Below, one piece after another: positions 1 to 64,000 of a stretch of DNA of 64,000 bases. Within the stretch, counting starts at the first letter, position 1, and every line of letters begins with the position of its first letter. A program made the position numbers and the translations under genes. Location: the NCBI RefSeq assembly GCF_016735595.1, contig NZ_JAERRB010000004.1, positions 372,001-436,000 on the forward strand, in the 5' to 3' direction. This DNA comes from Chryseolinea lacunae (GTDB lineage Bacteria; Bacteroidota; Bacteroidia; Cytophagales; Cyclobacteriaceae). Below the pieces are notes generated by a model. The model was not told the origin of the DNA. It worked only from the letters and a program-made list of their open reading frames with translations, and made no database searches.

Positions 1-524
1 AACTTCAGAGCAAACAAGTCTACACGTGAAACGAGCAATGCCGAAAACAGCACAGCAATGCCGGCCAGCGCCAGTGGGTTGGCCATGATGTTGAATGAGC
101 CGAAACTCAGAAACGGCAGGGCCGTGAGAAAAATGGCGTTGGCGGGTGTTGGCAATCCTTTGAAGGAATCGGACTGCGTGGTGTCGATGTTAAAAATGGC
201 CAGGCGCAACCCCGAGCAGATTGCGATGAGCAGGGCCACGTATTGCAGGTTTGGGATGGGCGATGTCAACACCAGCGCCTTGTAGATGAACAGGGCGGGC
301 AGTGCGCCAAAGCTCACCATGTCGGCCATGGAATCAAGCTCTTTGCCAATGGGCGACGACACGTGGAGCCACCGGGCGGCAAAGCCGTCAAAAAAATCGA
401 AGAGGCATGCGGCCCACACAAAGTAGGCCGTGGGCACAGTGGCGTTGTCCCACAGCGAAATGATGCCCAGCATGCCGCATAGCAGGTTGCTACAGGTTAA
501 AAAATTTGGAAGATACTTCATCAT
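1..524 (-). CDS. pssA: CDP-diacylglycerol--serine O-phosphatidyltransferase, 3' end missing
   Basis: This integral membrane enzyme joins serine to CDP-diacylglycerol to make phosphatidylserine, the precursor of phosphatidylethanolamine. The reading frame starts with tandem ATGs at 524 and 521 (MMKYLPNFLTCSN) and runs off the left edge after about 174 codons. The CDP-alcohol phosphatidyltransferase signature DGxxARx8GxxxDxxxD is complete: DGFAAR, then G, D and D at the right spacing in SSPIGKELDSMAD. Hydrophobic segments flank it. The gene begins 6 bases after the stop of the MBL-fold hydrolase, so the two are probably co-transcribed. The serine specificity follows from overall similarity to the family; a phosphatidylglycerophosphate synthase is less likely. 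Confidence 0.9.
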   Translation of the reverse strand, partial: MMKYLPNFLTCSNLLCGMLGIISLWDNATVPTAYFVWAACLFDFFDGFAARWLHVSSPIGKELDSMADMVSFGALPALFIYKALVLTSPIPNLQYVALLIAICSGLRLAIFNIDTTQSDSFKGLPTPANAIFLTALPFLSFGSFNIMANPLALAGIAVLFSALLVSRVDLFALK

Positions 525-530
525 GAAAGA

Positions 531-1181
531 TCAGGTTGAGATCACGGCGCAAAACGGATTTGTTTTCTTTTCGAAACCGATGGTGGTTTCCGGTCCGTGA
601 CCCGGATACACCGTGACGTCGTCTGGCAAGGTAAAAAGTTTTTGATGGATGCTTTGAATGAGCGTGTCAAAATCTCCGCCGGGCAAATCGGTGCGGCCAA
701 TACTGTTTCGAAACAACACATCGCCGCCAATCACAACCTTTTCTCCGGCGTGATAGAACGCGATGTGGCCCGGCGCATGACCCGGCACGAAAAGCACGCT
801 AAACACCTGATTACCAAAGCACACTTCGTCGCCTTCCGTCAGATAGCCATCGGGTGTTGCCTCGTGGTAGAGGTTGAAGCCATAGTGGGGAGCATACACT
901 TTCACGGCCTTCAGCACCGGCTCGTCGCTGGCGTGAATGTAGAATTTTGTTTTGTAGGTCTCCTTCACAAAGGCATTGCCCAGCACATGGTCGACATGGC
1001 AGTGTGTGTTCAATAGTTTTTGCACCGACAGCTGATGATCCGAAATGAAGTCGGTGAGCTCGGCTTTCTCTGCCGCGTCGTAGCACCCGGGGTCGATGAT
1101 CACACACTCCTTTGTTTCGTCGTATAACACATACGTGTTCTCCTGAAAGGGATTAAAAACGAATACCTGGACGTGAAGCAT
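531..1181 (-). CDS. MBL-fold metallohydrolase, glyoxalase II-like (216 aa)
   Basis: This is a small metallo-beta-lactamase-fold hydrolase of the YcbL/glyoxalase II type that acts in the cytoplasm. The metal site is intact: THCHVDH gives HxHxDH, GHAPGH gives the next histidine, GGDVLF the bridging aspartate and YPGHGPETT the last histidine. The length of 216 residues suits the short glyoxalase II-like family, which lacks the C-terminal domain of true GloB. The substrate cannot be read from the sequence; thioesters such as S-lactoyl conjugates are the usual guess. It lies just upstream of pssA in the same direction. Confidence 0.87.
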   Translation of the reverse strand: MLHVQVFVFNPFQENTYVLYDETKECVIIDPGCYDAAEKAELTDFISDHQLSVQKLLNTHCHVDHVLGNAFVKETYKTKFYIHASDEPVLKAVKVYAPHYGFNLYHEATPDGYLTEGDEVCFGNQVFSVLFVPGHAPGHIAFYHAGEKVVIGGDVLFRNSIGRTDLPGGDFDTLIQSIHQKLFTLPDDVTVYPGHGPETTIGFEKKTNPFCAVIST

Positions 1182-1320
1182 GGTGCTGAAATTTTTTTCA
1201 AAGTAAACGGAATTTTACACGATGCCCGCCCCGTGCGCTTCAATATTTGTGATTGGGCTTCATTCATTCGGCAACGAGGTGAAAAATGCTACGGAGTTTA
1301 TGTAGTTTGGCGCCCCAGAA

Positions 1321-2391
1321 ATGACCTCCCGAAGTGTAGCCTATATAATTGTCGGTCAGGGCCTCGCCGGCTCGGCCGTGGCCTTGCAATTGCTGCGGCA
1401 GGGCAAGCGCATTCTCGTGATCGACCAACCCTCGCGAAACACCTCGTCGCGCATCGCCGCAGGCCTCTTCAATCCCATCACGGGTCGCAAAATGGTGAAG
1501 ACCTGGATGGCCGATTCATTGTTTCCCTATCTCTTCAATTTCTACCGCGAAGCCGAGTCGCTGACGGCGCGGAAATTTTTTCATCCCATGCCGCTCTACC
1601 GGCCCTTTCATTCCATTGAAGAACAAAATGAGTGGATGGGAAAAAGCGCCACTCCGGCCTATGCGCCCTATATCGAGAAAATAACGACAGGTTCTACCTA
1701 TCCAAACGTGAACGACCCCTATGGCGGACTGTTGCTGCAGCAATGCGGCTATGTGGACACGACGACCTATACCGCCGCCGTGGGTGAGCTGATTGCCCGC
1801 GAGGGCATTTTGCTACAGGAAGATCTGGACGAAAACGCCTTGACTATCGGGCAAGGCGTGGTGCGCTATCGCGATGTGGAAGCGGGCGGCATCATTTTTT
1901 GTAACGGAGTGCATACCACGCCCTGGTTCAATTGGTTGCCGGTGAAACCGTTGAAAGGGGAGGCCATCCGCATCCGTGCGTCGTTTGACGAGCACGTGAT
2001 CCTGAACCGGGGTGTCTACATGGTGCCGACCGGTGAGCCTGGCGCCTGGCGGGTGGGGGCTACCTATGATTTTCAAAACAGCGGCCCGGGCGTGACCGAA
2101 AGCGCGCGAAAAGAATTGCACGACAAGATAAATGAACTGGTACATTTCCCCGTTGATGTAACGGGCCAGGAGTGGGGCGTGCGACCGACCACCCCAGACC
2201 GGCGGCCGTTGCTGGGAAAACATCCCGAAAACGATTCGGTTTTTGTGTTTAATGGCATGGGCACCAAAGGGGTGAGCCTCGCCCCCTATTTTTCGGAGGT
2301 TTTGATCCAGGCGCTGCAAAATATGAAGCCGTTAAACAAAGAGGTAGATATCGAACGTTATAAATTATTATATTGGACTTCCCCAAAATGA
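1321..2391 (+). CDS. FAD-dependent oxidoreductase, DAO family (356 aa)
   Basis: The N-terminus carries a Rossmann FAD-binding motif (VGQGLAGSAVALQLL, a GxGxxG variant), followed by the DAO-family pattern around SSRIAAGLFNPITGR. Near the C-terminus GVRPTTPDRRPLLG and FNGMGTKGVSLAP match the second FAD-contact region of glycine/D-amino-acid oxidases and MnmC-like enzymes. The amine or amino acid oxidised is not evident. Its stop codon overlaps the start of the next gene in an ATGA junction, so the pair is probably translationally coupled. Confidence 0.85.
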   Translation: MTSRSVAYIIVGQGLAGSAVALQLLRQGKRILVIDQPSRNTSSRIAAGLFNPITGRKMVKTWMADSLFPYLFNFYREAESLTARKFFHPMPLYRPFHSIEEQNEWMGKSATPAYAPYIEKITTGSTYPNVNDPYGGLLLQQCGYVDTTTYTAAVGELIAREGILLQEDLDENALTIGQGVVRYRDVEAGGIIFCNGVHTTPWFNWLPVKPLKGEAIRIRASFDEHVILNRGVYMVPTGEPGAWRVGATYDFQNSGPGVTESARKELHDKINELVHFPVDVTGQEWGVRPTTPDRRPLLGKHPENDSVFVFNGMGTKGVSLAPYFSEVLIQALQNMKPLNKEVDIERYKLLYWTSPK

Positions 2392-5300
2392 ATATGAATT
2401 TGCGAAGCGGATTACGATTACTCTCAGCCCTTTTCCTGCTCAGTTTTTTTCCAGCGAAAGCACAGCAATCGCGGGAGAATTTTGGCAAGAACCGGATCCA
2501 ATACAGGCAGTTTGACTGGGTGTATCTCAGCGGAGAAAATTTCGACGTCTACTACTACGACGCCCGCAAGGCCGTGGCCCAGGAAGCCCTTGAATACCTG
2601 GAAGGAGAGTTCGACCGCGTCACCGACCTGATCGGCTATCCGCCCTACTTCAAAACAAAAGTATTTCTCTACAACTCCCTCAGCGACCTGCGCCAGAGCA
2701 ACGTGGGGCTCAATCACAACGTGTTTAATGTGGGGGGCGAAACGGAATTCATCAAACCCTATGTGGAAGTGGCCCACCTGGGAACAGCGCAGGAATTTAA
2801 AGACGAACTGCTCTTCCAGATCTCCGACCTCATGATTCATGAAATGATGTTCGGTGGCAATTTGAAAGAGATGTTTCAGAGCTCCATCCTCATGAACCTG
2901 CCCGATTGGTTTGTGGACGGCTCCTCGCTCTATGTGGCCCGTGGCTGGAGCATGGAGATGGACGACTACATCCGCCAGCTCATGAAAACCCGCCGGGCAA
3001 AACGCGCAACCAAACTTTCCGGAAAAGAAGCCGGTCTGGTCGGACAATCCATCTGGAATTTTATTGCCGAAAAATATGGCAAGAGCAGCGTGGCCAACAT
3101 CCTCAACTATACCCGGGTAACACGCAATGAAGAGAAAAGCATTCTCATTACGCTGGGCATAAGTTTCAAACAACTGCTCACCGAATGGCAGAAGTATTAT
3201 TCCGACATGGAAGGCACCGTGAGCAAGTCGTATATCAGCCCGGAAGAGTCAACCTCGTTCACCCAGCAGCATAACAAAACCACGGAGTTTACCACCGTGA
3301 AAATCAGCCCCGACGGACGCAACATCGCCTACGCCGAAAACGACCGCGGCCGCTTCATTGTGAAAGTGCGCTCGCTGGAAACCGGCCGTGAGAAAACCAT
3401 TCTCTCCGGCGGCAGCAAAGTGATCAAGCAGCGGGTAGACTACAGCCTGCCGCTGCTCGCGTGGTCAGACGCCAGCACCCTGGGGGTGATCGGTGTGAAG
3501 AACGGCCAATATGTTTTCTGGCTCTACGATTTTAACACGCGCACCAAATTGCCGCGACAGCTCGAACGCTTCAGCAACATTCGCAGCTTCAGCTTCTCGG
3601 GCAACGGTCGCCTCATCATTCTCAGCGCAGACTTCGAAGGCAAGAGCGATTTGTTTCTGCTGAGCTCCAAACGAGACCGCGTGCGTCGGCTCACCAACGA
3701 CCTCTATGACGATCTTGATCCCAGTTTCATTCCCAATACCAACCGGATCGTGTTTTCGTCGAACCGCACCACCGACACCCTGCGTGCCAATGCCAAGCCA
3801 CAGTTCGAGCAACTCACCAACAACTACAACCTGTTTGTGTATGACCTCGACAGCACCAAGTTTCTGTTGACGCGCTTAACCAACACGCTCAGCAAAGATC
3901 ATTCGCCTCAAGCCATCGACGAAGACAACTTCTATTACCTCAGCGATCAGCGTGGCATTGTGAACCTGTTCAAATTCAATCGCCCCACGGGCATCTACTC
4001 GCAGGTCACCAACTACAACTCCAGCATCAAAGACATCGACATCAGCTTCCCCAATCAAACCATGGCCATGGTGATGACGGAAGACATGAAGCAAAACATT
4101 TTCGTGGACCGTTCTTTCAACCTCAGCCGTCAGGTGTTCACCCCCGCTACGCGCCGCAAAGATTTGCAGCAGGCACGGGTGATACGCGAACGAAGAAAGC
4201 AGGAGGAAAATAAAAACATGAGCATCCGCGACCTGCTCAACTCGCGCCTGAAAGAAGCACAACCCCGACGCGACACCACACCGGCATTGCCACAACAAAA
4301 CCCGGCGAGAACCGACTCAACCATTGTGCAAAATGGACCGCCACCTGCCGTGAGTCCCGACAAAATGGGAGAGCCTTCTGAAACGCCAACCCGCCAGGAT
4401 GAAGTGAACACGGACAACTATGCGTTTGGCGACGAGCCCAAGAAACCTGAAGTACAACGCCCTGTTCAAACCACGCCGGCCGATGCCACGAAACAAAAAC
4501 CAACCAATCGTGCCGACGCCGTGAACACAGACAACTATGTGTTTGGCGACGAGGAAAAGAAACCCGCACCGTCGCTACCCGTCGTACCGGCCGACACCAC
4601 CAAGACCGGACAGGCGAAGAAGCCGGATGTTGTGAACACCGACAACTATACGTTTGAAGATGAAGCGGTGAAGGCCCAGCCCAGCGAATCGTTTCTGACC
4701 CGCTACATGAAAGCGCGCGAGAAGAGCCGAATCACCGGCCCCTTCCCCTACGAATCGAAATTCAGCTCCAACAACCTGGTGACCTCGCTGGTAGTGGACC
4801 CGTTGCGCGGACTGGGGGTTTCCATCGAAACGCAGATGAACGACATGCTGGAGAACTACCGCTTCTTTGGCGGGTTGATGACCAGTGTTGATTTGCGCAA
4901 TGGCGATTTCTTTGCTGAATTTCAATACCTGAAATCGCTTATCGACTTTGGTATGCGCGTAGACCGGAAAGGTATCCGCTGGGCAGCCGAGCCCGAAACC
5001 GAAGGCGAACAAGGCGAGCTGTTTCACTACTCGCTGAACCGTGTGGAGTTGAGCGCGTCGTTGCCGATTTCGGATCGCATACGTTTCACGATCAAACCTT
5101 TTGGTGCTCTTGCGCGCTCTGTCGATCTGGGCGAAGCAGACTATCCCACCGCGCCGCCAACTGTTGCGCCGGTCAATAATTTGTATGCCGGTATCAAGTC
5201 GGAACTGGTCTACGACAACTCTGTGTCAACGGGCCTCAACCTTATTGAAGGCACACGTGCAAAGATCAGTTTCCAAAACTATCAGGGGCTGCAAAACGCC

Positions 5301-5945
5301 GACCTCGGTTTCAGCCAGGCATCTATCGACGTGCGTCACTATCAAAAAATCTATCGGGAAATTGTGTTTGCCGTACGCGGATTTGCAGGAACGTTCTTTG
5401 GCAATTCACCAAAAAAATATTTGCTGGGCGGCATGGACAACTGGTTGTTTAACAAGACCCGCAAAGACGGGAAGACCAGCGAAGGTCAACCCAATCCATT
5501 GGGCTATCCCAGAGAAAATCAGGACATTTTGTTTGTGGAATACGCCACGTCGCTTCGCGGCTTTGACTATGCCACATTGTTTGGCAACAGCGTGATGATG
5601 GCCAACGCCGAATTCAGGGTGCCGCTGGTGAAGGCCTTGTCCAACGGGCCTATCTCTTCAAACTTCCTGCGCAACATGCAGTTCATTGCCTTCTACGACA
5701 TCGGCACCGCGTGGTCGGGCAAGCCGCCGTTCAGCTCGGGTAACAGCGTGAGCTATGAAGAAATAACCCAGGCGCCGTTCAAAGCGCAAATCAAAAACTA
5801 CCTCAACCCCTGGCTCTATAGCTACGGACTTGGCGCGCGCACGGTGTTGCTGGGCTACTACATGAAGTTCGATGTGGCGTGGCCCGTCGAAAACTATGAA
5901 GTGTCTAAACCCCGCCTGCACGTGACGCTGGGCTTTGACTTCTAG
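2388..5945 (+). CDS. Secreted TolB-like propeller plus outer-membrane beta-barrel protein (1185 aa)
   Basis: The start is taken at ATG 2388, overlapping the upstream stop, which gives a signal peptide (LRLLSALFLLSFFPAKAQQ). Residues about 25-260 resemble a gluzincin-type peptidase domain but with HEMMF (H151) instead of HExxH and WFVDG (D177) where WFxEG is usual. Residues about 280-590 hold WD40/PD40 repeats with phrases such as ISPDGRNIAYAEND and IPNTNRIVFSSNR, as in TolB. A charged linker contains three copies of VNTDNYxFxDE at residues 673, 712 and 749. The last 400 residues look like a surface-antigen (BamA/Omp85) barrel ending in LHVTLGFDF, an aromatic C-terminus as expected for Bam-dependent insertion. 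I infer an outer-membrane protein with a periplasmic propeller; its function is unknown. Confidence 0.8.
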   Translation: MNMNLRSGLRLLSALFLLSFFPAKAQQSRENFGKNRIQYRQFDWVYLSGENFDVYYYDARKAVAQEALEYLEGEFDRVTDLIGYPPYFKTKVFLYNSLSDLRQSNVGLNHNVFNVGGETEFIKPYVEVAHLGTAQEFKDELLFQISDLMIHEMMFGGNLKEMFQSSILMNLPDWFVDGSSLYVARGWSMEMDDYIRQLMKTRRAKRATKLSGKEAGLVGQSIWNFIAEKYGKSSVANILNYTRVTRNEEKSILITLGISFKQLLTEWQKYYSDMEGTVSKSYISPEESTSFTQQHNKTTEFTTVKISPDGRNIAYAENDRGRFIVKVRSLETGREKTILSGGSKVIKQRVDYSLPLLAWSDASTLGVIGVKNGQYVFWLYDFNTRTKLPRQLERFSNIRSFSFSGNGRLIILSADFEGKSDLFLLSSKRDRVRRLTNDLYDDLDPSFIPNTNRIVFSSNRTTDTLRANAKPQFEQLTNNYNLFVYDLDSTKFLLTRLTNTLSKDHSPQAIDEDNFYYLSDQRGIVNLFKFNRPTGIYSQVTNYNSSIKDIDISFPNQTMAMVMTEDMKQNIFVDRSFNLSRQVFTPATRRKDLQQARVIRERRKQEENKNMSIRDLLNSRLKEAQPRRDTTPALPQQNPARTDSTIVQNGPPPAVSPDKMGEPSETPTRQDEVNTDNYAFGDEPKKPEVQRPVQTTPADATKQKPTNRADAVNTDNYVFGDEEKKPAPSLPVVPADTTKTGQAKKPDVVNTDNYTFEDEAVKAQPSESFLTRYMKAREKSRITGPFPYESKFSSNNLVTSLVVDPLRGLGVSIETQMNDMLENYRFFGGLMTSVDLRNGDFFAEFQYLKSLIDFGMRVDRKGIRWAAEPETEGEQGELFHYSLNRVELSASLPISDRIRFTIKPFGALARSVDLGEADYPTAPPTVAPVNNLYAGIKSELVYDNSVSTGLNLIEGTRAKISFQNYQGLQNADLGFSQASIDVRHYQKIYREIVFAVRGFAGTFFGNSPKKYLLGGMDNWLFNKTRKDGKTSEGQPNPLGYPRENQDILFVEYATSLRGFDYATLFGNSVMMANAEFRVPLVKALSNGPISSNFLRNMQFIAFYDIGTAWSGKPPFSSGNSVSYEEITQAPFKAQIKNYLNPWLYSYGLGARTVLLGYYMKFDVAWPVENYEVSKPRLHVTLGFDF

Positions 5946-5977
5946 ACGATCAAATCATTTTTACAAAAGCAAAGGAT

Positions 5978-6011
5978 AAACATACATCCCTTCACAAGGC
6001 GATGTATGTTT
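5978..6011 (+). terminator. Inverted repeat, possible terminator
   Basis: An 11-base perfect inverted repeat (AAACATACATC / GATGTATGTTT) with a 12-base loop lies 33 bases after the barrel gene's stop, followed by a T-rich stretch. The stem is AT-rich, so termination strength is doubtful. It may instead be a regulatory site ahead of yicC. Confidence 0.45.
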
Positions 6012-6071
6012 TGTATTTTGCAGACCGCTATTCAGAAGACAGCACTATCCTGACCCAAACATCTTGACTTC

Positions 6072-6950
6072 ATGATCAAATCCATGACAGGCTTCGGCCA
6101 AAGCACAACCGACGACGGCCTGGTTCAAATTTCTGCGGAGATCAAAAGCCTCAATTCCAAATTTCTGGACCTGAGCCTGCGCCTCCCAAAACTCTTTTCC
6201 GACAAGGAGATTGAAGTGAGAAACATGATCAGCGAAAAGCTGGAGCGCGGCAAAGTGGCCATCAACATCGACTATCAACGCCACGGCGAAGCCGAAACAA
6301 AACAAGCCTACAACGAAGTGCTGTTCGCCGCCTATTATGCGGAACTAAAAAAACTGGCCGACCGTGTGGAGGCACCCTACGAAGGTCTGTTCGAGCTTGC
6401 GCTCAATTCGCCCGACGTCATTCAGGGCAAAGCCAAAGAAACCAGCGACGAAGAAGAGTGGAAGAAAGTGAAGGCCTGCATCGAAGCCACCATCGAAAAA
6501 TGTGAAGCCTTTCGCAAAGCCGAAGGCAAGGTGCTCGAAAAAGTGCTCACCGACAGCATCAACGAAATAGCAAAACAACTGAAGTTTGTTGATGAACTTG
6601 ACCCCAAACGCGTGGAGCGCATCCGCGAAAGATTGAAGGGCAACGTGGTGTCGTTTTTCGGAGAAGAAGGCTTCGACACCAATCGGCTGGAGCAGGAAAT
6701 CATTTTCTATATCGAGAAGCTCGACATCAACGAAGAGAAAGTTCGCCTGAAGGCACACCTCGACTATTTTGTTCAGGCCGTGCGCGAGGCGCAGAGCAAT
6801 GGCAAGAAGCTGGGCTTTATCAGCCAGGAGATTGGCCGCGAAATAAACACCATCGGCTCCAAGGCGAGCGACGCCGCCATTCAAAAACACGTGGTGGTCA
6901 TGAAAGAAGAGTTGGAAAAAATCAAAGAGCAGTTGAACAATGTGGTGTAA
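6072..6950 (+). CDS. yicC: YicC/YloC family endoribonuclease (292 aa)
   Basis: The protein opens with the family hallmark MIKSMTGFGQ and ends with the conserved C-terminal block (GKKLGFISQEIGREINTIGSKASDAAIQ, then VVMKEELEKIKEQLNNV). Its 292 residues match the usual length of about 290. Members such as E. coli YicC are endoribonucleases that influence RNA turnover. It stands alone between the barrel gene and the transporter. Confidence 0.93.
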   Translation: MIKSMTGFGQSTTDDGLVQISAEIKSLNSKFLDLSLRLPKLFSDKEIEVRNMISEKLERGKVAINIDYQRHGEAETKQAYNEVLFAAYYAELKKLADRVEAPYEGLFELALNSPDVIQGKAKETSDEEEWKKVKACIEATIEKCEAFRKAEGKVLEKVLTDSINEIAKQLKFVDELDPKRVERIRERLKGNVVSFFGEEGFDTNRLEQEIIFYIEKLDINEEKVRLKAHLDYFVQAVREAQSNGKKLGFISQEIGREINTIGSKASDAAIQKHVVVMKEELEKIKEQLNNVV

Positions 6951-7040
6951 GGCGAAGGGTTTCCAGAGCTTTCAGAATTTTCTTCAGACACAGACGCGTT
7001 GTTGCGTGTTTGTGAGATCAGGTTGAACCCATACTAGCGC

Positions 7041-8327
7041 ATGCGAACTGTCAATACCTGGAAAAGCGTTGTCATCTGGTCCATCATCTCGGCTGCCTTC
7101 ATTGGTCCGGGCACGGTCACCACGGCCGTATCGGCCGGTTCCATTTTTAAACTGTCATTGTTGTGGTCGGTGGTGTTTGCCACCGTGGCCTGCATCATGT
7201 TGCAGGAAATCGCTGCGCGCATCACCATCGCCAGTGGTTTGAATGTGGGGCAGGCACTAAAGAAAAAATTCGGAAGTCGCCATGGCGCAACGTTGCAATG
7301 GCTGGTGGGTGGAAGTGTGATCGCCGGCTGTGCAGCCTATGAAGCCGGAAACATTATGGGTGCTGTGTCGGGCATGAACCTCATCACGGGCATGAACATT
7401 AAGGTGCTCACAGTAATCATCTCACTCACATCGTTTGCTGTGTTGTGGATAGGCAATCCTTCGTGGATCTCCAACCTCATGACGTTTCTGGTGGCGGTGA
7501 TGGGCGTGTCGTTTTTGCTGCTGGCCTTTGGGCAACATTTTTCGGTGGGCGAAATTTTCACCGCGTCTGTTGTTCCATCCATACCCGCCGGAAGCGAATT
7601 GCTGGTGTTGGGGCTGGTAGGCACCACGGTGGTTCCCTATAATCTCTTTCTGGGTTCGGGCATTAGTAAGGGACAGACCATTCCGTTTATGCGTGTGGGC
7701 CTGGCCATTTCGGTTTTTATTGGTGGCCTGATCACCGCTGCCATACTTGTGGCGGGAACAGCCGTGGTCGACTTCTCCTCGTTTCCCATTCTCTTCGCTG
7801 AGTTCGAAGCCAAGTCGAGCTACCTGGGGGCAGTGGCCATGGCGTTGGGTTTGTTTGCCGCGGGTTTCTCGTCGGCCATCACCTCGCCCTATGCATCGGC
7901 CGTCATTGCCCGCACGGTGTTTGAAATGAAGAATGAAAACTATGTGAAGATTGTATGGATATTGGTGTTGCTCACCGGCTTCATGTTCGGCATCAGCGGC
8001 CTCAGGCCCATTCCCGTTATATTGGTGGTGCAGGCCCTGAATGGATTGATACTGCCCTTGCTTGTGGCCTTCCTCATTCTGGTGGTGAACGACCGGTCGA
8101 TAATGCCCGACGAACATCGCCCGTCTGTTTTGTACAACGTCATCCTTCTGTTCGTGCTTTTTGCTGTGTTAATGATAAGCCTCAACAACATCGAGAAACC
8201 TGTGGCCACAGCGTTCAACCTTCCGGGAAATCATCTGGGTGCTATGGTTGTGATCACCAGCCTCGTGGTGGTGGCCGTGGCGTGGGTCGTCTTTCACACA
8301 GACGGTCGCACGAGTGAGGAGGTTTAA
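7041..8327 (+). CDS. NRAMP-like divalent-cation transporter with non-canonical metal site (428 aa)
   Basis: A multi-spanning inner-membrane protein with about eleven hydrophobic segments and the NRAMP order of conserved blocks: GPGTVTTAVSAG in segment 1, LQEIAARITIASG after it, and GTTVVPYNLFLGS in segment 6. Canonical NRAMP carriers have DPGN in segment 1 and A-x-x-MPHN in segment 6. Here aligned positions read G22, T25, T195 and V198, with Y200 in place of His. Three or four of the usual Mn/Fe ligands are therefore absent. The fold assignment is firm, the substrate is open: Mg2+ (as in NRMT proteins) or another cation is possible. It converges on the arginase-fold gene with 9 bases between stops. 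Confidence 0.82.
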   Translation: MRTVNTWKSVVIWSIISAAFIGPGTVTTAVSAGSIFKLSLLWSVVFATVACIMLQEIAARITIASGLNVGQALKKKFGSRHGATLQWLVGGSVIAGCAAYEAGNIMGAVSGMNLITGMNIKVLTVIISLTSFAVLWIGNPSWISNLMTFLVAVMGVSFLLLAFGQHFSVGEIFTASVVPSIPAGSELLVLGLVGTTVVPYNLFLGSGISKGQTIPFMRVGLAISVFIGGLITAAILVAGTAVVDFSSFPILFAEFEAKSSYLGAVAMALGLFAAGFSSAITSPYASAVIARTVFEMKNENYVKIVWILVLLTGFMFGISGLRPIPVILVVQALNGLILPLLVAFLILVVNDRSIMPDEHRPSVLYNVILLFVLFAVLMISLNNIEKPVATAFNLPGNHLGAMVVITSLVVVAVAWVVFHTDGRTSEEV

Positions 8328-8336
8328 GCGGATCGA

Positions 8337-9497
8337 TCAGATCAACTTTGCCAGCATGCTGATGTAACGGTCGGGAACTTCGCCTTTCACAGCCGTTTGA
8401 TAGTCGTTATAGCTACAGGGCACAATGCTGTTGCGCGCATAACGTTCGCGGCCGTTGGGGTAAGGAACCTCAAGCCACCATTTTTCGCTCACCTTGCTTT
8501 TGTAGAACGTGAGCACCTCCGGTTCCGACGGCATGGACACCGAATATTTCATGAAGTCGTTGCTCTTGAAATTTTGCTCATTCTTCCGGTGATAATACCC
8601 TTCGATAAAATACCAGATCATGGTCGACACCACCGCTGCTGTTTTTTTATGGGCATCGTCAAACGCGGGATTGTATTCGTAGAAACCGATGGAGCTTAGT
8701 TTTTCGTTGAGGCCCGCATACCAGCACACCTGGCAAGCTTCTTCGCCCGTGAGTCCGAACGGCTGCGCATGAGCATTGCCCGGCGCATCAGAAGAGCGGA
8801 TGGCCGTGATGTCGATCGACACCATGTCGGCATTGCGGATGGTGGGTTCCATCTCCTGCATGTTGGTGCGCATCTGGCCAATGCGAAATGCTTCGAAGTA
8901 AAGTTTCTCCAGTACGGCCACCGAAAGCGAATCGATCAGGTAGGTTTGATAGGCGAGGTGCGTGTAGCTGAACAGGAAGTTGGGTTCGTGCAACAAGATC
9001 TTGTGAATGTGTCCGCGACTAGCCCCCGCATCCTTTTTTTCTTCCAGGTCAAGAAACGCGTCTACGTTGAGGAGGCTCACCAGTTTGTCCATCGTTTCAT
9101 AGGCCGCATATTGGCCATAGTCCAGATCGTGCGAGCCGCCGATGATGATGGGTAGCACGTTACTCTCCAGCAGCATGCGGCACACTTCGCTGATGCGCGT
9201 ATACGTTTCGTCGAGGTCGTGGCCCAGGTTCAGGTTGCCCAGGTCCACAATGCGATAGGCACCTACGCCGCGTTTCAGGTGGTAGAGCTTCTTGCGAATT
9301 TCGTCCGGGCCGGCGGTTGTGCCTTCGTTGTGGAGGGTGCCCCGACCTTCTTTCACGCCAAAGATGGCGATCTGCGCATCCTTATAGTCCGGCATTTTCT
9401 CGCCAAACACACGAATGCTCTTGAAGAAACTGGAGGGTGACGTGATGTTCTCGTAGATGGATTCGTCAATCGGCGAAAAGAGGATGGTCAGGTCCAT
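8337..9497 (-). CDS. Arginase/formimidoylglutamase-fold protein lacking metal ligands (386 aa)
   Basis: The ureohydrolase fold is recognisable from three motifs, all altered. GGSHD (H123) replaces GGDHS. DAFLD (146-150) replaces DAHxD, so the metal-binding His is F148. SIDITAIRSSDAPG (227-240) replaces SxDxDxxDP, so the second Asp is T231. Arginases, agmatinases and formimidoylglutamases bind two Mn2+ with these residues. Relatives in Bacteroidota are often annotated as formimidoylglutamase, but the loss of two ligands argues against ordinary binuclear catalysis. No hut genes are nearby. Confidence 0.72.
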   Translation of the reverse strand: MDLTILFSPIDESIYENITSPSSFFKSIRVFGEKMPDYKDAQIAIFGVKEGRGTLHNEGTTAGPDEIRKKLYHLKRGVGAYRIVDLGNLNLGHDLDETYTRISEVCRMLLESNVLPIIIGGSHDLDYGQYAAYETMDKLVSLLNVDAFLDLEEKKDAGASRGHIHKILLHEPNFLFSYTHLAYQTYLIDSLSVAVLEKLYFEAFRIGQMRTNMQEMEPTIRNADMVSIDITAIRSSDAPGNAHAQPFGLTGEEACQVCWYAGLNEKLSSIGFYEYNPAFDDAHKKTAAVVSTMIWYFIEGYYHRKNEQNFKSNDFMKYSVSMPSEPEVLTFYKSKVSEKWWLEVPYPNGRERYARNSIVPCSYNDYQTAVKGEVPDRYISMLAKLI

Positions 9498-9662
9498 AGC
9501 AACTAGGTCAAAAAAATCTGTGTGAAGATAGAATTTTCACCATTCATCTTCTTGAAGGAGCCGATTTTTACCAAAACAGGTCGAAATAACGGCCAGTAAC
9601 CAACCATTGAACCCCGAAAAAAGACAACTCAACCCCAAAAATAAAATCCCGCTCTTTATTCA

Positions 9663-9695
9663 TTGGAAATTGCGATTTTGATCTTATTATATTTG
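9663..9695 (+). promoter_or_regulatory. Promoter candidate for the MASE1 kinase gene
   Basis: TATATTTG at 9688-9695 matches the Bacteroidota TAnnTTTG box, with TTG at 9663-9665, 22 bases upstream (slightly long). Transcription would begin near 9702, giving a very short leader before the TTG start at 9718. Confidence 0.5.
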
Positions 9696-9717
9696 GTTGA
9701 TAATGAGTTAATTAATT

Positions 9718-11433
9718 TTGAACGTTAAACTGCCACTTAAATACAAACTTGACCTCAAGATTATTGGGGTGGCACTGCTGTATTATCTATCGGCCAGGCT
9801 AGGCTACTTTTTTGCCTTTGAAGGTTCTACCGCCCTGCCCGCCTGGCCCCCGTCGGGCATCGGTTTCGCACTCATCATTCTCCTGGGCCGGTCATCGTGG
9901 CCGGGCATCACCATCGGTTCGCTGGTGGCCAACGTGATGGCCTACTGGAACGATCCGCATCTTCCCGCACAGGTCATCATCGGCATGAGCAGCCTCATTG
10001 CCGTGGGCAACACAGTGGAAGCACTCCTGGGAAACTACCTTGTGAAGGTGTGGATCAAAGACGACTTCCCTTTCAAGAATGCTAAAAACGCTTTCCGCTT
10101 TTTGTTTGTCACCTTAATCATGTGCTGGTTTGGGGCGGGCATTGGCATGTTCGGGTTGTATCTTAACAACCTGGTGTTGCCCGAAAACCTGTTGCGCGTT
10201 GGCATCTCGGGGTGGGTAGGTAACGTTGTGGGCATCCTGCTCTTCACACCTTTCTTCCTGGCGTGTTCCAAGAAACCGCAGATTCGTTTCACCTCCGAAA
10301 AGGCCATTGAAGTGGGCATCTTTGTGTTGTGCATGACGGGCATCGTGTTGCTACTGCAAATCGACTACCTGCTGCCTACCCTGGAACGTGCGCTTCCTTT
10401 TCTGGTGCTTCCCTTTCTGTTGTGGCTGGCGTTTCGCTTCGACCTCATCGTTGCCATTGTGGGTGTAGTGGCCACCGCACTGATGTCGATCTATATGACC
10501 GTTACGGGCGTGGGACCGTTTGTGCTTTCCGATTCGTATAACTCGATGTTGTTGTTGCAGATTTTTATCGGCGTCATCAGCATCACCACCATCATTCTTT
10601 CGGCCACGGTAAAAGAACGCCAGGATGCGCAGAGCAAACTGCTGGAGTTCAATGAAAACCTGGAGTCAATGGTAGCCGAACGCACCCGGGCCCTCAACGA
10701 AGAGATCAGCACGCGCAAAGAAGCGGAAGAAAAAATTCAACGCACCAATCACGAGCTCAGCAAACGAAACACCGAGCTTGATAATTTTGTCTATAGCGTA
10801 TCGCATGATCTGCGCGCGCCCATCGCGTCTGTGCTGGGCCTGATCAACCTTGCAAAAAAGGATATCGACACCGACATGAAAGACATGTACCTCGATATGA
10901 TCAACAAAAGCGCGCTGCAACAGGATCATTTCATTAAAGAGATATTGGATCAATCGCGCAATTCGCGCCTGGAAGTGAAGCGCGAAGAAATTCAGTTTGA
11001 GCCGCTCATCGACGAAACATTCAATCAGCTGAAGTTTGCCACCAGCACGGGTCAGTCGGTGCAGAAAGTTATTCACATCACACAGGAAGGTCCGTTCTTC
11101 TCCGATCGCTGGCGGTTGAAAGTGATTCTCAACAACATCATCTCCAATGCCATTCGCTATCGCAACGGCAAAGATCCGGTCATCAAAGTGAATGTGGAGA
11201 TCAAGGAACACCTGGCCACGCTGGCCATTGAAGACAACGGCAAAGGCATCGACAAAGATCACCTGCCCAACGTTTACAAAATGTTTTACCGTGCCACCGA
11301 CGATGGCGCAGGCTCCGGCCTGGGGCTGTACATTGTGAAGGAAGCCATCGACAAACTGAATGGTCACATCGACATCGAGTCTGAAGTGGGCCGGGGAACG
11401 ACAGTTACCCTGGCGATCCCCGAACTCATCTGA
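9718..11433 (+). CDS. MASE1-domain sensor histidine kinase (571 aa)
   Basis: An inner-membrane sensor. Residues 1 to about 295 form a MASE1-like block of eight or so hydrophobic segments (GSTALPAWPPSGIGFALIILLG is typical). A coiled coil follows (about 300-350), then HisKA with the phospho-acceptor H363 in SVSHDLRAP, then HATPase with N box NNIISNAIRY, G1 DNGKGID and G2 GSGLGLYIVKEA. The start codon is TTG at 9718; the upstream ATG at 9703 is followed at once by a stop. No response regulator is adjacent, so its partner is elsewhere. The stimulus is unknown. Confidence 0.88.
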   Translation: MNVKLPLKYKLDLKIIGVALLYYLSARLGYFFAFEGSTALPAWPPSGIGFALIILLGRSSWPGITIGSLVANVMAYWNDPHLPAQVIIGMSSLIAVGNTVEALLGNYLVKVWIKDDFPFKNAKNAFRFLFVTLIMCWFGAGIGMFGLYLNNLVLPENLLRVGISGWVGNVVGILLFTPFFLACSKKPQIRFTSEKAIEVGIFVLCMTGIVLLLQIDYLLPTLERALPFLVLPFLLWLAFRFDLIVAIVGVVATALMSIYMTVTGVGPFVLSDSYNSMLLLQIFIGVISITTIILSATVKERQDAQSKLLEFNENLESMVAERTRALNEEISTRKEAEEKIQRTNHELSKRNTELDNFVYSVSHDLRAPIASVLGLINLAKKDIDTDMKDMYLDMINKSALQQDHFIKEILDQSRNSRLEVKREEIQFEPLIDETFNQLKFATSTGQSVQKVIHITQEGPFFSDRWRLKVILNNIISNAIRYRNGKDPVIKVNVEIKEHLATLAIEDNGKGIDKDHLPNVYKMFYRATDDGAGSGLGLYIVKEAIDKLNGHIDIESEVGRGTTVTLAIPELI

Positions 11434-11464
11434 TAATTTTTTTTCCTACTACCGACAGCATTTT

Positions 11465-12727
11465 TTACGAAGCCAGACTAAAGGCTTTGGCGCTGTCTTT
11501 TTTGGGCGTGAGCGTGGCATTGGGTGCGAGAATAACGCCCACACCATCCCAGGTCGACCACTCCTGCAATTTTTCGAGACTCACTTTTCCAACCATATAC
11601 TGCTTGCCGTTGGAGGCATAGCCCGACTGCAGTTGTTCGAAGTCGCTCATGGAAATGTTGGTGCCTTCGTCAAAACTCACAAAAGCTTCCACGGTGAGGC
11701 CGTTGGAAAATTTCAGGTTGTGAAGCTGATGGAGTTTTTTGTATTCGTATTGATAGTCGTAGGTCAGTGCGGAGATGTCAGAAAGCACCGCTGATCCGGT
11801 CGGATAGCTTCCTGCGCCTTTGCCCACAAACAGCTGTTGTTCGGCAAACGCGCTTTGCACCTGCACGGCATTGTATTCGTTGCGCACAGCATACAGCGGG
11901 TGTGTTGACTCGATGAACTGCGGTGCCACAAAACCAAATACTTTATTTTCGATCTTGAACGCGCGGGCAATCAGCTTGATGCCATAGCCATTGTCGCGTG
12001 CAAACTTGAGGTCGAGGTCCGAGATGCGGTCGATGCCAATGTTGATCACGTCTTCGGGTTTCACAAACACACCAAACGTGTGGGCAATGGCCACCACCAG
12101 TTTAAACTTGGGGTCGAAGCCTTTCACGTCGAGGCTGGGATCGGATTCGGCAAAGCCAAGTTCCTGTGCTTTCTGCAACGCATCGGCATAGCTCTTGCGT
12201 TCTTCAAACACTTTGGTGAGGATGTAGTTTGTGGAACCGTTGAAGATGCCTTCGATGCCCGTGAGCAAATCGTTGTCATAATATTCTTCAAGGTTGCGAA
12301 GGATGGGAATGCTGCCGCACACCGCGCCTTCATAGAGCACAGCCTTTCCCGTTTGTTTTTGCAACAGGTAAATTTCTTCGAGGTGTTCGGCCAGCATTTT
12401 TTTGTTGGCGGTCACCACGGCCTTGCCGTTTTGCAGGGCGGTCTTCACAATGTCGAATGCGGCGTTGGCGTCGTCAATCAGTTCCACCACCACGTCGATC
12501 TCGGGATCGTTCAGAATTTCTTCTTTGCTGAAGGTGAAGAGGTCTTCCGACAAGGGACGCTCTTTGTTTTTTGTTTTCACACAAATCTTTTTGATCTCGG
12601 CTTTGATGCCCGGTGTTTCATCCAGAACATGATAGAGGCCCTGACCCACACATCCAAAGCCAAAGAGGCCAAGTTTCAGGTGTCGGTGTTTGGTGTGTGA
12701 AGGAGAAGTGGTGGTTTGTGCTGACAT
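11465..12727 (-). CDS. hom: Homoserine dehydrogenase (420 aa)
   Basis: Reduces aspartate semialdehyde to homoserine, the branch point to methionine and threonine. It has an N-terminal Rossmann motif (LFGFGCVGQGLYHVL) and the central catalytic region with VCGSIPILRNLEEYY, FNGSTNYIL, AQELGFAESDPSLDVKGFDPKFKL. It is monofunctional, with no aspartokinase domain. The C-terminal region after about residue 330 (VEAFVSFDEGTNIS) is not an obvious ACT domain. It is the last gene of metY-metX-hom, 23 bases after metX, and so under the leader described at 15340-15659. Confidence 0.93.
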   Translation of the reverse strand: MSAQTTTSPSHTKHRHLKLGLFGFGCVGQGLYHVLDETPGIKAEIKKICVKTKNKERPLSEDLFTFSKEEILNDPEIDVVVELIDDANAAFDIVKTALQNGKAVVTANKKMLAEHLEEIYLLQKQTGKAVLYEGAVCGSIPILRNLEEYYDNDLLTGIEGIFNGSTNYILTKVFEERKSYADALQKAQELGFAESDPSLDVKGFDPKFKLVVAIAHTFGVFVKPEDVINIGIDRISDLDLKFARDNGYGIKLIARAFKIENKVFGFVAPQFIESTHPLYAVRNEYNAVQVQSAFAEQQLFVGKGAGSYPTGSAVLSDISALTYDYQYEYKKLHQLHNLKFSNGLTVEAFVSFDEGTNISMSDFEQLQSGYASNGKQYMVGKVSLEKLQEWSTWDGVGVILAPNATLTPKKDSAKAFSLAS

Positions 12728-12750
12728 AAATAATGACTGTGGAGATTCGG

Positions 12751-13803
12751 TTATTTTAGTTTTACTTCTACCGGAACAAGGTCTTCGCGGAAGAATTGTT
12801 TGATATGATCGCTGAGTTGTTCGAACTCCACCAGGAATCCGTCGTGTCCATAGAGCGAGCTCATCACTTCCAGCCGGGCATTGGGAATGTGGTCGGCCAA
12901 AAACTTTTGTTCGCTCAGCGGAAACAATATATCAGAGTCGATGCCCACAATGAGTGTGCGGGCTTTGATAGACTTCAGGGCCTCCACCACGCCGCCGCGC
13001 TGGCGACCCACGTTGTGGCTGTCCATCATGCGGGAAAGACTATAGTATGTAAATGCATTGAAACGATTGGCCAGCTTTTGTCCCTGATAGCGCTGATAGG
13101 TCGACGATCGGAAATCCTCCAGCGTGTCGTCGCTTTTTTCGGCCTGAGTCTGACCATAGGTGTCGTAGTAGCGATAGGAGATCATGCCGATGGCGCGCGC
13201 GGCTTTGAGACCGTCGATGCCCGCGCGATGATCGTTTTCCTTCCACGTAGCATCGGCTTCGATGGCCATGCGTTGGGCTTCGTTGAAAGCAATGCCCCAC
13301 GGCGAATGCACGGCGTTGGTGGCAATGGGAATGATGTGTTGAAAAACGTCAGGCTGTTGCACGGCCCATTCCAGCACTTGCTGGCCCCCAAGCGAACCTC
13401 CAATGAGGGTGTGCACCTGTTCAAGCCCCAGGTCTTGACGGAGCGTGTCTAGTGCGCGCACCACGTCGCGGTTGGTGAGGGTGGGAAAAGAATGATAGAA
13501 AGGTTTGCCCGTTTGCGGGTTCAGCGACAAGTGACCCGTGGAGCCATAGCAACCCCCCAGCACGTTGGCGCAAATGATGAAGTAATGACGAGGATCGAAG
13601 AACCTGCCTTCATTGAACAACCCGCTCCACCAGTCGGTGAAGTCGGCGCTGCCGGTGAGCGCATGACAGACCCACACCACATTGCTGCGGTCTGCGTTGA
13701 GTTTGCCCAGGGTGGCGTATCTCAGTTGAAAGCCCTGCAGCGTTCCGCCCGATTCCAGCGCAAAGCTCTTTTGATAATGAAAGGTCAGCTCGTTCTTTTC
13801 CAT
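12751..13803 (-). CDS. metX: Homoserine O-acetyltransferase (350 aa)
   Basis: Transfers acetyl from acetyl-CoA to homoserine, giving the substrate of MetY. It is an alpha/beta hydrolase-fold protein with the nucleophile Ser in IGGSLGGQQVLEW, the catalytic Asp in GIDSDILFP and His in YGHDGFL. The N-terminal phrase LRYATLGKLN and ANVLGGCYGSTGH are MetX hallmarks. The length is normal. MetX and succinyl-specific relatives can be hard to tell apart; pairing with metY supports acetyl transfer. It is the middle gene of the operon. Confidence 0.95.
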   Translation of the reverse strand: MEKNELTFHYQKSFALESGGTLQGFQLRYATLGKLNADRSNVVWVCHALTGSADFTDWWSGLFNEGRFFDPRHYFIICANVLGGCYGSTGHLSLNPQTGKPFYHSFPTLTNRDVVRALDTLRQDLGLEQVHTLIGGSLGGQQVLEWAVQQPDVFQHIIPIATNAVHSPWGIAFNEAQRMAIEADATWKENDHRAGIDGLKAARAIGMISYRYYDTYGQTQAEKSDDTLEDFRSSTYQRYQGQKLANRFNAFTYYSLSRMMDSHNVGRQRGGVVEALKSIKARTLIVGIDSDILFPLSEQKFLADHIPNARLEVMSSLYGHDGFLVEFEQLSDHIKQFFREDLVPVEVKLK

Positions 13804-13885
13804 AAATCCCTTTTGGGTACCCTGGCCGCTCCCCCGGATGGCAACCGAAGAGAGCGGCAGAGACTTTTACTATACTTAACTTAAA

Positions 13886-15220
<1,335 letters not shown>

Positions 15221-15264
15221 TTAGAGGGTCTGTGGTTATGATTATAATAGAATTGTAGAGGGAG

Positions 15265-15300
15265 GGTTAGCCGTAACCAGAACTGCCTGTCACCTGGCAG
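15265..15300 (-). other. Two small hairpins in the metY leader
   Basis: Between the leader ORF and metY the transcript can form CTGCC-8 nt-GGCAG (15300-15283) and then GGTTA-4 nt-TAACC (15278-15265). Neither is followed by a U-tract, so they do not look like classical intrinsic terminators. They could be part of an attenuation switch or a translational block. Apart from these I see nothing else in 15209-15339. Confidence 0.4.
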
Positions 15301-15339
15301 GGTCGTACGCTAATGTGTTGCGGGAAGATCGGAGATCTG

Positions 15340-15483
15340 TCAGCAGCAACGCGCCGCGCAACAACAACACATACGCGCGTCGTTGTTCAAGGCAATGCAA
15401 ATGAACAGATAGAGATTTTCGAATGAAGCACGCAAGCGTTGAACGCTTGATCCGGAGATGATGATGTGACTGATGTTTTTCAT
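15340..15483 (-). CDS. Polycysteine leader peptide of the met operon (47 aa)
   Basis: A small ORF from ATG 15483 to TGA 15340 begins MKNISHIIISGSSVQRL and ends NNDARMCCCCAARCC. Six of its last nine codons are Cys (TGT TGT TGT TGC ... TGC TGC), directly before the stop. An internal ATG at 15372 could give a minimal 10-residue leader, MCCCCAARCC. The start lies 10 bases after the closing stem of the SAM-I aptamer and the stop 131 bases before metY. ACGCGC (15380-15375) can pair with GCGCGT (15354-15349), placing the four-Cys run in the loop. By analogy with cysteine-responsive polycysteine leaders described in mycobacteria and with amino-acid attenuators generally, I infer that ribosome stalling at these codons reports cysteine supply. 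Translation is not proven. Confidence 0.65.
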   Translation of the reverse strand: MKNISHIIISGSSVQRLRASFENLYLFICIALNNDARMCCCCAARCC

Positions 15484-15492
15484 TTTTTAACC

Positions 15493-15594
15493 GTTTATAT
15501 TTTCCGCCTTGGCGGATCAGGATTTAGCACCTTTCTTTTAAGGAGGTTGCTAGCGTTTCTTAGAGCCTGTCTCTCCACGCTTCTTTATAAAGCG
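15493..15594 (-). ncRNA. SAM-I (S-box) riboswitch aptamer
   Basis: Read on the minus strand, all core S-box elements occur in order. P1 is CTTTATA with TATAAA at the end. P2 is GCGT/ACGC with an inner GAG/CTC pair replacing the commoner GGG/CCC. The conserved GCAACC follows, then a short P3, the invariant AAGGTGCTAAATCC and P4 as TCCGCC-AA-GGCGGA. S-box RNAs bind S-adenosylmethionine and switch off methionine genes. There is no clear terminator after it; instead the leader-peptide ATG comes 10 bases later, so control may act through that ORF. Confidence 0.9.
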
Positions 15595-15628
15595 ATTAAG
15601 CAGAAGTGCTTATTCGACTTTGATACCA

Positions 15629-15659
15629 CAAACGTAGAGTCTGGGAGCTATGTTTCCAA
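15629..15659 (-). promoter_or_regulatory. Promoter of the SAM-I / metY-metX-hom transcript
   Basis: A perfect Bacteroidota promoter on the minus strand: TTG at 15659-15657, 20 bases of spacer, then TACGTTTG at 15636-15629. Transcription should start near 15622, about 28 bases before the aptamer. Confidence 0.8.
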
Positions 15660-15750
15660 ACCCGGTTTGAATTTTTTTTGCACCTGCATCACTGACAATT
15701 GTTAGGCAGGTGCCTGAAAATAGTGGTTTTGGAGTGTATTACATCGATTG

Positions 15751-16222
15751 TTACAGGGTGCTCTTCCGGATGAGCATGATCTGGCCCGCATGATACAAAT
15801 CGTGATGTACGATGCCGTGGAGGAGGATATAGAACGAGTAGTTGTAGGAGCTGTTGGGCACCGTGTCAAATAATTTGCTGCCCGGAAAAGCGTTCAGTGC
15901 GGCCATCATGTGCGTGTGCTGTGTCTCCAGATCGGCCGCGGTTTTTTCCCAGTCGGTGGCCACCGGGAAAGTTCATTTCGTCTGTCACCGCATAGCTGGC
16001 GTCGCCCTCCAGTCGCCGGGTCACAAACGTGCGCCATGCGGCCATGTGTGCCACCAGCTCGATGATGCTGTGTGTGCCGGGGATGCGTTTGTGCGCTTCT
16101 TCGGTGGTGATGCCTTCGATGGATTGTTTAACGGAAGGGCCATGCCACGCGCCCTTGTCGTAGGAGCGGGTGATGAGGATGGTGAGGTGTTCGATTTCAG
16201 GGGTCATCATAGGGATTGACAT
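15751..16222 (-). pseudogene. DinB-family protein, frameshifted
   Basis: Two frames together make one DinB-like protein of about 156 residues. The first half begins MSIPMMTPEIEHLT and contains HSIIELVAHMAAWR (first metal His). The second half has LHGIVHHDLYHAGQIMLI, the C-terminal HxxxH of the family. The frames join near 15963: the gene reads CCCGGTGGCC where CCCGTGGCC would restore MNFPVATDWEK, so one extra G breaks it. This could be a true mutation or a base-calling error. DinB proteins are four-helix metal-binding proteins, including thiol-dependent transferases. Confidence 0.75.
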
Positions 16223-16273
16223 TTTTAATAAAACGAACGAAGGTGCTTTTGGTTAGGGCTTGCCTGCGCTTTG

Positions 16274-16281
16274 TATCTTTG
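16274..16281 (+). promoter_or_regulatory. TAnnTTTG box upstream of the 230-aa unknown
   Basis: TATCTTTG matches the phylum's -7 box. A TTG lies 22 bases upstream, slightly far. Transcription would begin near 16288, about 38 bases before the start codon at 16326. Confidence 0.5.
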
Positions 16282-16325
16282 AATATAAACCTTGAAACTT
16301 TCAAAGCGGTAAATTATCAAGATGC

Positions 16326-17018
16326 ATGGATGTTGTTGAAAAACTGTTCGACGTGTTTGGGGCCTACTACATCAACGGGAAAATAGACAGATGTCCCTGT
16401 GGATGCATTTCGGATGAGCAGGAGAAAAAGCTTTATTCAAAGCCGTTGCGCGAACTGACGAGCGACGACCTTAGATTTTATTCTCGCAAAGCCATGACCA
16501 CATGGGGCGATGACCGTGACTACAAACATTTTCTCCCGCGCATACTCGAATTGTTTTATGATGAAAAACCCTTTGGGGACATCGACGCGGATGCCATTCA
16601 CAACAAGCTTGTCTATGCAAATTTTGAAACCTGGCCCGAGCCCGAAAAGCAAGTGGTTGCCGAATTTCTGTTGGCTGACTGGAGCCGGTTTGTGAACACC
16701 ACCGAGCGCGGGGGCATGCTGGATGACATCGACTTCTACTCAACCTATGTGGACATACATGTGCTCCTTCTTGAATGGAAGTACACACAAACCAAGATTG
16801 CCCAGCAGAATCTCATTGATTTCATATACTACAACGGCAACGACCGGAAGTTGAGTAAAAACGCAGGCACGCATGAAGCGTTGAAAGCGTTTATTTGTGA
16901 CAAGGCCTTGGTTGACTATCTTGAGAAATCGTTTTTTGAATATGCCGAAGAAGATCCGGCGTTGGCGGAAAGGATTTCGGTGGCGATGCAGGTGATTGAA
17001 GTAATGACGCAACGATGA
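16326..17018 (+). CDS. Hypothetical protein with CPCGC motif (230 aa)
   Basis: I do not recognise this protein. It is soluble, acidic and mostly helical, without signal peptide or membrane segment. The N-terminus has CPCGC at about residues 23-27, a possible metal or redox site, and the middle contains the phrase FYSRKAMTTWGDDRDYKHFLPRILELF. It appears to have its own promoter. It converges on a small membrane-protein gene with 19 bases between the stops. Codon use looks like that of its neighbours. Confidence 0.7.
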   Translation: MDVVEKLFDVFGAYYINGKIDRCPCGCISDEQEKKLYSKPLRELTSDDLRFYSRKAMTTWGDDRDYKHFLPRILELFYDEKPFGDIDADAIHNKLVYANFETWPEPEKQVVAEFLLADWSRFVNTTERGGMLDDIDFYSTYVDIHVLLLEWKYTQTKIAQQNLIDFIYYNGNDRKLSKNAGTHEALKAFICDKALVDYLEKSFFEYAEEDPALAERISVAMQVIEVMTQR

Positions 17019-17037
17019 TTTGGTGTGCGGCGATGTA

Positions 17038-17562
17038 CTAGGCATCGCGTTTCTTCACAAACCGCCGCGCCACAAATTCATAGTTGGTTATCAACAAATA
17101 GCCGACAATCACTTTGATCGCACAAATCACAAAATACGCGGTGTTCTGAGGTTCATTCCATGCCGGTGCGTTTCCTTTCAGGGTTGTCACCCTTGAACGA
17201 AATGCCAAGTATCCGTAGACAATACAATTTCCAACGCTATCAATCACGAGCAGACCGCCGATGATGATGCATGCCACCATGACAAGGGCATGAGGATCGA
17301 ATTGATTAAAGGAAATGTGATCGCTGGAAAAACCTTTGGCCAATCCCAACTTCGACACAAGCCAGTCGGCCCGATAAACGAGAAAGAAAAAGAGCAAGGT
17401 CAGAACAACAATAGCAGTAACGACGGGCGTAATGTCAACCCACCACGCTCGCCCCGTGGCGATGACGAAGTTTAAACTGCCTATCGTTGAGAAGAAGAAT
17501 TGAACGAGCGAATACAGACCGAACAACTTCAGGACGAGAATGAGAAAATCGCGGGTAGTCAT
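17038..17562 (-). CDS. Hypothetical four-helix membrane protein (174 aa)
   Basis: Four hydrophobic segments are visible (near residues 5-30, 40-62, 90-115, 140-162), with a Lys/Arg-rich tail (RRFVKKRDA). No family motif is recognised. It sits alone, upstream of nothing on its strand and convergent with the CPCGC protein. Confidence 0.6.
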   Translation of the reverse strand: MTTRDFLILVLKLFGLYSLVQFFFSTIGSLNFVIATGRAWWVDITPVVTAIVVLTLLFFFLVYRADWLVSKLGLAKGFSSDHISFNQFDPHALVMVACIIIGGLLVIDSVGNCIVYGYLAFRSRVTTLKGNAPAWNEPQNTAYFVICAIKVIVGYLLITNYEFVARRFVKKRDA

Positions 17563-17658
17563 GTGTATAAGTTGATAAGAAAATCGAATCGATTACAAAA
17601 CAGGAAGCCAACTGATTTCCACTGCGCCGCACGCTCCCTGACTTCGTTCTAAAAACAA

Positions 17659-17683
17659 AAATCCCCGACAGCGCCGGGGATTT
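17659..17683 (-). terminator. Intrinsic terminator of fabG
   Basis: AAATCCCCG pairs with CGGGGATTT around a 7-base loop. On the minus strand the stem is followed by TTTTTGTTTTT, so it ends the fabG transcript that stops at 17706. Confidence 0.85.
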
Positions 17684-17705
17684 ATATCATAATGTCGTGT
17701 AGACT

Positions 17706-18452
17706 CTAGGTTAACATTCCACCATCTACCTGCAGCACTTGCCCGGAGATGTAGGACGACATATCCGATCCCAAAAACACGCACGCATCGGCCACGTCTT
17801 CGGGCTTGCCACCGCGTTTCAAGGGGATGGCATCGCGCCAGGTTTGAACAACTTTTTCGTCAAGCTTGCCCGTCATTTCGGTTTCGATGAAGCCCGGTGC
17901 CACAGCATTCGAACGAATGCCACGCGAGCCCAACTCAAGGGCAACCGACTTGGTGAAGCCGATGATGCCTGCCTTCGAAGCCGCATAGTTGGCTTGGCCT
18001 GCGTTTCCTTTAATGCCCACCACCGATGTCATGTTGATGATGGAGCCGCTCTTTTGTTTCATCATCTGTTTGGTGGCGGCCTTCACGGTGTTGAAGCACG
18101 ATTTGAGGTTCACGGCGATCACCTTGTCCCACATCTCTTCGCTCATGCGGAGCAACAGGGTGTCTTGGGTGATGCCGGCGTTGTTGACCAGGATATCCAA
18201 TGAGCCAAAGTCGGCGATGACGTCGGCGATAAGTTTATCGGCTTGGGCAAAGTCGGAGGCGTCGGAGCGATAGCCTTTGGCTTTCACGCCTTTGGAGGCG
18301 AGCTCGGCTTCAAGCGCCTGGCCTTGTTCTACACTTGAAAGGTAGGTGAAGGCAACGTTGGCGCCCTGTTCGGCATAGCGCAAGGCGATGGATCGTCCGA
18401 TTCCCTTGGAGGCCCCGGTGACCAGGGCGGTTTTTCCTTGTAAAAGTTTCAT
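17706..18452 (-). CDS. fabG: 3-oxoacyl-[acyl-carrier-protein] reductase (248 aa)
   Basis: Catalyses the NADPH-dependent reduction of 3-oxoacyl-ACP in fatty acid synthesis. It is a classical short-chain dehydrogenase with cofactor motif VTGASKGIGRSIA, NNAG in ILVNNAGITQD, catalytic Ser in NMTSVVGIKG and YAASK, and the FabG tail SSYISGQVLQVDGGMLT. The length of 248 is typical. A single-gene transcript is likely, ending at the terminator beside it. Confidence 0.93.
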   Translation of the reverse strand: MKLLQGKTALVTGASKGIGRSIALRYAEQGANVAFTYLSSVEQGQALEAELASKGVKAKGYRSDASDFAQADKLIADVIADFGSLDILVNNAGITQDTLLLRMSEEMWDKVIAVNLKSCFNTVKAATKQMMKQKSGSIINMTSVVGIKGNAGQANYAASKAGIIGFTKSVALELGSRGIRSNAVAPGFIETEMTGKLDEKVVQTWRDAIPLKRGGKPEDVADACVFLGSDMSSYISGQVLQVDGGMLT

Positions 18453-18581
18453 AGCGTCGTTTTGGCCCGCGGGGGGACGGAGGTTTTTAGTTCCAGTTTG
18501 CGTTCAAAAATAGCCATTTCTGTTAAAATTCATTGTGTGGGCCTGTCGCCGCGGGGAATTCTATTAAAAATTGTAAACTTT

Positions 18582-18610
18582 TTGAAAGAGCAATCTCCGG
18601 TTTATCTTTG
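18582..18610 (+). promoter_or_regulatory. Promoter of lpd
   Basis: TTG at 18582-18584 and TATCTTTG at 18603-18610 are separated by 18 bases. The predicted transcript begins near 18617, which makes ATG 18635 the start of lpd and rules out an in-frame extension to 18533. Confidence 0.7.
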
Positions 18611-18634
18611 GCAGCGAATTATAAATCCAATACT

Positions 18635-20026
18635 ATGTCAAAATATGATCTGATCGTGATCGGCAGTGGCCCAGGCGGTTACGTAGCGGCTATCCGGGCA
18701 TCTCAGCTGGGCCTGAAAGTGGGTGTGGTAGAGAAGGCGGAACTGGGAGGCATTTGCCTTAACTGGGGATGTATTCCAACCAAAGCCTTGCTGAAGAGCG
18801 CCAACGTGTTTGAATACATTAAGCATGCGAAAGACTATGGAATTGAGGTGAAAGATGCCAGCGCCGACCTGACCGGCATGGTGAAGCGGAGCCGCGAAGT
18901 GGCGGGTGGCATGAGCAAGGGCGTGCAATTCCTTTTCAAGAAAAATAAGATCGACCAACTGTTGGGCTTCGGTAAGCTGAAAAAAGGCGGCAAAGTGGAA
19001 GTGACCGACGCCGAAGGCAAGAAGACGGAATACGAAGCCAAACACATCATCGTGGCCACCGGCGGCCGCTCGCGCGAGCTGCCCAGCATGAAGATCGACG
19101 GCAAGAAAATTATCGGCTACCGCGAAGCCATGGTGCTCGACAAACAACCCAAGAAATTGTTGGTTGTAGGCTCCGGTGCCATCGGTGTGGAGTTTGCCTA
19201 TTTCTATAACGCCATCGGCACCGAAGTGACCATCGTGGAATTCCTGCCGCGCATTGTGCCGGTAGAAGACGAAGAAGTTTCGAAAGCGCTCGACAAGTCG
19301 TTCAAAAAATCGGGCATGAAGATTTATGTGAATTCGGAAGTGACCAAAGTCGACACCTCGGGTGCCGGCTGTGTGGCCACCGTGAAAACACCGGATGGCG
19401 AAATCAAGATCGAAGCCGACATCGTGCTTTCGGCTGTGGGCGTAGCCACCAACCTCGAAGGCATTGGCCTGGAAGACGTGGGTGTGAAAACTGACAAAGG
19501 CCGTGTGCTTGTAGACGATTTCTACAAGACCAACGTGCCCGGCGTATATGCCATCGGTGATATTGTGAAAGGTCCCGCGCTGGCGCACGTAGCGTCGGCA
19601 GAAGGCATCATCTGTGTGGAGAAAATCGCGGGACAAAATCCTGAGCCTCTCAACTATAACAACCTTCCCGGTTGCACCTATTGCTCGCCCGAAATTGCAT
19701 CGGTGGGCATGACCGAAGAAGCTGCGAAGAAAGCTGGCTACGAAATCAAAGTAGGCAAGTTCCCGTTCACCGCCTCAGGCAAAGCCAAAGCCGCCGGCGC
19801 CCCCGACGGATTTGTGAAGCTGATCTTCGATGCGAAATATGGCGAATGGTTAGGCGCACACTTCATCGGAGCCAACGTAACTGAAATGATCGGCGAAGTG
19901 GTGGTGGCGCGCAAGCTTGAAACCACGGGCCATGAGATTATTAAATCTGTGCATCCACACCCGACCATGAGTGAAGCGATTATGGAAGCTGCTGCTGCGG
20001 CGTATGGTGAGGTGATTCACTTGTAA
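18635..20026 (+). CDS. lpd: Dihydrolipoyl dehydrogenase (463 aa)
   Basis: The E3 flavoprotein of 2-oxoacid dehydrogenase complexes and the glycine cleavage system, reoxidising dihydrolipoamide with NAD+. It starts MSKYDLIVIGSGPGGYVAAI (FAD motif), has the redox-active pair in GGICLNWGCIPTKALLKS, an NAD motif VVGSGAIGVEFAYF, and the C-terminal catalytic HPHPTMSEAIMEA with the His-Glu dyad. The length is normal. The start is fixed by the promoter just upstream. No E1 or E2 gene lies beside it. Confidence 0.96.
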   Translation: MSKYDLIVIGSGPGGYVAAIRASQLGLKVGVVEKAELGGICLNWGCIPTKALLKSANVFEYIKHAKDYGIEVKDASADLTGMVKRSREVAGGMSKGVQFLFKKNKIDQLLGFGKLKKGGKVEVTDAEGKKTEYEAKHIIVATGGRSRELPSMKIDGKKIIGYREAMVLDKQPKKLLVVGSGAIGVEFAYFYNAIGTEVTIVEFLPRIVPVEDEEVSKALDKSFKKSGMKIYVNSEVTKVDTSGAGCVATVKTPDGEIKIEADIVLSAVGVATNLEGIGLEDVGVKTDKGRVLVDDFYKTNVPGVYAIGDIVKGPALAHVASAEGIICVEKIAGQNPEPLNYNNLPGCTYCSPEIASVGMTEEAAKKAGYEIKVGKFPFTASGKAKAAGAPDGFVKLIFDAKYGEWLGAHFIGANVTEMIGEVVVARKLETTGHEIIKSVHPHPTMSEAIMEAAAAAYGEVIHL

Positions 20027-20075
20027 GAAGAAAAGACAACAGTGCTTGCGAAGAGCATTGTTTGAATATAGGATT

Positions 20076-20119
20076 AACAGCCCGCGAACTGCACAATACT
20101 GCATGTTTGGCGGGCTGTT
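20076..20119 (+). terminator. Terminator after lpd
   Basis: AACAGCCCGC pairs with GCGGGCTGTT around a 24-base loop that can itself form a short TGCA/TGCA stem. TTCAATTTTG follows. It lies 50 bases after the lpd stop. Confidence 0.7.
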
Positions 20120-20207
20120 TCAATTTTGAGTCATGACGTTTACCGTGTGATGACAAAGAAAAAATGGTGATCTCGAACGCGCTGCGTAGATTTGTGCTCC
20201 TATTTAA

Positions 20208-20943
20208 ATGAAGGTATACACCACGTTGCATATGGGGCAACATCACATTAATCACTGTGAGGATTATTTGATGATTGCCGAAATCGGTACAAACAAATTT
20301 CTTTATGCCGTCATGGACGGTTGTTCGACCGGGACCGACAGTTATTTTGCCTCGACACTGATCGGTAAAATCTTACGAAAGATCGCCAAGGAAAACTACT
20401 TTAAAGATTTTGTTGAAAAGGAGAAAAGAAATTCTGCTCAAGTCCTGAAGATCGCCCTCAAAGAGTTGTTTGAAGCTTTGCGCGATGCCAAGGTGAGACT
20501 GCAATTGGCAAGAGAGGAAATGTTGAGTACGTTGGTGATCGCTGTCGTCGATAGTGTGGAGCGATCGGGTGAGTTTTATGTGCGTCGGTGATGGGTTGAT
20601 TTGCATTAATAATCAGTCATTTGAATTTGAGCAAGAAAACGTGCCCGACTATCTTGGGTATCATTTGCAGGAAGACTTCGAAGCGTGGTTCAATGCCCAA
20701 GGACAGAAGTTGTCACTCGGGGAAATCAATAGTTTCAGCTTGGCAACCGATGGGATTTTCACGTTTCAAAAAATTGACAACAAAGTGTATGAGGCACCAC
20801 ATAATCTTATTGATTTTTTGCTGGTAGACGGGGATGGAGCAAGCAACCTAAATATGCTGGATCGCAAGATGAGACAAATCGAATCGACGTTGGGACTAAA
20901 GCCAACCGACGATTTGGCAATCATCAGGGTTGATTTGGCTTGA
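20208..20943 (+). pseudogene. PP2C-type protein phosphatase, frameshifted
   Basis: Two overlapping frames form one PP2C-like protein of about 244 residues. The first carries the N-terminal CEDYLMIAEIG and VMDGCSTGTDS (the metal-binding DG motif). The second carries CVGDGLICIN, SFSLATDGIF and DDLAIIRVD, the middle and C-terminal metal motifs. The switch lies at GAGTTTTATGTG near 20575-20582: removing one T from the run of four restores EFMCVGDG. PP2C phosphatases remove phosphate from Ser/Thr. The cause is either a real indel or an error in a homopolymer. A functional protein would need +1 frameshifting, for which I see no standard signal. Confidence 0.72.
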
Positions 20944-20945
20944 AA

Positions 20946-21293
20946 TCAAACTGTCGCCAACGTCTCCTCCGTAATCAAATACTGCAACCCCCAAGTCTTC
21001 ATCCCTTCAATCACCGGCAACAACGACTTTCCTTTTTCAGTCAGATAATACTCGACCCTTGGCGGAATCTCCGGAAAGATTTTGCGTTCAATGATGCCGT
21101 CGTTTTCCAGTTCGCGCAGTTGTGTGGTGAGCATCTGTTTGCTGATGTCTTTCATGATCATGCTCATCTTTCCAAAGCGGTTGATGTCGTTGTTGATCAG
21201 GTGCAACACCAGCAGTTTCCATTTGCCTCCAATCACACTCATGGTGGCCGTTACGGGGCAGTTTTCGAGTTGGGCGCGAATATCTTTACTCAT
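20946..21293 (-). CDS. HxlR-family transcriptional regulator (115 aa)
   Basis: A small winged-helix DNA-binding protein. CPVTATMSVIGGKWKLLVLHLI, then ISKQMLTTQLRELENDGIIERKIFPEIPPRVEYYLTEKG matches the HxlR family throughout, with the conserved N-terminal Cys often used in redox or aldehyde sensing. It is divergent from the NmrA-like gene, with 130 bases between starts, so it probably controls that gene and itself. A palindrome TTGATTATCAA at 21300-21310 lies in the spacer. Confidence 0.92.
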   Translation of the reverse strand: MSKDIRAQLENCPVTATMSVIGGKWKLLVLHLINNDINRFGKMSMIMKDISKQMLTTQLRELENDGIIERKIFPEIPPRVEYYLTEKGKSLLPVIEGMKTWGLQYLITEETLATV

Positions 21294-21299
21294 AATATA

Positions 21300-21310
21300 T
21301 TGATTATCAA
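21300..21310. promoter_or_regulatory. Palindrome in the HxlR/NmrA-like spacer
   Basis: TTGATTATCAA is an 11-base palindrome 7 bases upstream of the HxlR start. It is a candidate operator for autoregulation. It is short and AT-rich, so chance is possible. Confidence 0.35.
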
Positions 21311-21423
21311 CATAGGTCTTATAATGATGACTATATCACTATTTCATAACTACTAACAAATTAAAGACTTATCGGGTAGGTTTACAACCGTTATTCAAAA
21401 ACAAAAAACAAAACACTCGACTT

Positions 21424-22308
21424 ATGAAACGCTATGTTATTACAGGATCGCTCGGGCATATTGGCAAACCCCTGGTGCAGGCTCTGGTGAAAGCCGGAAA
21501 CGCCGTGAAAGTTATCACCTCACAACCCGAACGCGTTCGCGACATCGAAGCGCTGGGAGCCGAAGCGGCCGTGGGGCAGGTTCAGGATGTTGCTTTTTTG
21601 AAGGAGGCCTTTAAAGGTGCCGACGCGGTTTACACCATGATTCCTCCGATATGGCAAACGTCAAACTGGCGCGCGTCTCAAAACGAAGTGGCCAGAAATT
21701 ATACAGAAGCGATCAAGGCAAACGGAATCAACTATGTGGTGAACCTTAGCAGCGTGGGTGCACATGCCGAGAACGGCGTGGGTCCCGTGAGTGGCCTTCA
21801 TGATTTCGAGCAATTGCTCAACGCCGTTGCGGGCTTGCATGTGAAGCATCTTCGTCCTTCTTCTTTCTACTACAACTTCCTCAGCCAAATCGGACTCATC
21901 AAGCAAGCGGGCATCATGGGTTCTAACTATGGCGACGGCGAAAAAATATTCCTTGTACACACCAACGACATCGCCGCGGCGGCCATTGAAGAACTGCTTG
22001 CCTTAGATTTCAACAGTCACTCGGTGCGCTACATCTTTGGCGACGAGCGGTCGGGTCAGGAAGTCGCAGATGTGTTAGGCAACGCCATTGGCAAAGAGTT
22101 GAAGTGGGTAACATTCTCCGATCAGGATCAAAAGAATGGATTGCTGCAAGCAGGTGTTCCCGAAACCCACGCTGCGGCCTTTACCGAAATGGGCAAAGCC
22201 CTTCGCGAAGGTTTGATGCAAGCCGACGCACGCAAAAATAAGCCGACGCTGAGCCCTACTAAACTTGAGACTTTTGCAAAAGAATTTGCGCAGGCATTCA
22301 ATGCGTAA
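21424..22308 (+). CDS. NmrA-like NAD(P)-binding oxidoreductase (294 aa)
   Basis: An atypical short-chain dehydrogenase with N-terminal dinucleotide motif TGSLGHIGKPLVQALV and the NmrA-family pattern KGADAVYTMIPP and NLSSVGAHAENGVGP. The family includes NAD(P)H:quinone oxidoreductases (QorB-like) and redox sensors. Divergence from an HxlR regulator is a common arrangement for electrophile or quinone stress genes. It ends before a strong terminator. Confidence 0.83.
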   Translation: MKRYVITGSLGHIGKPLVQALVKAGNAVKVITSQPERVRDIEALGAEAAVGQVQDVAFLKEAFKGADAVYTMIPPIWQTSNWRASQNEVARNYTEAIKANGINYVVNLSSVGAHAENGVGPVSGLHDFEQLLNAVAGLHVKHLRPSSFYYNFLSQIGLIKQAGIMGSNYGDGEKIFLVHTNDIAAAAIEELLALDFNSHSVRYIFGDERSGQEVADVLGNAIGKELKWVTFSDQDQKNGLLQAGVPETHAAAFTEMGKALREGLMQADARKNKPTLSPTKLETFAKEFAQAFNA

Positions 22309-22363
22309 AGTTTTCTATGCCTTTTGAACTGGCATCTCGTTTCTGATTCGATTTCACCTGGAA

Positions 22364-22403
22364 AAAAATAAGGACTGTCTCTCACGAGGCAGTCCTTATT
22401 TTT
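22364..22403. terminator. Strong bidirectional terminator
   Basis: An 18-base-pair stem (AAAAATAAGGACTG paired with CAGTCCTTATTTTT and continuing inward, with one G-T pair) has a TCAC loop. A-rich and T-rich flanks allow it to end transcripts in both directions, serving the NmrA-like gene and the DUF2723 gene. Confidence 0.9.
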
Positions 22404-22419
22404 ATAACAGAAAATTAAT

Positions 22420-25386
22420 CTAGAATCCGCTTCGGCCACCTTGAAGCACAGCAGCGTGTTTCTCATACTGTTCTTCAATCTTCTTGGCAAGATCGGCTTC
22501 GCCGTATTTGTAGAGCACGCGTTGCAGTTCGCCGAGGATCACGATGTTCACCTGGAGTTCGCGGCCGAAGTCGCGTTTGGTGATGTAGTAGGTGGCCAGT
22601 TCGTCGGCGCGTTTGCTCATCACGTTGGCGATGTCGAGGGCTTTTTCTTTTTCGCCTACGTCAAACAGCATGTCGAGTGTTTGGGCGTTGGTGTAGTCGT
22701 AGGGAATAGACTTGTCGGGCATCTTGGCCAGGGCGAACAACAACACTTCGCGGGCTTTGGCGGTGTCGCCCTGGGCAATGAGGAATTGCGCCAGCGAGTT
22801 GAAGCTGCTGCGGTGGTTGAGCACGAAGTTGCGATAGTCCTGGTTGTAGTAAACCTTTGGATCGTCGAGGTTACGGAACTGGAATTTCGTCAACATGTTG
22901 CGGTAGCTCAATTGTGTGTTCACCAGTTCCTGTTGATTGAACGGGCGTGGATTGTAGAGCGGCAGGATGCGATAGGCATTGCCTTCCTGCACCACATAGC
23001 GGCTCAGGTCAACATTGAATTGCGACAGCGACGTGTTGTTCACATAGAGCGGACGTTCCCAGTTGGCTGTGGCCAGCACGTCGAGCATGGCGAGATCTTT
23101 TTTCTCAAGACCACCGCCGCGCACCTTGAAGTGCATTTCAGGAACCACGAGGCTATCCATGCCGGCAGGAATGATGCCGAGCTTCCGCACTTTGTCAACA
23201 TCCACTTTCAACACAATTTCTTTGGACGGGAGCATGTTGCGCGATCCGCCATAGCTGGGGTGCAGCAAGCTCTTGTTGTCGGACTTCACAAGTTCAAGGA
23301 ACTTGTGAAGATCCATTTGCTTGATGCCCGTTTCATAGTAGGGCAGGTAGTCGTTCAACCCGGCCTGACGATAGTTGTCGGCCGTAAGTGTATAGGGGAA
23401 TGCGTCGGAGGTATAGACCTTGCGCATGCTTTGTTCGATATACCAGTCGGTGTTGTAGTAGCTGAGCACGATCACGCGCATGTCGGTGCGCACGTTTTCC
23501 ACTTCCTGCGAATACCAGAGGGGGAACGTGTCGTTGTCGCCGCCGGTGAAGAGAATGGCGTTAGGCTCGCACGACTGCAAATAGTTGACGGCCGAGTCGA
23601 CAGAGAAATAGCGGTTGGAGCGATCGTGATCATCCCAACCCTGCGCGGCCATGAGGGCCGGTGCGGAGAGGCCCAACACGGTGGCCACGATGGCCGGGGT
23701 GCGTGCACTCTTGATGAAGCCTTTCAAGAATTCGGCAATGGCAATGACGCCGAAGCCGATCCAGAAACAATAAGCATAATAGGAACCCGTATAAATATAG
23801 TCGCGTTCGCGTGGTTCGGTAGGGGGTGAGTTGAGATACACCACCAGCGCCACACCCGTGAGGATGAACAGCAGGCCCACCACCACAAAGTTGCGCGAGT
23901 TGTTCACCGACTGATAGAACAAGCCGAAGAGTCCCAGCACAAAGGGGATCATGAAGAAGTTGTTGTGTCCACGGTTCTCGGCAAGGGATGGCGGAAGTTT
24001 TTCGAACCAACCGCTTGGCGAAATCCAGCTGGCATTTTGAATATCACTTTCGCGCCCAGCGAAGTTGAAGAAGAAGTAGCGCACATACATCCAGCCGATC
24101 TGGTGCTCGAACATGAAATAAAGATTCTGAGAAAACGAGGGCTTTTGTCCTTCGCTGAGGCCGAGGCTTTCGCGATAGATCTGTGCATGGTCGGGGTCGC
24201 TGCTCCACACGCGGGGCAGAATGGTTTCGGAGCCGGGTTCGTATTCGTATTCGAACTTGTGGTCTTTCACTTCATAGCGGTCTTTGCCTTTTTTATAGAT
24301 GGCGTCGCCTTCTTTCATGCCGATGGGCTGTGAGGTGAAATAGGGTCCGTACAACAACGGGCGGCTGCCATATTGCTCACGTTTCAGATAGCTCACATAC
24401 GTCATCACATCCGATGGATCGTTTTCATCGATCGGAGGATTGTCGGCCGAGCGGATCACCACCAGTGCATACGAAGCATAGCCGATGAGGATGAAGGCCG
24501 TGGCGGTGGCAAAGGTGTTGAGCAACACTTTGGCATTCACTTGCGAGTAGTAGATGGTCCACACCAAACCGCCAATCACCAGCAAGCTGAACACAATAAC
24601 GCCCGAGCCAAACGGCAGGCCAAGGCTGTTCACAAAGTAGAGTTCGAAATAGCTGGCGTAGGTGGGCAGACCCGGAATAATGATATCGTTCACAAAGAAA
24701 ATGATCACTAGGCTGACGGCCATGGCGGCCACAACACCCCACGACGTGGGCTTGTATTTTTTGAAATAGTAGATGAGCGCAAGGGCGGGAATTGTGACGA
24801 GGTTCAGCAAGTGAACGCCGATGGAAAGACCCACCATGTAGAAGATGAGCAACAGCCAGCGGTTGGCTTTCGATTCATCTTCGATCACGTCCCACTTGAG
24901 CATGGCCCACACCACAAAGGCGGTGAAGAACGACGACATGGCATACACTTCGGCTTCCACCGCCGAGAACCATGCGGAGTCAGAGAAGGTGTAGGCGAGC
25001 GAGCCCACAAGACCTGCACCCATGAGCACCCACAGTTTGTATTCGGTGAGATCGGCATCGCTGGTGACACGCAAAAGCTTGCGGCCAAAAAGCACGATAG
25101 ACCAGAAGAGGAACATCACACAGAATGCGCTGGCCAGCACACTGCTGAAGTTGATCCAGTAGGCCACTTTGGTGATGTCGCCAAACGCAAGGAAGGAAAA
25201 GAGGCGGCCAATGAGGAGGAAGAGCGGCGCCCCGGGCGGGTGCGGCACTTCAAGTTTGAAGGACACGGCAATGAATTCGCCGCAGTCCCAATAGCTGGCC
25301 GTTTCCTCCATGGTGAGCCAATAGGTGATGAGGGCAATCACAAATACGGCCCAACCGAAGATGTTATTCGTTTTCTGGAAGTTCAT
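22420..25386 (-). CDS. DUF2723-family membrane protein, GT-C-like (988 aa)
   Basis: A large integral membrane protein typical of Bacteroidota. The N-terminus reads FGWAVFVIALITYWLTMEETASYWDCGEF, where the acidic pair D/E after the first segment is the family hallmark and resembles the catalytic loop of GT-C glycosyltransferases. About a dozen hydrophobic segments follow. The C-terminal half (from about residue 560) is soluble with ILFTGGDNDTFPLWYSQEVE and, near the end, helical repeats that may be TPR-like. The role is probably protein or lipid glycosylation, inferred from topology only. Confidence 0.8.
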   Translation of the reverse strand: MNFQKTNNIFGWAVFVIALITYWLTMEETASYWDCGEFIAVSFKLEVPHPPGAPLFLLIGRLFSFLAFGDITKVAYWINFSSVLASAFCVMFLFWSIVLFGRKLLRVTSDADLTEYKLWVLMGAGLVGSLAYTFSDSAWFSAVEAEVYAMSSFFTAFVVWAMLKWDVIEDESKANRWLLLIFYMVGLSIGVHLLNLVTIPALALIYYFKKYKPTSWGVVAAMAVSLVIIFFVNDIIIPGLPTYASYFELYFVNSLGLPFGSGVIVFSLLVIGGLVWTIYYSQVNAKVLLNTFATATAFILIGYASYALVVIRSADNPPIDENDPSDVMTYVSYLKREQYGSRPLLYGPYFTSQPIGMKEGDAIYKKGKDRYEVKDHKFEYEYEPGSETILPRVWSSDPDHAQIYRESLGLSEGQKPSFSQNLYFMFEHQIGWMYVRYFFFNFAGRESDIQNASWISPSGWFEKLPPSLAENRGHNNFFMIPFVLGLFGLFYQSVNNSRNFVVVGLLFILTGVALVVYLNSPPTEPRERDYIYTGSYYAYCFWIGFGVIAIAEFLKGFIKSARTPAIVATVLGLSAPALMAAQGWDDHDRSNRYFSVDSAVNYLQSCEPNAILFTGGDNDTFPLWYSQEVENVRTDMRVIVLSYYNTDWYIEQSMRKVYTSDAFPYTLTADNYRQAGLNDYLPYYETGIKQMDLHKFLELVKSDNKSLLHPSYGGSRNMLPSKEIVLKVDVDKVRKLGIIPAGMDSLVVPEMHFKVRGGGLEKKDLAMLDVLATANWERPLYVNNTSLSQFNVDLSRYVVQEGNAYRILPLYNPRPFNQQELVNTQLSYRNMLTKFQFRNLDDPKVYYNQDYRNFVLNHRSSFNSLAQFLIAQGDTAKAREVLLFALAKMPDKSIPYDYTNAQTLDMLFDVGEKEKALDIANVMSKRADELATYYITKRDFGRELQVNIVILGELQRVLYKYGEADLAKKIEEQYEKHAAVLQGGRSGF

Positions 25387-25510
25387 GTACTACTGATGTG
25401 GTTGAGATATGATTTAAAAGCGGTTTTCTGGATTGAACGTTAGCGTTGTTTCTATTTCGCGCATGGCTTGCGCCCGGCTGGAAAATAAAAGCCCGAAAAT
25501 AAGGGAAATT

Positions 25511-25539
25511 TTGCTTTTGAGCAGGGTGCATTTACTTTG
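25511..25539 (+). promoter_or_regulatory. Promoter candidate for the DegT-family gene
   Basis: TTG at 25511-25513 and TACTTTG at 25533-25539 have a 19-base spacer; the downstream box is one base shorter than TAnnTTTG. It lies 30 bases before ATG 25569. Confidence 0.45.
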
Positions 25540-25568
25540 TGGTCTATTAGTTTCAGTTGATTTGCCAT

Positions 25569-26678
25569 ATGACTCCTGATCCCCTTCCATTTTTGTCGTT
25601 CGATGCCCAACACGCGCCACTTCGGGGTGAGGTGCTGGAGGCCATGGCGCGGGTTTATGACAAAAGCTGGTATGTGATGGGCGGTGCGCTGGAGGCTTTC
25701 GAACAGGCGTGGGCCACCTTTTGTGGTGCGCCGCATTGCGTGGGGGTTGGAAACGGCTATGACGCGCTGGTGATTGCCCTCAAAGTTTGTGGCGTGGGCC
25801 CCGGCGACGAAATTCTGGTTCCGGCGCACACCTACGTGGCCACCTGGCACGCCGCGGCCCAAACCGGCGCGCGCCTGCGCCCCGTTGAACCGGATGTGGC
25901 CACCATGAACCTCGACACCACGCAGCTTCGGCAGCACATCACACCCCGGACCAAAGCGATTTTGCCCGTGCACCTCTATGGCCAGGCCTGCAACATGACC
26001 GACGTGATGGCCTTCGCCCGCGAACACAACCTGGTGGTGATTGAAGACAACGCCCAGGCCCACGGCGCCACCTGGGCCGGCCGGCGCACGGCAAGTTTTG
26101 GCCACGCCAACGCCACAAGTTTCTATCCCACAAAAAACCTCGGCGCCCTGGGCGACGGCGGCGCCCTGACCACGGCCGATGCCACCCTTGATGGCCAGGC
26201 GCGTCAGTTTCGTAACTATGGTTTTTCGGCCAAAAATGTGTGTGCTGAACGCGGCATCAATTCGCGCCTCGACGAACTGCAGGCCGCAGTGCTGAAGGTG
26301 AAACTGCAACACCTGGTGCAATGGAATGATGCGCGTAGGATGTTGGCCCGGCAATACACCGCGCAGCTACAGGCAGTGGGCGATATTATTTTGCCGGAAG
26401 TGCATCGCGAAGCCGAGCACGTTTATCATCTCTTTGTGATCAGAACCCAACGACGCGATGCGTTGAAGGAAGCGCTTCAGAAAAAAGGAATCGAAACCAT
26501 GGTTCACTACCCGGTGCCGCCGCATCTGCAGCGTGCTTATGAAGACTTTGGTTTCAGGAAAGGCGAGTTCCCGTTAGCGGAACAGATTGCCGACACGGCA
26601 TTGAGCCTGCCGTTGTGGCCGGGCATGACGGAAGAGATGGTGATGCGCGTGTGTGACGCGGTGAGGGGATTTTATTAA
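25569..26678 (+). CDS. DegT/DnrJ/EryC1/StrS-family sugar aminotransferase (369 aa)
   Basis: A PLP-dependent aminotransferase acting on nucleotide-linked keto sugars. Diagnostic blocks are GVGNGYDALVIAL, DEILVPAHTYVATWHA, ILPVHLYGQACNM, VIEDNAQAHGA and the PLP lysine in NATSFYPTKNLGALGDGG, followed by NSRLDELQAAVL. The usual start is ATG 25569 (MTPDPLPFLSFDAQH); ATG 25557 is also in frame. It probably supplies amino sugars for surface glycans such as the locus starting at 30 kb. The exact sugar is not predictable. Confidence 0.9.
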   Translation: MTPDPLPFLSFDAQHAPLRGEVLEAMARVYDKSWYVMGGALEAFEQAWATFCGAPHCVGVGNGYDALVIALKVCGVGPGDEILVPAHTYVATWHAAAQTGARLRPVEPDVATMNLDTTQLRQHITPRTKAILPVHLYGQACNMTDVMAFAREHNLVVIEDNAQAHGATWAGRRTASFGHANATSFYPTKNLGALGDGGALTTADATLDGQARQFRNYGFSAKNVCAERGINSRLDELQAAVLKVKLQHLVQWNDARRMLARQYTAQLQAVGDIILPEVHREAEHVYHLFVIRTQRRDALKEALQKKGIETMVHYPVPPHLQRAYEDFGFRKGEFPLAEQIADTALSLPLWPGMTEEMVMRVCDAVRGFY

Positions 26679-26815
26679 CGCCCTTTCGGTTAGAGCGCCA
26701 CGCTCACACCACCCATGATAAAATTCGTTTACTTATTGAGCTCTATGCAAGAGCGAAAACTGTCAGCTTTGTTTAAGAGATATCCCAACTTCTTTTTAAG
26801 CGTTGGTGTTCCTGC

Positions 26816-27763
26816 CTAATCCGGCAAGTTTTTAATCTTCTTTTGCGTCGCTAAAAATTCGGACAGGGGTTTTGCGGGTGAGCCGGTCCAGGTTTGGCCG
26901 GGGGGAACGTCTTTGGTCACGATGGCGCCTACTCCTACCGTTGCATTGTCGCCGATGTTGAGTTGTTGCAGGATGGATGCGGAGGGAGCTACCCAGGCGG
27001 CTTCGCCGACGGTGGTGCTGCCGCCGATCATGGCGTTGGCAATGATGAAGGCGTTGGCGTGGATGCGAACGTTGTGGGCGATGTGCACCAGGTTGTCGAT
27101 TTTGACGCCGTCGGCAATGACGGTGTTGCCCAGGGCGCCGCGGTCGATGCAGGTGTTGGCCCCGATTTCGACATGGTTGCCGATTTTGACGCCGCCGATG
27201 TGGGGAAATTTTTCGATCGCGTTGTTTTCGTCGCGCGCATAACCAAAACCGTCGCTGCCGATGACCACGCCCGCGTGGAGGATGCATGCGGAACCAATTT
27301 CCACCTGGTCGTAGATGTGGCAGTGTCCGTGAATGATGGTGTTGTTGCCCACGGTGGCTTCGCCGATGTAGGTGAAGGGGCCGATGGAGCACCCGCTGCC
27401 GATTTTGGCGTTGGGGTGGATGCTGGCTGTGGGGTGAATGCCGGGCGCGGGCTGCCTGACCAGGAGTTTGTTTACCAGCTTGGAGAAAATGCGTTTGGGC
27501 TCGGGAGTGAGCAGGTATACTTTGGTGGTTTTGGCTTCGGCCAGTGCCGTCCACGTTGGTTCGTCGCACACAATGAGGGGTGCGGGCGTGGCGGCGATGA
27601 TGGCGGCTGCGTTGGGGTTGCCCGGTTTGATCCACACCACGCTTTCGGCATCGGCTTCGTGGGCCGGCAGGGCGCGGGCGATGCGGATGGAGAGGCCGTT
27701 GGCTTTGACGGCCACGGTTTCGTCGTGGAGGGCTTCGAGAACGTGTTGCAGATCGTGAACCAT
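26816..27763 (-). CDS. lpxD: LpxD-like UDP-3-O-acylglucosamine N-acyltransferase (315 aa)
   Basis: An acyltransferase of lipid A synthesis. The C-terminal part is a left-handed beta-helix of hexapeptide repeats ([27 protein letters not shown] onward), with the catalytic His in [17 protein letters not shown], as in LpxD. The N-terminal uridine-binding region is shorter and divergent ([24 protein letters not shown]). At 315 residues it is somewhat shorter than classical LpxD (about 340), so it may be a paralogue acting on another sugar. Confidence 0.78.
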
Positions 27764-28017
27764 AAACTACGGTTGGCGGCGTGGGCCGCGCTTTTTTCCT
27801 TCTGCGAAAGTATGCATTTTTTTAGTTCAAGCTTGCCAGTACAAACGCTGGTGCACGCCCCTTGTGTGGGATACGTCGGCCAGGGATGGCAGTGGAAAGC
27901 AGCGTGGGTTTGTGCGCGAGGGCTTGGAGCGTACAGCCCGGTCCGCCAGCTGGCGGAGGCCGCCAAATCACAGCGTTCAAAATAATCCCCTTCGCCTTTG
28001 GGTGACGTTGTGGCCTT

Positions 28018-28650
28018 TTACTTATAAACGATGGAATAGAATAGCAGCCAGAGGAAGAACAGGAGAATGTAGGAGCAGGACACGATGACCCACACGTATT
28101 TTTTGTCTTTGCGGGCAAAGCTGTGGATGCCCTGCACGAGCATGAACCAGTAGGCGATTTCGAAAACGTTGAGGGCCTTGAGCGGGTATGCCCAGCGTTT
28201 GTCGAGCGAGTAGTAGTCGAAGAACGACAGCAGCGAAAACGGGTAGAAGGCGCTGACGTCGGAGTAGGACGGATCGGTTTCGATGAACATGAACCAGAAG
28301 ATTTTGAGCACTTCGGGGACGAGGAAAATGAATTCGGCACCGATGACCACCCCCCAGCACTGGCTGTAGGTGACGCGGTAGCCAAACATGAAACAGCCGA
28401 TCCAGATGACAAAGGCGATGACGGTGAACTTCCAGGCAAAGACCAGCGGGATGGCAAAGAACCGGAGGCCGTTGATGATGCGCAGGATGAACCCCTCGGG
28501 GCGGTCTTGCAGAAATTCGAAGGCGGCGGTTTCGTTTTCGACGAAGGCTATTTTGATGTAGAGCAACAGTACGGTGGCCATGCAAAGCAGCAAAAACAAC
28601 AATCTTTTGCTGACACCGAAGAATGATTTAGTTTCGTGTTCCTGAGACAT
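28018..28650 (-). CDS. Hypothetical multi-spanning membrane protein (210 aa)
   Basis: Five or six hydrophobic segments make up most of the protein; its arrangement is reminiscent of Yip1-like proteins, but I cannot assign a family. The start is taken at ATG 28650 (MSQEHETKSFFG). A longer frame upstream would run into the divergent TPR gene. Only 36 bases separate the two start codons. Confidence 0.65.
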   Translation of the reverse strand: MSQEHETKSFFGVSKRLLFLLLCMATVLLLYIKIAFVENETAAFEFLQDRPEGFILRIINGLRFFAIPLVFAWKFTVIAFVIWIGCFMFGYRVTYSQCWGVVIGAEFIFLVPEVLKIFWFMFIETDPSYSDVSAFYPFSLLSFFDYYSLDKRWAYPLKALNVFEIAYWFMLVQGIHSFARKDKKYVWVIVSCSYILLFFLWLLFYSIVYK

Positions 28651-28686
28651 GCGTTTGTGTGTGGGCGGAGGTTTAAGCGTAAGTTT

Positions 28687-29979
28687 ATGATGAACAAATT
28701 TTCTATCCAACAAAAAAAGCAATCTGCTGTTACGGCAGACGGCCAAACACACCGCTTTGGTGGTGGGCGCAGGCCCGCGGGGTGCGCGTTGCGTTGGATT
28801 GGGATGGTGTTGCTGCTATGGGTCGCCCAACCCGACGCCAAAGCACAGGTGGTGACAAAAAAAGATACCACCATCATTCTTATCTCCGACCTGAACGTGC
28901 AGCTGGAATGCTCGCAGGCGCTGAACGACCTCTACAATTTTAAATTCCCCCAGGCCGAGGCACAGTTTCAATACCTGAAGGCCAAATATGCCTGGCACCC
29001 GCTGCCCTATTTTTTGATGGGCCTCATTGAGTGGTGGAAGATCATGCCCAACACCCGCGACAAATCGCACGACGACACGTTTCTGGCCTATATGGACAGC
29101 ACCATTTCGGTGGGCGAAAACCTCTACGAAAACTTTCCGGCCTACAAAACAGAAGCGTCGTTCTTTCTCGCCGCTGCCTACGGTTTTAAAGGCCGCCTCT
29201 ATGCCGACGAGGAGCGCAAGAACTGGCGCAAGGCGGCCTCGGTAGGCAAAGATGCGCTCGACTATCTGGAAGAAAGCAAAGAGAAAGAAGGCCTGAACCC
29301 GGAGCTTTTGTTTGGCGATGCGCTCTACAACTATTTTTCGGTGTGGGTGCCCGAAAACTATCCCGTGCTGAAGCCGGTGCTGTGGTTTTTCAAGAAGGGC
29401 GACAAGGCGCTGGGGTTGCAGCAGTTGAAAGAGGTGTCGTATAACGCCTTCTATACACGCACCGAGGCGATGGTGTGGCTGATGCGCATTTTGAACAGCT
29501 ATGAGAACGACCAGCCACGCGCGTTTCAGATCAGCGAATATTTGTTTCAGACCTATCCCAACAACCCTTACTTCCACCGCTACTACGCCCGCATGCTCTA
29601 TTATCAGGGGCGCTTTGCCGAAGCGGACCCGGTGAGCCGCAGCATTCTGGCCAAGATCGACAGCGGGCAGGTGGGCTATGAAGCCACCAGCGGTCGTTAT
29701 GCGGCATTCTTTTTAGGTCAGATTTATGAAGCCCGCAAGCGCTATGACGAAGCAAATGCCTACTACAAACTCTGCATGCGCTATGCCGAAGAAATTGAAG
29801 CCACCGAGTCGGGCTATTATTTTTATTCCATGATTGCCCTTGGAGAAATTGCTGAGAAGCAAGGCAACAAGGCCGAAGCCAAACGGTGGTTCAAGGAGGT
29901 GCAGAAAAAGGCGGGGCGCAAAGACGAAGCGTATAAGGATGCGCGCCGGCGGTTGAAGAAGATGGAGAAAGGCGATTGA
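28687..29979 (+). CDS. Secreted TPR-repeat protein (430 aa)
   Basis: After a long charged N-terminus comes a signal-like stretch (RWIGMVLLLWVAQPDAKAQ), so the mature protein is probably periplasmic. The rest is helical with tetratricopeptide-type repeats, clearest in the C-terminal third (ARMLYYQGRFAEADPVSRSIL, FFLGQIYEARKRYDEANAYYKLC, IALGEIAEKQGNKAEAKRWFKEV). TPRs mediate protein contacts; the partner is unknown. An alternative start at ATG 28804 would give a tighter signal peptide. Confidence 0.75.
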   Translation: MMNKFSIQQKKQSAVTADGQTHRFGGGRRPAGCALRWIGMVLLLWVAQPDAKAQVVTKKDTTIILISDLNVQLECSQALNDLYNFKFPQAEAQFQYLKAKYAWHPLPYFLMGLIEWWKIMPNTRDKSHDDTFLAYMDSTISVGENLYENFPAYKTEASFFLAAAYGFKGRLYADEERKNWRKAASVGKDALDYLEESKEKEGLNPELLFGDALYNYFSVWVPENYPVLKPVLWFFKKGDKALGLQQLKEVSYNAFYTRTEAMVWLMRILNSYENDQPRAFQISEYLFQTYPNNPYFHRYYARMLYYQGRFAEADPVSRSILAKIDSGQVGYEATSGRYAAFFLGQIYEARKRYDEANAYYKLCMRYAEEIEATESGYYFYSMIALGEIAEKQGNKAEAKRWFKEVQKKAGRKDEAYKDARRRLKKMEKGD

Positions 29980-29980
29980 C

Positions 29981-30781
29981 CTATTTTTTTTCGAAGACCG
30001 GCGACGGCAGGTTCACCAGCGCCACGTTGTTCAACATGCCATCCGATCGTTTTTTTCTCAACAGGCGAAGCAGCTGAAAAAATGGCGGCACCTTGTGGCG
30101 ATCTACCCACTCGGCAAACTTTGCCTTCCACGAATTTTTATCCATGTAGTCGATCGACGATTTGAAGTGCATGGTTTGCACAGGCATGGGATACATACAC
30201 CTGAACGAAGAGAAGGCCCCCTGAATGAAATAGTGGTTCCAACTGTCGGCGGTGACGCGAATGGGCACGATGTTGCGCACCATGCCTTTTGCCGCTTCAT
30301 GGCCGATGACATAGGCCGTTGCTGTTATGGGTTGCTCCATGTCCATGGGATAGAGCAGCTCGCCGCCTTGCACGGTGTCTTTATTGACGGTGCTTAGCGA
30401 ACACGCTTTGAAGCTCACGTAATACAACAGAATCACTTCGTCGGGTTTTATGCGGGTGGCAATATCACTGAGCAAGCCCGCAATGTTGTGGGGAAGCACG
30501 GCGTCGTCTTCCACAACAAAGGCGTAGGGTAAATTTTGCGCGATAATTTTTTCGTAGACATGAAAGTGCGACAGGGCGCAGCCAATGGCGCCGTCGGTGA
30601 GCCACCAGCGGAGGCGGGTCACTTCGGCCATGTCGCAATATTTTTCGAGATCCGAGGCGGTTAGCAGTTTGCCATCCACGGCGTCGATCACGTCGAAGGC
30701 GAGCTTGCGGCTGGCGAGGTGTTTTTCGATATAGGTCCGCCTTTCGGTGGAACGGGCGAGACTTATGGCGAACGTGTGCAT
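29981..30781 (-). CDS. Glycosyltransferase family 25 (266 aa)
   Basis: A family 25 transferase as found in LPS and capsule biosynthesis. It opens with HTFAISLARSTERRTYIEKHL and has IGCALSHFHVYEKII and YAFVVEDDAVLPHNI, where EDDA is the metal/nucleotide-sugar motif. It is the second gene of a two-gene minus-strand unit after the FkbM gene (8 bases apart) at the left border of the polysaccharide locus. Its stop is one base away from the TPR gene's stop. Confidence 0.88.
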   Translation of the reverse strand: MHTFAISLARSTERRTYIEKHLASRKLAFDVIDAVDGKLLTASDLEKYCDMAEVTRLRWWLTDGAIGCALSHFHVYEKIIAQNLPYAFVVEDDAVLPHNIAGLLSDIATRIKPDEVILLYYVSFKACSLSTVNKDTVQGGELLYPMDMEQPITATAYVIGHEAAKGMVRNIVPIRVTADSWNHYFIQGAFSSFRCMYPMPVQTMHFKSSIDYMDKNSWKAKFAEWVDRHKVPPFFQLLRLLRKKRSDGMLNNVALVNLPSPVFEKK

Positions 30782-30789
30782 GGGCAGAA

Positions 30790-31596
30790 TCAGGAAAGGG
30801 TGTATAACACGAGGTTTGGGGTGATCGCTTTGCCGGTGTAGCCAAAGCCGGCGAGGTATTGGCTCAGTTGTTCGGGCGATTGTCCCATCTTCACAAGCGC
30901 TTCGGGATGGATCTCTACCAACAGGTTGTCGAACACTTTTTGGGTGAGCGCTTTCCGGCTTCCTTTCAGTGCTTCAAATTCGAAGCCTTCGATGTCTACT
31001 TTGATGAGTTTGATTTTGGTGAGGCCGATTTGTTCCACCACTTCGTCGAGCGTGGTGGTTTTGATAGTGGAGGTGCCATAGAAAAATTTGCGTATTGCGG
31101 GAAAGCTTATTTTGAAATTGAAGCCCTTCGACAGCGATGAGGCGCCGGTGTTTAGCGTAGTGTATAAAAAGATGGTGGCTGTGCCGCTGGTTTCGGCTGC
31201 TGCATAGGGAAGCAGCTGGCAGTTGAACGCGTTGTTTAGTTCAAAGTTTTTTGTGATGACTTCCCACAAGCGTTGTTGTGGCTCGATGCAAACCACATGG
31301 CCCCGTTTGCCCACGAGGCGCGATGCAATGACGGAGAAGAAACCTTCGTTGGCACCCAGATCCACAAACGTGTCACCCTCGGTGAGCATGCGACTGATCT
31401 CGTCGGTCATGGCGGGTTCGTATTTTCCAAACTCCTGAAGTTGCAATCCGAAATCTGAAATGGGGTCGATATAGAACTGGAACACGTCGCGATAGGCAAA
31501 GGGTTTTCGCCGGGTGCGCAAGGCCCATTTCGCAAACATGGCAAGTTCTACGGGTCGTAGTTTGCGGCCAATGAATTTTAAATAGGCAAGCTGCAT
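30790..31596 (-). CDS. FkbM-family methyltransferase (268 aa)
   Basis: An S-adenosylmethionine methyltransferase of the FkbM type. The SAM-binding motif is TFVDLGANEGFFSVIASRLVG with acidic HVVCIEPQQRLWEV, and IKLIKVDIEGFEFEALKG is the family's C-terminal signature. Such proteins in glycan loci O-methylate sugars. It precedes the family 25 glycosyltransferase. Confidence 0.88.
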   Translation of the reverse strand: MQLAYLKFIGRKLRPVELAMFAKWALRTRRKPFAYRDVFQFYIDPISDFGLQLQEFGKYEPAMTDEISRMLTEGDTFVDLGANEGFFSVIASRLVGKRGHVVCIEPQQRLWEVITKNFELNNAFNCQLLPYAAAETSGTATIFLYTTLNTGASSLSKGFNFKISFPAIRKFFYGTSTIKTTTLDEVVEQIGLTKIKLIKVDIEGFEFEALKGSRKALTQKVFDNLLVEIHPEALVKMGQSPEQLSQYLAGFGYTGKAITPNLVLYTLS

Positions 31597-31722
31597 GGTT
31601 GTAGTGTGTTCAAAAGTTGGATTTAATAATCTGTGTGCCGGTCGTCCAAACGAGGTTGGTTTGGCCTGGCGAAGTTCATTAAAATTCTTGCAAATTAAGG
31701 ATTATTAAGGTGATCGTTATTC

Positions 31723-31730
31723 TACCTTTG
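31723..31730 (+). promoter_or_regulatory. TAnnTTTG box before the 443-aa membrane protein
   Basis: TACCTTTG matches the -7 consensus; no TTG lies at the usual distance upstream. The GTG start is at 31743, so the leader would be very short. Confidence 0.45.
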
Positions 31731-31742
31731 TAGAAAATTGCC

Positions 31743-33074
31743 GTGGACATACGCGACCTTCTTATCACCCCTGTGCTTATCATCGTTGTGTATGCGATTG
31801 CGTTCATCATTCGCCCGCGGGTCACGGATGCCACAACACGTGTCTATTTTCTTCCTGCCATCACGGTGAAGATTATCGGTGCTCTGGCTGTGGGCATCAT
31901 CTATCAATTCTACTACGGCGGCGGCGACACCTTCAACTATCACACCTGGGGAAGCCGCTTCGTGTGGGAGGCCTTAATGAAGTCGCCACTGACGGGCGTG
32001 GAGTTGTTGTTTTCGGAGGGTGAATATACGCCTCGTATATTCAAGTACGCCTCCCGCATTGCATTCTTTGGCGATGACTCGTCCTATTTCATTGTGCGAC
32101 TGGCGGCCATCTTCGATGTCTTCACATTCTCTACCTATTCGGCCACGGCTATTTTGTTTGCGCTCACCAGTTTTGTAGGCATGTGGATGTTGTTCATCAT
32201 GTTCTATGAAAAGTATCCGCACCTGCATCGCTGGCTTGCCATATCGTGTCTGTTCATACCTTCGGTTTTTTTCTGGGGTTCGGGTTTGTTGAAAGACACG
32301 GTGATTATGGGATGCCTGGGCATTGCCACCTATGAATTTAACCGGCTGCTGTTGCAACGACGTTTTTCGGTAATGCATTTGTTGCTACTCCTGATATCGC
32401 TCTACTTTATTTTTGCAGTAAAGAAATTTATTCTGCAAGCTTTTCTGCCCGGCGTGTTGTTATGGGTCTACATGAACTACACCATGCGCCTGAAATCTGT
32501 TGTGGTGAAGCTGATGTTGTTTCCGTTGATCATGCTGTTTGCTGCGGGCTCTGCCTATTTTTCGGTGGTGAAAATCGGTGAAGGCGATGCACGCTATTCG
32601 GTGGACAAAATAGCGCAAACGGCCCGCATGACGGCCATGGACATTCGCTACTGGACGGGCAAAGACGCGGGCTCGGGCTATACGCTTGGCGAAATGGACG
32701 GCACCTTTGGCGGCATGGTGAAGCTGGCACCGCAGGCCATAAATGTGGCGCTGTTCAGACCCTATCTGTGGGAAGTGAAAAACCCGTTGATGTTGTTGTC
32801 GGCCGTGGAAAGTTTGATGTTGTTGATCTTCACCATCATTATTATTTTCAAAAGTCGTCTCGGCATCTTTGCGGCCATCACCGAACCCGACGTCATGTTT
32901 TGCCTCACGTTCTCCATCATCTATGCGTTTGCCGTGGGAGCTTCCACATTCAACTTCGGAACGCTGGCGCGCTATAAGATACCGCTGCTTCCTTTCTTTG
33001 CCATCGCCCTGGTGTTGCTTTACTTTTCAAAGAGCGACAAGAATGTTGAGGTATTGGAAGAAACCGAATATTGA
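31743..33074 (+). CDS. Multi-spanning membrane protein of the polysaccharide locus (443 aa)
   Basis: At least ten hydrophobic segments with a conserved-looking loop YYGGGDTFNYHTWGSRFVWEAL after segment 2 and FFWGSGLLKDTVIMG in the middle. The start codon is GTG at 31743. Topology resembles O-antigen polymerase or GT-C-type proteins, but I see no decisive motif. Position in the glycan locus supports a role in polymer assembly; this is inference. Its 3' end overlaps the convergent glycosyltransferase gene by 55 bases. Confidence 0.72.
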   Translation: MDIRDLLITPVLIIVVYAIAFIIRPRVTDATTRVYFLPAITVKIIGALAVGIIYQFYYGGGDTFNYHTWGSRFVWEALMKSPLTGVELLFSEGEYTPRIFKYASRIAFFGDDSSYFIVRLAAIFDVFTFSTYSATAILFALTSFVGMWMLFIMFYEKYPHLHRWLAISCLFIPSVFFWGSGLLKDTVIMGCLGIATYEFNRLLLQRRFSVMHLLLLLISLYFIFAVKKFILQAFLPGVLLWVYMNYTMRLKSVVVKLMLFPLIMLFAAGSAYFSVVKIGEGDARYSVDKIAQTARMTAMDIRYWTGKDAGSGYTLGEMDGTFGGMVKLAPQAINVALFRPYLWEVKNPLMLLSAVESLMLLIFTIIIIFKSRLGIFAAITEPDVMFCLTFSIIYAFAVGASTFNFGTLARYKIPLLPFFAIALVLLYFSKSDKNVEVLEETEY

Positions 33075-34099
33075 TCAACAACCTTCTGTCTTCCTTTTTT
33101 GCCAAGGCGATGCCGTAACGTGTCGTCGTCGAGAAGTGCTTCCAAAGCTTTCTCCCATTCGGTCGCTGTGGCGGCGGTGTAGCCTACGGAGGCATCTACC
33201 ATTTCTGCATTCACACCCACTGGCGATACCACGGCGGGAATGCCAAGGGCCATATACTGAAGGGCTTTGAACCCACACTTGCCTTTTGCCCACAGATCGT
33301 CGGTGAGGGGCATGATGCCGATGTCCAAGCGCAACAGGTCTTCGATCTCCGTTTCTTTTTGCCAAGGCACAAACTGCAACCGTTGAAGCGGTAGCGTTGG
33401 GGGTTTGTTGGCGATCACTAAAAAACGAATGCGGCTTCCATACTTCTGTTCCACAGTCTGAAGCACGGGAAGTAACGGGTCGAGATACTTCAGTGTAGAG
33501 TGGGTGCCGGTCCAGCCGATAACAACTTCTTCGGGATGAGGCAGCGTCTTATACAACACCGGGTTGTGCAGTGCTTCGGTATCGATGGTGGTGGGATTCA
33601 CTACCACACGGTTGTTGAATTGCCGGGCATAGTCGGCGAGGTAGGCATTGCCACAGCTCACCGTATGGCTCCACCGGCAGATGGCTTTCACTTTCCGGTG
33701 CCACTTCAGCAAATTAACCAGTCCACCCGACGGCGCGTCGGGTAACCAGATGGAGTCGTCGAAGTCGTATATTATTTTTTTGTGAAGCACTTTTGCCAGC
33801 AGCCATTCAAAGATGGGAGGCCCCAAAGGGGCACATTCGCGGTGAATGAAAATGTGGTCGTAGTTCGAGGCCAGGAAGATCATCTTCAGCCGACGGCCAT
33901 AGCCACGCAGGAGCCCGATAGATTTCTGGAGACCCGAACCGGGTTTATAAAGAATTTTCCATGTTTCAAGGTCCCAAAACGATTGCGTTTCGAAGGTGGC
34001 CCCGCGGGCGCGGATTGCGTCGAAATATTGTTCAAACCGGAAGCGCTGCGATGGTGATTCTCCCAAAGGATAGGGAATCAGGAAAAGGATCTTCATCAT
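33020..34099 (-). CDS. Glycosyltransferase, family 4-like (359 aa)
   Basis: A GT-B fold glycosyltransferase. Start at tandem ATGs 34099/34096 gives MMKILFLIPYPLGESPSQRFRFEQYF, the usual N-terminus. The C-terminal domain has VIGWTGTHSTLKYLDPLLPVL, then PWQKETEIEDLLRLDIGIMPLTDDLWAKGKCGFKALQYMALGIPAVVSPVG, the acceptor/donor pocket of family 4. It is the only minus-strand gene in the heart of the locus and ends inside the 3' end of the membrane-protein gene. Confidence 0.87.
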   Translation of the reverse strand: MMKILFLIPYPLGESPSQRFRFEQYFDAIRARGATFETQSFWDLETWKILYKPGSGLQKSIGLLRGYGRRLKMIFLASNYDHIFIHRECAPLGPPIFEWLLAKVLHKKIIYDFDDSIWLPDAPSGGLVNLLKWHRKVKAICRWSHTVSCGNAYLADYARQFNNRVVVNPTTIDTEALHNPVLYKTLPHPEEVVIGWTGTHSTLKYLDPLLPVLQTVEQKYGSRIRFLVIANKPPTLPLQRLQFVPWQKETEIEDLLRLDIGIMPLTDDLWAKGKCGFKALQYMALGIPAVVSPVGVNAEMVDASVGYTAATATEWEKALEALLDDDTLRHRLGKKGRQKVVDQYSVSSNTSTFLSLFEK

Positions 34100-34304
34100 T
34101 GCCTTCAAAGGTATAAAATGAAATCGTAGGTCTTGTTTTGGGATATGTTTTCCAATAGCATTAACTTTGATCCTGCATGTCAAACCCCCTAACCTGGCAT
34201 TTTCCATAAATTAAAGGGTTTTTATCACTTTAACATTGTAGACTGATTATTGTAAGGTCGCATTTGAAGATTTTTAAAAGGCGCTTGGGTGCCTAAGCCT
34301 ATTG

Positions 34305-35147
34305 ATGCAAGCACAGCAAAAAGAGAACATTATATCATCAGACCGTTCGGTTATATTAAACTTAAGTGAGCTCTGGTCTTACCGTGAGCTTTTTTATTTT
34401 TTTACGTGGCGCGATGTGAAGGTGAAGTACAAACAGACTACCCTGGGCGTGATTTGGGTGGTGCTGCAACCGATTCTGACGGTGATCATCTTCTCCTTTT
34501 TTTTCGGACGCGCCCTCAATGTCGAGAAGACTTCTCCCGGGTTGCCTTATCCCGTGTTTGTTTTTTCGGGGCTGCTGCTCTGGAATTTTTTCTCCAGCAG
34601 CGTGAACAGCGCAGGCAACAGCATGTTGACCAATGCGCCCATCATCAAAAAAATATACTTCCCCCGCATCATCATTCCCGTCACGGCATTGCTGGTTTCG
34701 GGTGTTGACTTTATTGTAGCCTTTGTGGCCTATGTCGGCGTGCTGATCTACTACAACGTGCATATCGATTTTATGGCGTTGCTCATCTTCTGGCCCATCT
34801 CCATCATGTTTCTTTTGCTGGGCACGCTGGGCATCAGTTGCTGGCTGGCTGCATTGAACGTGAAGTATCGCGACTTCCGGTATGTCATTCCCTTTGGTTT
34901 GCAGATTGCGCTGTTTGTGAGTCCGGTCATTTATCCGGCGTCCATCATCAGTGAGCGTTGGGTGAACTATGTGCTGGCGCTTAACCCGATGTATGCGGCC
35001 ATCAACTTTTTCAGGGTGCCCCTCACGGGCGCCAACAGCATCGACATTGTTCTCATGCTGATCAGTTCAGTTTCTTCTACTCTCTTTGTTTTGCTGGGCA
35101 TCTACTACTTTAAAAGGACGGAGGCATTTTTTGCAGATATAGCGTGA
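34305..35147 (+). CDS. wzm: ABC-type polysaccharide exporter permease, Wzm-like (280 aa)
   Basis: The membrane half of an ABC exporter for O-antigen or teichoic-acid-like polymers. It has the ABC2 family fold with six segments and the conserved start FYFFTWRDVKVKYKQTTLGVIWVVLQPILTV. Starting at ATG 34305 (a TTG lies one codon upstream). Its stop overlaps the GTG start of the ATPase gene (GTGA), so the two subunits are translationally coupled. Substrate is a lipid-linked glycan completed in the cytoplasm. Confidence 0.92.
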   Translation: MQAQQKENIISSDRSVILNLSELWSYRELFYFFTWRDVKVKYKQTTLGVIWVVLQPILTVIIFSFFFGRALNVEKTSPGLPYPVFVFSGLLLWNFFSSSVNSAGNSMLTNAPIIKKIYFPRIIIPVTALLVSGVDFIVAFVAYVGVLIYYNVHIDFMALLIFWPISIMFLLLGTLGISCWLAALNVKYRDFRYVIPFGLQIALFVSPVIYPASIISERWVNYVLALNPMYAAINFFRVPLTGANSIDIVLMLISSVSSTLFVLLGIYYFKRTEAFFADIA

Positions 35148-36358
35148 AACCCATTCTTGATATACAACAGGTATCTAAACTGTTTCAGTTATACCACAAA
35201 GGCCTGCCTTACCTGAGTTTTCGCGACCGGATAACAGGCATGTTCAAAAAGCGCGATGAGGTGGAGGAGTTCTGGGCGCTGAAAGATATTTCTTTCACCG
35301 TAGAACCCGGCGAATCCATCGGCATCATTGGTCGCAACGGCGCGGGCAAGTCTACCCTGCTCAAAATTCTTTCGAAGATCACGCCACCCACCACCGGCCG
35401 CATTGTGAGCCGTGGTCGCATTGCCAGCTTGCTGGAAGTGGGCACGGGCTTTCACCAGGAACTGACGGGCCGCGAAAACATCTACATGAACGGCTCCATT
35501 CTGGGCATGCGCAAGTGGGAGATCGATAAAAAGTTCGACGAGATTGTTGACTTCTCCGGAACCGACAAGTTTCTCGACATGGCTCTGAAGCACTACTCCA
35601 GCGGCATGCAGCTTCGCCTCGCGTTTGCTGTGGCTGCGCATTTGGAGCCCGAAATTCTGGTGCTCGACGAAGTGCTGGCCGTGGGCGACGTGGCGTTTCA
35701 ACGAAAGTGTTTTCAGAAAATGGAAGACATCAGCTCGGGAGGACGCACCATCATTCTGGTGTCGCACAACATGACGCAGGTGAAGCAGCTTTGCAAAAAA
35801 GGCGTGTTGCTCGATCAGGGCAAGTTGCAGTTTGTGGGCAACATGCACGATGCCATTTCGGGATACCTCAACAACAGCGTGCGCAACAACAACATCGACG
35901 TGAGTTCGCTGGGCCGCATGGGCACCAAGTCGCCCGACTTCACCATCCAGACGATGCGGGTGTTGAATGTGAAAGAAGATCTGCAGGTGCTGGAAGGCGA
36001 CAAGCTGTCGCTGGAGATAGAGTATGAAGTATTTGCGCCCATCAACGAACTGGTGGTTGGATTTTCGCTTACCGACTTCTATGGCAACAACGTGGTGGAG
36101 TGTCGCTCAACCGCATCGTATAAAAAATTTGAAGGCGCTGTGGGGCGCTATCGCGCACGCGTGGATGTGTTTCCGGGCGTGTCGTCGGGCACCTACAACC
36201 TGAACGTGGGCGCGCGATCGGATGTGTCGCACCTGGAGTTTATACCTTCGGTGGCCTCCCTCGACATTCTTCCCGCCGTGAGCGAACTGGAAGAATGGAA
36301 TAAATCCAGCGCCGGCATCCTTTCGGTGAAATCGGATTGGGATATCAAAAAAATATAG
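35144..36358 (+). CDS. wzt: ABC-type polysaccharide exporter ATPase with carbohydrate-binding tail, Wzt-like (404 aa)
   Basis: Residues 1 to about 245 form the ATPase: Walker A GRNGAGKST (63-71), signature YSSGM (151-155), Walker B ILVLDEV (171-177). Residues about 270-404 form a beta-rich C-terminal domain like Wzt_C, which in O9a/O8-type systems recognises the finished polymer's end (VVGFSLTDFYGNNVVECRS, GTYNLNVGARSDV). The GTG start overlaps the permease stop. The tail suggests that export is tied to a specific terminal modification, which the locus's methyltransferases might add. Confidence 0.92.
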   Translation: MKPILDIQQVSKLFQLYHKGLPYLSFRDRITGMFKKRDEVEEFWALKDISFTVEPGESIGIIGRNGAGKSTLLKILSKITPPTTGRIVSRGRIASLLEVGTGFHQELTGRENIYMNGSILGMRKWEIDKKFDEIVDFSGTDKFLDMALKHYSSGMQLRLAFAVAAHLEPEILVLDEVLAVGDVAFQRKCFQKMEDISSGGRTIILVSHNMTQVKQLCKKGVLLDQGKLQFVGNMHDAISGYLNNSVRNNNIDVSSLGRMGTKSPDFTIQTMRVLNVKEDLQVLEGDKLSLEIEYEVFAPINELVVGFSLTDFYGNNVVECRSTASYKKFEGAVGRYRARVDVFPGVSSGTYNLNVGARSDVSHLEFIPSVASLDILPAVSELEEWNKSSAGILSVKSDWDIKKI

Positions 36359-36432
36359 AAACAGTATTTAGTATATTCAGTGTGGTGAAGCCTGCAAAAC
36401 CGGGGATGGAATTTCTGACGTAATTGAGACCA

Positions 36433-37707
36433 ATGGAAACTTCAATGACAGAAGATGTGCGTATCGCAGGCAGTCGACACACGAAGACTATGGGGAAGGG
36501 CAGGAGCACGGTGGCCCTGCTCGATCATCATGCCGAAGGTCATCACCATGCTTTCATTAAACTATTCACAAAGTATCTTCTCCGGGCCGGCTACGATGTC
36601 TGCATTTTTTTTCCGGTGAACAAAGAATTGATCCTTTCAGAATTGAGTGCCGACGGTGTGGATGTGTCGCGCGTTCAGTTTTTTACATTCACCCTCACCC
36701 GGCAGACGCACACCCGCCTGGGCAGGTTCAACGAAGCGGCTTCTGTTCTGCAACTCTGGATAGACACCCGGCGCGCATTGAAAGCCGCCGAACAAAAATT
36801 GAAGCTGAAGTTCGATCGTGTGTTCCTGGCCTGGCTCGACGACTACCTGGCAAACTACCTGCCACCACAAGCGGTTGATGCTGTGTTTCCGTATTCGTGG
36901 AGCGGTCTCTACTTTCATCCGTGGTATCTCTTTCAAGACGGCTTGAAAAATCGCGCCACAGTGTCAAGCATCGACTCGGTGCTGCGCGCACGCAAGTGTT
37001 TGTCGGTGGCGGTGCACGATGAATTTTTGCTTCCGAAACTGGCGGAGCGGATTCAAAAGCGCGTCATATTTTTTCCGGAAATTGCCGACGCGACGCCACC
37101 ACGACAAGACGAACCTACCGCACAAGAAATTCGCACCAGAGCGAACGGACGCATTGTTGTTGGATTGATTGGCCTGGCCAAACGAAAAGGCACACTGCAT
37201 TTGCTGGCGCTGGCAACTCACGCAGATCCGTCGCAGTTTTTTTTCTTCTTTGCCGGAAAGCTTCCCGAAGCTGATTACACAACCGAAGAATACACGAAAG
37301 CAAAATCATTTTTTGATAACCCTCCCAAAAACTGTTTTCACTATCCCAACAGTATTGCCGAAGGCGAAACCATAAACGCGGTGATCAATGCCCTGGACAT
37401 TCTGTTTCTGGTATACGACAATTTTAAAAGCTCGAGCAACTTTAACACCAAGGCCGCTCATTTCAGGAAACCCGTGCTCGCGACAAAACGGTTCTGGATA
37501 GGCAAAGTCACCGAAAAATTTTTGATGGGTGAGACTGTAGAGGAAGGGAATCTTTCACAAACCCTAACGGCATTGAACACGCTGCGCGACCGCATCAAAA
37601 CCAACACGCTCGACTTTTCACGCTACGACGAATATTTATCTCTTCACAAAGAAGAGAACCTTACCGAATCATTCACAAAAGCGTTCGCCGCCCATGCAAG
37701 CGCCTAA
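36433..37707 (+). CDS. Probable glycosyltransferase (424 aa)
   Basis: The N-terminal domain starts after a short tail with TVALLDHHAEGHHHAFIKLFTKYLLRAGYDV, as in GT-B enzymes, and the C-terminal domain with IVVGLIGLAKRKGTLHLLALAT and a late FNTKAAHFRKPVLATKRFWIGK. No classical EX7E motif is clear, so family assignment is weak. Several starts are in frame (TTG 36424, ATG 36433, ATG 36490); 36433 is chosen. Its end overlaps the next gene by 14 bases. Confidence 0.7.
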   Translation: METSMTEDVRIAGSRHTKTMGKGRSTVALLDHHAEGHHHAFIKLFTKYLLRAGYDVCIFFPVNKELILSELSADGVDVSRVQFFTFTLTRQTHTRLGRFNEAASVLQLWIDTRRALKAAEQKLKLKFDRVFLAWLDDYLANYLPPQAVDAVFPYSWSGLYFHPWYLFQDGLKNRATVSSIDSVLRARKCLSVAVHDEFLLPKLAERIQKRVIFFPEIADATPPRQDEPTAQEIRTRANGRIVVGLIGLAKRKGTLHLLALATHADPSQFFFFFAGKLPEADYTTEEYTKAKSFFDNPPKNCFHYPNSIAEGETINAVINALDILFLVYDNFKSSSNFNTKAAHFRKPVLATKRFWIGKVTEKFLMGETVEEGNLSQTLTALNTLRDRIKTNTLDFSRYDEYLSLHKEENLTESFTKAFAAHASA

Positions 37708-38689
37708 GATCTCCATCATAACACCATCGTTCAATCAGGCTCAATACATTGAGCAAACGATCGACTCTGTGCTTTCGCAAGGCTATCCCAACCTGGAATA
37801 CGTTGTTGTGGACGGCGGTAGCAAGGATGGTTCGGTGGAGATCATTAAGAAATATGAAAAACATTTTGCCTATTGGGTAAGCGAATCCGATCGCGGGCAA
37901 AGTCATGCCATCAACAAAGGCCTTGCCAGGGTGTGCGGCGATGTGGTGAACTGGCTTAACTCAGACGACTATCTTGAGCCGGGCGCTTTGAAGACACTCG
38001 GCGAAAAATTTACTGACCCATCTGTGAACGTGGTGGTGGGCAGAAGCAACATTGTGCAAGACGGCAAGTTGATTCGCACCACCTCGGGTACTGACGTCTA
38101 TGCCAACAACGTGGCCAAGACAGTGGGCATGGCGCGCATCGATCAGCCCGAAACTTTTTTCAGACGATCGGTCTATGAAACGCTGGGCTTCCTCGACGAA
38201 CGGCTGCACTATGTGATGGACAAGGAATTCTGGATGCGTTTTCTGCTGCGCTATGGCTTGGACGGCGTGGTGAAAATACCCGACCTGCTGGCTAATTTTC
38301 GCTGGCACGACCAATCCAAGACGCAGAGTCAATCTGAAAAATTTGATATCGAGTCAAGCCAACTCACCTATCAGCTGGCCGTGCAGAATAATGATCGCCA
38401 CTTCATGAGCGTGATGCCGGCACTCTTGTCGATTGATCCGGATAAATTTGCGCTGACCTATCCCGAACACTTTCGGGCGGATGCGGGGCTTGCATCGAAG
38501 GCGTTGAATTATTTTATGTTGTTGCGTGCCGACGAAGCCTACTTCCGGCTTGATATGACACACTGCCGCAGACTTCTTGCCCCTATTGATAAAAATGCAT
38601 TGGCTGTGGAAGACCAAAAGGCTTATGACAAGCTCAGGTTCCGCAGTCGCTATTTGCCGGTTGGATTGATTAAAGCCCTGCGACGATGA
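37694..38689 (+). CDS. Glycosyltransferase family 2 (331 aa)
   Basis: A GT-A fold transferase: ISIITPSFNQAQYIEQTIDSVLSQGYPNLEYVVVDGGSKDGSVEII, then VNWLNSDDYLEPGALKTL, where the SDD is the metal-binding DxD equivalent. WVSESDRGQSHAINKGLA places it among the WfgS/WfeV-like family 2 enzymes of O-antigen loci. It overlaps its neighbours at both ends (14 and 4 bases). Confidence 0.9.
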   Translation: MQAPKISIITPSFNQAQYIEQTIDSVLSQGYPNLEYVVVDGGSKDGSVEIIKKYEKHFAYWVSESDRGQSHAINKGLARVCGDVVNWLNSDDYLEPGALKTLGEKFTDPSVNVVVGRSNIVQDGKLIRTTSGTDVYANNVAKTVGMARIDQPETFFRRSVYETLGFLDERLHYVMDKEFWMRFLLRYGLDGVVKIPDLLANFRWHDQSKTQSQSEKFDIESSQLTYQLAVQNNDRHFMSVMPALLSIDPDKFALTYPEHFRADAGLASKALNYFMLLRADEAYFRLDMTHCRRLLAPIDKNALAVEDQKAYDKLRFRSRYLPVGLIKALRR

Positions 38690-39588
38690 AAGCCAGTGTC
38701 ATCGTTCCTACATATCAAGGGCACTCGCGCGTGCTGAACATCGCGAAGGCGCTTATGGCGCAAACCTTCAGAGATTTTGAATTGATCTTTGTTGTGGATG
38801 GCTCCACCGACGGCACCGGCGAATTGCTTCGCAGCCGCCCAACAGAATCGATCGCCGTGCGCATTGTTGAACAGGAAAACAAAGGTCGTGCAGGCGCGCG
38901 AAATGCGGGCGTGGCCGTGGCCACAGGTGATGTGCTGATATTTTACGACGACGACATGCTGCCCATGCCGGACTCGGTTGAACGACACATCCGCTTTCAC
39001 GAACATCATCCTAACGCCATTGTTACGGGACACGCCGAACAGGCCGTGTTGAACGATCGCGACTTCGAACACTATCGCGCCTTCATTCACAAAAACTGGA
39101 TGATGCCTTTCCGCAACGGGCCAACGGCCTTGCAAGGTGGTGACGTGTTTATGACCGCAGCCAATTGTTCGATGACCAAAGCAACTTTCGCGAAGCTGAA
39201 CGGCTTCGATTCCACTCTGAAAGACGCCGAAGATCGGGAGCTTGCGTTCCGTGCATTCAAACAACACGTGGCGTTGTTTGTGGACCTTCAGAACGCCGCG
39301 TGGCATTGCGAAAACCTGACGTGTCGCATCTACATTCGCCGGCTCCGGCAATACGCCGTGGCTAATCATGTGGTGGGTCAGTTGCATCCCGACATGATGA
39401 AGGCTTCTTCTGCAAGGCATATCTCTTCCGGGAAGAAGCTGGTCTATCGCCTGTTGGCGTCGCCGCTGTGGGTGTCGGCTATCGATGGGGTTAACGTCTT
39501 TCGTGTGCTCCCCACGACGCTGCGCTATAAACTTTATGACGCCATCACATTTTCGCTTTCGGAAGTGTATAAGGATGTGAAACTATGA
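38686..39588 (+). CDS. Glycosyltransferase family 2 (300 aa)
   Basis: N-terminal ASVIVPTYQGHSRVLNIAKALMAQTFRDFELIFVVDGSTDGT and FYDDDMLPMP (the metal-binding DDD) define family 2. The C-terminal half contains KLNGFDSTLKDAEDRELAFRAF, the acceptor-side ED motif. Start ATG overlaps the previous stop (ATGA). Confidence 0.9.
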   Translation: MKASVIVPTYQGHSRVLNIAKALMAQTFRDFELIFVVDGSTDGTGELLRSRPTESIAVRIVEQENKGRAGARNAGVAVATGDVLIFYDDDMLPMPDSVERHIRFHEHHPNAIVTGHAEQAVLNDRDFEHYRAFIHKNWMMPFRNGPTALQGGDVFMTAANCSMTKATFAKLNGFDSTLKDAEDRELAFRAFKQHVALFVDLQNAAWHCENLTCRIYIRRLRQYAVANHVVGQLHPDMMKASSARHISSGKKLVYRLLASPLWVSAIDGVNVFRVLPTTLRYKLYDAITFSLSEVYKDVKL

Positions 39589-40703
39589 AACGCGTCAAAG
39601 TATTTTACATCATATCGGATATCGACAAAGCCCTCGCATTTGAGTGGGTGAACGACGGTCTTGACAAGCATAAGATTGAACTTCACTTCCTGTTGCTGGG
39701 AAAAACCGAAACACCCTTCATCGAATTTTTGCGCTCGCGCAACACGCCACACCACGTTGTGCCCTATCGCGGCAAAGCAGACCTGCTGCGCGCCTGGTGG
39801 AGTGTTTTTAAAATACTACGCAACCATAAGCCCGATGTTGTGCATACCCATCTCTGGATTGCCAATCTGTTGGGCTTGAGTGCTTCGTGGCTTGCCGGCA
39901 TTCGGAAAAGAATTTACACACGCCACCATGCCACGCTTCACTATCGCGAGTATCCTTCGGGACTGAAGTGGGACAAGTTGAATAACCGGCTGGCCACCGA
40001 CATCGTGGCCATCTCCAAAAGCATCGAAGAAATTTTGGTGGATTGGGATGGGGCCAACCCCGCAAAAGTGACGCGCATTCATCACGGGTTTGACTTGCAC
40101 TACTTCGAAGCCATAGCACCTGAAACGGTTGACCGATTGCGCGACAAATACAAGCTGGCCGGGCAACATCCCGTGGTGGGTGTCATTGCCCGCTACACAC
40201 CGTGGAAAGGCATTCAGTTTATTATTCCCGCATTTAAAAAAATCCGAGAGAAATACGACAAGGGTCATCTTGTGCTGGCCAATGCACAAGGTGAATATGA
40301 GGGGGCTATTCGTGAAATGCTTCGGACATTGCCGGAAGGTTCCTATACCGAAATAAAATTTGAAGCCAACATCGCGGCACTTTACCGGCTGTTCGATGTC
40401 TTTGTGCACGTGCCCACCGACGCGCATGCCGAAGCCTTTGGGCAAACCTATGTTGAAGCGCTGGCAGCCGGTGTGCCTTCGGTGTTCACGTTGTCGGGCG
40501 TGGCGCGTGAATATATTCAGCATCGTGAGAATGCCATGGTCGTTGACTTTGAAAACAGCCTTCAGATTGAAGAAGCCATTGTTGAAATTCTGGAGTCGCT
40601 GGTGTTGCGTGAACAGTTAACGGCCTCGGGTAGCGATGTGGTGAAGTCGTTCGGCCTAGGCCTTTTTATGGAACGTCTCGAAAATTTATACCTCTCAAAA
40701 TGA
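39585..40703 (+). CDS. Glycosyltransferase family 4 (372 aa)
   Basis: A GT-B retaining-type transferase. It contains DVVHTHLWIANLLGLSASWLAGI in the acceptor domain and, in the donor domain, VVGVIARYTPWKGIQFIIPAFKKI and EAFGQTYVEALAAGVPSVFT, the conserved EX7E motif. It overlaps both neighbours by 4 bases. Confidence 0.92.
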   Translation: MKRVKVFYIISDIDKALAFEWVNDGLDKHKIELHFLLLGKTETPFIEFLRSRNTPHHVVPYRGKADLLRAWWSVFKILRNHKPDVVHTHLWIANLLGLSASWLAGIRKRIYTRHHATLHYREYPSGLKWDKLNNRLATDIVAISKSIEEILVDWDGANPAKVTRIHHGFDLHYFEAIAPETVDRLRDKYKLAGQHPVVGVIARYTPWKGIQFIIPAFKKIREKYDKGHLVLANAQGEYEGAIREMLRTLPEGSYTEIKFEANIAALYRLFDVFVHVPTDAHAEAFGQTYVEALAAGVPSVFTLSGVAREYIQHRENAMVVDFENSLQIEEAIVEILESLVLREQLTASGSDVVKSFGLGLFMERLENLYLSK

Positions 40704-41587
40704 CGCCGCTGATATCCGTGATCATACCGGCTTATAACAGTGCGCCGTTCATCCGTGAAACGATTGCCGGGGTATTGCAACAAACGGAGCGCGACCTCGA
40801 AGTGATTGTGATAGACGATGGGTCGACCGACAATCAACGCGAGTATATTGAGGCGCTGGCCGCTGGCGACGCAAGAGTTCGCTATTATTATCAACCCAAT
40901 GCCGGTGTTTGTGCCGCGCGGAACAACGGCTTTCGGAAATCGTCGGGAAAGTTTGTGGCCTTCCTGGATGCCGATGATGTTTGGCTGCCCAACAACCTCG
41001 CCCTGAAACTGGAGAAATTTAAATCCGGCGACTACGGCCTTGTTCACTCCGCCGCCATAATCATCGATGAGCATTCACAACCCCAGGGAAAAGAGATGAG
41101 CGGAAAAGAAGGCAACCTGGTTGCGGGACTTCTGGCCTTGCAGGAAACCCAGGTGCCCGGACCAAGCAGCATCCTGGTGAAGCGCGACGTGGTGGAGCAA
41201 GTTGGTGTGTTCGATGAAATTCTGACCACCTCTGCCGACTATGAGTTCTTTCTGAGAGTGGCACATCAATTCACCATTGGCAAAGTGGACGCTGTGACCT
41301 GGAAATACAGGATACATGCCAACAACATGCATAAAAATATTGCACGCATGGAGCACGACATGCTGTATGTGTTTGGACGCGCAGCGCATCAAAAATTCTT
41401 CGGCAGCAAGGCTTTTGAAGATGAATGTTTTGCGCGGCTATACCTCATGCTGGCGGCATCGTGGGCCGGCGATGGCAAGAGCCTCATGAAAGGGCTGAGG
41501 TGGGGTTGGAAGAGCTTTGTGAAGAAACCTTCGCTGGTGACAAATATTTTGGTGCAACGATCTAAAAGAGTAGTGACAAGAAGTTAA
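40700..41587 (+). CDS. Glycosyltransferase family 2 (295 aa)
   Basis: ISVIIPAYNSAPFIRETIAGVLQQTERDLEVIVIDDGSTD and FVAFLDADDVWLPNNL give the family 2 nucleotide and metal motifs. The later phrase GVFDEILTTSADYEFFLRVAHQF is the catalytic-base region. It is the last gene of a tightly overlapping run; 175 bases follow before the next gene. Confidence 0.92.
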   Translation: MTPLISVIIPAYNSAPFIRETIAGVLQQTERDLEVIVIDDGSTDNQREYIEALAAGDARVRYYYQPNAGVCAARNNGFRKSSGKFVAFLDADDVWLPNNLALKLEKFKSGDYGLVHSAAIIIDEHSQPQGKEMSGKEGNLVAGLLALQETQVPGPSSILVKRDVVEQVGVFDEILTTSADYEFFLRVAHQFTIGKVDAVTWKYRIHANNMHKNIARMEHDMLYVFGRAAHQKFFGSKAFEDECFARLYLMLAASWAGDGKSLMKGLRWGWKSFVKKPSLVTNILVQRSKRVVTRS

Positions 41588-41700
41588 TAAGTCTTCTTCC
41601 ATTAAAAATATTACATGGGAACAGGGTCCGATCATACGGTGTTTTTTGATTTGTCGGTCGCCATTTGGAAAGTGTTTATATATTGCCGGTTTAACGGCTT

Positions 41701-41729
41701 TTGCACGAATGAAAACTTACGGTAGTTTG
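41701..41729 (+). promoter_or_regulatory. Internal promoter candidate in the glycan locus
   Basis: TTG at 41701-41703, 19 bases, then TAGTTTG at 41723-41729, one base short of TAnnTTTG. It lies in the only sizeable gap of the plus-strand run and could start a second transcript for the genes from 41763 onward. Confidence 0.45.
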
Positions 41730-41762
41730 TGAGACGAACGCTGAATTCAAAACATTGATCTT

Positions 41763-42503
41763 ATGCTAAAGCTTCTTCCTCGCTATATTTTGAACCTTGG
41801 CCTCATAGAGGGCACACGCGCCTTTCTGCAGGTGGAAGCTTGGAAGACCAGCCAGGTGAAAATGAAGGGCTATGATCATCCCATCACCATCCGAAAACAC
41901 ACATCTGACATCAAGGTTTTTCGTGAGGTGTTTTTATTTCACGAATATAACTTTAGCATGCCCGTTGAGCCCCGGGTAATCATCGACGCGGGCGCAAACA
42001 TTGGGTTGGCGGCTGTCTATTTCAGAAAACGATTTCCAGCCGCCTCAATCTATGCCATCGAACCCGATGGCGGCAATTTTCAGGTGTTGGCGCAGCATGT
42101 GGCGCCGCTGCAAAACGTAGTGCCCATTCATTCCGGACTGTGGCATCGCGATGCATTTCTACGCGTCAGAAATGAGAGCGCCGACGCATGGGCATTTGAA
42201 GTGGAGGAATGTGGCGAACAGGATGCTGGTGCGTTTAAAGCCGTTTCTGTTTGCGGGCTTATGAAACGTTACGGAATAGAAAAAATTGATTTTTTGAAGA
42301 TCGACATTGAGGGATCGGAGCGTGAGTTGTTTATGGACGGCTACGACCAATGGCTGCCCAAGACAAAGGTGATCATTGTTGAACTCCACGATTGGATTAA
42401 AGAAGGATGTTCGCGATCGGTATTCAAAGCCATTGCCAACTATCGGTTCAAAACAATTGTGCATGGCGCGATGTTGTTGTTCATCAACCTGGATCTGGAC
42501 TAA
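41763..42503 (+). CDS. FkbM-family methyltransferase (246 aa)
   Basis: SAM motif PRVIIDAGANIGLAAVYFRKRFPAASIYAIEPDGGNF and the C-terminal IDFLKIDIEGSERELFMDG are typical of FkbM. The protein is a second such enzyme in this locus and not closely similar to the first at 30790. It ends 5 bases before the asparagine synthase start. Confidence 0.9.
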   Translation: MLKLLPRYILNLGLIEGTRAFLQVEAWKTSQVKMKGYDHPITIRKHTSDIKVFREVFLFHEYNFSMPVEPRVIIDAGANIGLAAVYFRKRFPAASIYAIEPDGGNFQVLAQHVAPLQNVVPIHSGLWHRDAFLRVRNESADAWAFEVEECGEQDAGAFKAVSVCGLMKRYGIEKIDFLKIDIEGSERELFMDGYDQWLPKTKVIIVELHDWIKEGCSRSVFKAIANYRFKTIVHGAMLLFINLDLD

Positions 42504-42508
42504 CAACC

Positions 42509-44377
42509 ATGTGCGGCATCTCCGGCATATTTTCTTCAGGCGCAGTGGAGCGCACCACCATCGACGCGATGGTGCAAGCCATAGCGCACCGTGGCCCCGA
42601 TGCCCACGGCGTGTTTGTGAGTGCTTCACAACGCGTGGCGCTGGGACACAACCGGCTTAGCATCATTGATCTTAGCACCGGCGCGAATCAACCCTTCTAC
42701 TCACACGACGGACGCTTCGTCATTGCCTTCAACGGAGAGGTCTATAACTTTCAAGCCCTTCGCGAAGAGTTGATCCGCGAACACCATAAAACCTTCCGCA
42801 CCACATCGGATACGGAAGTGATTGTAGAGGCTTTTTCGGTTTGGGGCAGTGCCATGGCGTCAAGGCTGGAAGGCATGTTTGCGCTGGCCATCTTCGATCA
42901 GCAAACCGAAACGTTATTTCTGTTTCGCGACCGCATCGGCAAGAAGCCTCTCTATTATTTTCATGCCGGTGGATTGTTTGCTTTTGCTTCGGAAATAAAA
43001 GCATTGCTTCGTCACCCCATGGTGCAGCGTCAGAAGTCAGTGAACCGCGCCGTGATCAACACCTTTCTGCACCTGGGCTACATCCCCGAACCGCACACGA
43101 TTTATCAGAACATTTATAAATTCCCTGCAGGGCACAGTGGTGTGGTGGATGCAAACATCACACTATCCACACAACCCTATTGGAGCGTAGGCGACTATGT
43201 TGACACGCCACAGGTTAGGAACGAAGGGGAAGCAAAAAAACACTTGAGTAAATTGCTCGATCATGCCGTGCAAAGCCGCATGATAAGCGATGTGCCGCTG
43301 GGAACATTTCTAAGTGGGGGCACAGACTCATCGTTGGTGTCGGCAATTGCCGCACGCCATACCACCACACCGCTGAAAACCTTTAGCATCGGCTTTCGCG
43401 AAAGCAAGTTTGACGAAAGCCGCTACGCCAAGGCCGTTGCCGATCACCTGAAAACGGACCACACGGCCTACGAACTTTCAGAGCGCGAAGCGGCAGAGCT
43501 CATGGAAACATACCTGCGCCATTTCGACGAGCCCTTTGCCGACACGTCGGCCATCCCCACCATGCTGGTGTCGAAGCTGGCACGTCAGCAGGTAACGGTG
43601 GTGCTCACAGGCGATGGCGGCGACGAACTCTTCCAGGGCTATGGTGCCTACACGTGGGCCAACCGCCTCAACAATCCTCTGTGGAAATTGGTGCGCACAC
43701 CGCTGGCCGGCTCATTGAAGCTGATCGGCAAGAGCAGATTGGAACGGGTTGCCCGTTTATTGCAGCATGGCCCCGACGACACAGACCGAAGCCACATCTT
43801 TTCACAAGAGCAATATCTTTTTTCACAGAGCGAAACGAAAACAAAACTCCTCCGTCGGCCCGAAGATTTTCATGCGTTTCGCTACGATGAATCAAACTTC
43901 AATACGAATCATCTCAATGCCGGTGAGCGACAGGCGTTGTTCGACCTTCAATTTTATCTGAAAGACGATCTGCTGGTAAAGGTGGATCGCGCTTCCATGT
44001 ATTATGCGTTGGAATGTCGTTGCCCATTACTGGATCACTCCCTTATTGAGTATGCGTTGTCCCTGGATTACAACCTGAAAGTGAAAAACGGAACGGCGAA
44101 ATTCCTGTTGAAGGAATTGCTCCGCGAGCATATCCCGACGGAATATATAGACCGGCCCAAGTGGGGCTTCAGTGTGCCCCTGAGCCGTTGGATGAAAGGC
44201 GAACTGCGCTATCTGTTAGACGACTATCTGAACGATACAATAGTGGATGAAGTGGGTTTGTTCAAAATAGAGTATGTGCGTGAATTGAAGGCTGCTTTTT
44301 TTGCAGGGAAAGAGTATATATACAACCGACTGTGGGTGATCATTGTGTTACACAAATGGTGGAAGGAGAATTGCTGA
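42509..44377 (+). CDS. asnB: Asparagine synthase (glutamine-hydrolysing) (622 aa)
   Basis: Two domains: an N-terminal class II glutamine amidotransferase starting MCGISGIFSSG, whose Cys2 becomes the nucleophile once Met is removed, and a C-terminal ATP-pyrophosphatase domain with GTFLSGGTDSSLVSAI (PP-loop SGGxDSS) and VVLTGDGGDELFQGY. The need for Cys2 fixes the start at 42509, not further upstream. Within glycan loci such proteins are thought to amidate sugar acids or act like WbpS rather than make asparagine. Confidence 0.93.
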   Translation: MCGISGIFSSGAVERTTIDAMVQAIAHRGPDAHGVFVSASQRVALGHNRLSIIDLSTGANQPFYSHDGRFVIAFNGEVYNFQALREELIREHHKTFRTTSDTEVIVEAFSVWGSAMASRLEGMFALAIFDQQTETLFLFRDRIGKKPLYYFHAGGLFAFASEIKALLRHPMVQRQKSVNRAVINTFLHLGYIPEPHTIYQNIYKFPAGHSGVVDANITLSTQPYWSVGDYVDTPQVRNEGEAKKHLSKLLDHAVQSRMISDVPLGTFLSGGTDSSLVSAIAARHTTTPLKTFSIGFRESKFDESRYAKAVADHLKTDHTAYELSEREAAELMETYLRHFDEPFADTSAIPTMLVSKLARQQVTVVLTGDGGDELFQGYGAYTWANRLNNPLWKLVRTPLAGSLKLIGKSRLERVARLLQHGPDDTDRSHIFSQEQYLFSQSETKTKLLRRPEDFHAFRYDESNFNTNHLNAGERQALFDLQFYLKDDLLVKVDRASMYYALECRCPLLDHSLIEYALSLDYNLKVKNGTAKFLLKELLREHIPTEYIDRPKWGFSVPLSRWMKGELRYLLDDYLNDTIVDEVGLFKIEYVRELKAAFFAGKEYIYNRLWVIIVLHKWWKENC

Positions 44378-45576
44378 TGAAGAACAAACCCAATGTGCTC
44401 TATTTATCATACGACGGCCTGACCGATCCCCTGGGCCAGTCGCAGATCCTTCCCTATGTGATCGGATTGTCTGAGCACTACACGTTCACAATCATCAGCT
44501 TCGAAAAAGACGAGCGGTTTGCCTCGGGCCGAAAAGGTATTCAGGCCTTGTGCGACCAGCACAACATTCGCTGGGTTCCCTTGCGCTATCACAAAACACC
44601 GCCGGTCTTTTCAACCCTATATGATGTGTGGAAACTTCGTCGCACTTCGGCAGCGCTTCATAAAACAAATGACTTCAAAATCGTTCATTGTCGTAGCTAC
44701 ATCACTGCCCTGGTTGGCTTGTGGATGAAGCGAACGCTTGGCGTGAAGTTTATTTTTGACATGCGCGGGTTTTGGGCTGACGAGCGCGTGGACGGTGGAT
44801 TGTGGAATCTGAAGAATCCGTTCTTCAAAATCATCTATCGTTTCTTTAAAAGAAAGGAGAAGGAATTTATAAGGGAGGCAAATGCCGTGATTTCACTGAC
44901 AAAAAATGCAAAGGAAGAAATGCTCCAATGGAATTTGACCTCGACTATTGATGTCATTCCATGTTGTGTGGACCTGGAGCATTTCCGTATCAAGGAAGGG
45001 AATGTCAAGCAGAAGGAAATTCTCCGTGCAAAACTTGGCATCGGTGACGATGATTTTGTTTTGCTGTATCTCGGGTCATTGGGCACATGGTACCTGTCCG
45101 ATGAAATGTTGCTGTTTTTTTCTACACTAAAGAACAAAATACCCAATGCCAAGTTCTTGTTGATTAGCCCCGACGCACTTGACCTTACAGACTATATTTA
45201 CAAAGAGGATGTCATAGCCAGGCAGGCAACGCGCCAAGAGGTGCCCAACTATATTCAACTGGCCGACGCTTCCGTGATATTCATAAGCCCCACTTTTTCA
45301 AAGAAGGCGTCATCAGCGACAAAGATGGCTGAGGTAATGGCAATGGGAATTCCGGTGGTGGCAAATGGTGGTTGGGGGGATGTGGAAGAAATTATAACAG
45401 ACCTCAACGCCGGTGTGCTGTTGGAAAAATTCGAAGCCGCTCACTATGCACAAGCGGTTGATGCGCTTGTGGCGTTTAGGGCAAAGAAATCACAGCCCTT
45501 TCATGAAAGGGTAAAGGATAGCTTTTCTCTTGAGGGTGGCATAGAGCGGTATCTAGCCGTGTATCGGAAACTTTAG
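44377..45576 (+). CDS. Glycosyltransferase family 4-like (399 aa)
   Basis: N-terminal VLYLSYDGLTDPLGQSQILPYVIGLSEHYTFTIISFEK is a pattern common to GT4 enzymes of Bacteroidota glycan loci. The donor domain has VLLYLGSLGTWYLSDEM and SATKMAEVMAMGIPVVANGGWGDVEEI. The start ATG 44377 overlaps the asnB stop by one base and is preceded by GGAAGGAGA, an unusually good ribosome-binding site for this genome, which supports it over an upstream in-frame ATG. Confidence 0.9.
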   Translation: MKNKPNVLYLSYDGLTDPLGQSQILPYVIGLSEHYTFTIISFEKDERFASGRKGIQALCDQHNIRWVPLRYHKTPPVFSTLYDVWKLRRTSAALHKTNDFKIVHCRSYITALVGLWMKRTLGVKFIFDMRGFWADERVDGGLWNLKNPFFKIIYRFFKRKEKEFIREANAVISLTKNAKEEMLQWNLTSTIDVIPCCVDLEHFRIKEGNVKQKEILRAKLGIGDDDFVLLYLGSLGTWYLSDEMLLFFSTLKNKIPNAKFLLISPDALDLTDYIYKEDVIARQATRQEVPNYIQLADASVIFISPTFSKKASSATKMAEVMAMGIPVVANGGWGDVEEIITDLNAGVLLEKFEAAHYAQAVDALVAFRAKKSQPFHERVKDSFSLEGGIERYLAVYRKL

Positions 45577-45646
45577 CGCACTTATGGAAAAATATATATC
45601 ATCTTATCCTTAATTTTAATCCAGTAAGCGATTTTTGATTAATCAC

Positions 45647-46585
45647 ATGCTTGATACACCTATTCTTCTTATTGTTTTTAACCGACCTGATACCACGCGG
45701 CAAGTCTTTGACGCTATTCGGAGGGCAAAGCCCAGGCGGTTGTTTGTGGCCTGTGATGGTCCCCGGCCTAATCACCCAACAGATGGTGAGCGATCAGAAC
45801 GTGTTCGTGCAATTACATCCAGAGTTGATTGGGATTGTGACGTTAAGACATTGTTCCGGGAAACAAATCTTGGCTGTGGCATCGGTCCTGCCCATGCAAT
45901 CACATGGTTTTTTCAGCACGTTGAACAGGGTGTTATACTGGAGGATGATTGTCTGCCTGGCGATGGTTTTTTTTTGTTTTGTGCTACGCTACTTGAGAAA
46001 TATAAGCACGACGAACGGATTCAGTCGATAGCTGGGACTAACCCATTCGGAAAGTGGAGTCGCAAGAACGAGTCTTACTTTTTTTCCAGACAATCGGGAA
46101 TATGGGGTTGGGCAACGTGGCGGCGTGCGTGGAAGGAATATGATTTCTATGTGGCACGTTGGGGTGATGAAGTCGTTCGGTCGATGTTTGAAGCCCGCAT
46201 TCCGCATTTGCTGGAGCGTGAAGCGTATCGCATTGGATTGGAAAAGGCTTACTCTCGCGTTGGGGTTACCTGGTGGGACTATCAATGGATATTCGCACGG
46301 GTCATTTCGTCGCGATTGGGCATTGTCCCCAGTGTGAACCTAGTATCGAACATTGGCTTCGGCGATGGAGCCACGCATACACATGATCCTGCCTCCGCCC
46401 TTGCGGCGTTGCCGTTATATGATTTACCGTTTCCGTTTGTGCACCCTGAAGCCATCATGATCGATGAAGAATACGACGAAAAATATTCGCAGACATTTTA
46501 CTCAGTGAGTAGTGCTACGAAGGCTCAAAAAGTGAAAACACTGATTAGGAAGATCGTAAAGACTTCTGGAAAGAAAAAAAAATGA
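45647..46585 (+). CDS. Glycosyltransferase-like nucleotide-diphospho-sugar transferase (312 aa)
   Basis: GT-A-like N-terminus: DTPILLIVFNRPDTTRQVFDAIRRAKPRRLFVACDGPRP, then GVILEDDCLPGDGFFLFC, whose EDDC corresponds to the DxD metal site. Relatives are often labelled hemolytic protein HlpA-like or family 2 transferases. ATG 45647 is chosen over a TTG four codons upstream. The stop is 22 bases before the next gene. Confidence 0.8.
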   Translation: MLDTPILLIVFNRPDTTRQVFDAIRRAKPRRLFVACDGPRPNHPTDGERSERVRAITSRVDWDCDVKTLFRETNLGCGIGPAHAITWFFQHVEQGVILEDDCLPGDGFFLFCATLLEKYKHDERIQSIAGTNPFGKWSRKNESYFFSRQSGIWGWATWRRAWKEYDFYVARWGDEVVRSMFEARIPHLLEREAYRIGLEKAYSRVGVTWWDYQWIFARVISSRLGIVPSVNLVSNIGFGDGATHTHDPASALAALPLYDLPFPFVHPEAIMIDEEYDEKYSQTFYSVSSATKAQKVKTLIRKIVKTSGKKKK

Positions 46586-46607
46586 GGATAGACAAGAATC
46601 AGGAAAG

Positions 46608-47549
46608 ATGAGAACGGAAAGAATCATTGACTCGGATGCGGCCCTGGACCTTGAGGAGATGCAATGGTGGGATGCGAACGCGGGCACCATCGAAAAAATA
46701 TGGGCACAGAATATTCACTATCAGAAAGCGATTCGCCTTGGCTACCTGAGCAGAATGAAACGCTTCTTTCAACACGGCAAAAACGGTCAGGTCAATATTT
46801 TGGAAGTTGGCTGTGGCTCAGGCTGGGTGGGTCGCCTGGTGGCCGACGACCAATTGCACATCATCGGAACAGATTTCTCCAGTGGCCAGCTTGCCATTGC
46901 AGAAAAGAATGCACGTGTGTGGCACAAGGAGAAATTTTGTCGCTATGAACTGGCCGATGCGTCTACCTTTAAACAGAATGTTGATGGTGTGTTGATTCAT
47001 GCCCTGTTGCACCATTTGTCGCATCGGGAACTGACTGTTTTTTTTGAACAGTTGGCGCAGGTGGCATCGGGCACCAGGATCTTTATTTACGAACCCGTGT
47101 TCTACACACCCTCTACCGAGGAAGCGTCTGTGTATGATCGCATCATCAACCGGCTGAAAAATATGCTTCGGAATTTTGCCCTGCGCAAAATCAGCAAGTC
47201 GCCCACCGACGATCGTGCGCTGACCGAAGCCATGAACAAAATCAACAATGATGCAGATCAGAACGGCTGGTACATTTCACCCAAGGAAGTGCCATTCTAT
47301 GACGGTGAGCTGGAGAAATATCTTGGCTCGTTCTGCACATTGCAAAATAAGTATATCGTGAACAAAACAGAGCTTGATATTGCGCAGGCCATGAGCCTGA
47401 AGGGAATTGAAAAACCCGGAGACTTGTTTACCGGCATAGTTTTGCCACTGGCCAGTTGGCTCGACAAACTATCTTTTAGCGGAAATTTTAAAAGATTCAT
47501 TTATCCTCATCAGCACCTGTTTGTCTGTTTTGAATGGATACGGAAATAA
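46608..47549 (+). CDS. Class I SAM-dependent methyltransferase (313 aa)
   Basis: Motif I is VNILEVGCGSGWVGRLVADD, followed by IIGTDFSSGQLAIAEKNA (motif II) and VDGVLIHALLHHLSHRELTVFFEQL (post-motif). The first 60 residues and the last 120 are less typical, suggesting a dedicated substrate, presumably a sugar or lipid-linked sugar of this locus. Confidence 0.87.
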   Translation: MRTERIIDSDAALDLEEMQWWDANAGTIEKIWAQNIHYQKAIRLGYLSRMKRFFQHGKNGQVNILEVGCGSGWVGRLVADDQLHIIGTDFSSGQLAIAEKNARVWHKEKFCRYELADASTFKQNVDGVLIHALLHHLSHRELTVFFEQLAQVASGTRIFIYEPVFYTPSTEEASVYDRIINRLKNMLRNFALRKISKSPTDDRALTEAMNKINNDADQNGWYISPKEVPFYDGELEKYLGSFCTLQNKYIVNKTELDIAQAMSLKGIEKPGDLFTGIVLPLASWLDKLSFSGNFKRFIYPHQHLFVCFEWIRK

Positions 47550-47582
47550 GGTGTTAAAAGGATCCAAGTAAAAAATGAAATC

Positions 47583-48455
47583 ATGATCGGTCTACTACGC
47601 AAGCTATACCACGAACGCAATCGGCGAAAGACGGAAAACATCCGTAAGAAAAATATCAATCAATACCTCACGCAGGGCCGTGTGGCATGGACGACCGGCT
47701 ATTGGGAGTATAGACAAGATGAGATAAAGAAGGCCATTGCCAACGCATCCTGGAATGATGTGGCCGTTAAGAATACAGGTGTAGGACTCGACGAACGCAT
47801 CATTGAATTTCCATGGATCATCAACCACCTTCGGAGGGAAGCTTCCGAATTGTTGGACGCCGGCTCAACGTTGAACCACGACTACATTCTGGACCATCCG
47901 TTGCTGGCGCAAAAGAAGTTGTCGATTTGCACATACAATCCCGAAATGCCCTCATTCACCGAGCGACGCATCAGCTATGTATACGACGATCTTCGTCACT
48001 TGCCGTTTCGCGATCAGCATTTTGATGAGGCGGTTTGTATTTCGACCCTGGAACACATCGACATGGACAACTCCATGTATGGCTATGACATTCCGAACGA
48101 AGCCCAGGCCCAGGTTAAATCGTATGACTATTTGAAAGTTGTGGCCGAATTAAATCGTGTGCTAAAGCCAGGTGGTCTTTTGCTGGTGACCGTGCCCTAT
48201 GGAAAACATGAAGCGCATGGATTCTTCCAGCAGATGGATGCCGAAATGATCGGCCGTTTGGCCGACACACTGCAGCCCTTTGGAAGCCTGGAGTTGACGT
48301 TCTTTAAATACTTAAAAGAGGGTTGGTCGCGTGCTACGCAACAGGAATGCAACGACGCAGAATCCTACAATCCACACACGGGCAAAGGTCTCAAGAACGA
48401 TGGCGCTGCGCACAGTCGGGCTATTTGTTGTATCGAATTCACAAAACGTCCATGA
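47583..48455 (+). CDS. SAM-dependent methyltransferase-like protein (290 aa)
   Basis: The C-terminal half has a class I methyltransferase look: DDLRHLPFRDQHFDEAVCISTLEHIDMDNSMYGYD and LNRVLKPGGLLLVTVPYGKHEAHGFFQQMD. The glycine-rich SAM loop is replaced by REASELLDAGSTLNHDYIL, which is divergent. Its stop overlaps the next gene's ATG (ATGA). Confidence 0.82.
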   Translation: MIGLLRKLYHERNRRKTENIRKKNINQYLTQGRVAWTTGYWEYRQDEIKKAIANASWNDVAVKNTGVGLDERIIEFPWIINHLRREASELLDAGSTLNHDYILDHPLLAQKKLSICTYNPEMPSFTERRISYVYDDLRHLPFRDQHFDEAVCISTLEHIDMDNSMYGYDIPNEAQAQVKSYDYLKVVAELNRVLKPGGLLLVTVPYGKHEAHGFFQQMDAEMIGRLADTLQPFGSLELTFFKYLKEGWSRATQQECNDAESYNPHTGKGLKNDGAAHSRAICCIEFTKRP

Positions 48456-49351
48456 AGATATTAATCATCGGCTCCAAAGGTTTTATCGGCTCGCACGCAT
48501 TGCATTTTTTTTCGACACGCCACGAAACGTGGGGCTGCGACGTGTTCACGGACTATAACGAAGAAAATTTTTTTCTGATCGACACGCTCAGTCCGTCCTA
48601 TCATTCACTGTTTCAAAAAACAGATTTCGATGTTTGTATCAACTGTGCGGGTGCAGCCAGCGTTCCGGATTCGCTGAAACATCCGGAGCGTGACTATGAA
48701 TTGAATACACATTTGGTGTTTAAGCTGTTGAATTCCATCCGCCAGTTCAGCCCGTCGTGCAAGTTCATCAACATCTCGAGCGCGGCGGTGTATGGAAATC
48801 CGAAAGCGCTGCCCATTGTCGAAACACAATCGCCAGCGCCCGTGTCGCCTTATGGCATGCATAAGTTGTATGCCGAACAACTGTGCGATGAATTTGCCCG
48901 GCACTTCAAGGTTCACGCATGCAGCCTCAGGGTTTTTTCGGCCTATGGCCCGGGCCTTCGGAAACAAATTTTTTGGGACCTTTTTTTGAAAGCCAGAAAA
49001 AGCAATCGCGTGGAACTCTTTGGGACCGGAGAGGAAACCCGCGACTATATTTATGTTTCAGATATTGTCAGCACGCTCAATACACTCGTGCATCATGCGC
49101 CGTGTGACGGCGAGAGCTACAATGTGGCCAGCGGAAAATCATATACATTAAAAGAAATCGCCTCACACTTCTACACCTGCCTCGGCTGGGACGGAACCCT
49201 CACGTTCTCCGGCCAGAAGCGCGCGGGTGATCCGGATTTTTGGGAAGCCGACATTTCGAAGTTGAAGGGGCTGGGCTTTGTGCCACAGGTGACGATTGAA
49301 GAAGGTATAAAAAAATATGCGGAATGGGTAAGCAGCGTACCATTGGATTAA
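48452..49351 (+). CDS. NAD-dependent epimerase/dehydratase (299 aa)
   Basis: Extended short-chain dehydrogenase with N-terminal MKILIIGSKGFIGSHALHFF (GxxGxxG), INISSAAVYGNPKALP and the catalytic YGMHK (YxxxK). It makes or converts nucleotide sugars for the locus; the specific reaction is not clear. It starts at ATG 48452, overlapping the previous stop, and its own end overlaps the next gene by 28 bases. Confidence 0.9.
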   Translation: MKILIIGSKGFIGSHALHFFSTRHETWGCDVFTDYNEENFFLIDTLSPSYHSLFQKTDFDVCINCAGAASVPDSLKHPERDYELNTHLVFKLLNSIRQFSPSCKFINISSAAVYGNPKALPIVETQSPAPVSPYGMHKLYAEQLCDEFARHFKVHACSLRVFSAYGPGLRKQIFWDLFLKARKSNRVELFGTGEETRDYIYVSDIVSTLNTLVHHAPCDGESYNVASGKSYTLKEIASHFYTCLGWDGTLTFSGQKRAGDPDFWEADISKLKGLGFVPQVTIEEGIKKYAEWVSSVPLD

Positions 49352-50475
49352 TCTACAGCGTAAACGAAAACTGGATTGCCGGCACCTACTATGTCGAAAA
49401 CCTGATCTGTTCGCTCAAGGCGTTGCCCGAAAATGATCAGCCGTTTATTGTGATCTATACCTATCAGGAAAGCGACTATCAGAAAATGTTGTCGGCAACG
49501 GGCTACAAAAACAGTCGCCCCGAATACATTCGCGATGTGTCAAATTTATTCGCGCGGCTGATCAACGCTTTTTCGTATCGCATATTCAACACGCATTGGG
49601 TCACCGGTGGTCTTCATCGCGATGTTGATGTGGTTTTTCCCAACCCGGTCATCTATCAGTTCGATCGTTTCAAGGGAAAGCTGTTTTGGATTCCTGATTT
49701 TCAGGAGAAACATTTCCCCCGCTTTTTTTCTGCGCAACAACTGGCCGACCGGAAGACGAGTGTTGATGTGTTGGTAAAAAAAAATCTTCCCATCGTGTTC
49801 AGCAGCGAACATGCGCGTCGCGATTTTCAGGAACTCTATCCGCAGGCTACCAACGCAGTGTTTGTTATGCCCTTTGCTGTGACGTTGCCCGACTTGTCGA
49901 AAACGTTGTTCAGCGATTTGAAGGTGAAGTATGCCTTGCCTGAAAAATATTTTGTTTGTTCCAATCAATTCTGGGCGCATAAAAATCACGCCGTGGTGCT
50001 CAAGGCGCTGGCGTGGTTAAAGAAGCAAGGCGTGTCGGCGCATGTGCTTTTCACGGGCAAGCCGTTCGACAACCGGAACCCGGAATATTATCCAGGGCTG
50101 CAGTCGTTGGCCGAACAGGAAGACATCAGCAGCCAGGTGAGCTTCCTGGGATTCATTCCCCGCGAAGATCAGTTGGTGCTCATGCAACATTCGCTGGCCA
50201 TTGTTCAGCCTTCTTTGTTTGAAGGATGGAGCACGGTGGTGGAAGATGCCAAGGCGCTTAATCACAACGTTATTGTGTCAGATATCCCCGTGCATCGCGA
50301 GCAGCTGCCAGACCACCCATTCTTCTTTTTGCCCGACGATGCCGTGGCGTTGGGCACGCACATGAAGAACTTCATCGATCGGGGTCCGGTGCCGCTTTCC
50401 ATAGACTACCGCCGCAATGTTCAGGAGTTTGGAAAGCGTTTTATGCGCATTGCCGGGTCGCTGGCAAAGGGCTGA
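49324..50475 (+). CDS. Glycosyltransferase family 4 (383 aa)
   Basis: GT-B fold with DVVFPNPVIYQFDRFKGKLFWIPDFQEKHFPRFFS in the acceptor domain and SLFEGWSTVVEDAKALNHNVIVSDIPVHREQL as the EX7E donor motif. KYALPEKYFVCSNQFWAHKNHAVVLKAL is the typical start of the second domain. It is the last gene of the plus-strand run and closes the polysaccharide locus. Confidence 0.9.
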   Translation: MGKQRTIGLIYSVNENWIAGTYYVENLICSLKALPENDQPFIVIYTYQESDYQKMLSATGYKNSRPEYIRDVSNLFARLINAFSYRIFNTHWVTGGLHRDVDVVFPNPVIYQFDRFKGKLFWIPDFQEKHFPRFFSAQQLADRKTSVDVLVKKNLPIVFSSEHARRDFQELYPQATNAVFVMPFAVTLPDLSKTLFSDLKVKYALPEKYFVCSNQFWAHKNHAVVLKALAWLKKQGVSAHVLFTGKPFDNRNPEYYPGLQSLAEQEDISSQVSFLGFIPREDQLVLMQHSLAIVQPSLFEGWSTVVEDAKALNHNVIVSDIPVHREQLPDHPFFFLPDDAVALGTHMKNFIDRGPVPLSIDYRRNVQEFGKRFMRIAGSLAKG

Positions 50476-50604
50476 AGCGTTTTCGGAGCCGGGATGACTG
50501 GTGAATGCTGGGTAAGCCCCAAAAACCAACGAAGCATGCACCCCATATCCTGCCTTTCATCAAATTATTAAACGGTCGTTAGCCAAACAATTCCATTTTT
50601 CCAT

Positions 50605-50628
50605 TATTTTTGGCCAAATTTTATTTGG
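50605..50628 (+). promoter_or_regulatory. Promoter and palindromic operator candidate of the Lrp-type gene
   Basis: TATTTTTG at 50605-50612 matches TAnnTTTG. Directly after it lies the perfect palindrome CCAAATTTTATTTGG (50614-50628), where the transcript would start. Lrp/AsnC proteins commonly repress their own genes at such AT-rich inverted repeats. No TTG is well placed upstream. Confidence 0.55.
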
Positions 50629-50651
50629 AACGAACCCTCGTAACGCAAAAT

Positions 50652-51128
50652 ATGAAACCAGTAAAACTAGACGGTACAGATCGCAAGATCCTGGAGATAC
50701 TCCAAGCCAATTCCAACATCACCAACGCCCAGCTGGCCAAAGAAATCGGGCTGTCGCCCGCCCCAACCCTGGAGCGTGTGAATAAGCTGGAGACCTCAGG
50801 GGTCATCAAAAGCTATCATGCCGTGATTGACCCGGGAAGTGTGGGCATTGGCGTGAGCACGTTTGTGATGGCCACGCTTAAAGGTCACAACAAAGAGAAC
50901 ATCGAGAAATTTATCAAGGCCATCAAGGGCATCGACGAAGTAGTGGAATGTCATCACATCACAGGCGCCGGCGACTTCATTCTCAAAATTGTGTGTGCCG
51001 ACATCGCCGCCTATCAACAACTGATGTTGGAGAAAGTGTCGAACATCGAAGTGGTGGATAGCCTGCAGTCGATGGTGATCCTTTCGACCTTCAAAGACAG
51101 CAAGTCCATGCCGCTGCCCAGTGCGTGA
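50652..51128 (+). CDS. Lrp/AsnC-family transcriptional regulator (158 aa)
   Basis: N-terminal winged helix-turn-helix (LDGTDRKILEILQANSNITNAQLAKEIGLSPAPTLERVNKLETSGVI) and C-terminal RAM ligand domain with VVECHHITGAGDFILKIVC. Amino acids usually serve as effectors and the protein forms octamers. ATG 50652 starts it; a frame extension to 50610 would overlap the promoter. Nearby panB would fit branched-chain precursor control, but this is inference. Confidence 0.93.
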   Translation: MKPVKLDGTDRKILEILQANSNITNAQLAKEIGLSPAPTLERVNKLETSGVIKSYHAVIDPGSVGIGVSTFVMATLKGHNKENIEKFIKAIKGIDEVVECHHITGAGDFILKIVCADIAAYQQLMLEKVSNIEVVDSLQSMVILSTFKDSKSMPLPSA

Positions 51129-51162
51129 CGCGCACGCTTCTTCATAACTTTCTTTTTTGACT

Positions 51163-51669
51163 ATGGTTTCAGAAAAAACGTTGATCCTCGATGCGCGCCA
51201 GGTGCAACAGAAAATCAAGCGCATGGCCTATGAAATCTACGAACACAACTTCAAGGAAAAGACGGTAGTGCTCGCGGGCATCGACGGCCAGGGCTATGTG
51301 CTGGCCAAACTGCTGATGAAGCACGTGCAGGAAATTTCTCCCCTCGAAGTGAAGCTCGTGAAGGTGACGCTCGACAAACTCGCCCCGCTGCAAAGCGAAG
51401 TGACGCTCGACAGCGAACTGAAAGACCTAAAAAAAAAGTGCATCATCCTGGTTGACGATGTGCTGAACACAGGCCGCACCTTTGCCTATGGCATGAAACC
51501 CTTTCTGAACATCGAGGTAAAAAAAATAGAGACCGCCGTGCTCGTCAATCGCAGCCACACACTTTTCCCCATCTATCCGCAATACACCGGCTATGAGCTG
51601 GCCACCACCATCAAAGATCACGTGGAGGTGAACCTGTTGAAAGAAACGGCTGTGTACTTACTGGATTGA
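51163..51669 (+). CDS. Phosphoribosyltransferase-family protein (168 aa)
   Basis: The PRPP-binding motif CIILVDDVLNTGRTFAYG is intact, and the flexible-loop and N-terminal regions resemble PyrR-type proteins (uracil phosphoribosyltransferase or pyr regulator). The dinucleotide DD in the motif is normal. No pyr genes are nearby, so the substrate base is open. ATG 51163 is chosen over TTG 51157. Confidence 0.85.
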   Translation: MVSEKTLILDARQVQQKIKRMAYEIYEHNFKEKTVVLAGIDGQGYVLAKLLMKHVQEISPLEVKLVKVTLDKLAPLQSEVTLDSELKDLKKKCIILVDDVLNTGRTFAYGMKPFLNIEVKKIETAVLVNRSHTLFPIYPQYTGYELATTIKDHVEVNLLKETAVYLLD

Positions 51670-51760
51670 TAGTATAAATCCACGCGATCCTGTTCGCACC
51701 ATTGTTGTCGGCTTTGTGTTGACATAGGGTAAACTCCGGATCTTTAAAAAACGAGAAATC

Positions 51761-52579
51761 ATGTCTGTTCACAAACAAGATATCAAGCGCATTACCACGC
51801 ACCAGTTGCAGGAAATGAAAAACCGTGGCGAAAAAATCGCCATGCTCACGGCCTACGATTTCAGCATGGCCAAGATCATCGACGGCGCTGGCATCGACAT
51901 TGTGCTGGTGGGCGACTCTGCTTCCAACGTAATGGCGGGCTACGAAACCACGCTGCCCATCACACTTGACCAGATGATCTACCACGCCGCATCGGTGGTG
52001 CGAGCGGTGAAGCGCGCGCTGGTGATTGTGGACCTTCCCTTTGGCGCATATCAGGGGAGTTCGGTAGAAGCCTTGCGTTCATCCATCCGCATCATGAAAG
52101 AATCGGGTGCGCACGGCGTGAAGCTGGAAGGCGGAAGCGAAGTGAAAGACTCTGTGGAGCGCATCCTCAGCGCGGGCATTCCGGTGATGGGTCACCTGGG
52201 TCTCACACCACAGTCTATCTATAAATTCGGAACGTATACCGTACGCGCTAAGGAAGAAGCCGAGGCCAAGAAGCTGATGGACGATGCCAAGTTGCTGGAG
52301 GCCTGCGGTTGTTTTGGCATTGTGCTTGAAAAAATTCCCGCGTTGCTGGCCAAGCAGGTGTCGGAGTCGCTGTTCATCCCCACCATTGGCATTGGCGCCG
52401 GCCCCGATGCCGACGGCCAGGTGTTGGTGATGCAAGACATGCTGGGCATCACGAAAGAATTTAAGCCGCGCTTTCTGCGTCGCTATGCCGACCTGCACAC
52501 CATCATCACAGAGGCGGTGAGCAAATACATCGCCGACATCAAGGCAAAAGATTTTCCCAACGAAGACGAGAAGTACTGA
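51761..52579 (+). CDS. panB: 3-methyl-2-oxobutanoate hydroxymethyltransferase (272 aa)
   Basis: First step of pantothenate synthesis: transfers a hydroxymethyl group from 5,10-methylene-THF to 2-oxoisovalerate. Characteristic blocks are [67 protein letters not shown] and [25 protein letters not shown]. The TIM-barrel length of 272 is normal. Confidence 0.96.
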
Positions 52580-52616
52580 ACACTATATTCAGCACACATC
52601 CCAATCCTTCAATTTC

Positions 52617-53954
52617 CTACAGCAGTTCGTTGGCCAGGTTGGCAAGCTCTGAGCGTTCGCCCTTTTCGAGGGTGATGTGCGCATAGAGCTCGTGGTTCTG
52701 CAACCGGTCGATGAGCGTGGAGAGGCCGTTACTTTGCGAGTCGAGATAAGGCGTGTCGATCTGGTAGATATCGCCTGTGAAAATGATTTTTGTGTTTTCG
52801 CCGGCGCGGGTAATGATGGTCTTCACCTCGTGCGGCGTCAGGTTCTGCGCTTCGTCCACGATGAAACAGATGTTCGACAAACTGCGGCCGCGGATGTATG
52901 CCAGTGGCGTGATCATCAACTTTTCCTGGTTCACCATTTCGGTGATGCGCGCATATTCCTTATCGGTTTCGTGATATTGGTTCTGTATGAACTTGAGGTT
53001 GTCCCACAGCGGCTCCATATAGGGATTCACTTTCGACTTGATGTCGCCGGGAAGATAGCCGATGTCTTTGTTGCTGAGCGGCACGATGGGACGCGCCAGG
53101 TATATCTGTTTGTATTCTTTCTTTTGTTCGAGCGCAGCCGCGAGGGCGAGCAGCGTTTTGCCTGTTCCGGCCACACCCTGAATAGACACCAGTTTGATTT
53201 CCGGCTTCAGGGCTGCGTGTATCGCGAAGGTCTGCTCGGCGTTGCGCGGCTTCACACCATAGACCGATCGTTTCTCCACATGCTCCAGCATCTGGTTCAG
53301 CGGATTGTAGTAGGCGAGGGCCGACTTCTTTCCGCTCTTCAGAATATAGTAGTGGTTCTTCACCGGCGCCAGCTTGCCCAGCAAATCGCCGGGAGGACAA
53401 TACCCCTTCTCATACAACAAGTTGATCATGTTGGAGTCGGCGTCTTCGATGATGGTTTTTCCCGAATAGAGCGAAGAGATGTTTTGAACCTTGCCGGTGG
53501 TGTAGTCTTCCGACTGCAGACCCAGCGCCTTTGCCTTGAGCCGCAGGTTCACATCCTTCGATACCAGAATGACGTTGCGGCCACGCGATTCCTTCTGAAG
53601 TTGCAGGGCTGAGTTGAGGATGCGGTGGTCGGCTTTGTTTTCGTTGAAGATCTTGTTGGCGTCTACACTGCTGTTGGTGTCCATCAACACTTTGAACACG
53701 CCTTTGCCTTTGCCGTTGATCGGGTTCCAGTTGTGAAGCATCTGGCCTTTCGCCAGCTTGTCGATCAGGCGGATAAATTCGCGGGCTTCAAAATTTTTGG
53801 TGTCGTTGCCTTTCTTGAAGTTGTCGAGTTCTTCCAGCACGGTGATGGGGATGCCCACATCATGTTCGTCGAAATTAAGGATGGAGTTGTGCTCGTATAT
53901 AATGACAGAAGTATCGAGTACGAAGATCTTTTTTTCCTTTTTGGTCTTGGCCAT
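52617..53954 (-). CDS. PIN-PhoH family ATPase (445 aa)
   Basis: N-terminal PIN-type nuclease domain (KKIFVLDTSVIIYEHN with conserved Asp; VILVSKDVNLRLKAKALGL) joined to a PhoH-type ATPase with Walker A GVAGTGKTLLAL and Walker B ICFIVDEAQNLTPHE. Bacterial PIN-PhoH (PhoH2/YlaK-type) proteins are thought to be RNA helicase-nucleases. Length fits the family. Confidence 0.93.
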   Translation of the reverse strand: MAKTKKEKKIFVLDTSVIIYEHNSILNFDEHDVGIPITVLEELDNFKKGNDTKNFEAREFIRLIDKLAKGQMLHNWNPINGKGKGVFKVLMDTNSSVDANKIFNENKADHRILNSALQLQKESRGRNVILVSKDVNLRLKAKALGLQSEDYTTGKVQNISSLYSGKTIIEDADSNMINLLYEKGYCPPGDLLGKLAPVKNHYYILKSGKKSALAYYNPLNQMLEHVEKRSVYGVKPRNAEQTFAIHAALKPEIKLVSIQGVAGTGKTLLALAAALEQKKEYKQIYLARPIVPLSNKDIGYLPGDIKSKVNPYMEPLWDNLKFIQNQYHETDKEYARITEMVNQEKLMITPLAYIRGRSLSNICFIVDEAQNLTPHEVKTIITRAGENTKIIFTGDIYQIDTPYLDSQSNGLSTLIDRLQNHELYAHITLEKGERSELANLANELL

Positions 53955-54026
53955 GCGAACAAAGAACTTGGTTTACGAAATGTAATGAATGGAAATGAAA
54001 TGCGCGTTACTTTTGAAAAAAGATTT

Positions 54027-54710
54027 TTACGAAACTTTTCGATACGCAATCGAATACACATCTCCCTTCTCGTGAGGCGACACGCGCAGCACATCGGCCA
54101 ACACCAGCAGTACTAATTTTTTTGATGCATAGAAACGTTTCATACCCGTGAGCGACACAAACTCTTTCAGTGTAATGTGTTTGTGTTCGTCCAGATACTT
54201 CATGAGGAACTGTTCGTGCTCGCCATAACGGAACTGTATGTCTTTCTGCTTTTGCTGGCGCCTGATGATTTCGCGTACTTCACGGCTGGCCTTTATGCTT
54301 TTGTCTTCCACGCGCACAAACGATTCCTTCACCTGGTTGGTGTTCAGAAAATGGTGGGGCTTCTGTTCGCTTTTTTGGATGTCGTATTGAATCACGGTCC
54401 GGTTGTGACCGAGAGCAATAAAAGTTTCGGTGAGCGGAAGGGCGGGCCGCACGCGTTTGAGAATTTCGTTCACCACGTGTGCATCGTCTTCCGGATACTT
54501 CAATCCCGGAATGCTGCCGTCGTCGCCAATGCCCACCAGCAACGTGCCGCCGTCGGTGTTGGCGAAAGCAATCATTTCGCGGGCAATTTTTTCCGGGTTC
54601 GACGCCTTGCGCTTAAACTCCAGACGCGCACCTTCGCCCTTCCGCACAAGCTGCTGCAGAAGCTGAACCTGCCGGGGCTGATAGGAGATCGATTCCGTCG
54701 GCTTGTTCAT
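54027..54710 (-). CDS. AlbA_2/Schlafen-type ATP-binding protein with C-terminal wHTH (227 aa)
   Basis: The N-terminal half has the AlbA_2 pattern GEGARLEFKRKASNPEKIAREMIAFANTDGGTLLVGIGDDGSIPG. The C-terminal 60 residues look like a winged helix (HKHITLKEFVSLTGMKRFYASKKLVLLVLADVLRVSP). Such proteins are putative transcriptional regulators or nucleic-acid-binding ATPases; the cellular role is unknown. It follows no close neighbour on its strand, 72 bases upstream of the PhoH gene. Confidence 0.8.
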   Translation of the reverse strand: MNKPTESISYQPRQVQLLQQLVRKGEGARLEFKRKASNPEKIAREMIAFANTDGGTLLVGIGDDGSIPGLKYPEDDAHVVNEILKRVRPALPLTETFIALGHNRTVIQYDIQKSEQKPHHFLNTNQVKESFVRVEDKSIKASREVREIIRRQQKQKDIQFRYGEHEQFLMKYLDEHKHITLKEFVSLTGMKRFYASKKLVLLVLADVLRVSPHEKGDVYSIAYRKVS

Positions 54711-54924
54711 GCTTGATTGAAATTTTTAAAGTGTCGGGGATGTGTTTGGCAAGGCCAACGCGATGTATCGTCGTGCCACGGCGGCTGCCCATATCCAAAA
54801 GCAGCACCATCCCGAACGTTGGAATGATGCTGCCTCAATGTTTTAAAATTACGAAATCCAACAGGAGTTAAAGAAAGCGCCATCTCAAAAAAATAGTGGC
54901 GCACGAAGTTTCAGTCGCAACCGA

Positions 54925-56442
54925 CTAAAATTTTCCTCCCGATGCTTCGTCGTCGTCTTCATCTTCTTCCTGACCCGGCCGTGGCAACGTGAACATGCTG
55001 CTGAGCAGGTCTTTAAATTGCAAGCCCGCCGTGAGGTTGTGTTTGCTGATGAGGCTGTATTCAGCCAGGCCGTGAAGGGCAAATTCCATAAGGAATAGTT
55101 TCAGCACGGCATCCTGATCTTTGTGAAACTCATTCACCAGATCGAGCAGACCTGGGATGGCCTTCAGCTTTTGTTCGAAGTCGGCTTGCGAGCTGTCGTG
55201 CAGCAAGTCAACCGTGTTGCCGTCGCCAAACCAGTTGGCAATTTTTTTATAGGGACTCTTCTCTTTTTGTTTCCGGTATTTGTCGGGGTCGGGAAAATAG
55301 TTGAGAAACTGTGAGCGCAAGGCTTTGCCCACCAGGTTCTGGGCCACAATGCCGGGGCCTTCCTGTTCGCCTTCATAGACCAGTTCTACCTTGCCCGTGA
55401 TGGCCGGCACCACTCCAATGAAATCGGAGATGCGGATGTGCACGTGCTTCTCGTTGTTGATGATGCTTCTGCGTTCGGCCGCGGCCACCAGATTCTCATA
55501 GGCCGAGATGGTGAGGCGTGCAGACACACCGCTCTTCGCGTCAACATATTCGCTCTTGCGGGCTTCGAAGGCAATCTGCTCCACCAGGTCTTTCGCGATC
55601 TCGTTCACCGAAACGGTTTCGCGTTGCACGGCCTTGAGGCGTGCTTCCTGTTGGGTGATGCGCTTGCCGATGTCGAGTGTTTTAGGATAGTGCGTGATGA
55701 TCTGGCTGTCGATGCGATCTTTCAACGGCGTCACAATGCTGCCGCGGTTGGTATAGTCTTCGGGGTTGGCCGTGAACACAAACTGGATGTCGAGCGGCAT
55801 GCGCAGTTTGAAGCCACGAATCTGGATGTCGCCTTCTTGCAGGATGTTGAAGAGCGCTACCTGAATGCGTGCCTGCAAATCGGGTAACTCGTTTATCACA
55901 AAGATGCTCCGGTTGGAGCGGGGAATGAGGCCGAAGTGAATCACACGTTCGTCAGAATACGGAAGCTTCAGCGTGGCCGCCTTGATAGGATCCACATCGC
56001 CAATGAGGTCGGCAATGGACACATCGGGGGTGGCCAGTTTTTCGGAATAACGTTCGTCGCGGTGAAGCCATGTCACGGGGGTGTTGTCGCCAAGTTCTTT
56101 CACCTTGTCAACACCAAAGCGCGAAAATGGCGCCAGCGGATCGTCGTTCAGTTCAGAGCCTTCAATCACGGGAACATATTCGTCGAGCAGGTGCACCATC
56201 AGTCGCGCCAGTCGTGTTTTAGCCTGGCCGCGCAAGCCCAGCAGGTTCACGTCGTGTCCCGCCAGTATGGCCCGCTCCAGGTCAGGGATAACCGTTTCTT
56301 CATAGCCCCAGATGCCGGCGAACACGGTTTCTTTTTTTCGCAGTCGCGCGATGAGGTTTTCGCGCAGTTCTTCTTTAATGGTTCGCGAGGTGTAGCCGGC
56401 CTGCTTCAGCTGGCCCAGGGTGGTAATGCGTGAGTGATCCAT
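54925..56442 (-). CDS. MoxR/ChlI-like AAA+ ATPase (505 aa)
   Basis: AAA+ ATPase with Walker A GLRGQAKTR (the GxxGxAKT form usual in MoxR proteins), IFVINELPDLQARIQVALFNILQEGDIQIRG for Walker B and sensor regions, and QFVFTANPEDYTNRGSIVTPLKDRIDSQII. These act as chaperone-like remodellers together with VWA proteins. It follows the VWA gene by 54 bases. Start taken as ATG 56442. Confidence 0.88.
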   Translation of the reverse strand: MDHSRITTLGQLKQAGYTSRTIKEELRENLIARLRKKETVFAGIWGYEETVIPDLERAILAGHDVNLLGLRGQAKTRLARLMVHLLDEYVPVIEGSELNDDPLAPFSRFGVDKVKELGDNTPVTWLHRDERYSEKLATPDVSIADLIGDVDPIKAATLKLPYSDERVIHFGLIPRSNRSIFVINELPDLQARIQVALFNILQEGDIQIRGFKLRMPLDIQFVFTANPEDYTNRGSIVTPLKDRIDSQIITHYPKTLDIGKRITQQEARLKAVQRETVSVNEIAKDLVEQIAFEARKSEYVDAKSGVSARLTISAYENLVAAAERRSIINNEKHVHIRISDFIGVVPAITGKVELVYEGEQEGPGIVAQNLVGKALRSQFLNYFPDPDKYRKQKEKSPYKKIANWFGDGNTVDLLHDSSQADFEQKLKAIPGLLDLVNEFHKDQDAVLKLFLMEFALHGLAEYSLISKHNLTAGLQFKDLLSSMFTLPRPGQEEDEDDDEASGGKF

Positions 56443-56496
56443 TCGTGTGGTTTGATGTTTAATTAGATTGCCGGCGTGCGGCAACGTCGTTGTCGG

Positions 56497-57594
56497 TTAT
56501 AAATTTTTTGTTCTGTTCCGCTTGAAGTCTTCGAACACCAGGTTGCCAAGTCCTTCGAGGCTGCTGTAGTAGGCATTGCCGTTGTTGGCTTTTGTAAAAT
56601 CGCGCACAAAAGATTTGAGGTAAGGATCGGTGGCAATCATGAAGGTGGTAACGGGAACTTTCAGTTTGCGCAGCTGGCCTGCGAGATTGAGGGTCTTGCT
56701 CAAAATTTTCTGATCGAGGCCAAACGCGTTCTTGTAATATTTAATGCCTTGTTTGATGCACGTCGGTTTGCCGTCGGTGATCATAAAGATTTGTTTGTTG
56801 GTGTTTTTGCGGCGGCGCAAAATGTCCATGGCCAGTTCGAGGCCGGCCACGGTGTTGGTGTGATAGGGGCCCACTTGCAGATAGGGCAGGTCTTTGATTT
56901 CAATCTGCCACGCGTCGTCGCCAAACACCAAAATGTCGAGGGTGTCTTTTGGATATTTTTTGGTGATGAGTTCGGCCAGGGCCATCGCCACTTTTTTGGC
57001 GGGGGTGATGCGGTCTTCGCCATACAGAATCATGGAGTGCGAGATGTCGATCATCAGCACCGTTGAGGTCTGCGTTTTGTATTCGCTCTCCGTCACTTCC
57101 AGATCTTGTTCGGTCATGAAGAAGTTGTCGAGGCCGTGGTTGATCTGGGCATTGCGCAGCGAGTCGGTGGCCGAAATCTGGTCGAGGGTGTCGCCAAATT
57201 CGTAGTCGCGGTGTTCCGTGGTTTGCTCGTCGCCGCGGCCGCTGTGGTGTGTATTATGATCGCCCGATTTGGACTTTTTCAGCTTTCCGAAGATCTCTTC
57301 CAGGGCCGACTGCCGCAGGTTTTGCTCGCTTTTGGCCTTCAGCTTGAACTCGCCCTTGGGGCCCTCGTCGGTGATGTAGCCGCTGCGCTTCATGTCTTCA
57401 ATGAAGTTTCCGATGCCATATTGGTCGCTGGTGAGGCCATATTGGCGATCTACCTCTGTGAGCCATTGCAGGGCCTCGGAAACGTTACCAGAGGTGATTA
57501 GTATCAATTGCATGAAGACCTTGAGCAGTTTGTCGAAATCGCTGCTGTTCTGGCCCTGGGGTGGTGTGTAGTTCGAAAATCTGTATCCTAGCAT
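56497..57594 (-). CDS. VWA-domain protein, partner of the MoxR ATPase (365 aa)
   Basis: The C-terminal half is a von Willebrand factor A domain with an intact MIDAS site (TVLMIDISHSMILYGEDR as DxSxS, and FMITDGKPT). The N-terminal half is helical and charged. MoxR-VWA pairs jointly remodel or insert metal into target proteins, as in BchI/BchD; the target is unknown. No signal peptide or membrane anchor is seen, unlike BatA/B. Confidence 0.87.
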   Translation of the reverse strand: MLGYRFSNYTPPQGQNSSDFDKLLKVFMQLILITSGNVSEALQWLTEVDRQYGLTSDQYGIGNFIEDMKRSGYITDEGPKGEFKLKAKSEQNLRQSALEEIFGKLKKSKSGDHNTHHSGRGDEQTTEHRDYEFGDTLDQISATDSLRNAQINHGLDNFFMTEQDLEVTESEYKTQTSTVLMIDISHSMILYGEDRITPAKKVAMALAELITKKYPKDTLDILVFGDDAWQIEIKDLPYLQVGPYHTNTVAGLELAMDILRRRKNTNKQIFMITDGKPTCIKQGIKYYKNAFGLDQKILSKTLNLAGQLRKLKVPVTTFMIATDPYLKSFVRDFTKANNGNAYYSSLEGLGNLVFEDFKRNRTKNL

Positions 57595-57730
57595 CTGGGA
57601 AAGCGTGTATACCTCACTAAACCATTAATTTCTGAAATCTGTTTCGCCTGCAAAACTTAATTTCTAAAAAGTTTAAAGTCCCATGTAAGGATTTGGAGAA
57701 AAAGAAAATTCCGGAATAATCGGTGTGTGC

Positions 57731-57738
57731 TAATTTTG
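57731..57738 (+). promoter_or_regulatory. Promoter -7 box of the small lipoprotein gene
   Basis: TAATTTTG matches TAnnTTTG. The position expected for TTG, 19 bases upstream, reads TTC (57709-57711). The start codon follows at 57762. Confidence 0.55.
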
Positions 57739-57761
57739 TTCGACAAACAAACAAAAATCCC

Positions 57762-57890
57762 ATGAAAAAGTCTGTAGCTGTTTTAATCTTAGCCGCCACC
57801 GTCATGCTGGCTGCTTGTTCTGAGTACACCTGCCCGACCTATACCAAGGCTCCGGCCAAAACCACCACGGTGAAACAAAACCGTATCTAG
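57762..57890 (+). CDS. Small lipoprotein (42 aa)
   Basis: MKKSVAVLILAATVMLAACSEYTC is a lipoprotein signal with lipobox LAAC, cleaving before Cys19, so the mature peptide is only 24 residues. A second Cys follows at residue 23, then a Lys/Thr-rich tail to the stop at 57888. The gene has its own promoter box and its own terminator, which argues that it is real. The function is unknown. Confidence 0.75.
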   Translation: MKKSVAVLILAATVMLAACSEYTCPTYTKAPAKTTTVKQNRI

Positions 57891-57917
57891 AAGCGACTCA
57901 TTAACCTGAGCTAAATA

Positions 57918-57951
57918 AAAAAGCCGCAACGGGTTTCCGGAGCGGCTTTTT
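57918..57951. terminator. Bidirectional terminator after the small lipoprotein gene
   Basis: AAAAAGCCGC pairs with GCGGCTTTTT around a 14-base loop, with A- and T-rich flanks on both sides. It serves the lipoprotein gene on the plus strand and the sterol-desaturase-type gene on the minus strand. Confidence 0.88.
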
Positions 57952-57969
57952 ACTTTTTTATGAAATTCG

Positions 57970-58611
57970 TTAGTTCGACGCTTTCTTTTCTTTCATGGTT
58001 CCATAGATATAATCCCAGAACGGCGACGACACACCAAAGATGATGTCGCCATGCTTGTAGTGATGCATGCTGTGATTGATCCAGAGTTTCCGGAAAAAAT
58101 TCTTTGGCGGCTGATGTGCATGCACCACATAGTGCACGGCCAGGTAGCCCGCATACCCCACCAAAAATCCGGGCAGGAAAGCAAACGTGAAGTCTCCCAA
58201 CACCACGCGCAACAAAAGCAAGAGCACTGTCGATATGGTCACACTCAACAATGGAGGCATGGCCAGGCGGTCTTTATCTTTTGGAAATTCGTGATGCACA
58301 CCGTGCATGATATACTGCGCCTTCTCACGCAGTTTAGTATAGGTCGACATGTGGAAAAGGTGACGGTGCACATTGTACTCCACCCACGAAAACGCGACCA
58401 CGCCCAGGAAAAACAGGAGCGATGTTTGAAACACCGAAAGCGATGTGTGGGTCACACTCCAGTAGAGCAGGGCGATGGAATAGGAAAAGAAAATAATAAG
58501 CGGAACCGCGATGTGTGTGCGGGAAAGTTTTTCCAGCACAGGGCTTTTGAATAATTGTTTTGTGCCTTGGTTCTTCGGTTTAACGTTTTGCTCCATTACA
58601 TCCGATTGCAT
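57970..58611 (-). CDS. Sterol desaturase / fatty acid hydroxylase superfamily protein (213 aa)
   Basis: A membrane di-iron enzyme with histidine clusters VEYNVHRHLFHM, MHGVHHEFPKDKDR, HYVVHAHQPP and NHSMHHYKHGD, and four hydrophobic segments. The pattern resembles fatty acid 2-hydroxylases, which act on sphingolipid or phospholipid acyl chains. ATG 58611 is chosen; a TTG 13 codons upstream is in frame. Confidence 0.87.
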   Translation of the reverse strand: MQSDVMEQNVKPKNQGTKQLFKSPVLEKLSRTHIAVPLIIFFSYSIALLYWSVTHTSLSVFQTSLLFFLGVVAFSWVEYNVHRHLFHMSTYTKLREKAQYIMHGVHHEFPKDKDRLAMPPLLSVTISTVLLLLLRVVLGDFTFAFLPGFLVGYAGYLAVHYVVHAHQPPKNFFRKLWINHSMHHYKHGDIIFGVSSPFWDYIYGTMKEKKASN

Positions 58612-58662
58612 GGTTGTCACGAATTTAGAAACAGATTTTTTGTAACTCAAGAGTTTATACGG

Positions 58663-59805
58663 TCACAGCGCTGCTTTTGATGCAGTTTTTTCCATGACCC
58701 GTTGATAATAACCCTCATACAGCGGTAAAATCTGGCTAATGTCGAACTCCTTGGCGCGTTTCAGAGCGTTCTCTTTAAAGGTGGGCAAGTTATTTTTATC
58801 CAATACGAATAATGCCTTTTTCGACATGTCCTCCACATCACCCACCGGGCTCATAAACCCGGTCACTCCCTGCACATTCAGTTCGGGCAATCCTCCTGTG
58901 TCGGAAGAAATCACCGGCACTTCACATGCCATCGCCTCCAGCGCCGCCAACCCAAAGCTCTCTTTTTCAGAGGGCATCAGGAACAGGTCGGCTACGGACA
59001 ATACTTCTTCTACCGCTTCTAGCTTTCCGAGAAACCGCACATCCTGATGGATGTTCAGCTCACGGCACATGGTCTCGGCCTTGCTTCGTTCAGGACCGTC
59101 TCCAATCATTAACAACTTTGCGGGCACTTCGGCGTGGATGTCGGCAAATATTTTTATCACATCGCCCACACGCTTCACCTTGCGGAAGTTCGACGTGTGC
59201 ACCACCAGCACTTCGCCGTTGGGACAGATGGCTTTTTTGAAGTGATCTTTCTTCTGTTTCTTGAATTTCTCCAGGTCGATGAAGTTGGGAATCACTTCGA
59301 TTTCGTTGGTGATCTGAAAGGAGTGATAGGTTTCTTTCCGCAGGTCTTCCGACACGGCCGTCACACCGTCTGACTGGTTGATGCTGAAGGTGACCACCGG
59401 CTCATAGGATGCATCCTTGCCCACCAGCGTGATGTCGGTGCCGTGAAGCGTGGTGACCACGGGAATGATGATGCCCTGCGTCTTCAAAATTTGTTTGGCC
59501 ATGTAGGCCGCCGACGCGTGAGGGATGGCATAGTGCACATGCAACAAATCAAGCTTTTCGTTTTTCACCACGCTCACCATCTTGCTGGCCAACGCCAACT
59601 CGTAGGGCGGGAAATCGAACAGCGGGTAGGAGTGAAAATCCACCTCGTGATAAAACAGATTTTCGTTCAGAAAATCCAGGCGGGGTGGTTGCGAATAGGT
59701 GATGAAGTGAACTTTATGATCTTCTTGTGCCAGTGCTTTGCCAAGTTCGGTAGCAACAACACCGCTTCCGCCAAAGGTGGGATAGCAGACAATTCCAATA
59801 TTCAT
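58663..59805 (-). CDS. bshA: N-acetyl-alpha-D-glucosaminyl L-malate synthase (380 aa)
   Basis: The first enzyme of bacillithiol synthesis, joining malate to GlcNAc from UDP-GlcNAc. It begins MNIGIVCYPTFGGSGVVATELG, the BshA-specific N-terminus, with HVHYAIPHASAAYMAKQIL and a GT4 donor domain with SEKESFGLAALEAMACEVPVISSDTGGLPE. The match extends the full length. bshB and bshC are not in the window. Confidence 0.95.
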   Translation of the reverse strand: MNIGIVCYPTFGGSGVVATELGKALAQEDHKVHFITYSQPPRLDFLNENLFYHEVDFHSYPLFDFPPYELALASKMVSVVKNEKLDLLHVHYAIPHASAAYMAKQILKTQGIIIPVVTTLHGTDITLVGKDASYEPVVTFSINQSDGVTAVSEDLRKETYHSFQITNEIEVIPNFIDLEKFKKQKKDHFKKAICPNGEVLVVHTSNFRKVKRVGDVIKIFADIHAEVPAKLLMIGDGPERSKAETMCRELNIHQDVRFLGKLEAVEEVLSVADLFLMPSEKESFGLAALEAMACEVPVISSDTGGLPELNVQGVTGFMSPVGDVEDMSKKALFVLDKNNLPTFKENALKRAKEFDISQILPLYEGYYQRVMEKTASKAAL

Positions 59806-59926
59806 GTTCGGGTTCGTTGGTAGTAGTTTGTGTTCAGGCTGCCACAGGGCAGTGGGTGTGAGTGTGTGAGACGCGTTGTGAGACTACAAAACTACGGAGT
59901 GAGACGAATCCTGCACACATTTATTG

Positions 59927-62884
59927 CTACCGGCGGCTGCTCATAACGTCCTGTTCGGGTTCCTTGTCGTCGTCGGGAGCCTCGCCACAATAGGCGAAAA
60001 TCGCGTCGTAAACCACGTCTTGTATGCGAGAACGTATATTGGCATTATTAAGTTTATTGCTCCGGTCGGGATACACCCGGTTCGACAGAAAAATATAAAC
60101 CAGGTCAAACTCGGGGTCCACCCACATGCACGTGCCCGTGAAACCCGTGTGGCCAAAGGTTTTGGGTGAGGCTTTCAGCGACGTAGGACTGTTCCAGTCG
60201 CTTTGCACAGGCTTGTCCCATCCCAATCCACGCCTGCTCTTGTCGAACTGCTTGGCCGTGAACGTCTGAACGGTCGACTTCCGGTAATAGCGCAGGCCGC
60301 CATATTCGCCTTCCTGCAAAAGCATCTGGCCCAGTTTGGCCAGGTCGGTGGCGTTGCTGAAAAGTCCTGCGTGGCCCGCCACACCGCCCATCATGGCCGC
60401 CCGTTCGTCGTGAACGGTGCCCGCGATGCGCGTCTTCCTGTAAATCTTGTCGTCTTCCGTGGGCGCAATGCTTTGCAGCGGGAAGCGGCTCAGCGGAAGA
60501 TAACCCGTGGTGTAGGCGCCCAGGGGCTCATACAAATTCTGATGCAGGAATTCGTCCAGCGGCTGGTTCAGCAACCGTTCGGCCAGGCGTTGCAGCATCA
60601 GAAATCCCAGGTCGCTATACTTATAGGCAAAGGGTGTGCGTGCAGGCCGCTCCACCAATTTCGACTTGGCAATCCACGACCACACCGAGTCGCGGATGTT
60701 GGGCGCTGCATAGAGGTTGCCCGACACCTGCAACGGATAATGTGCGTCGCGCTTGCGGCTATAGTAGAGCGGGAGGAAGGTGGTGTCTTTCACCGTCTCG
60801 TTCCACATGGGCACAAAGGGTGTGAGGCCGGCCTGGTGTGTCAGGATTTCCAGCAAGGTGATGTCTTTCTTGTTGGTGTTCTTCAGCTCGGGCAGGTAGA
60901 ACGATATTTTTTTATGCAGGTCGATCTTGCCGTGTTCATACATAAACATCACGGCCTGCAGCGTGGCACTCACCTTTGTGAGCGAGGCCAGGTCGTAGAT
61001 GGTTTCGCTGGATACGGGCGAGGTTTTGTCGTAGGTGAGGGCACCGAAATTTTTGTCGTAGATAACTTTGCCGTGACGGGCCACCAGCACCTGGCAGCCG
61101 GGTGTGGCGTTCATGCGTATGGCTTCGCTCACGATGCTGTCGATCTTGGGCAGCAGGCGGCCGTCCATGCCCGCGTCTTCGGGAATGGAATATGAGAGAC
61201 GTTTCAGCGAGGCAAAAGTGTGGCCTTGTCCGGAGCGGAGTTGGGGCGCGGCGGTGAAGGGCAAATGTCCCTGTGCCGGCAACGCGCCGAAAATGATCTG
61301 GGGCACCGCGCGCAAGGTCTCCGGTGTGTTGGCATAGGCTGTGATCACGGTGGGATAGTTGCCCGCCGTTTTCAGAAACGACTCGTTGCCAAAGTCACAA
61401 TAAATCACTTCGCGGGCCGGCGTCAGCAACTTCAATAATTGTGTTAAGCGGTCAATCACGGCCGTGGTAGTCTGCGGAAAGATGCCCACCACAATCACTT
61501 CCTGGTCGTGCAGTCCATCCGACAGTTCCATCAGATCGCTCTTTTCGTCGAGCGTGAAATAGGATGCGTTGGCGTATTTGCTCAGTACATTAAAAAATTC
61601 TTTGTTCGGTTCTTCGGCCTGGCTCGAGATGTAGGCAAAGTGTTTGTTGTCGACCACCTTCAGGGGCAACACCTGGTTTGTGTTGTTCACCACGGTGATG
61701 GCCGCTTCATACAACTTCTGATTCATCAGCTTGGCCGACGATCCGTTGAGGCGGGCCACGAGGTTGTCGGCGATCACCGGTTTGCGTTTGGCGAGACCGG
61801 CGTCATATTTAAAAGCCAGAATTTTCTTTACGGTTTTGTCAAGCTGGCTTTCATACGCATCGTTGCCCTTCACCAGTTTTTTGATTTTGCGTATAGCCGG
61901 CCCGATTTGTTCGGAGCCAATCAGAATGTCGTTGCCCGCCTGGAAGGCAAACATCTCTGCTTCGCCGGTGCGTATTTTCTCCGTCACCGTTTTCACCTGG
62001 TGCAGATCCACAAACACAAGGCCGTTGAAGTTCAGTTTGCCTTTCAGCCACTCGCCCGTAAAAAACAGCGAAAGGGTGGAGGCGTCGAAGTTGTTTTTGC
62101 GGGCCAGGTTTTTACTTTCATAAAACAACGGAAACGTGGAGGCCGCGGGCATCACACCCGCCAGGTTGCTTTCGAAGAGTTTTATATAGGGATAGGCCTT
62201 CACCGAGTCGAGTGTGGGTTTGATAGTGGGAATGTCATTCTTCACATCCAGCACGGTCAGCCCTTTCACGGTGAAATGTTTGGCGCAGGCCAGCACACCG
62301 TGGTCCTGCAAGCCACGCATAAACGCGGTGGCCTTCGCGGCAACATTCACCTTGTCTTCACCAAATGACCGGTAGCTCACCAGTGGATCTTGCGGGTTGC
62401 TGCTCACGTCGGCTGTGGGACCAAAATTTAAATTCACACCCAACACTTTCATCTGTCGCGCCACTTCCCGGCCGGCCAGGTAAACCATCGAATCGTTTTT
62501 GATGGCACCCAACACCAACGGTCGCGGCAGGCTCAGCGTGCTGTCGACCGATTGGCCCAGTCCCCACTCGGCGTCCTGGCCAATAAACAGCGGGATGCGC
62601 GATGCGGCTTGAAAGCTGTTGGTGGCTTGCGCCTGATGCGTGGGGGTTTCGTATTGAAAAATCACGCCGCCCACATCATGGTTTTCGATGGCGTCGTTCA
62701 CGGCGTGAAGCTCGTCTTTGTTGGCGTTGGGGGGCACGGTCACCATGAACAGCTGACCGATCTTTTCTTCCACGGTCAATGCGTGGAACACGCTGTCGAC
62801 CCAATGATTTTTTCGCGTTTGTGCATGAGCCACGGCAAGTCCGCAGCCGAGGAATAGAAATGAGAGGAAAACTTTCTTTACCAT
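59927..62884 (-). CDS. GH3-like and serine-hydrolase (beta-lactamase fold) fusion (985 aa)
   Basis: A secreted protein (signal VFLSFLFLGCGLAVAHAQ). Residues about 25-370 are a GH3 domain: VGVNLNFGPTADVSSNPQDP and, at residue 293, a conserved Asp in the nucleophile position (LVFVDLHQV). The acid/base loop, normally KHFPGHGxxxxDSH, reads KHFTVKGLTVLDVK (202-215), so the catalytic His is Lys. Residues about 590-960 are a class C beta-lactamase-like domain with S634-L-T-K637 intact, YSD in place of YxN, and GHTGFTG. Fused GH3/serine hydrolases in Bacteroidota are linked to cell-wall turnover. Here the GH3 half may be non-catalytic. Confidence 0.85.
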   Translation of the reverse strand: MVKKVFLSFLFLGCGLAVAHAQTRKNHWVDSVFHALTVEEKIGQLFMVTVPPNANKDELHAVNDAIENHDVGGVIFQYETPTHQAQATNSFQAASRIPLFIGQDAEWGLGQSVDSTLSLPRPLVLGAIKNDSMVYLAGREVARQMKVLGVNLNFGPTADVSSNPQDPLVSYRSFGEDKVNVAAKATAFMRGLQDHGVLACAKHFTVKGLTVLDVKNDIPTIKPTLDSVKAYPYIKLFESNLAGVMPAASTFPLFYESKNLARKNNFDASTLSLFFTGEWLKGKLNFNGLVFVDLHQVKTVTEKIRTGEAEMFAFQAGNDILIGSEQIGPAIRKIKKLVKGNDAYESQLDKTVKKILAFKYDAGLAKRKPVIADNLVARLNGSSAKLMNQKLYEAAITVVNNTNQVLPLKVVDNKHFAYISSQAEEPNKEFFNVLSKYANASYFTLDEKSDLMELSDGLHDQEVIVVGIFPQTTTAVIDRLTQLLKLLTPAREVIYCDFGNESFLKTAGNYPTVITAYANTPETLRAVPQIIFGALPAQGHLPFTAAPQLRSGQGHTFASLKRLSYSIPEDAGMDGRLLPKIDSIVSEAIRMNATPGCQVLVARHGKVIYDKNFGALTYDKTSPVSSETIYDLASLTKVSATLQAVMFMYEHGKIDLHKKISFYLPELKNTNKKDITLLEILTHQAGLTPFVPMWNETVKDTTFLPLYYSRKRDAHYPLQVSGNLYAAPNIRDSVWSWIAKSKLVERPARTPFAYKYSDLGFLMLQRLAERLLNQPLDEFLHQNLYEPLGAYTTGYLPLSRFPLQSIAPTEDDKIYRKTRIAGTVHDERAAMMGGVAGHAGLFSNATDLAKLGQMLLQEGEYGGLRYYRKSTVQTFTAKQFDKSRRGLGWDKPVQSDWNSPTSLKASPKTFGHTGFTGTCMWVDPEFDLVYIFLSNRVYPDRSNKLNNANIRSRIQDVVYDAIFAYCGEAPDDDKEPEQDVMSSRR

Positions 62885-63184
62885 CAGGCCTTCAGGTTAA
62901 AAATGAAAAGGTTCGAAAAAAATTGTGTAAAGCTCCAGCCTATAAAATTAGCGAATTGAAAGGGCTATTTAAACATTCCGGTCACCGAAGATGTTGAACG
63001 GCAAGACGAACGCAGGACCTGCCCGGTCAATGGACGTCATCGGTGACTAACGCTCGATCACATTTTTCGATATCGCCCGACCCTTAAATAACTCCGCGCA
63101 AGCCGCGAATGTTCTTTCACATTTGTCTTTAGAATACAACCGGAATGCCACATTTTTGTGACCGGTTACCCCTATATTCATTGC
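62885..63184. other. Gap of 300 bases without a gene
   Basis: I see no convincing gene, terminator hairpin or repeat here. It lies between the divergent fusion gene and mutL, so both promoters must be inside it, but no exact TAnnTTTG box is present on either strand. Confidence 0.6.
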
Positions 63185-64000
63185 ATGCCTGACATCATCC
63201 AGCTTTTGCCCGACTCCATCGCCAACCAGATTGCCGCCGGCGAGGTGGTGCAGCGACCGGCGTCGGCAGTGAAAGAGCTGATGGAAAACTCCATCGACGC
63301 CGACGCCACCCACATCAAACTCATCCTGAAGGAAGCGGGCAAAACCCTGCTCCAGGTGATCGACGATGGCAAGGGCATGTCGGAGACCGATGCACGCATG
63401 AGCCTCGAACGGCACGCCACCTCCAAGATCCGCTCGGCCGAAGACCTCTTCACCCTCCACACCATGGGGTTCCGCGGCGAAGCCCTTGCGTCGCTGGCGG
63501 CCGTGTCGCAGATGGAGCTGAAGACGCGCCCAGCCGAACAGGAACTGGGCACGCTGCTGGTAGTGGAAGGCTCGGACGTGAAACGTCAGGAACCCGTGGC
63601 CTGCGACAAGGGCACGAGCATCAGCGTAAAAAATCTTTTCTATAACATTCCCGCGCGTCGGAATTTTCTGAAGTCGAACGCAAACGAGTACCAACACATC
63701 GTGGACGAGTTTCAGCGGCTGGCGTTGGCCCATCCCGACGTGGCGTTTCAGCTCATCGAAACCGACACGATCGAATACGACCTGCACCCCGGCAAGCTGA
63801 GTCAACGCATCGTCAGCATCTTTGGCAAATCCTACCAGGAACAACTGGCCGCCTGTCAGGAAGAAACGGCACTGGTGAAAATGACCGGCTATCTGGGCAA
63901 ACCCCATTCGGCCAAGAAAAAACGCGGCGAGCAATTTTTGTTTGTTAACAAACGATTCATCCGCAGCGCCTACCTCAACCACGCCGTGATGAGTGCCTAC
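63185..64000 (+). CDS. mutL: DNA mismatch repair protein MutL, 3' end missing
   Basis: The first 272 residues of MutL, cut by the right edge. It starts [32 protein letters not shown] and has the GHKL ATPase motifs: ELMENSIDA (motif I), DDGKGM (motif II), RHATSKI and [14 protein letters not shown] (motif III). The following transducer domain is also typical. MutL links MutS mismatch recognition to strand processing. Confidence 0.95.

Follow-up and report, generated by a model that had tools for sequence, protein, structure and literature searches.

SAM-I (RF00162) is among the best studied riboswitches, and several described systems resemble parts of the locus reported here. Polycysteine leaderless sORFs of mycobacteria (Canestrari et al. 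2020, as cited in PMC9094748 and PMC13236596) are reported to respond to cysteine supply, and uORFC-8-2, a uORF with Cys codons upstream of cysS in Rhodobacterales, is proposed to act by ribosome-mediated attenuation (PMC8632094). A metabolite riboswitch and a translated uORF share one leader in the B12-controlled metE and ppe2 transcripts of M. tuberculosis (PMC11260477), one leader senses both ATP and proline codons in Salmonella mgtCBR (PMC3641672), and a SAM-I leader in Xanthomonas also senses amino-acid supply, as uncharged initiator tRNA (PMC7270179). Bacteroidetes transcriptome papers (including PMC9723704) mention leader peptides in general terms in the sections consulted. No description of a SAM-I aptamer in tandem with a polycysteine (polyCys) leader was found in the literature, of which subscription papers and preprints could hold one. 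PMC2965389, PMC9386245 and PMC9373788 were also consulted and offered nothing relevant to it.

Such a tandem lies on the minus strand of a 64,000-nucleotide stretch of Chryseolinea lacunae DNA, the whole of which is referred to as the window. Its parts are as follows:

15660-15629, minus strand: promoter-like site of the Bacteroidota type, TTTG-N20-TACGTTTG, with the -33 TTTG at 15660-15657 and the -7 TACGTTTG at 15636-15629
15593-15492, minus strand: SAM-I (S-box) aptamer, RF00162, 75.5 bits against a gathering threshold of 44.4, full model 1-108
within 15593-15492, minus strand: 3' strand of the aptamer's P1, terminal letters AUAUAAACG
15483-15340, minus strand: leader ORF of 47 codons, ATG at +9 from the aptamer end
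15369-15343, minus strand: Cys codon run, read directly from the sequence (CCCC 15369-15358, AAR, CC 15348-15343, then TGA)
15321-15316, minus strand: candidate anti-Cys element GCAACA, complementary to Cys codons UGUUGC, in alignments and folds of the Chryseolinea clade
15312-15268, minus strand: hairpin H3 (UAGC..GACC..CUGCC-loop NNGUGACR-GGCAG..GGUU..GCUA), between leader and metY, conserved in the Chryseolinea clade
15208-13886, minus strand: metY, probable O-acetylhomoserine sulfhydrylase (Pfam Cys_Met_Meta_PP PF01053, 450.7 bits)
13803-12751, minus strand: metX, putative homoserine O-acetyltransferase (Pfam Abhydrolase_1)
12727-11465, minus strand: hom, homoserine dehydrogenase (Pfam Homoserine_dh PF00742 and PF03447)

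The initial annotation had placed an S-box aptamer ahead of metY-metX-hom, followed by a 47-codon ORF ending in MCCCCAARCC with Cys at six of its final nine codons, and both readings were borne out, the aptamer by its match to the full model and the ORF by its translation, MKNISHIIISGSSVQRLRASFENLYLFICIALNNDARMCCCCAARCC followed by a stop. Its further proposal that four of the Cys codons occupy the loop of a possible hairpin found no support, as minimum free energy folds put them in the 3' arm, paired with the upstream GAACAACGACGC. The leader is separated from metY by 131 nt, and matched no NCBIfam family (four leaders scanned) and no Pfam family (window leader scanned). We infer the specific name of metY from sequence and gene order, and that of metX beyond its Abhydrolase_1 match.

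If the promoter-like site is used, the transcript would start just 5' of the aptamer. The -7 box consensus of Bacteroidota is given as TAnnTTTG in the accessible text of PMC9723704, and among the 72 of 109 polyCys loci whose upstream sequence was long enough, TTTG-N18-22-TAnnTTTG was found 5' of the aptamer in 35 (mononucleotide shuffles, 0) and TAnnTTTG alone in 56 (4.4 expected). The gene 5' of the leader (16222-15751, minus strand) appears to encode a DinB-superfamily protein broken near 15960 into two frames that overlap, with PF12867 matching the first part at 25.9 bits and not the second; the split may reflect an assembly error or a broken gene. The same genome holds three SAM-I sites above the cut-off, before metY and PhyH (both with a polyCys leader) and before metH (without one).

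Leaders were tallied over a main set of 259 distinct SAM-I loci (loci identical over 120 nt merged), which are related, so that counts are not independent events, and whose gene classes in the main tallies come from self-written short motifs, not Pfam. Loci at genus, family and order level numbered 202 oriented and 199 distinct over 150 nt, and class-level loci (30, and 40 more that come mainly from genomes with more than one match) were read by eye outside the 259. Among 80 named metY loci, 75 had SAM-I upstream and five had no match, one of which (L241) has only 131 bases upstream. The 259 do not include eight of the 75, in which the aptamer lies at least 600 nt from metY, and four of these eight (L206, L218, L219, L223) do carry polyCys leaders.

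The distance from aptamer to ORF was nearly fixed, and differed by gene class. An ATG 5–20 nt past the aptamer was present at 119/122 metY, 3/4 cysH, 19/27 other and 8/16 metX loci, and at 4/14 metB-like, 0/5 hom and 5/64 metH loci (five loci at which no gene was reached and two metH_C loci belong to the 259 and stand outside this count), with a modal spacing of 8–10 nt at metY. The 3' strand of P1 was likewise distinct, TATAAA occurring in the final 11 nt of the aptamer in 90/109 polyCys loci and 29/34 other metY loci, and in 2/64 metH loci. Translation initiation in Bacteroidota is unusual, and A enrichment upstream of the ATG is its start signature; A was enriched before the leader ATG at -3 (0.68), -6 (0.71) and -12 to -14 (about 0.7), the last of which falls in P1, so that this part of the signature is confounded with the aptamer. 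Because the spacing is nearly fixed, the P1 strand distinct and terminators rare, the leader start is the probable platform of the switch. The near-fixed spacing thus suggests a refinement of the initial annotation, in which the riboswitch would act on the leader itself.

A Cys tail was scored as at least three Cys among the last 12 residues, with 100 dinucleotide shuffles of the metY leaders as the null. It was found in 85/119 metY leaders (shuffle mean 1.0, maximum 4), and a tail with at least four Cys in 72/119 (0.07 in shuffles). Leaders with a Cys tail totalled 109 (metY 85, other 15, no gene reached 3, metB-like 2, metX 2, cysH 2), with none at the 64 metH loci. Cys made up 44% of the tail and 2.2% of the body, and Met 9.4% and 1.0%; given the Met enrichment, cysteine and methionine are probably both read by the leader. 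The median was five Cys in the last 12 residues, and the last Cys stood directly before the stop in 72/109, while leader length ranged from 18 to 55 aa and the body differed widely between genera. The Cys codons comprised 369 TGT and 206 TGC, with 21/106 runs homogeneous (21.8 expected if independent), and this mixing rules out a simple-repeat origin of the run. By frame, TGY was counted 575 times in the leader frame and 104 and 33 times in the other two. In nine close pairs, residues changed at 3/51 Cys tail codons and 44/273 others, a difference in the direction expected of a conserved tail, from few events. These patterns are those of a tail under selection at the amino-acid level, as read from codon and residue counts. 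The comparison of leaders that the initial annotation had proposed thus came out in its favour in named genera such as Pontibacter, Cesiribacter, Pedobacter and Mucilaginibacter, the Cys tail being kept as amino acids while the remainder drifts; homologous leaders devoid of a Cys-run ORF, which it had named as grounds for rejection, are not the rule at metY.

The 34/119 metY leaders without a Cys tail include those of Algoriphagus and Spirosoma, and 13 of them have at least three Cys or Met in the last 15 residues. At a further metY locus (L380, family f74), the leader spans 9–140 nt past the aptamer and carries a Met-rich tail, FMCSPSMRMRMPMSCFSYMCA, which suggests that some lineages may read Met more than Cys.

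Within the genus, which belongs to Cytophagales, 22 SAM-I sites were found in six genomes. Six of these precede metH-like genes (L003, L012, L013, L016, L020, L021) and lack such an ORF; at 15 of the remaining 16 the aptamer is followed by a short ORF with a terminal Cys run, and at the last (L018) the ORF ends in HCCHS. In the genus, the start of the ORF is no more than about 13 nt away from where the aptamer ends, with the ATG of L022 just inside the aptamer. Chryseolinea serpens DSM 24574 (NZ_FQWQ01000001.1, L203) carries the leader. RF00162 was present in 116/118 family, 120/157 order and 141/198 class genomes sampled, in samples that overlap. PolyCys leaders stood in the usual place in ten families of the order (f1, f2, f4, f5, f9, f13, f15, f16, f19, f22) and in two outside it (f40, f61), 12 families in all; in f56 (L374, before cysH) the polyCys ORF begins 113 nt past the aptamer. 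Class-level loci were mostly metH, and those had no polyCys leader. Among the named genera that carry the leader are Pedobacter, Mucilaginibacter, Pontibacter, Cesiribacter and Thermonema, the first four of which we take to belong to Cytophagales and Sphingobacteriales, and the leader also occurs in MAG records titled Saprospiraceae, Phaeodactylibacter and Flavobacteriales, titles that may be wrong. The tandem is real, a widely conserved pairing of two known devices.

By Pfam, the gene after the leader was PhyH (L002), Sulfatase (L017), NIR_SIR_ferr (L185), PAPS_reduct (L177), AA_permease (L182, with a leader starting at GTG), Na_H_antiporter (L146), TM_HPP (L167) or CarboxypepD_reg-type (L196), and the genes after L008, L009, L313 and L315 had no Pfam match. 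Genes following leaders thus also include cysH, sulfite reductase, sulfatase, PhyH and transporters. The absence of the leader at metH would fit, because the step from homocysteine to methionine requires no cysteine signal.

A scan of six genomes for four Cys codons before a stop, with the aptamer ignored, gave 32 matches versus 12 in the reversed control, and among 30 inspected loci were four known tandem leaders and four new ones. Two of the new ones (L315, L334) follow SAM-I matches that score 26.6 and 30.1 bits, short of the gathering threshold, and have their ATG at +8. A conserved hairpin element, GGAUGCACC..GGUGG..GGUGCAUYCCG, was seen between the polyCys ORF and the next gene at L313, L315, L319, L334 and L345, at positions including G000:C2:34839, G000:C6:16958 and G000:C25:100127, with three copies in the genome of the window and 0 in the control; scanning four of these loci against Rfam gave no match to the element at E up to 0.5. 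By eye, L313 and L345 seem to have more degenerate aptamers, and L319 shows none.

The stretch between leader and metY was searched for intrinsic terminators (defined by a U run, at least six T in eight, with a hairpin no more than about 32 nt ahead of it, a definition that long hairpins may escape). A hairpin at or below -10 kcal/mol with a U run was found in 2/85 polyCys metY leaders (0.3 in shuffles), rising to 3/85 at -8 (0.9 expected) and 8/85 at -5 (5.3 expected), and the window leader held a single candidate of five pairs, with 1.3 expected by shuffles. Of the 31 metB, metX and hom leaders that lack a Cys tail, 11 had a terminator at or below -10 kcal/mol (0.6 in shuffles). Strong intrinsic terminators are frequent in these tail-less copies (e.g. 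L025, L104, L024, L023, L106, L028), and the group therefore has at least two SAM-I platforms. From the polyCys leader stop to metY the distance was 69–316 nt (median 128, 85 leaders), over a stretch with C 0.24 and G 0.13 (0.18 and 0.17 in the leaderless metB/metX/hom comparison); this C-rich, G-poor composition would suit Rho-dependent termination.

Folding of the leaders brought out no alternative fold beside the clade-specific H3, and no Rfam family beyond chance matches lay between leader and metY. Simple sequestration of the metY start, relieved by stalling, is not predicted, since predicted access was nearly equal for free RNA (0.613) and for a ribosome at the Cys run (0.631) or at the stop (0.624; 80/85 leaders). 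A general anti-Cys pairing was likewise set aside: the Cys run paired weakly overall with the sequence that follows (mean z -0.53, 11/109 below -2), and clearly by eye in the Chryseolinea clade. Post-leader hairpins vary by clade; Pedobacter has Cys codons within a predicted hairpin, with a CUUCC/GGAAG stem after it, and Mucilaginibacter has little consensus structure.

The H3 figures come from 15 of the 20 clade sequences, the 15 having been chosen for showing it (L210, L213 and L220 lack H3 by eye; L205 and L216 were omitted), and in these 15, 96% of cells were paired. Four pairs had changes on both sides (16/500 shuffles reach 4), and the covariation score was 0.254 versus 0.167 (0/500 shuffles); the number of pair types was not above shuffles (301/500). 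The loop reads NNGUGACR in 15/15 counted sequences, and its UGACA could pair with the metY start AUGUCA. ATGTCA opens metY in 14/15 H3 leaders and 52/104 others, a difference confounded by relatedness, and pairing of the H3 loop with the metY start in this clade is possible, only a lead.

We consider it rather probable that the tandem is a two-stage leader, in which SAM-I would gate the leader start and stalling within the leader would gate the operon. With SAM bound, P1, whose AU-rich 3' strand lies immediately 5' of the leader ATG, would be closed within the presumed initiation footprint, and the 30S subunit could not start the leader; with SAM low, P1 would open and the leader be translated. 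Where Cys-tRNA (and probably Met-tRNA too) is charged, the ribosome would reach the stop and the operon stay low, and where Cys- or Met-tRNA is short, it would stall near the leader stop and metY-metX-hom would be expressed. The stalled ribosome may act via metY translation, or it may keep Rho from terminating transcription in the C-rich, G-poor stretch. Classical attenuators are off in two situations, when the leader is not translated and when it is read to its end. Since an untranslated leader is off, SAM repression at the leader start needs no other platform, and a SAM switch on leader initiation would thus make a NOR-like gate, on only at low SAM with Cys- or Met-tRNA short. We infer SAM binding, leader translation, P1 control, stalling and the signs of the responses from sequence, and the joint logic of the tandem is plausible.

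Other arrangements of the same parts would account for some of these observations. The aptamer and the leader could be two devices in series, SAM-I keeping a transcription or stability platform of its own and the leader acting separately, so that the inputs add. Such additive tandem attenuators exist, with ATP and proline in mgtCBR according to the accessible text of PMC3641672, and a Cys leader could be a later addition to an older switch; the 8–10 nt spacing, the different P1 strand and the rarity of terminators before metY nevertheless make this arrangement unlikely. Alternatively, SAM could control leader translation and ribosomes finishing the leader could aid metY by translational coupling, with the Cys codons as fine-tuning. 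The accessible text of PMC11260477 reports that ppe2 of M. tuberculosis requires uORF translation, and 6/34 tail-less leaders stop between 20 nt past and 30 nt before the metY start, but none of the 85 polyCys leaders stops within 30 nt of metY and the Cys tail would be left unexplained, so we rate coupling as quite improbable.

A functional peptide, e.g. a thiol- or metal-binding small protein to which the riboswitch is adjacent as a secondary matter, would agree with a Cys tail conserved as amino acids, but hardly with a divergent body of such variable length, outside any NCBIfam or Pfam family scanned, in an ORF tied to the aptamer, and we give it very little credence. One leader alone might be a coincidence, a chance ORF or a simple TGY repeat; the shuffles, mixed codons, frame bias and presence in a dozen families refute this, and its probability is negligible.

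The two-stage leader, our preferred reading, would extend tentatively, with a confidence just short of even, to a gate on the scale of the phylum: an aptamer without its own platform, giving a NOR of SAM and charged Cys/Met-tRNA, in a module that recurs throughout a sulfur regulon (metY, metB, metX, cysH, sulfite reductase, sulfatase, PhyH, transporters), also in copies whose aptamers have diverged to scores below the Rfam threshold. If true, this would be a natural two-input sulfur gate, in which a riboswitch admits ribosomes to an attenuator, and would suggest control of homocysteine synthesis in these Bacteroidota that needs no intrinsic terminator. The signature of SAM-I, 8–10 nt, ATG and Cys tail would then be usable to trace a sulfur regulon.

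Compared with the systems named at the outset, the locus shares with the mycobacterial polycysteine sORFs, as these are described in the sources cited above, a Cys-rich short ORF 5' of sulfur genes, here kept between genera. The mycobacterial sORFs are leaderless, whereas this ORF, from a different phylum, lies some 140 nt downstream of the presumed transcript start and follows a 102-nt aptamer, and its C-terminal run contains Met in addition to Cys. With uORFC-8-2 it has in common the Cys-codon uORF, which there has two conserved Cys codons and an intrinsic terminator before cysS, the accessible text (PMC8632094) not mentioning a riboswitch. The M. tuberculosis B12 leaders differ in ligand and phylum, and an amino-acid-reading codon run is not described in the accessible text of PMC11260477. 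In mgtCBR, ATP is sensed via the ORF and not by an aptamer, control is transcriptional and the signals add, as far as PMC3641672 is accessible. In Xanthomonas the tRNA binds the platform directly, and the accessible text of PMC7270179 mentions neither a leader ORF nor cysteine. As in the trp and his attenuators, a control-codon run lies near the end of a short leader ORF, but an intrinsic terminator between leader and gene is rare here. The window aptamer itself matches SAM-I, far above gathering, and is followed on the same strand by methionine-pathway genes, except that a short ORF about 8–10 nt away replaces the terminator or gene start; the fusion of SAM-I with a putative poly-Cys attenuator is the part without a match among these systems.
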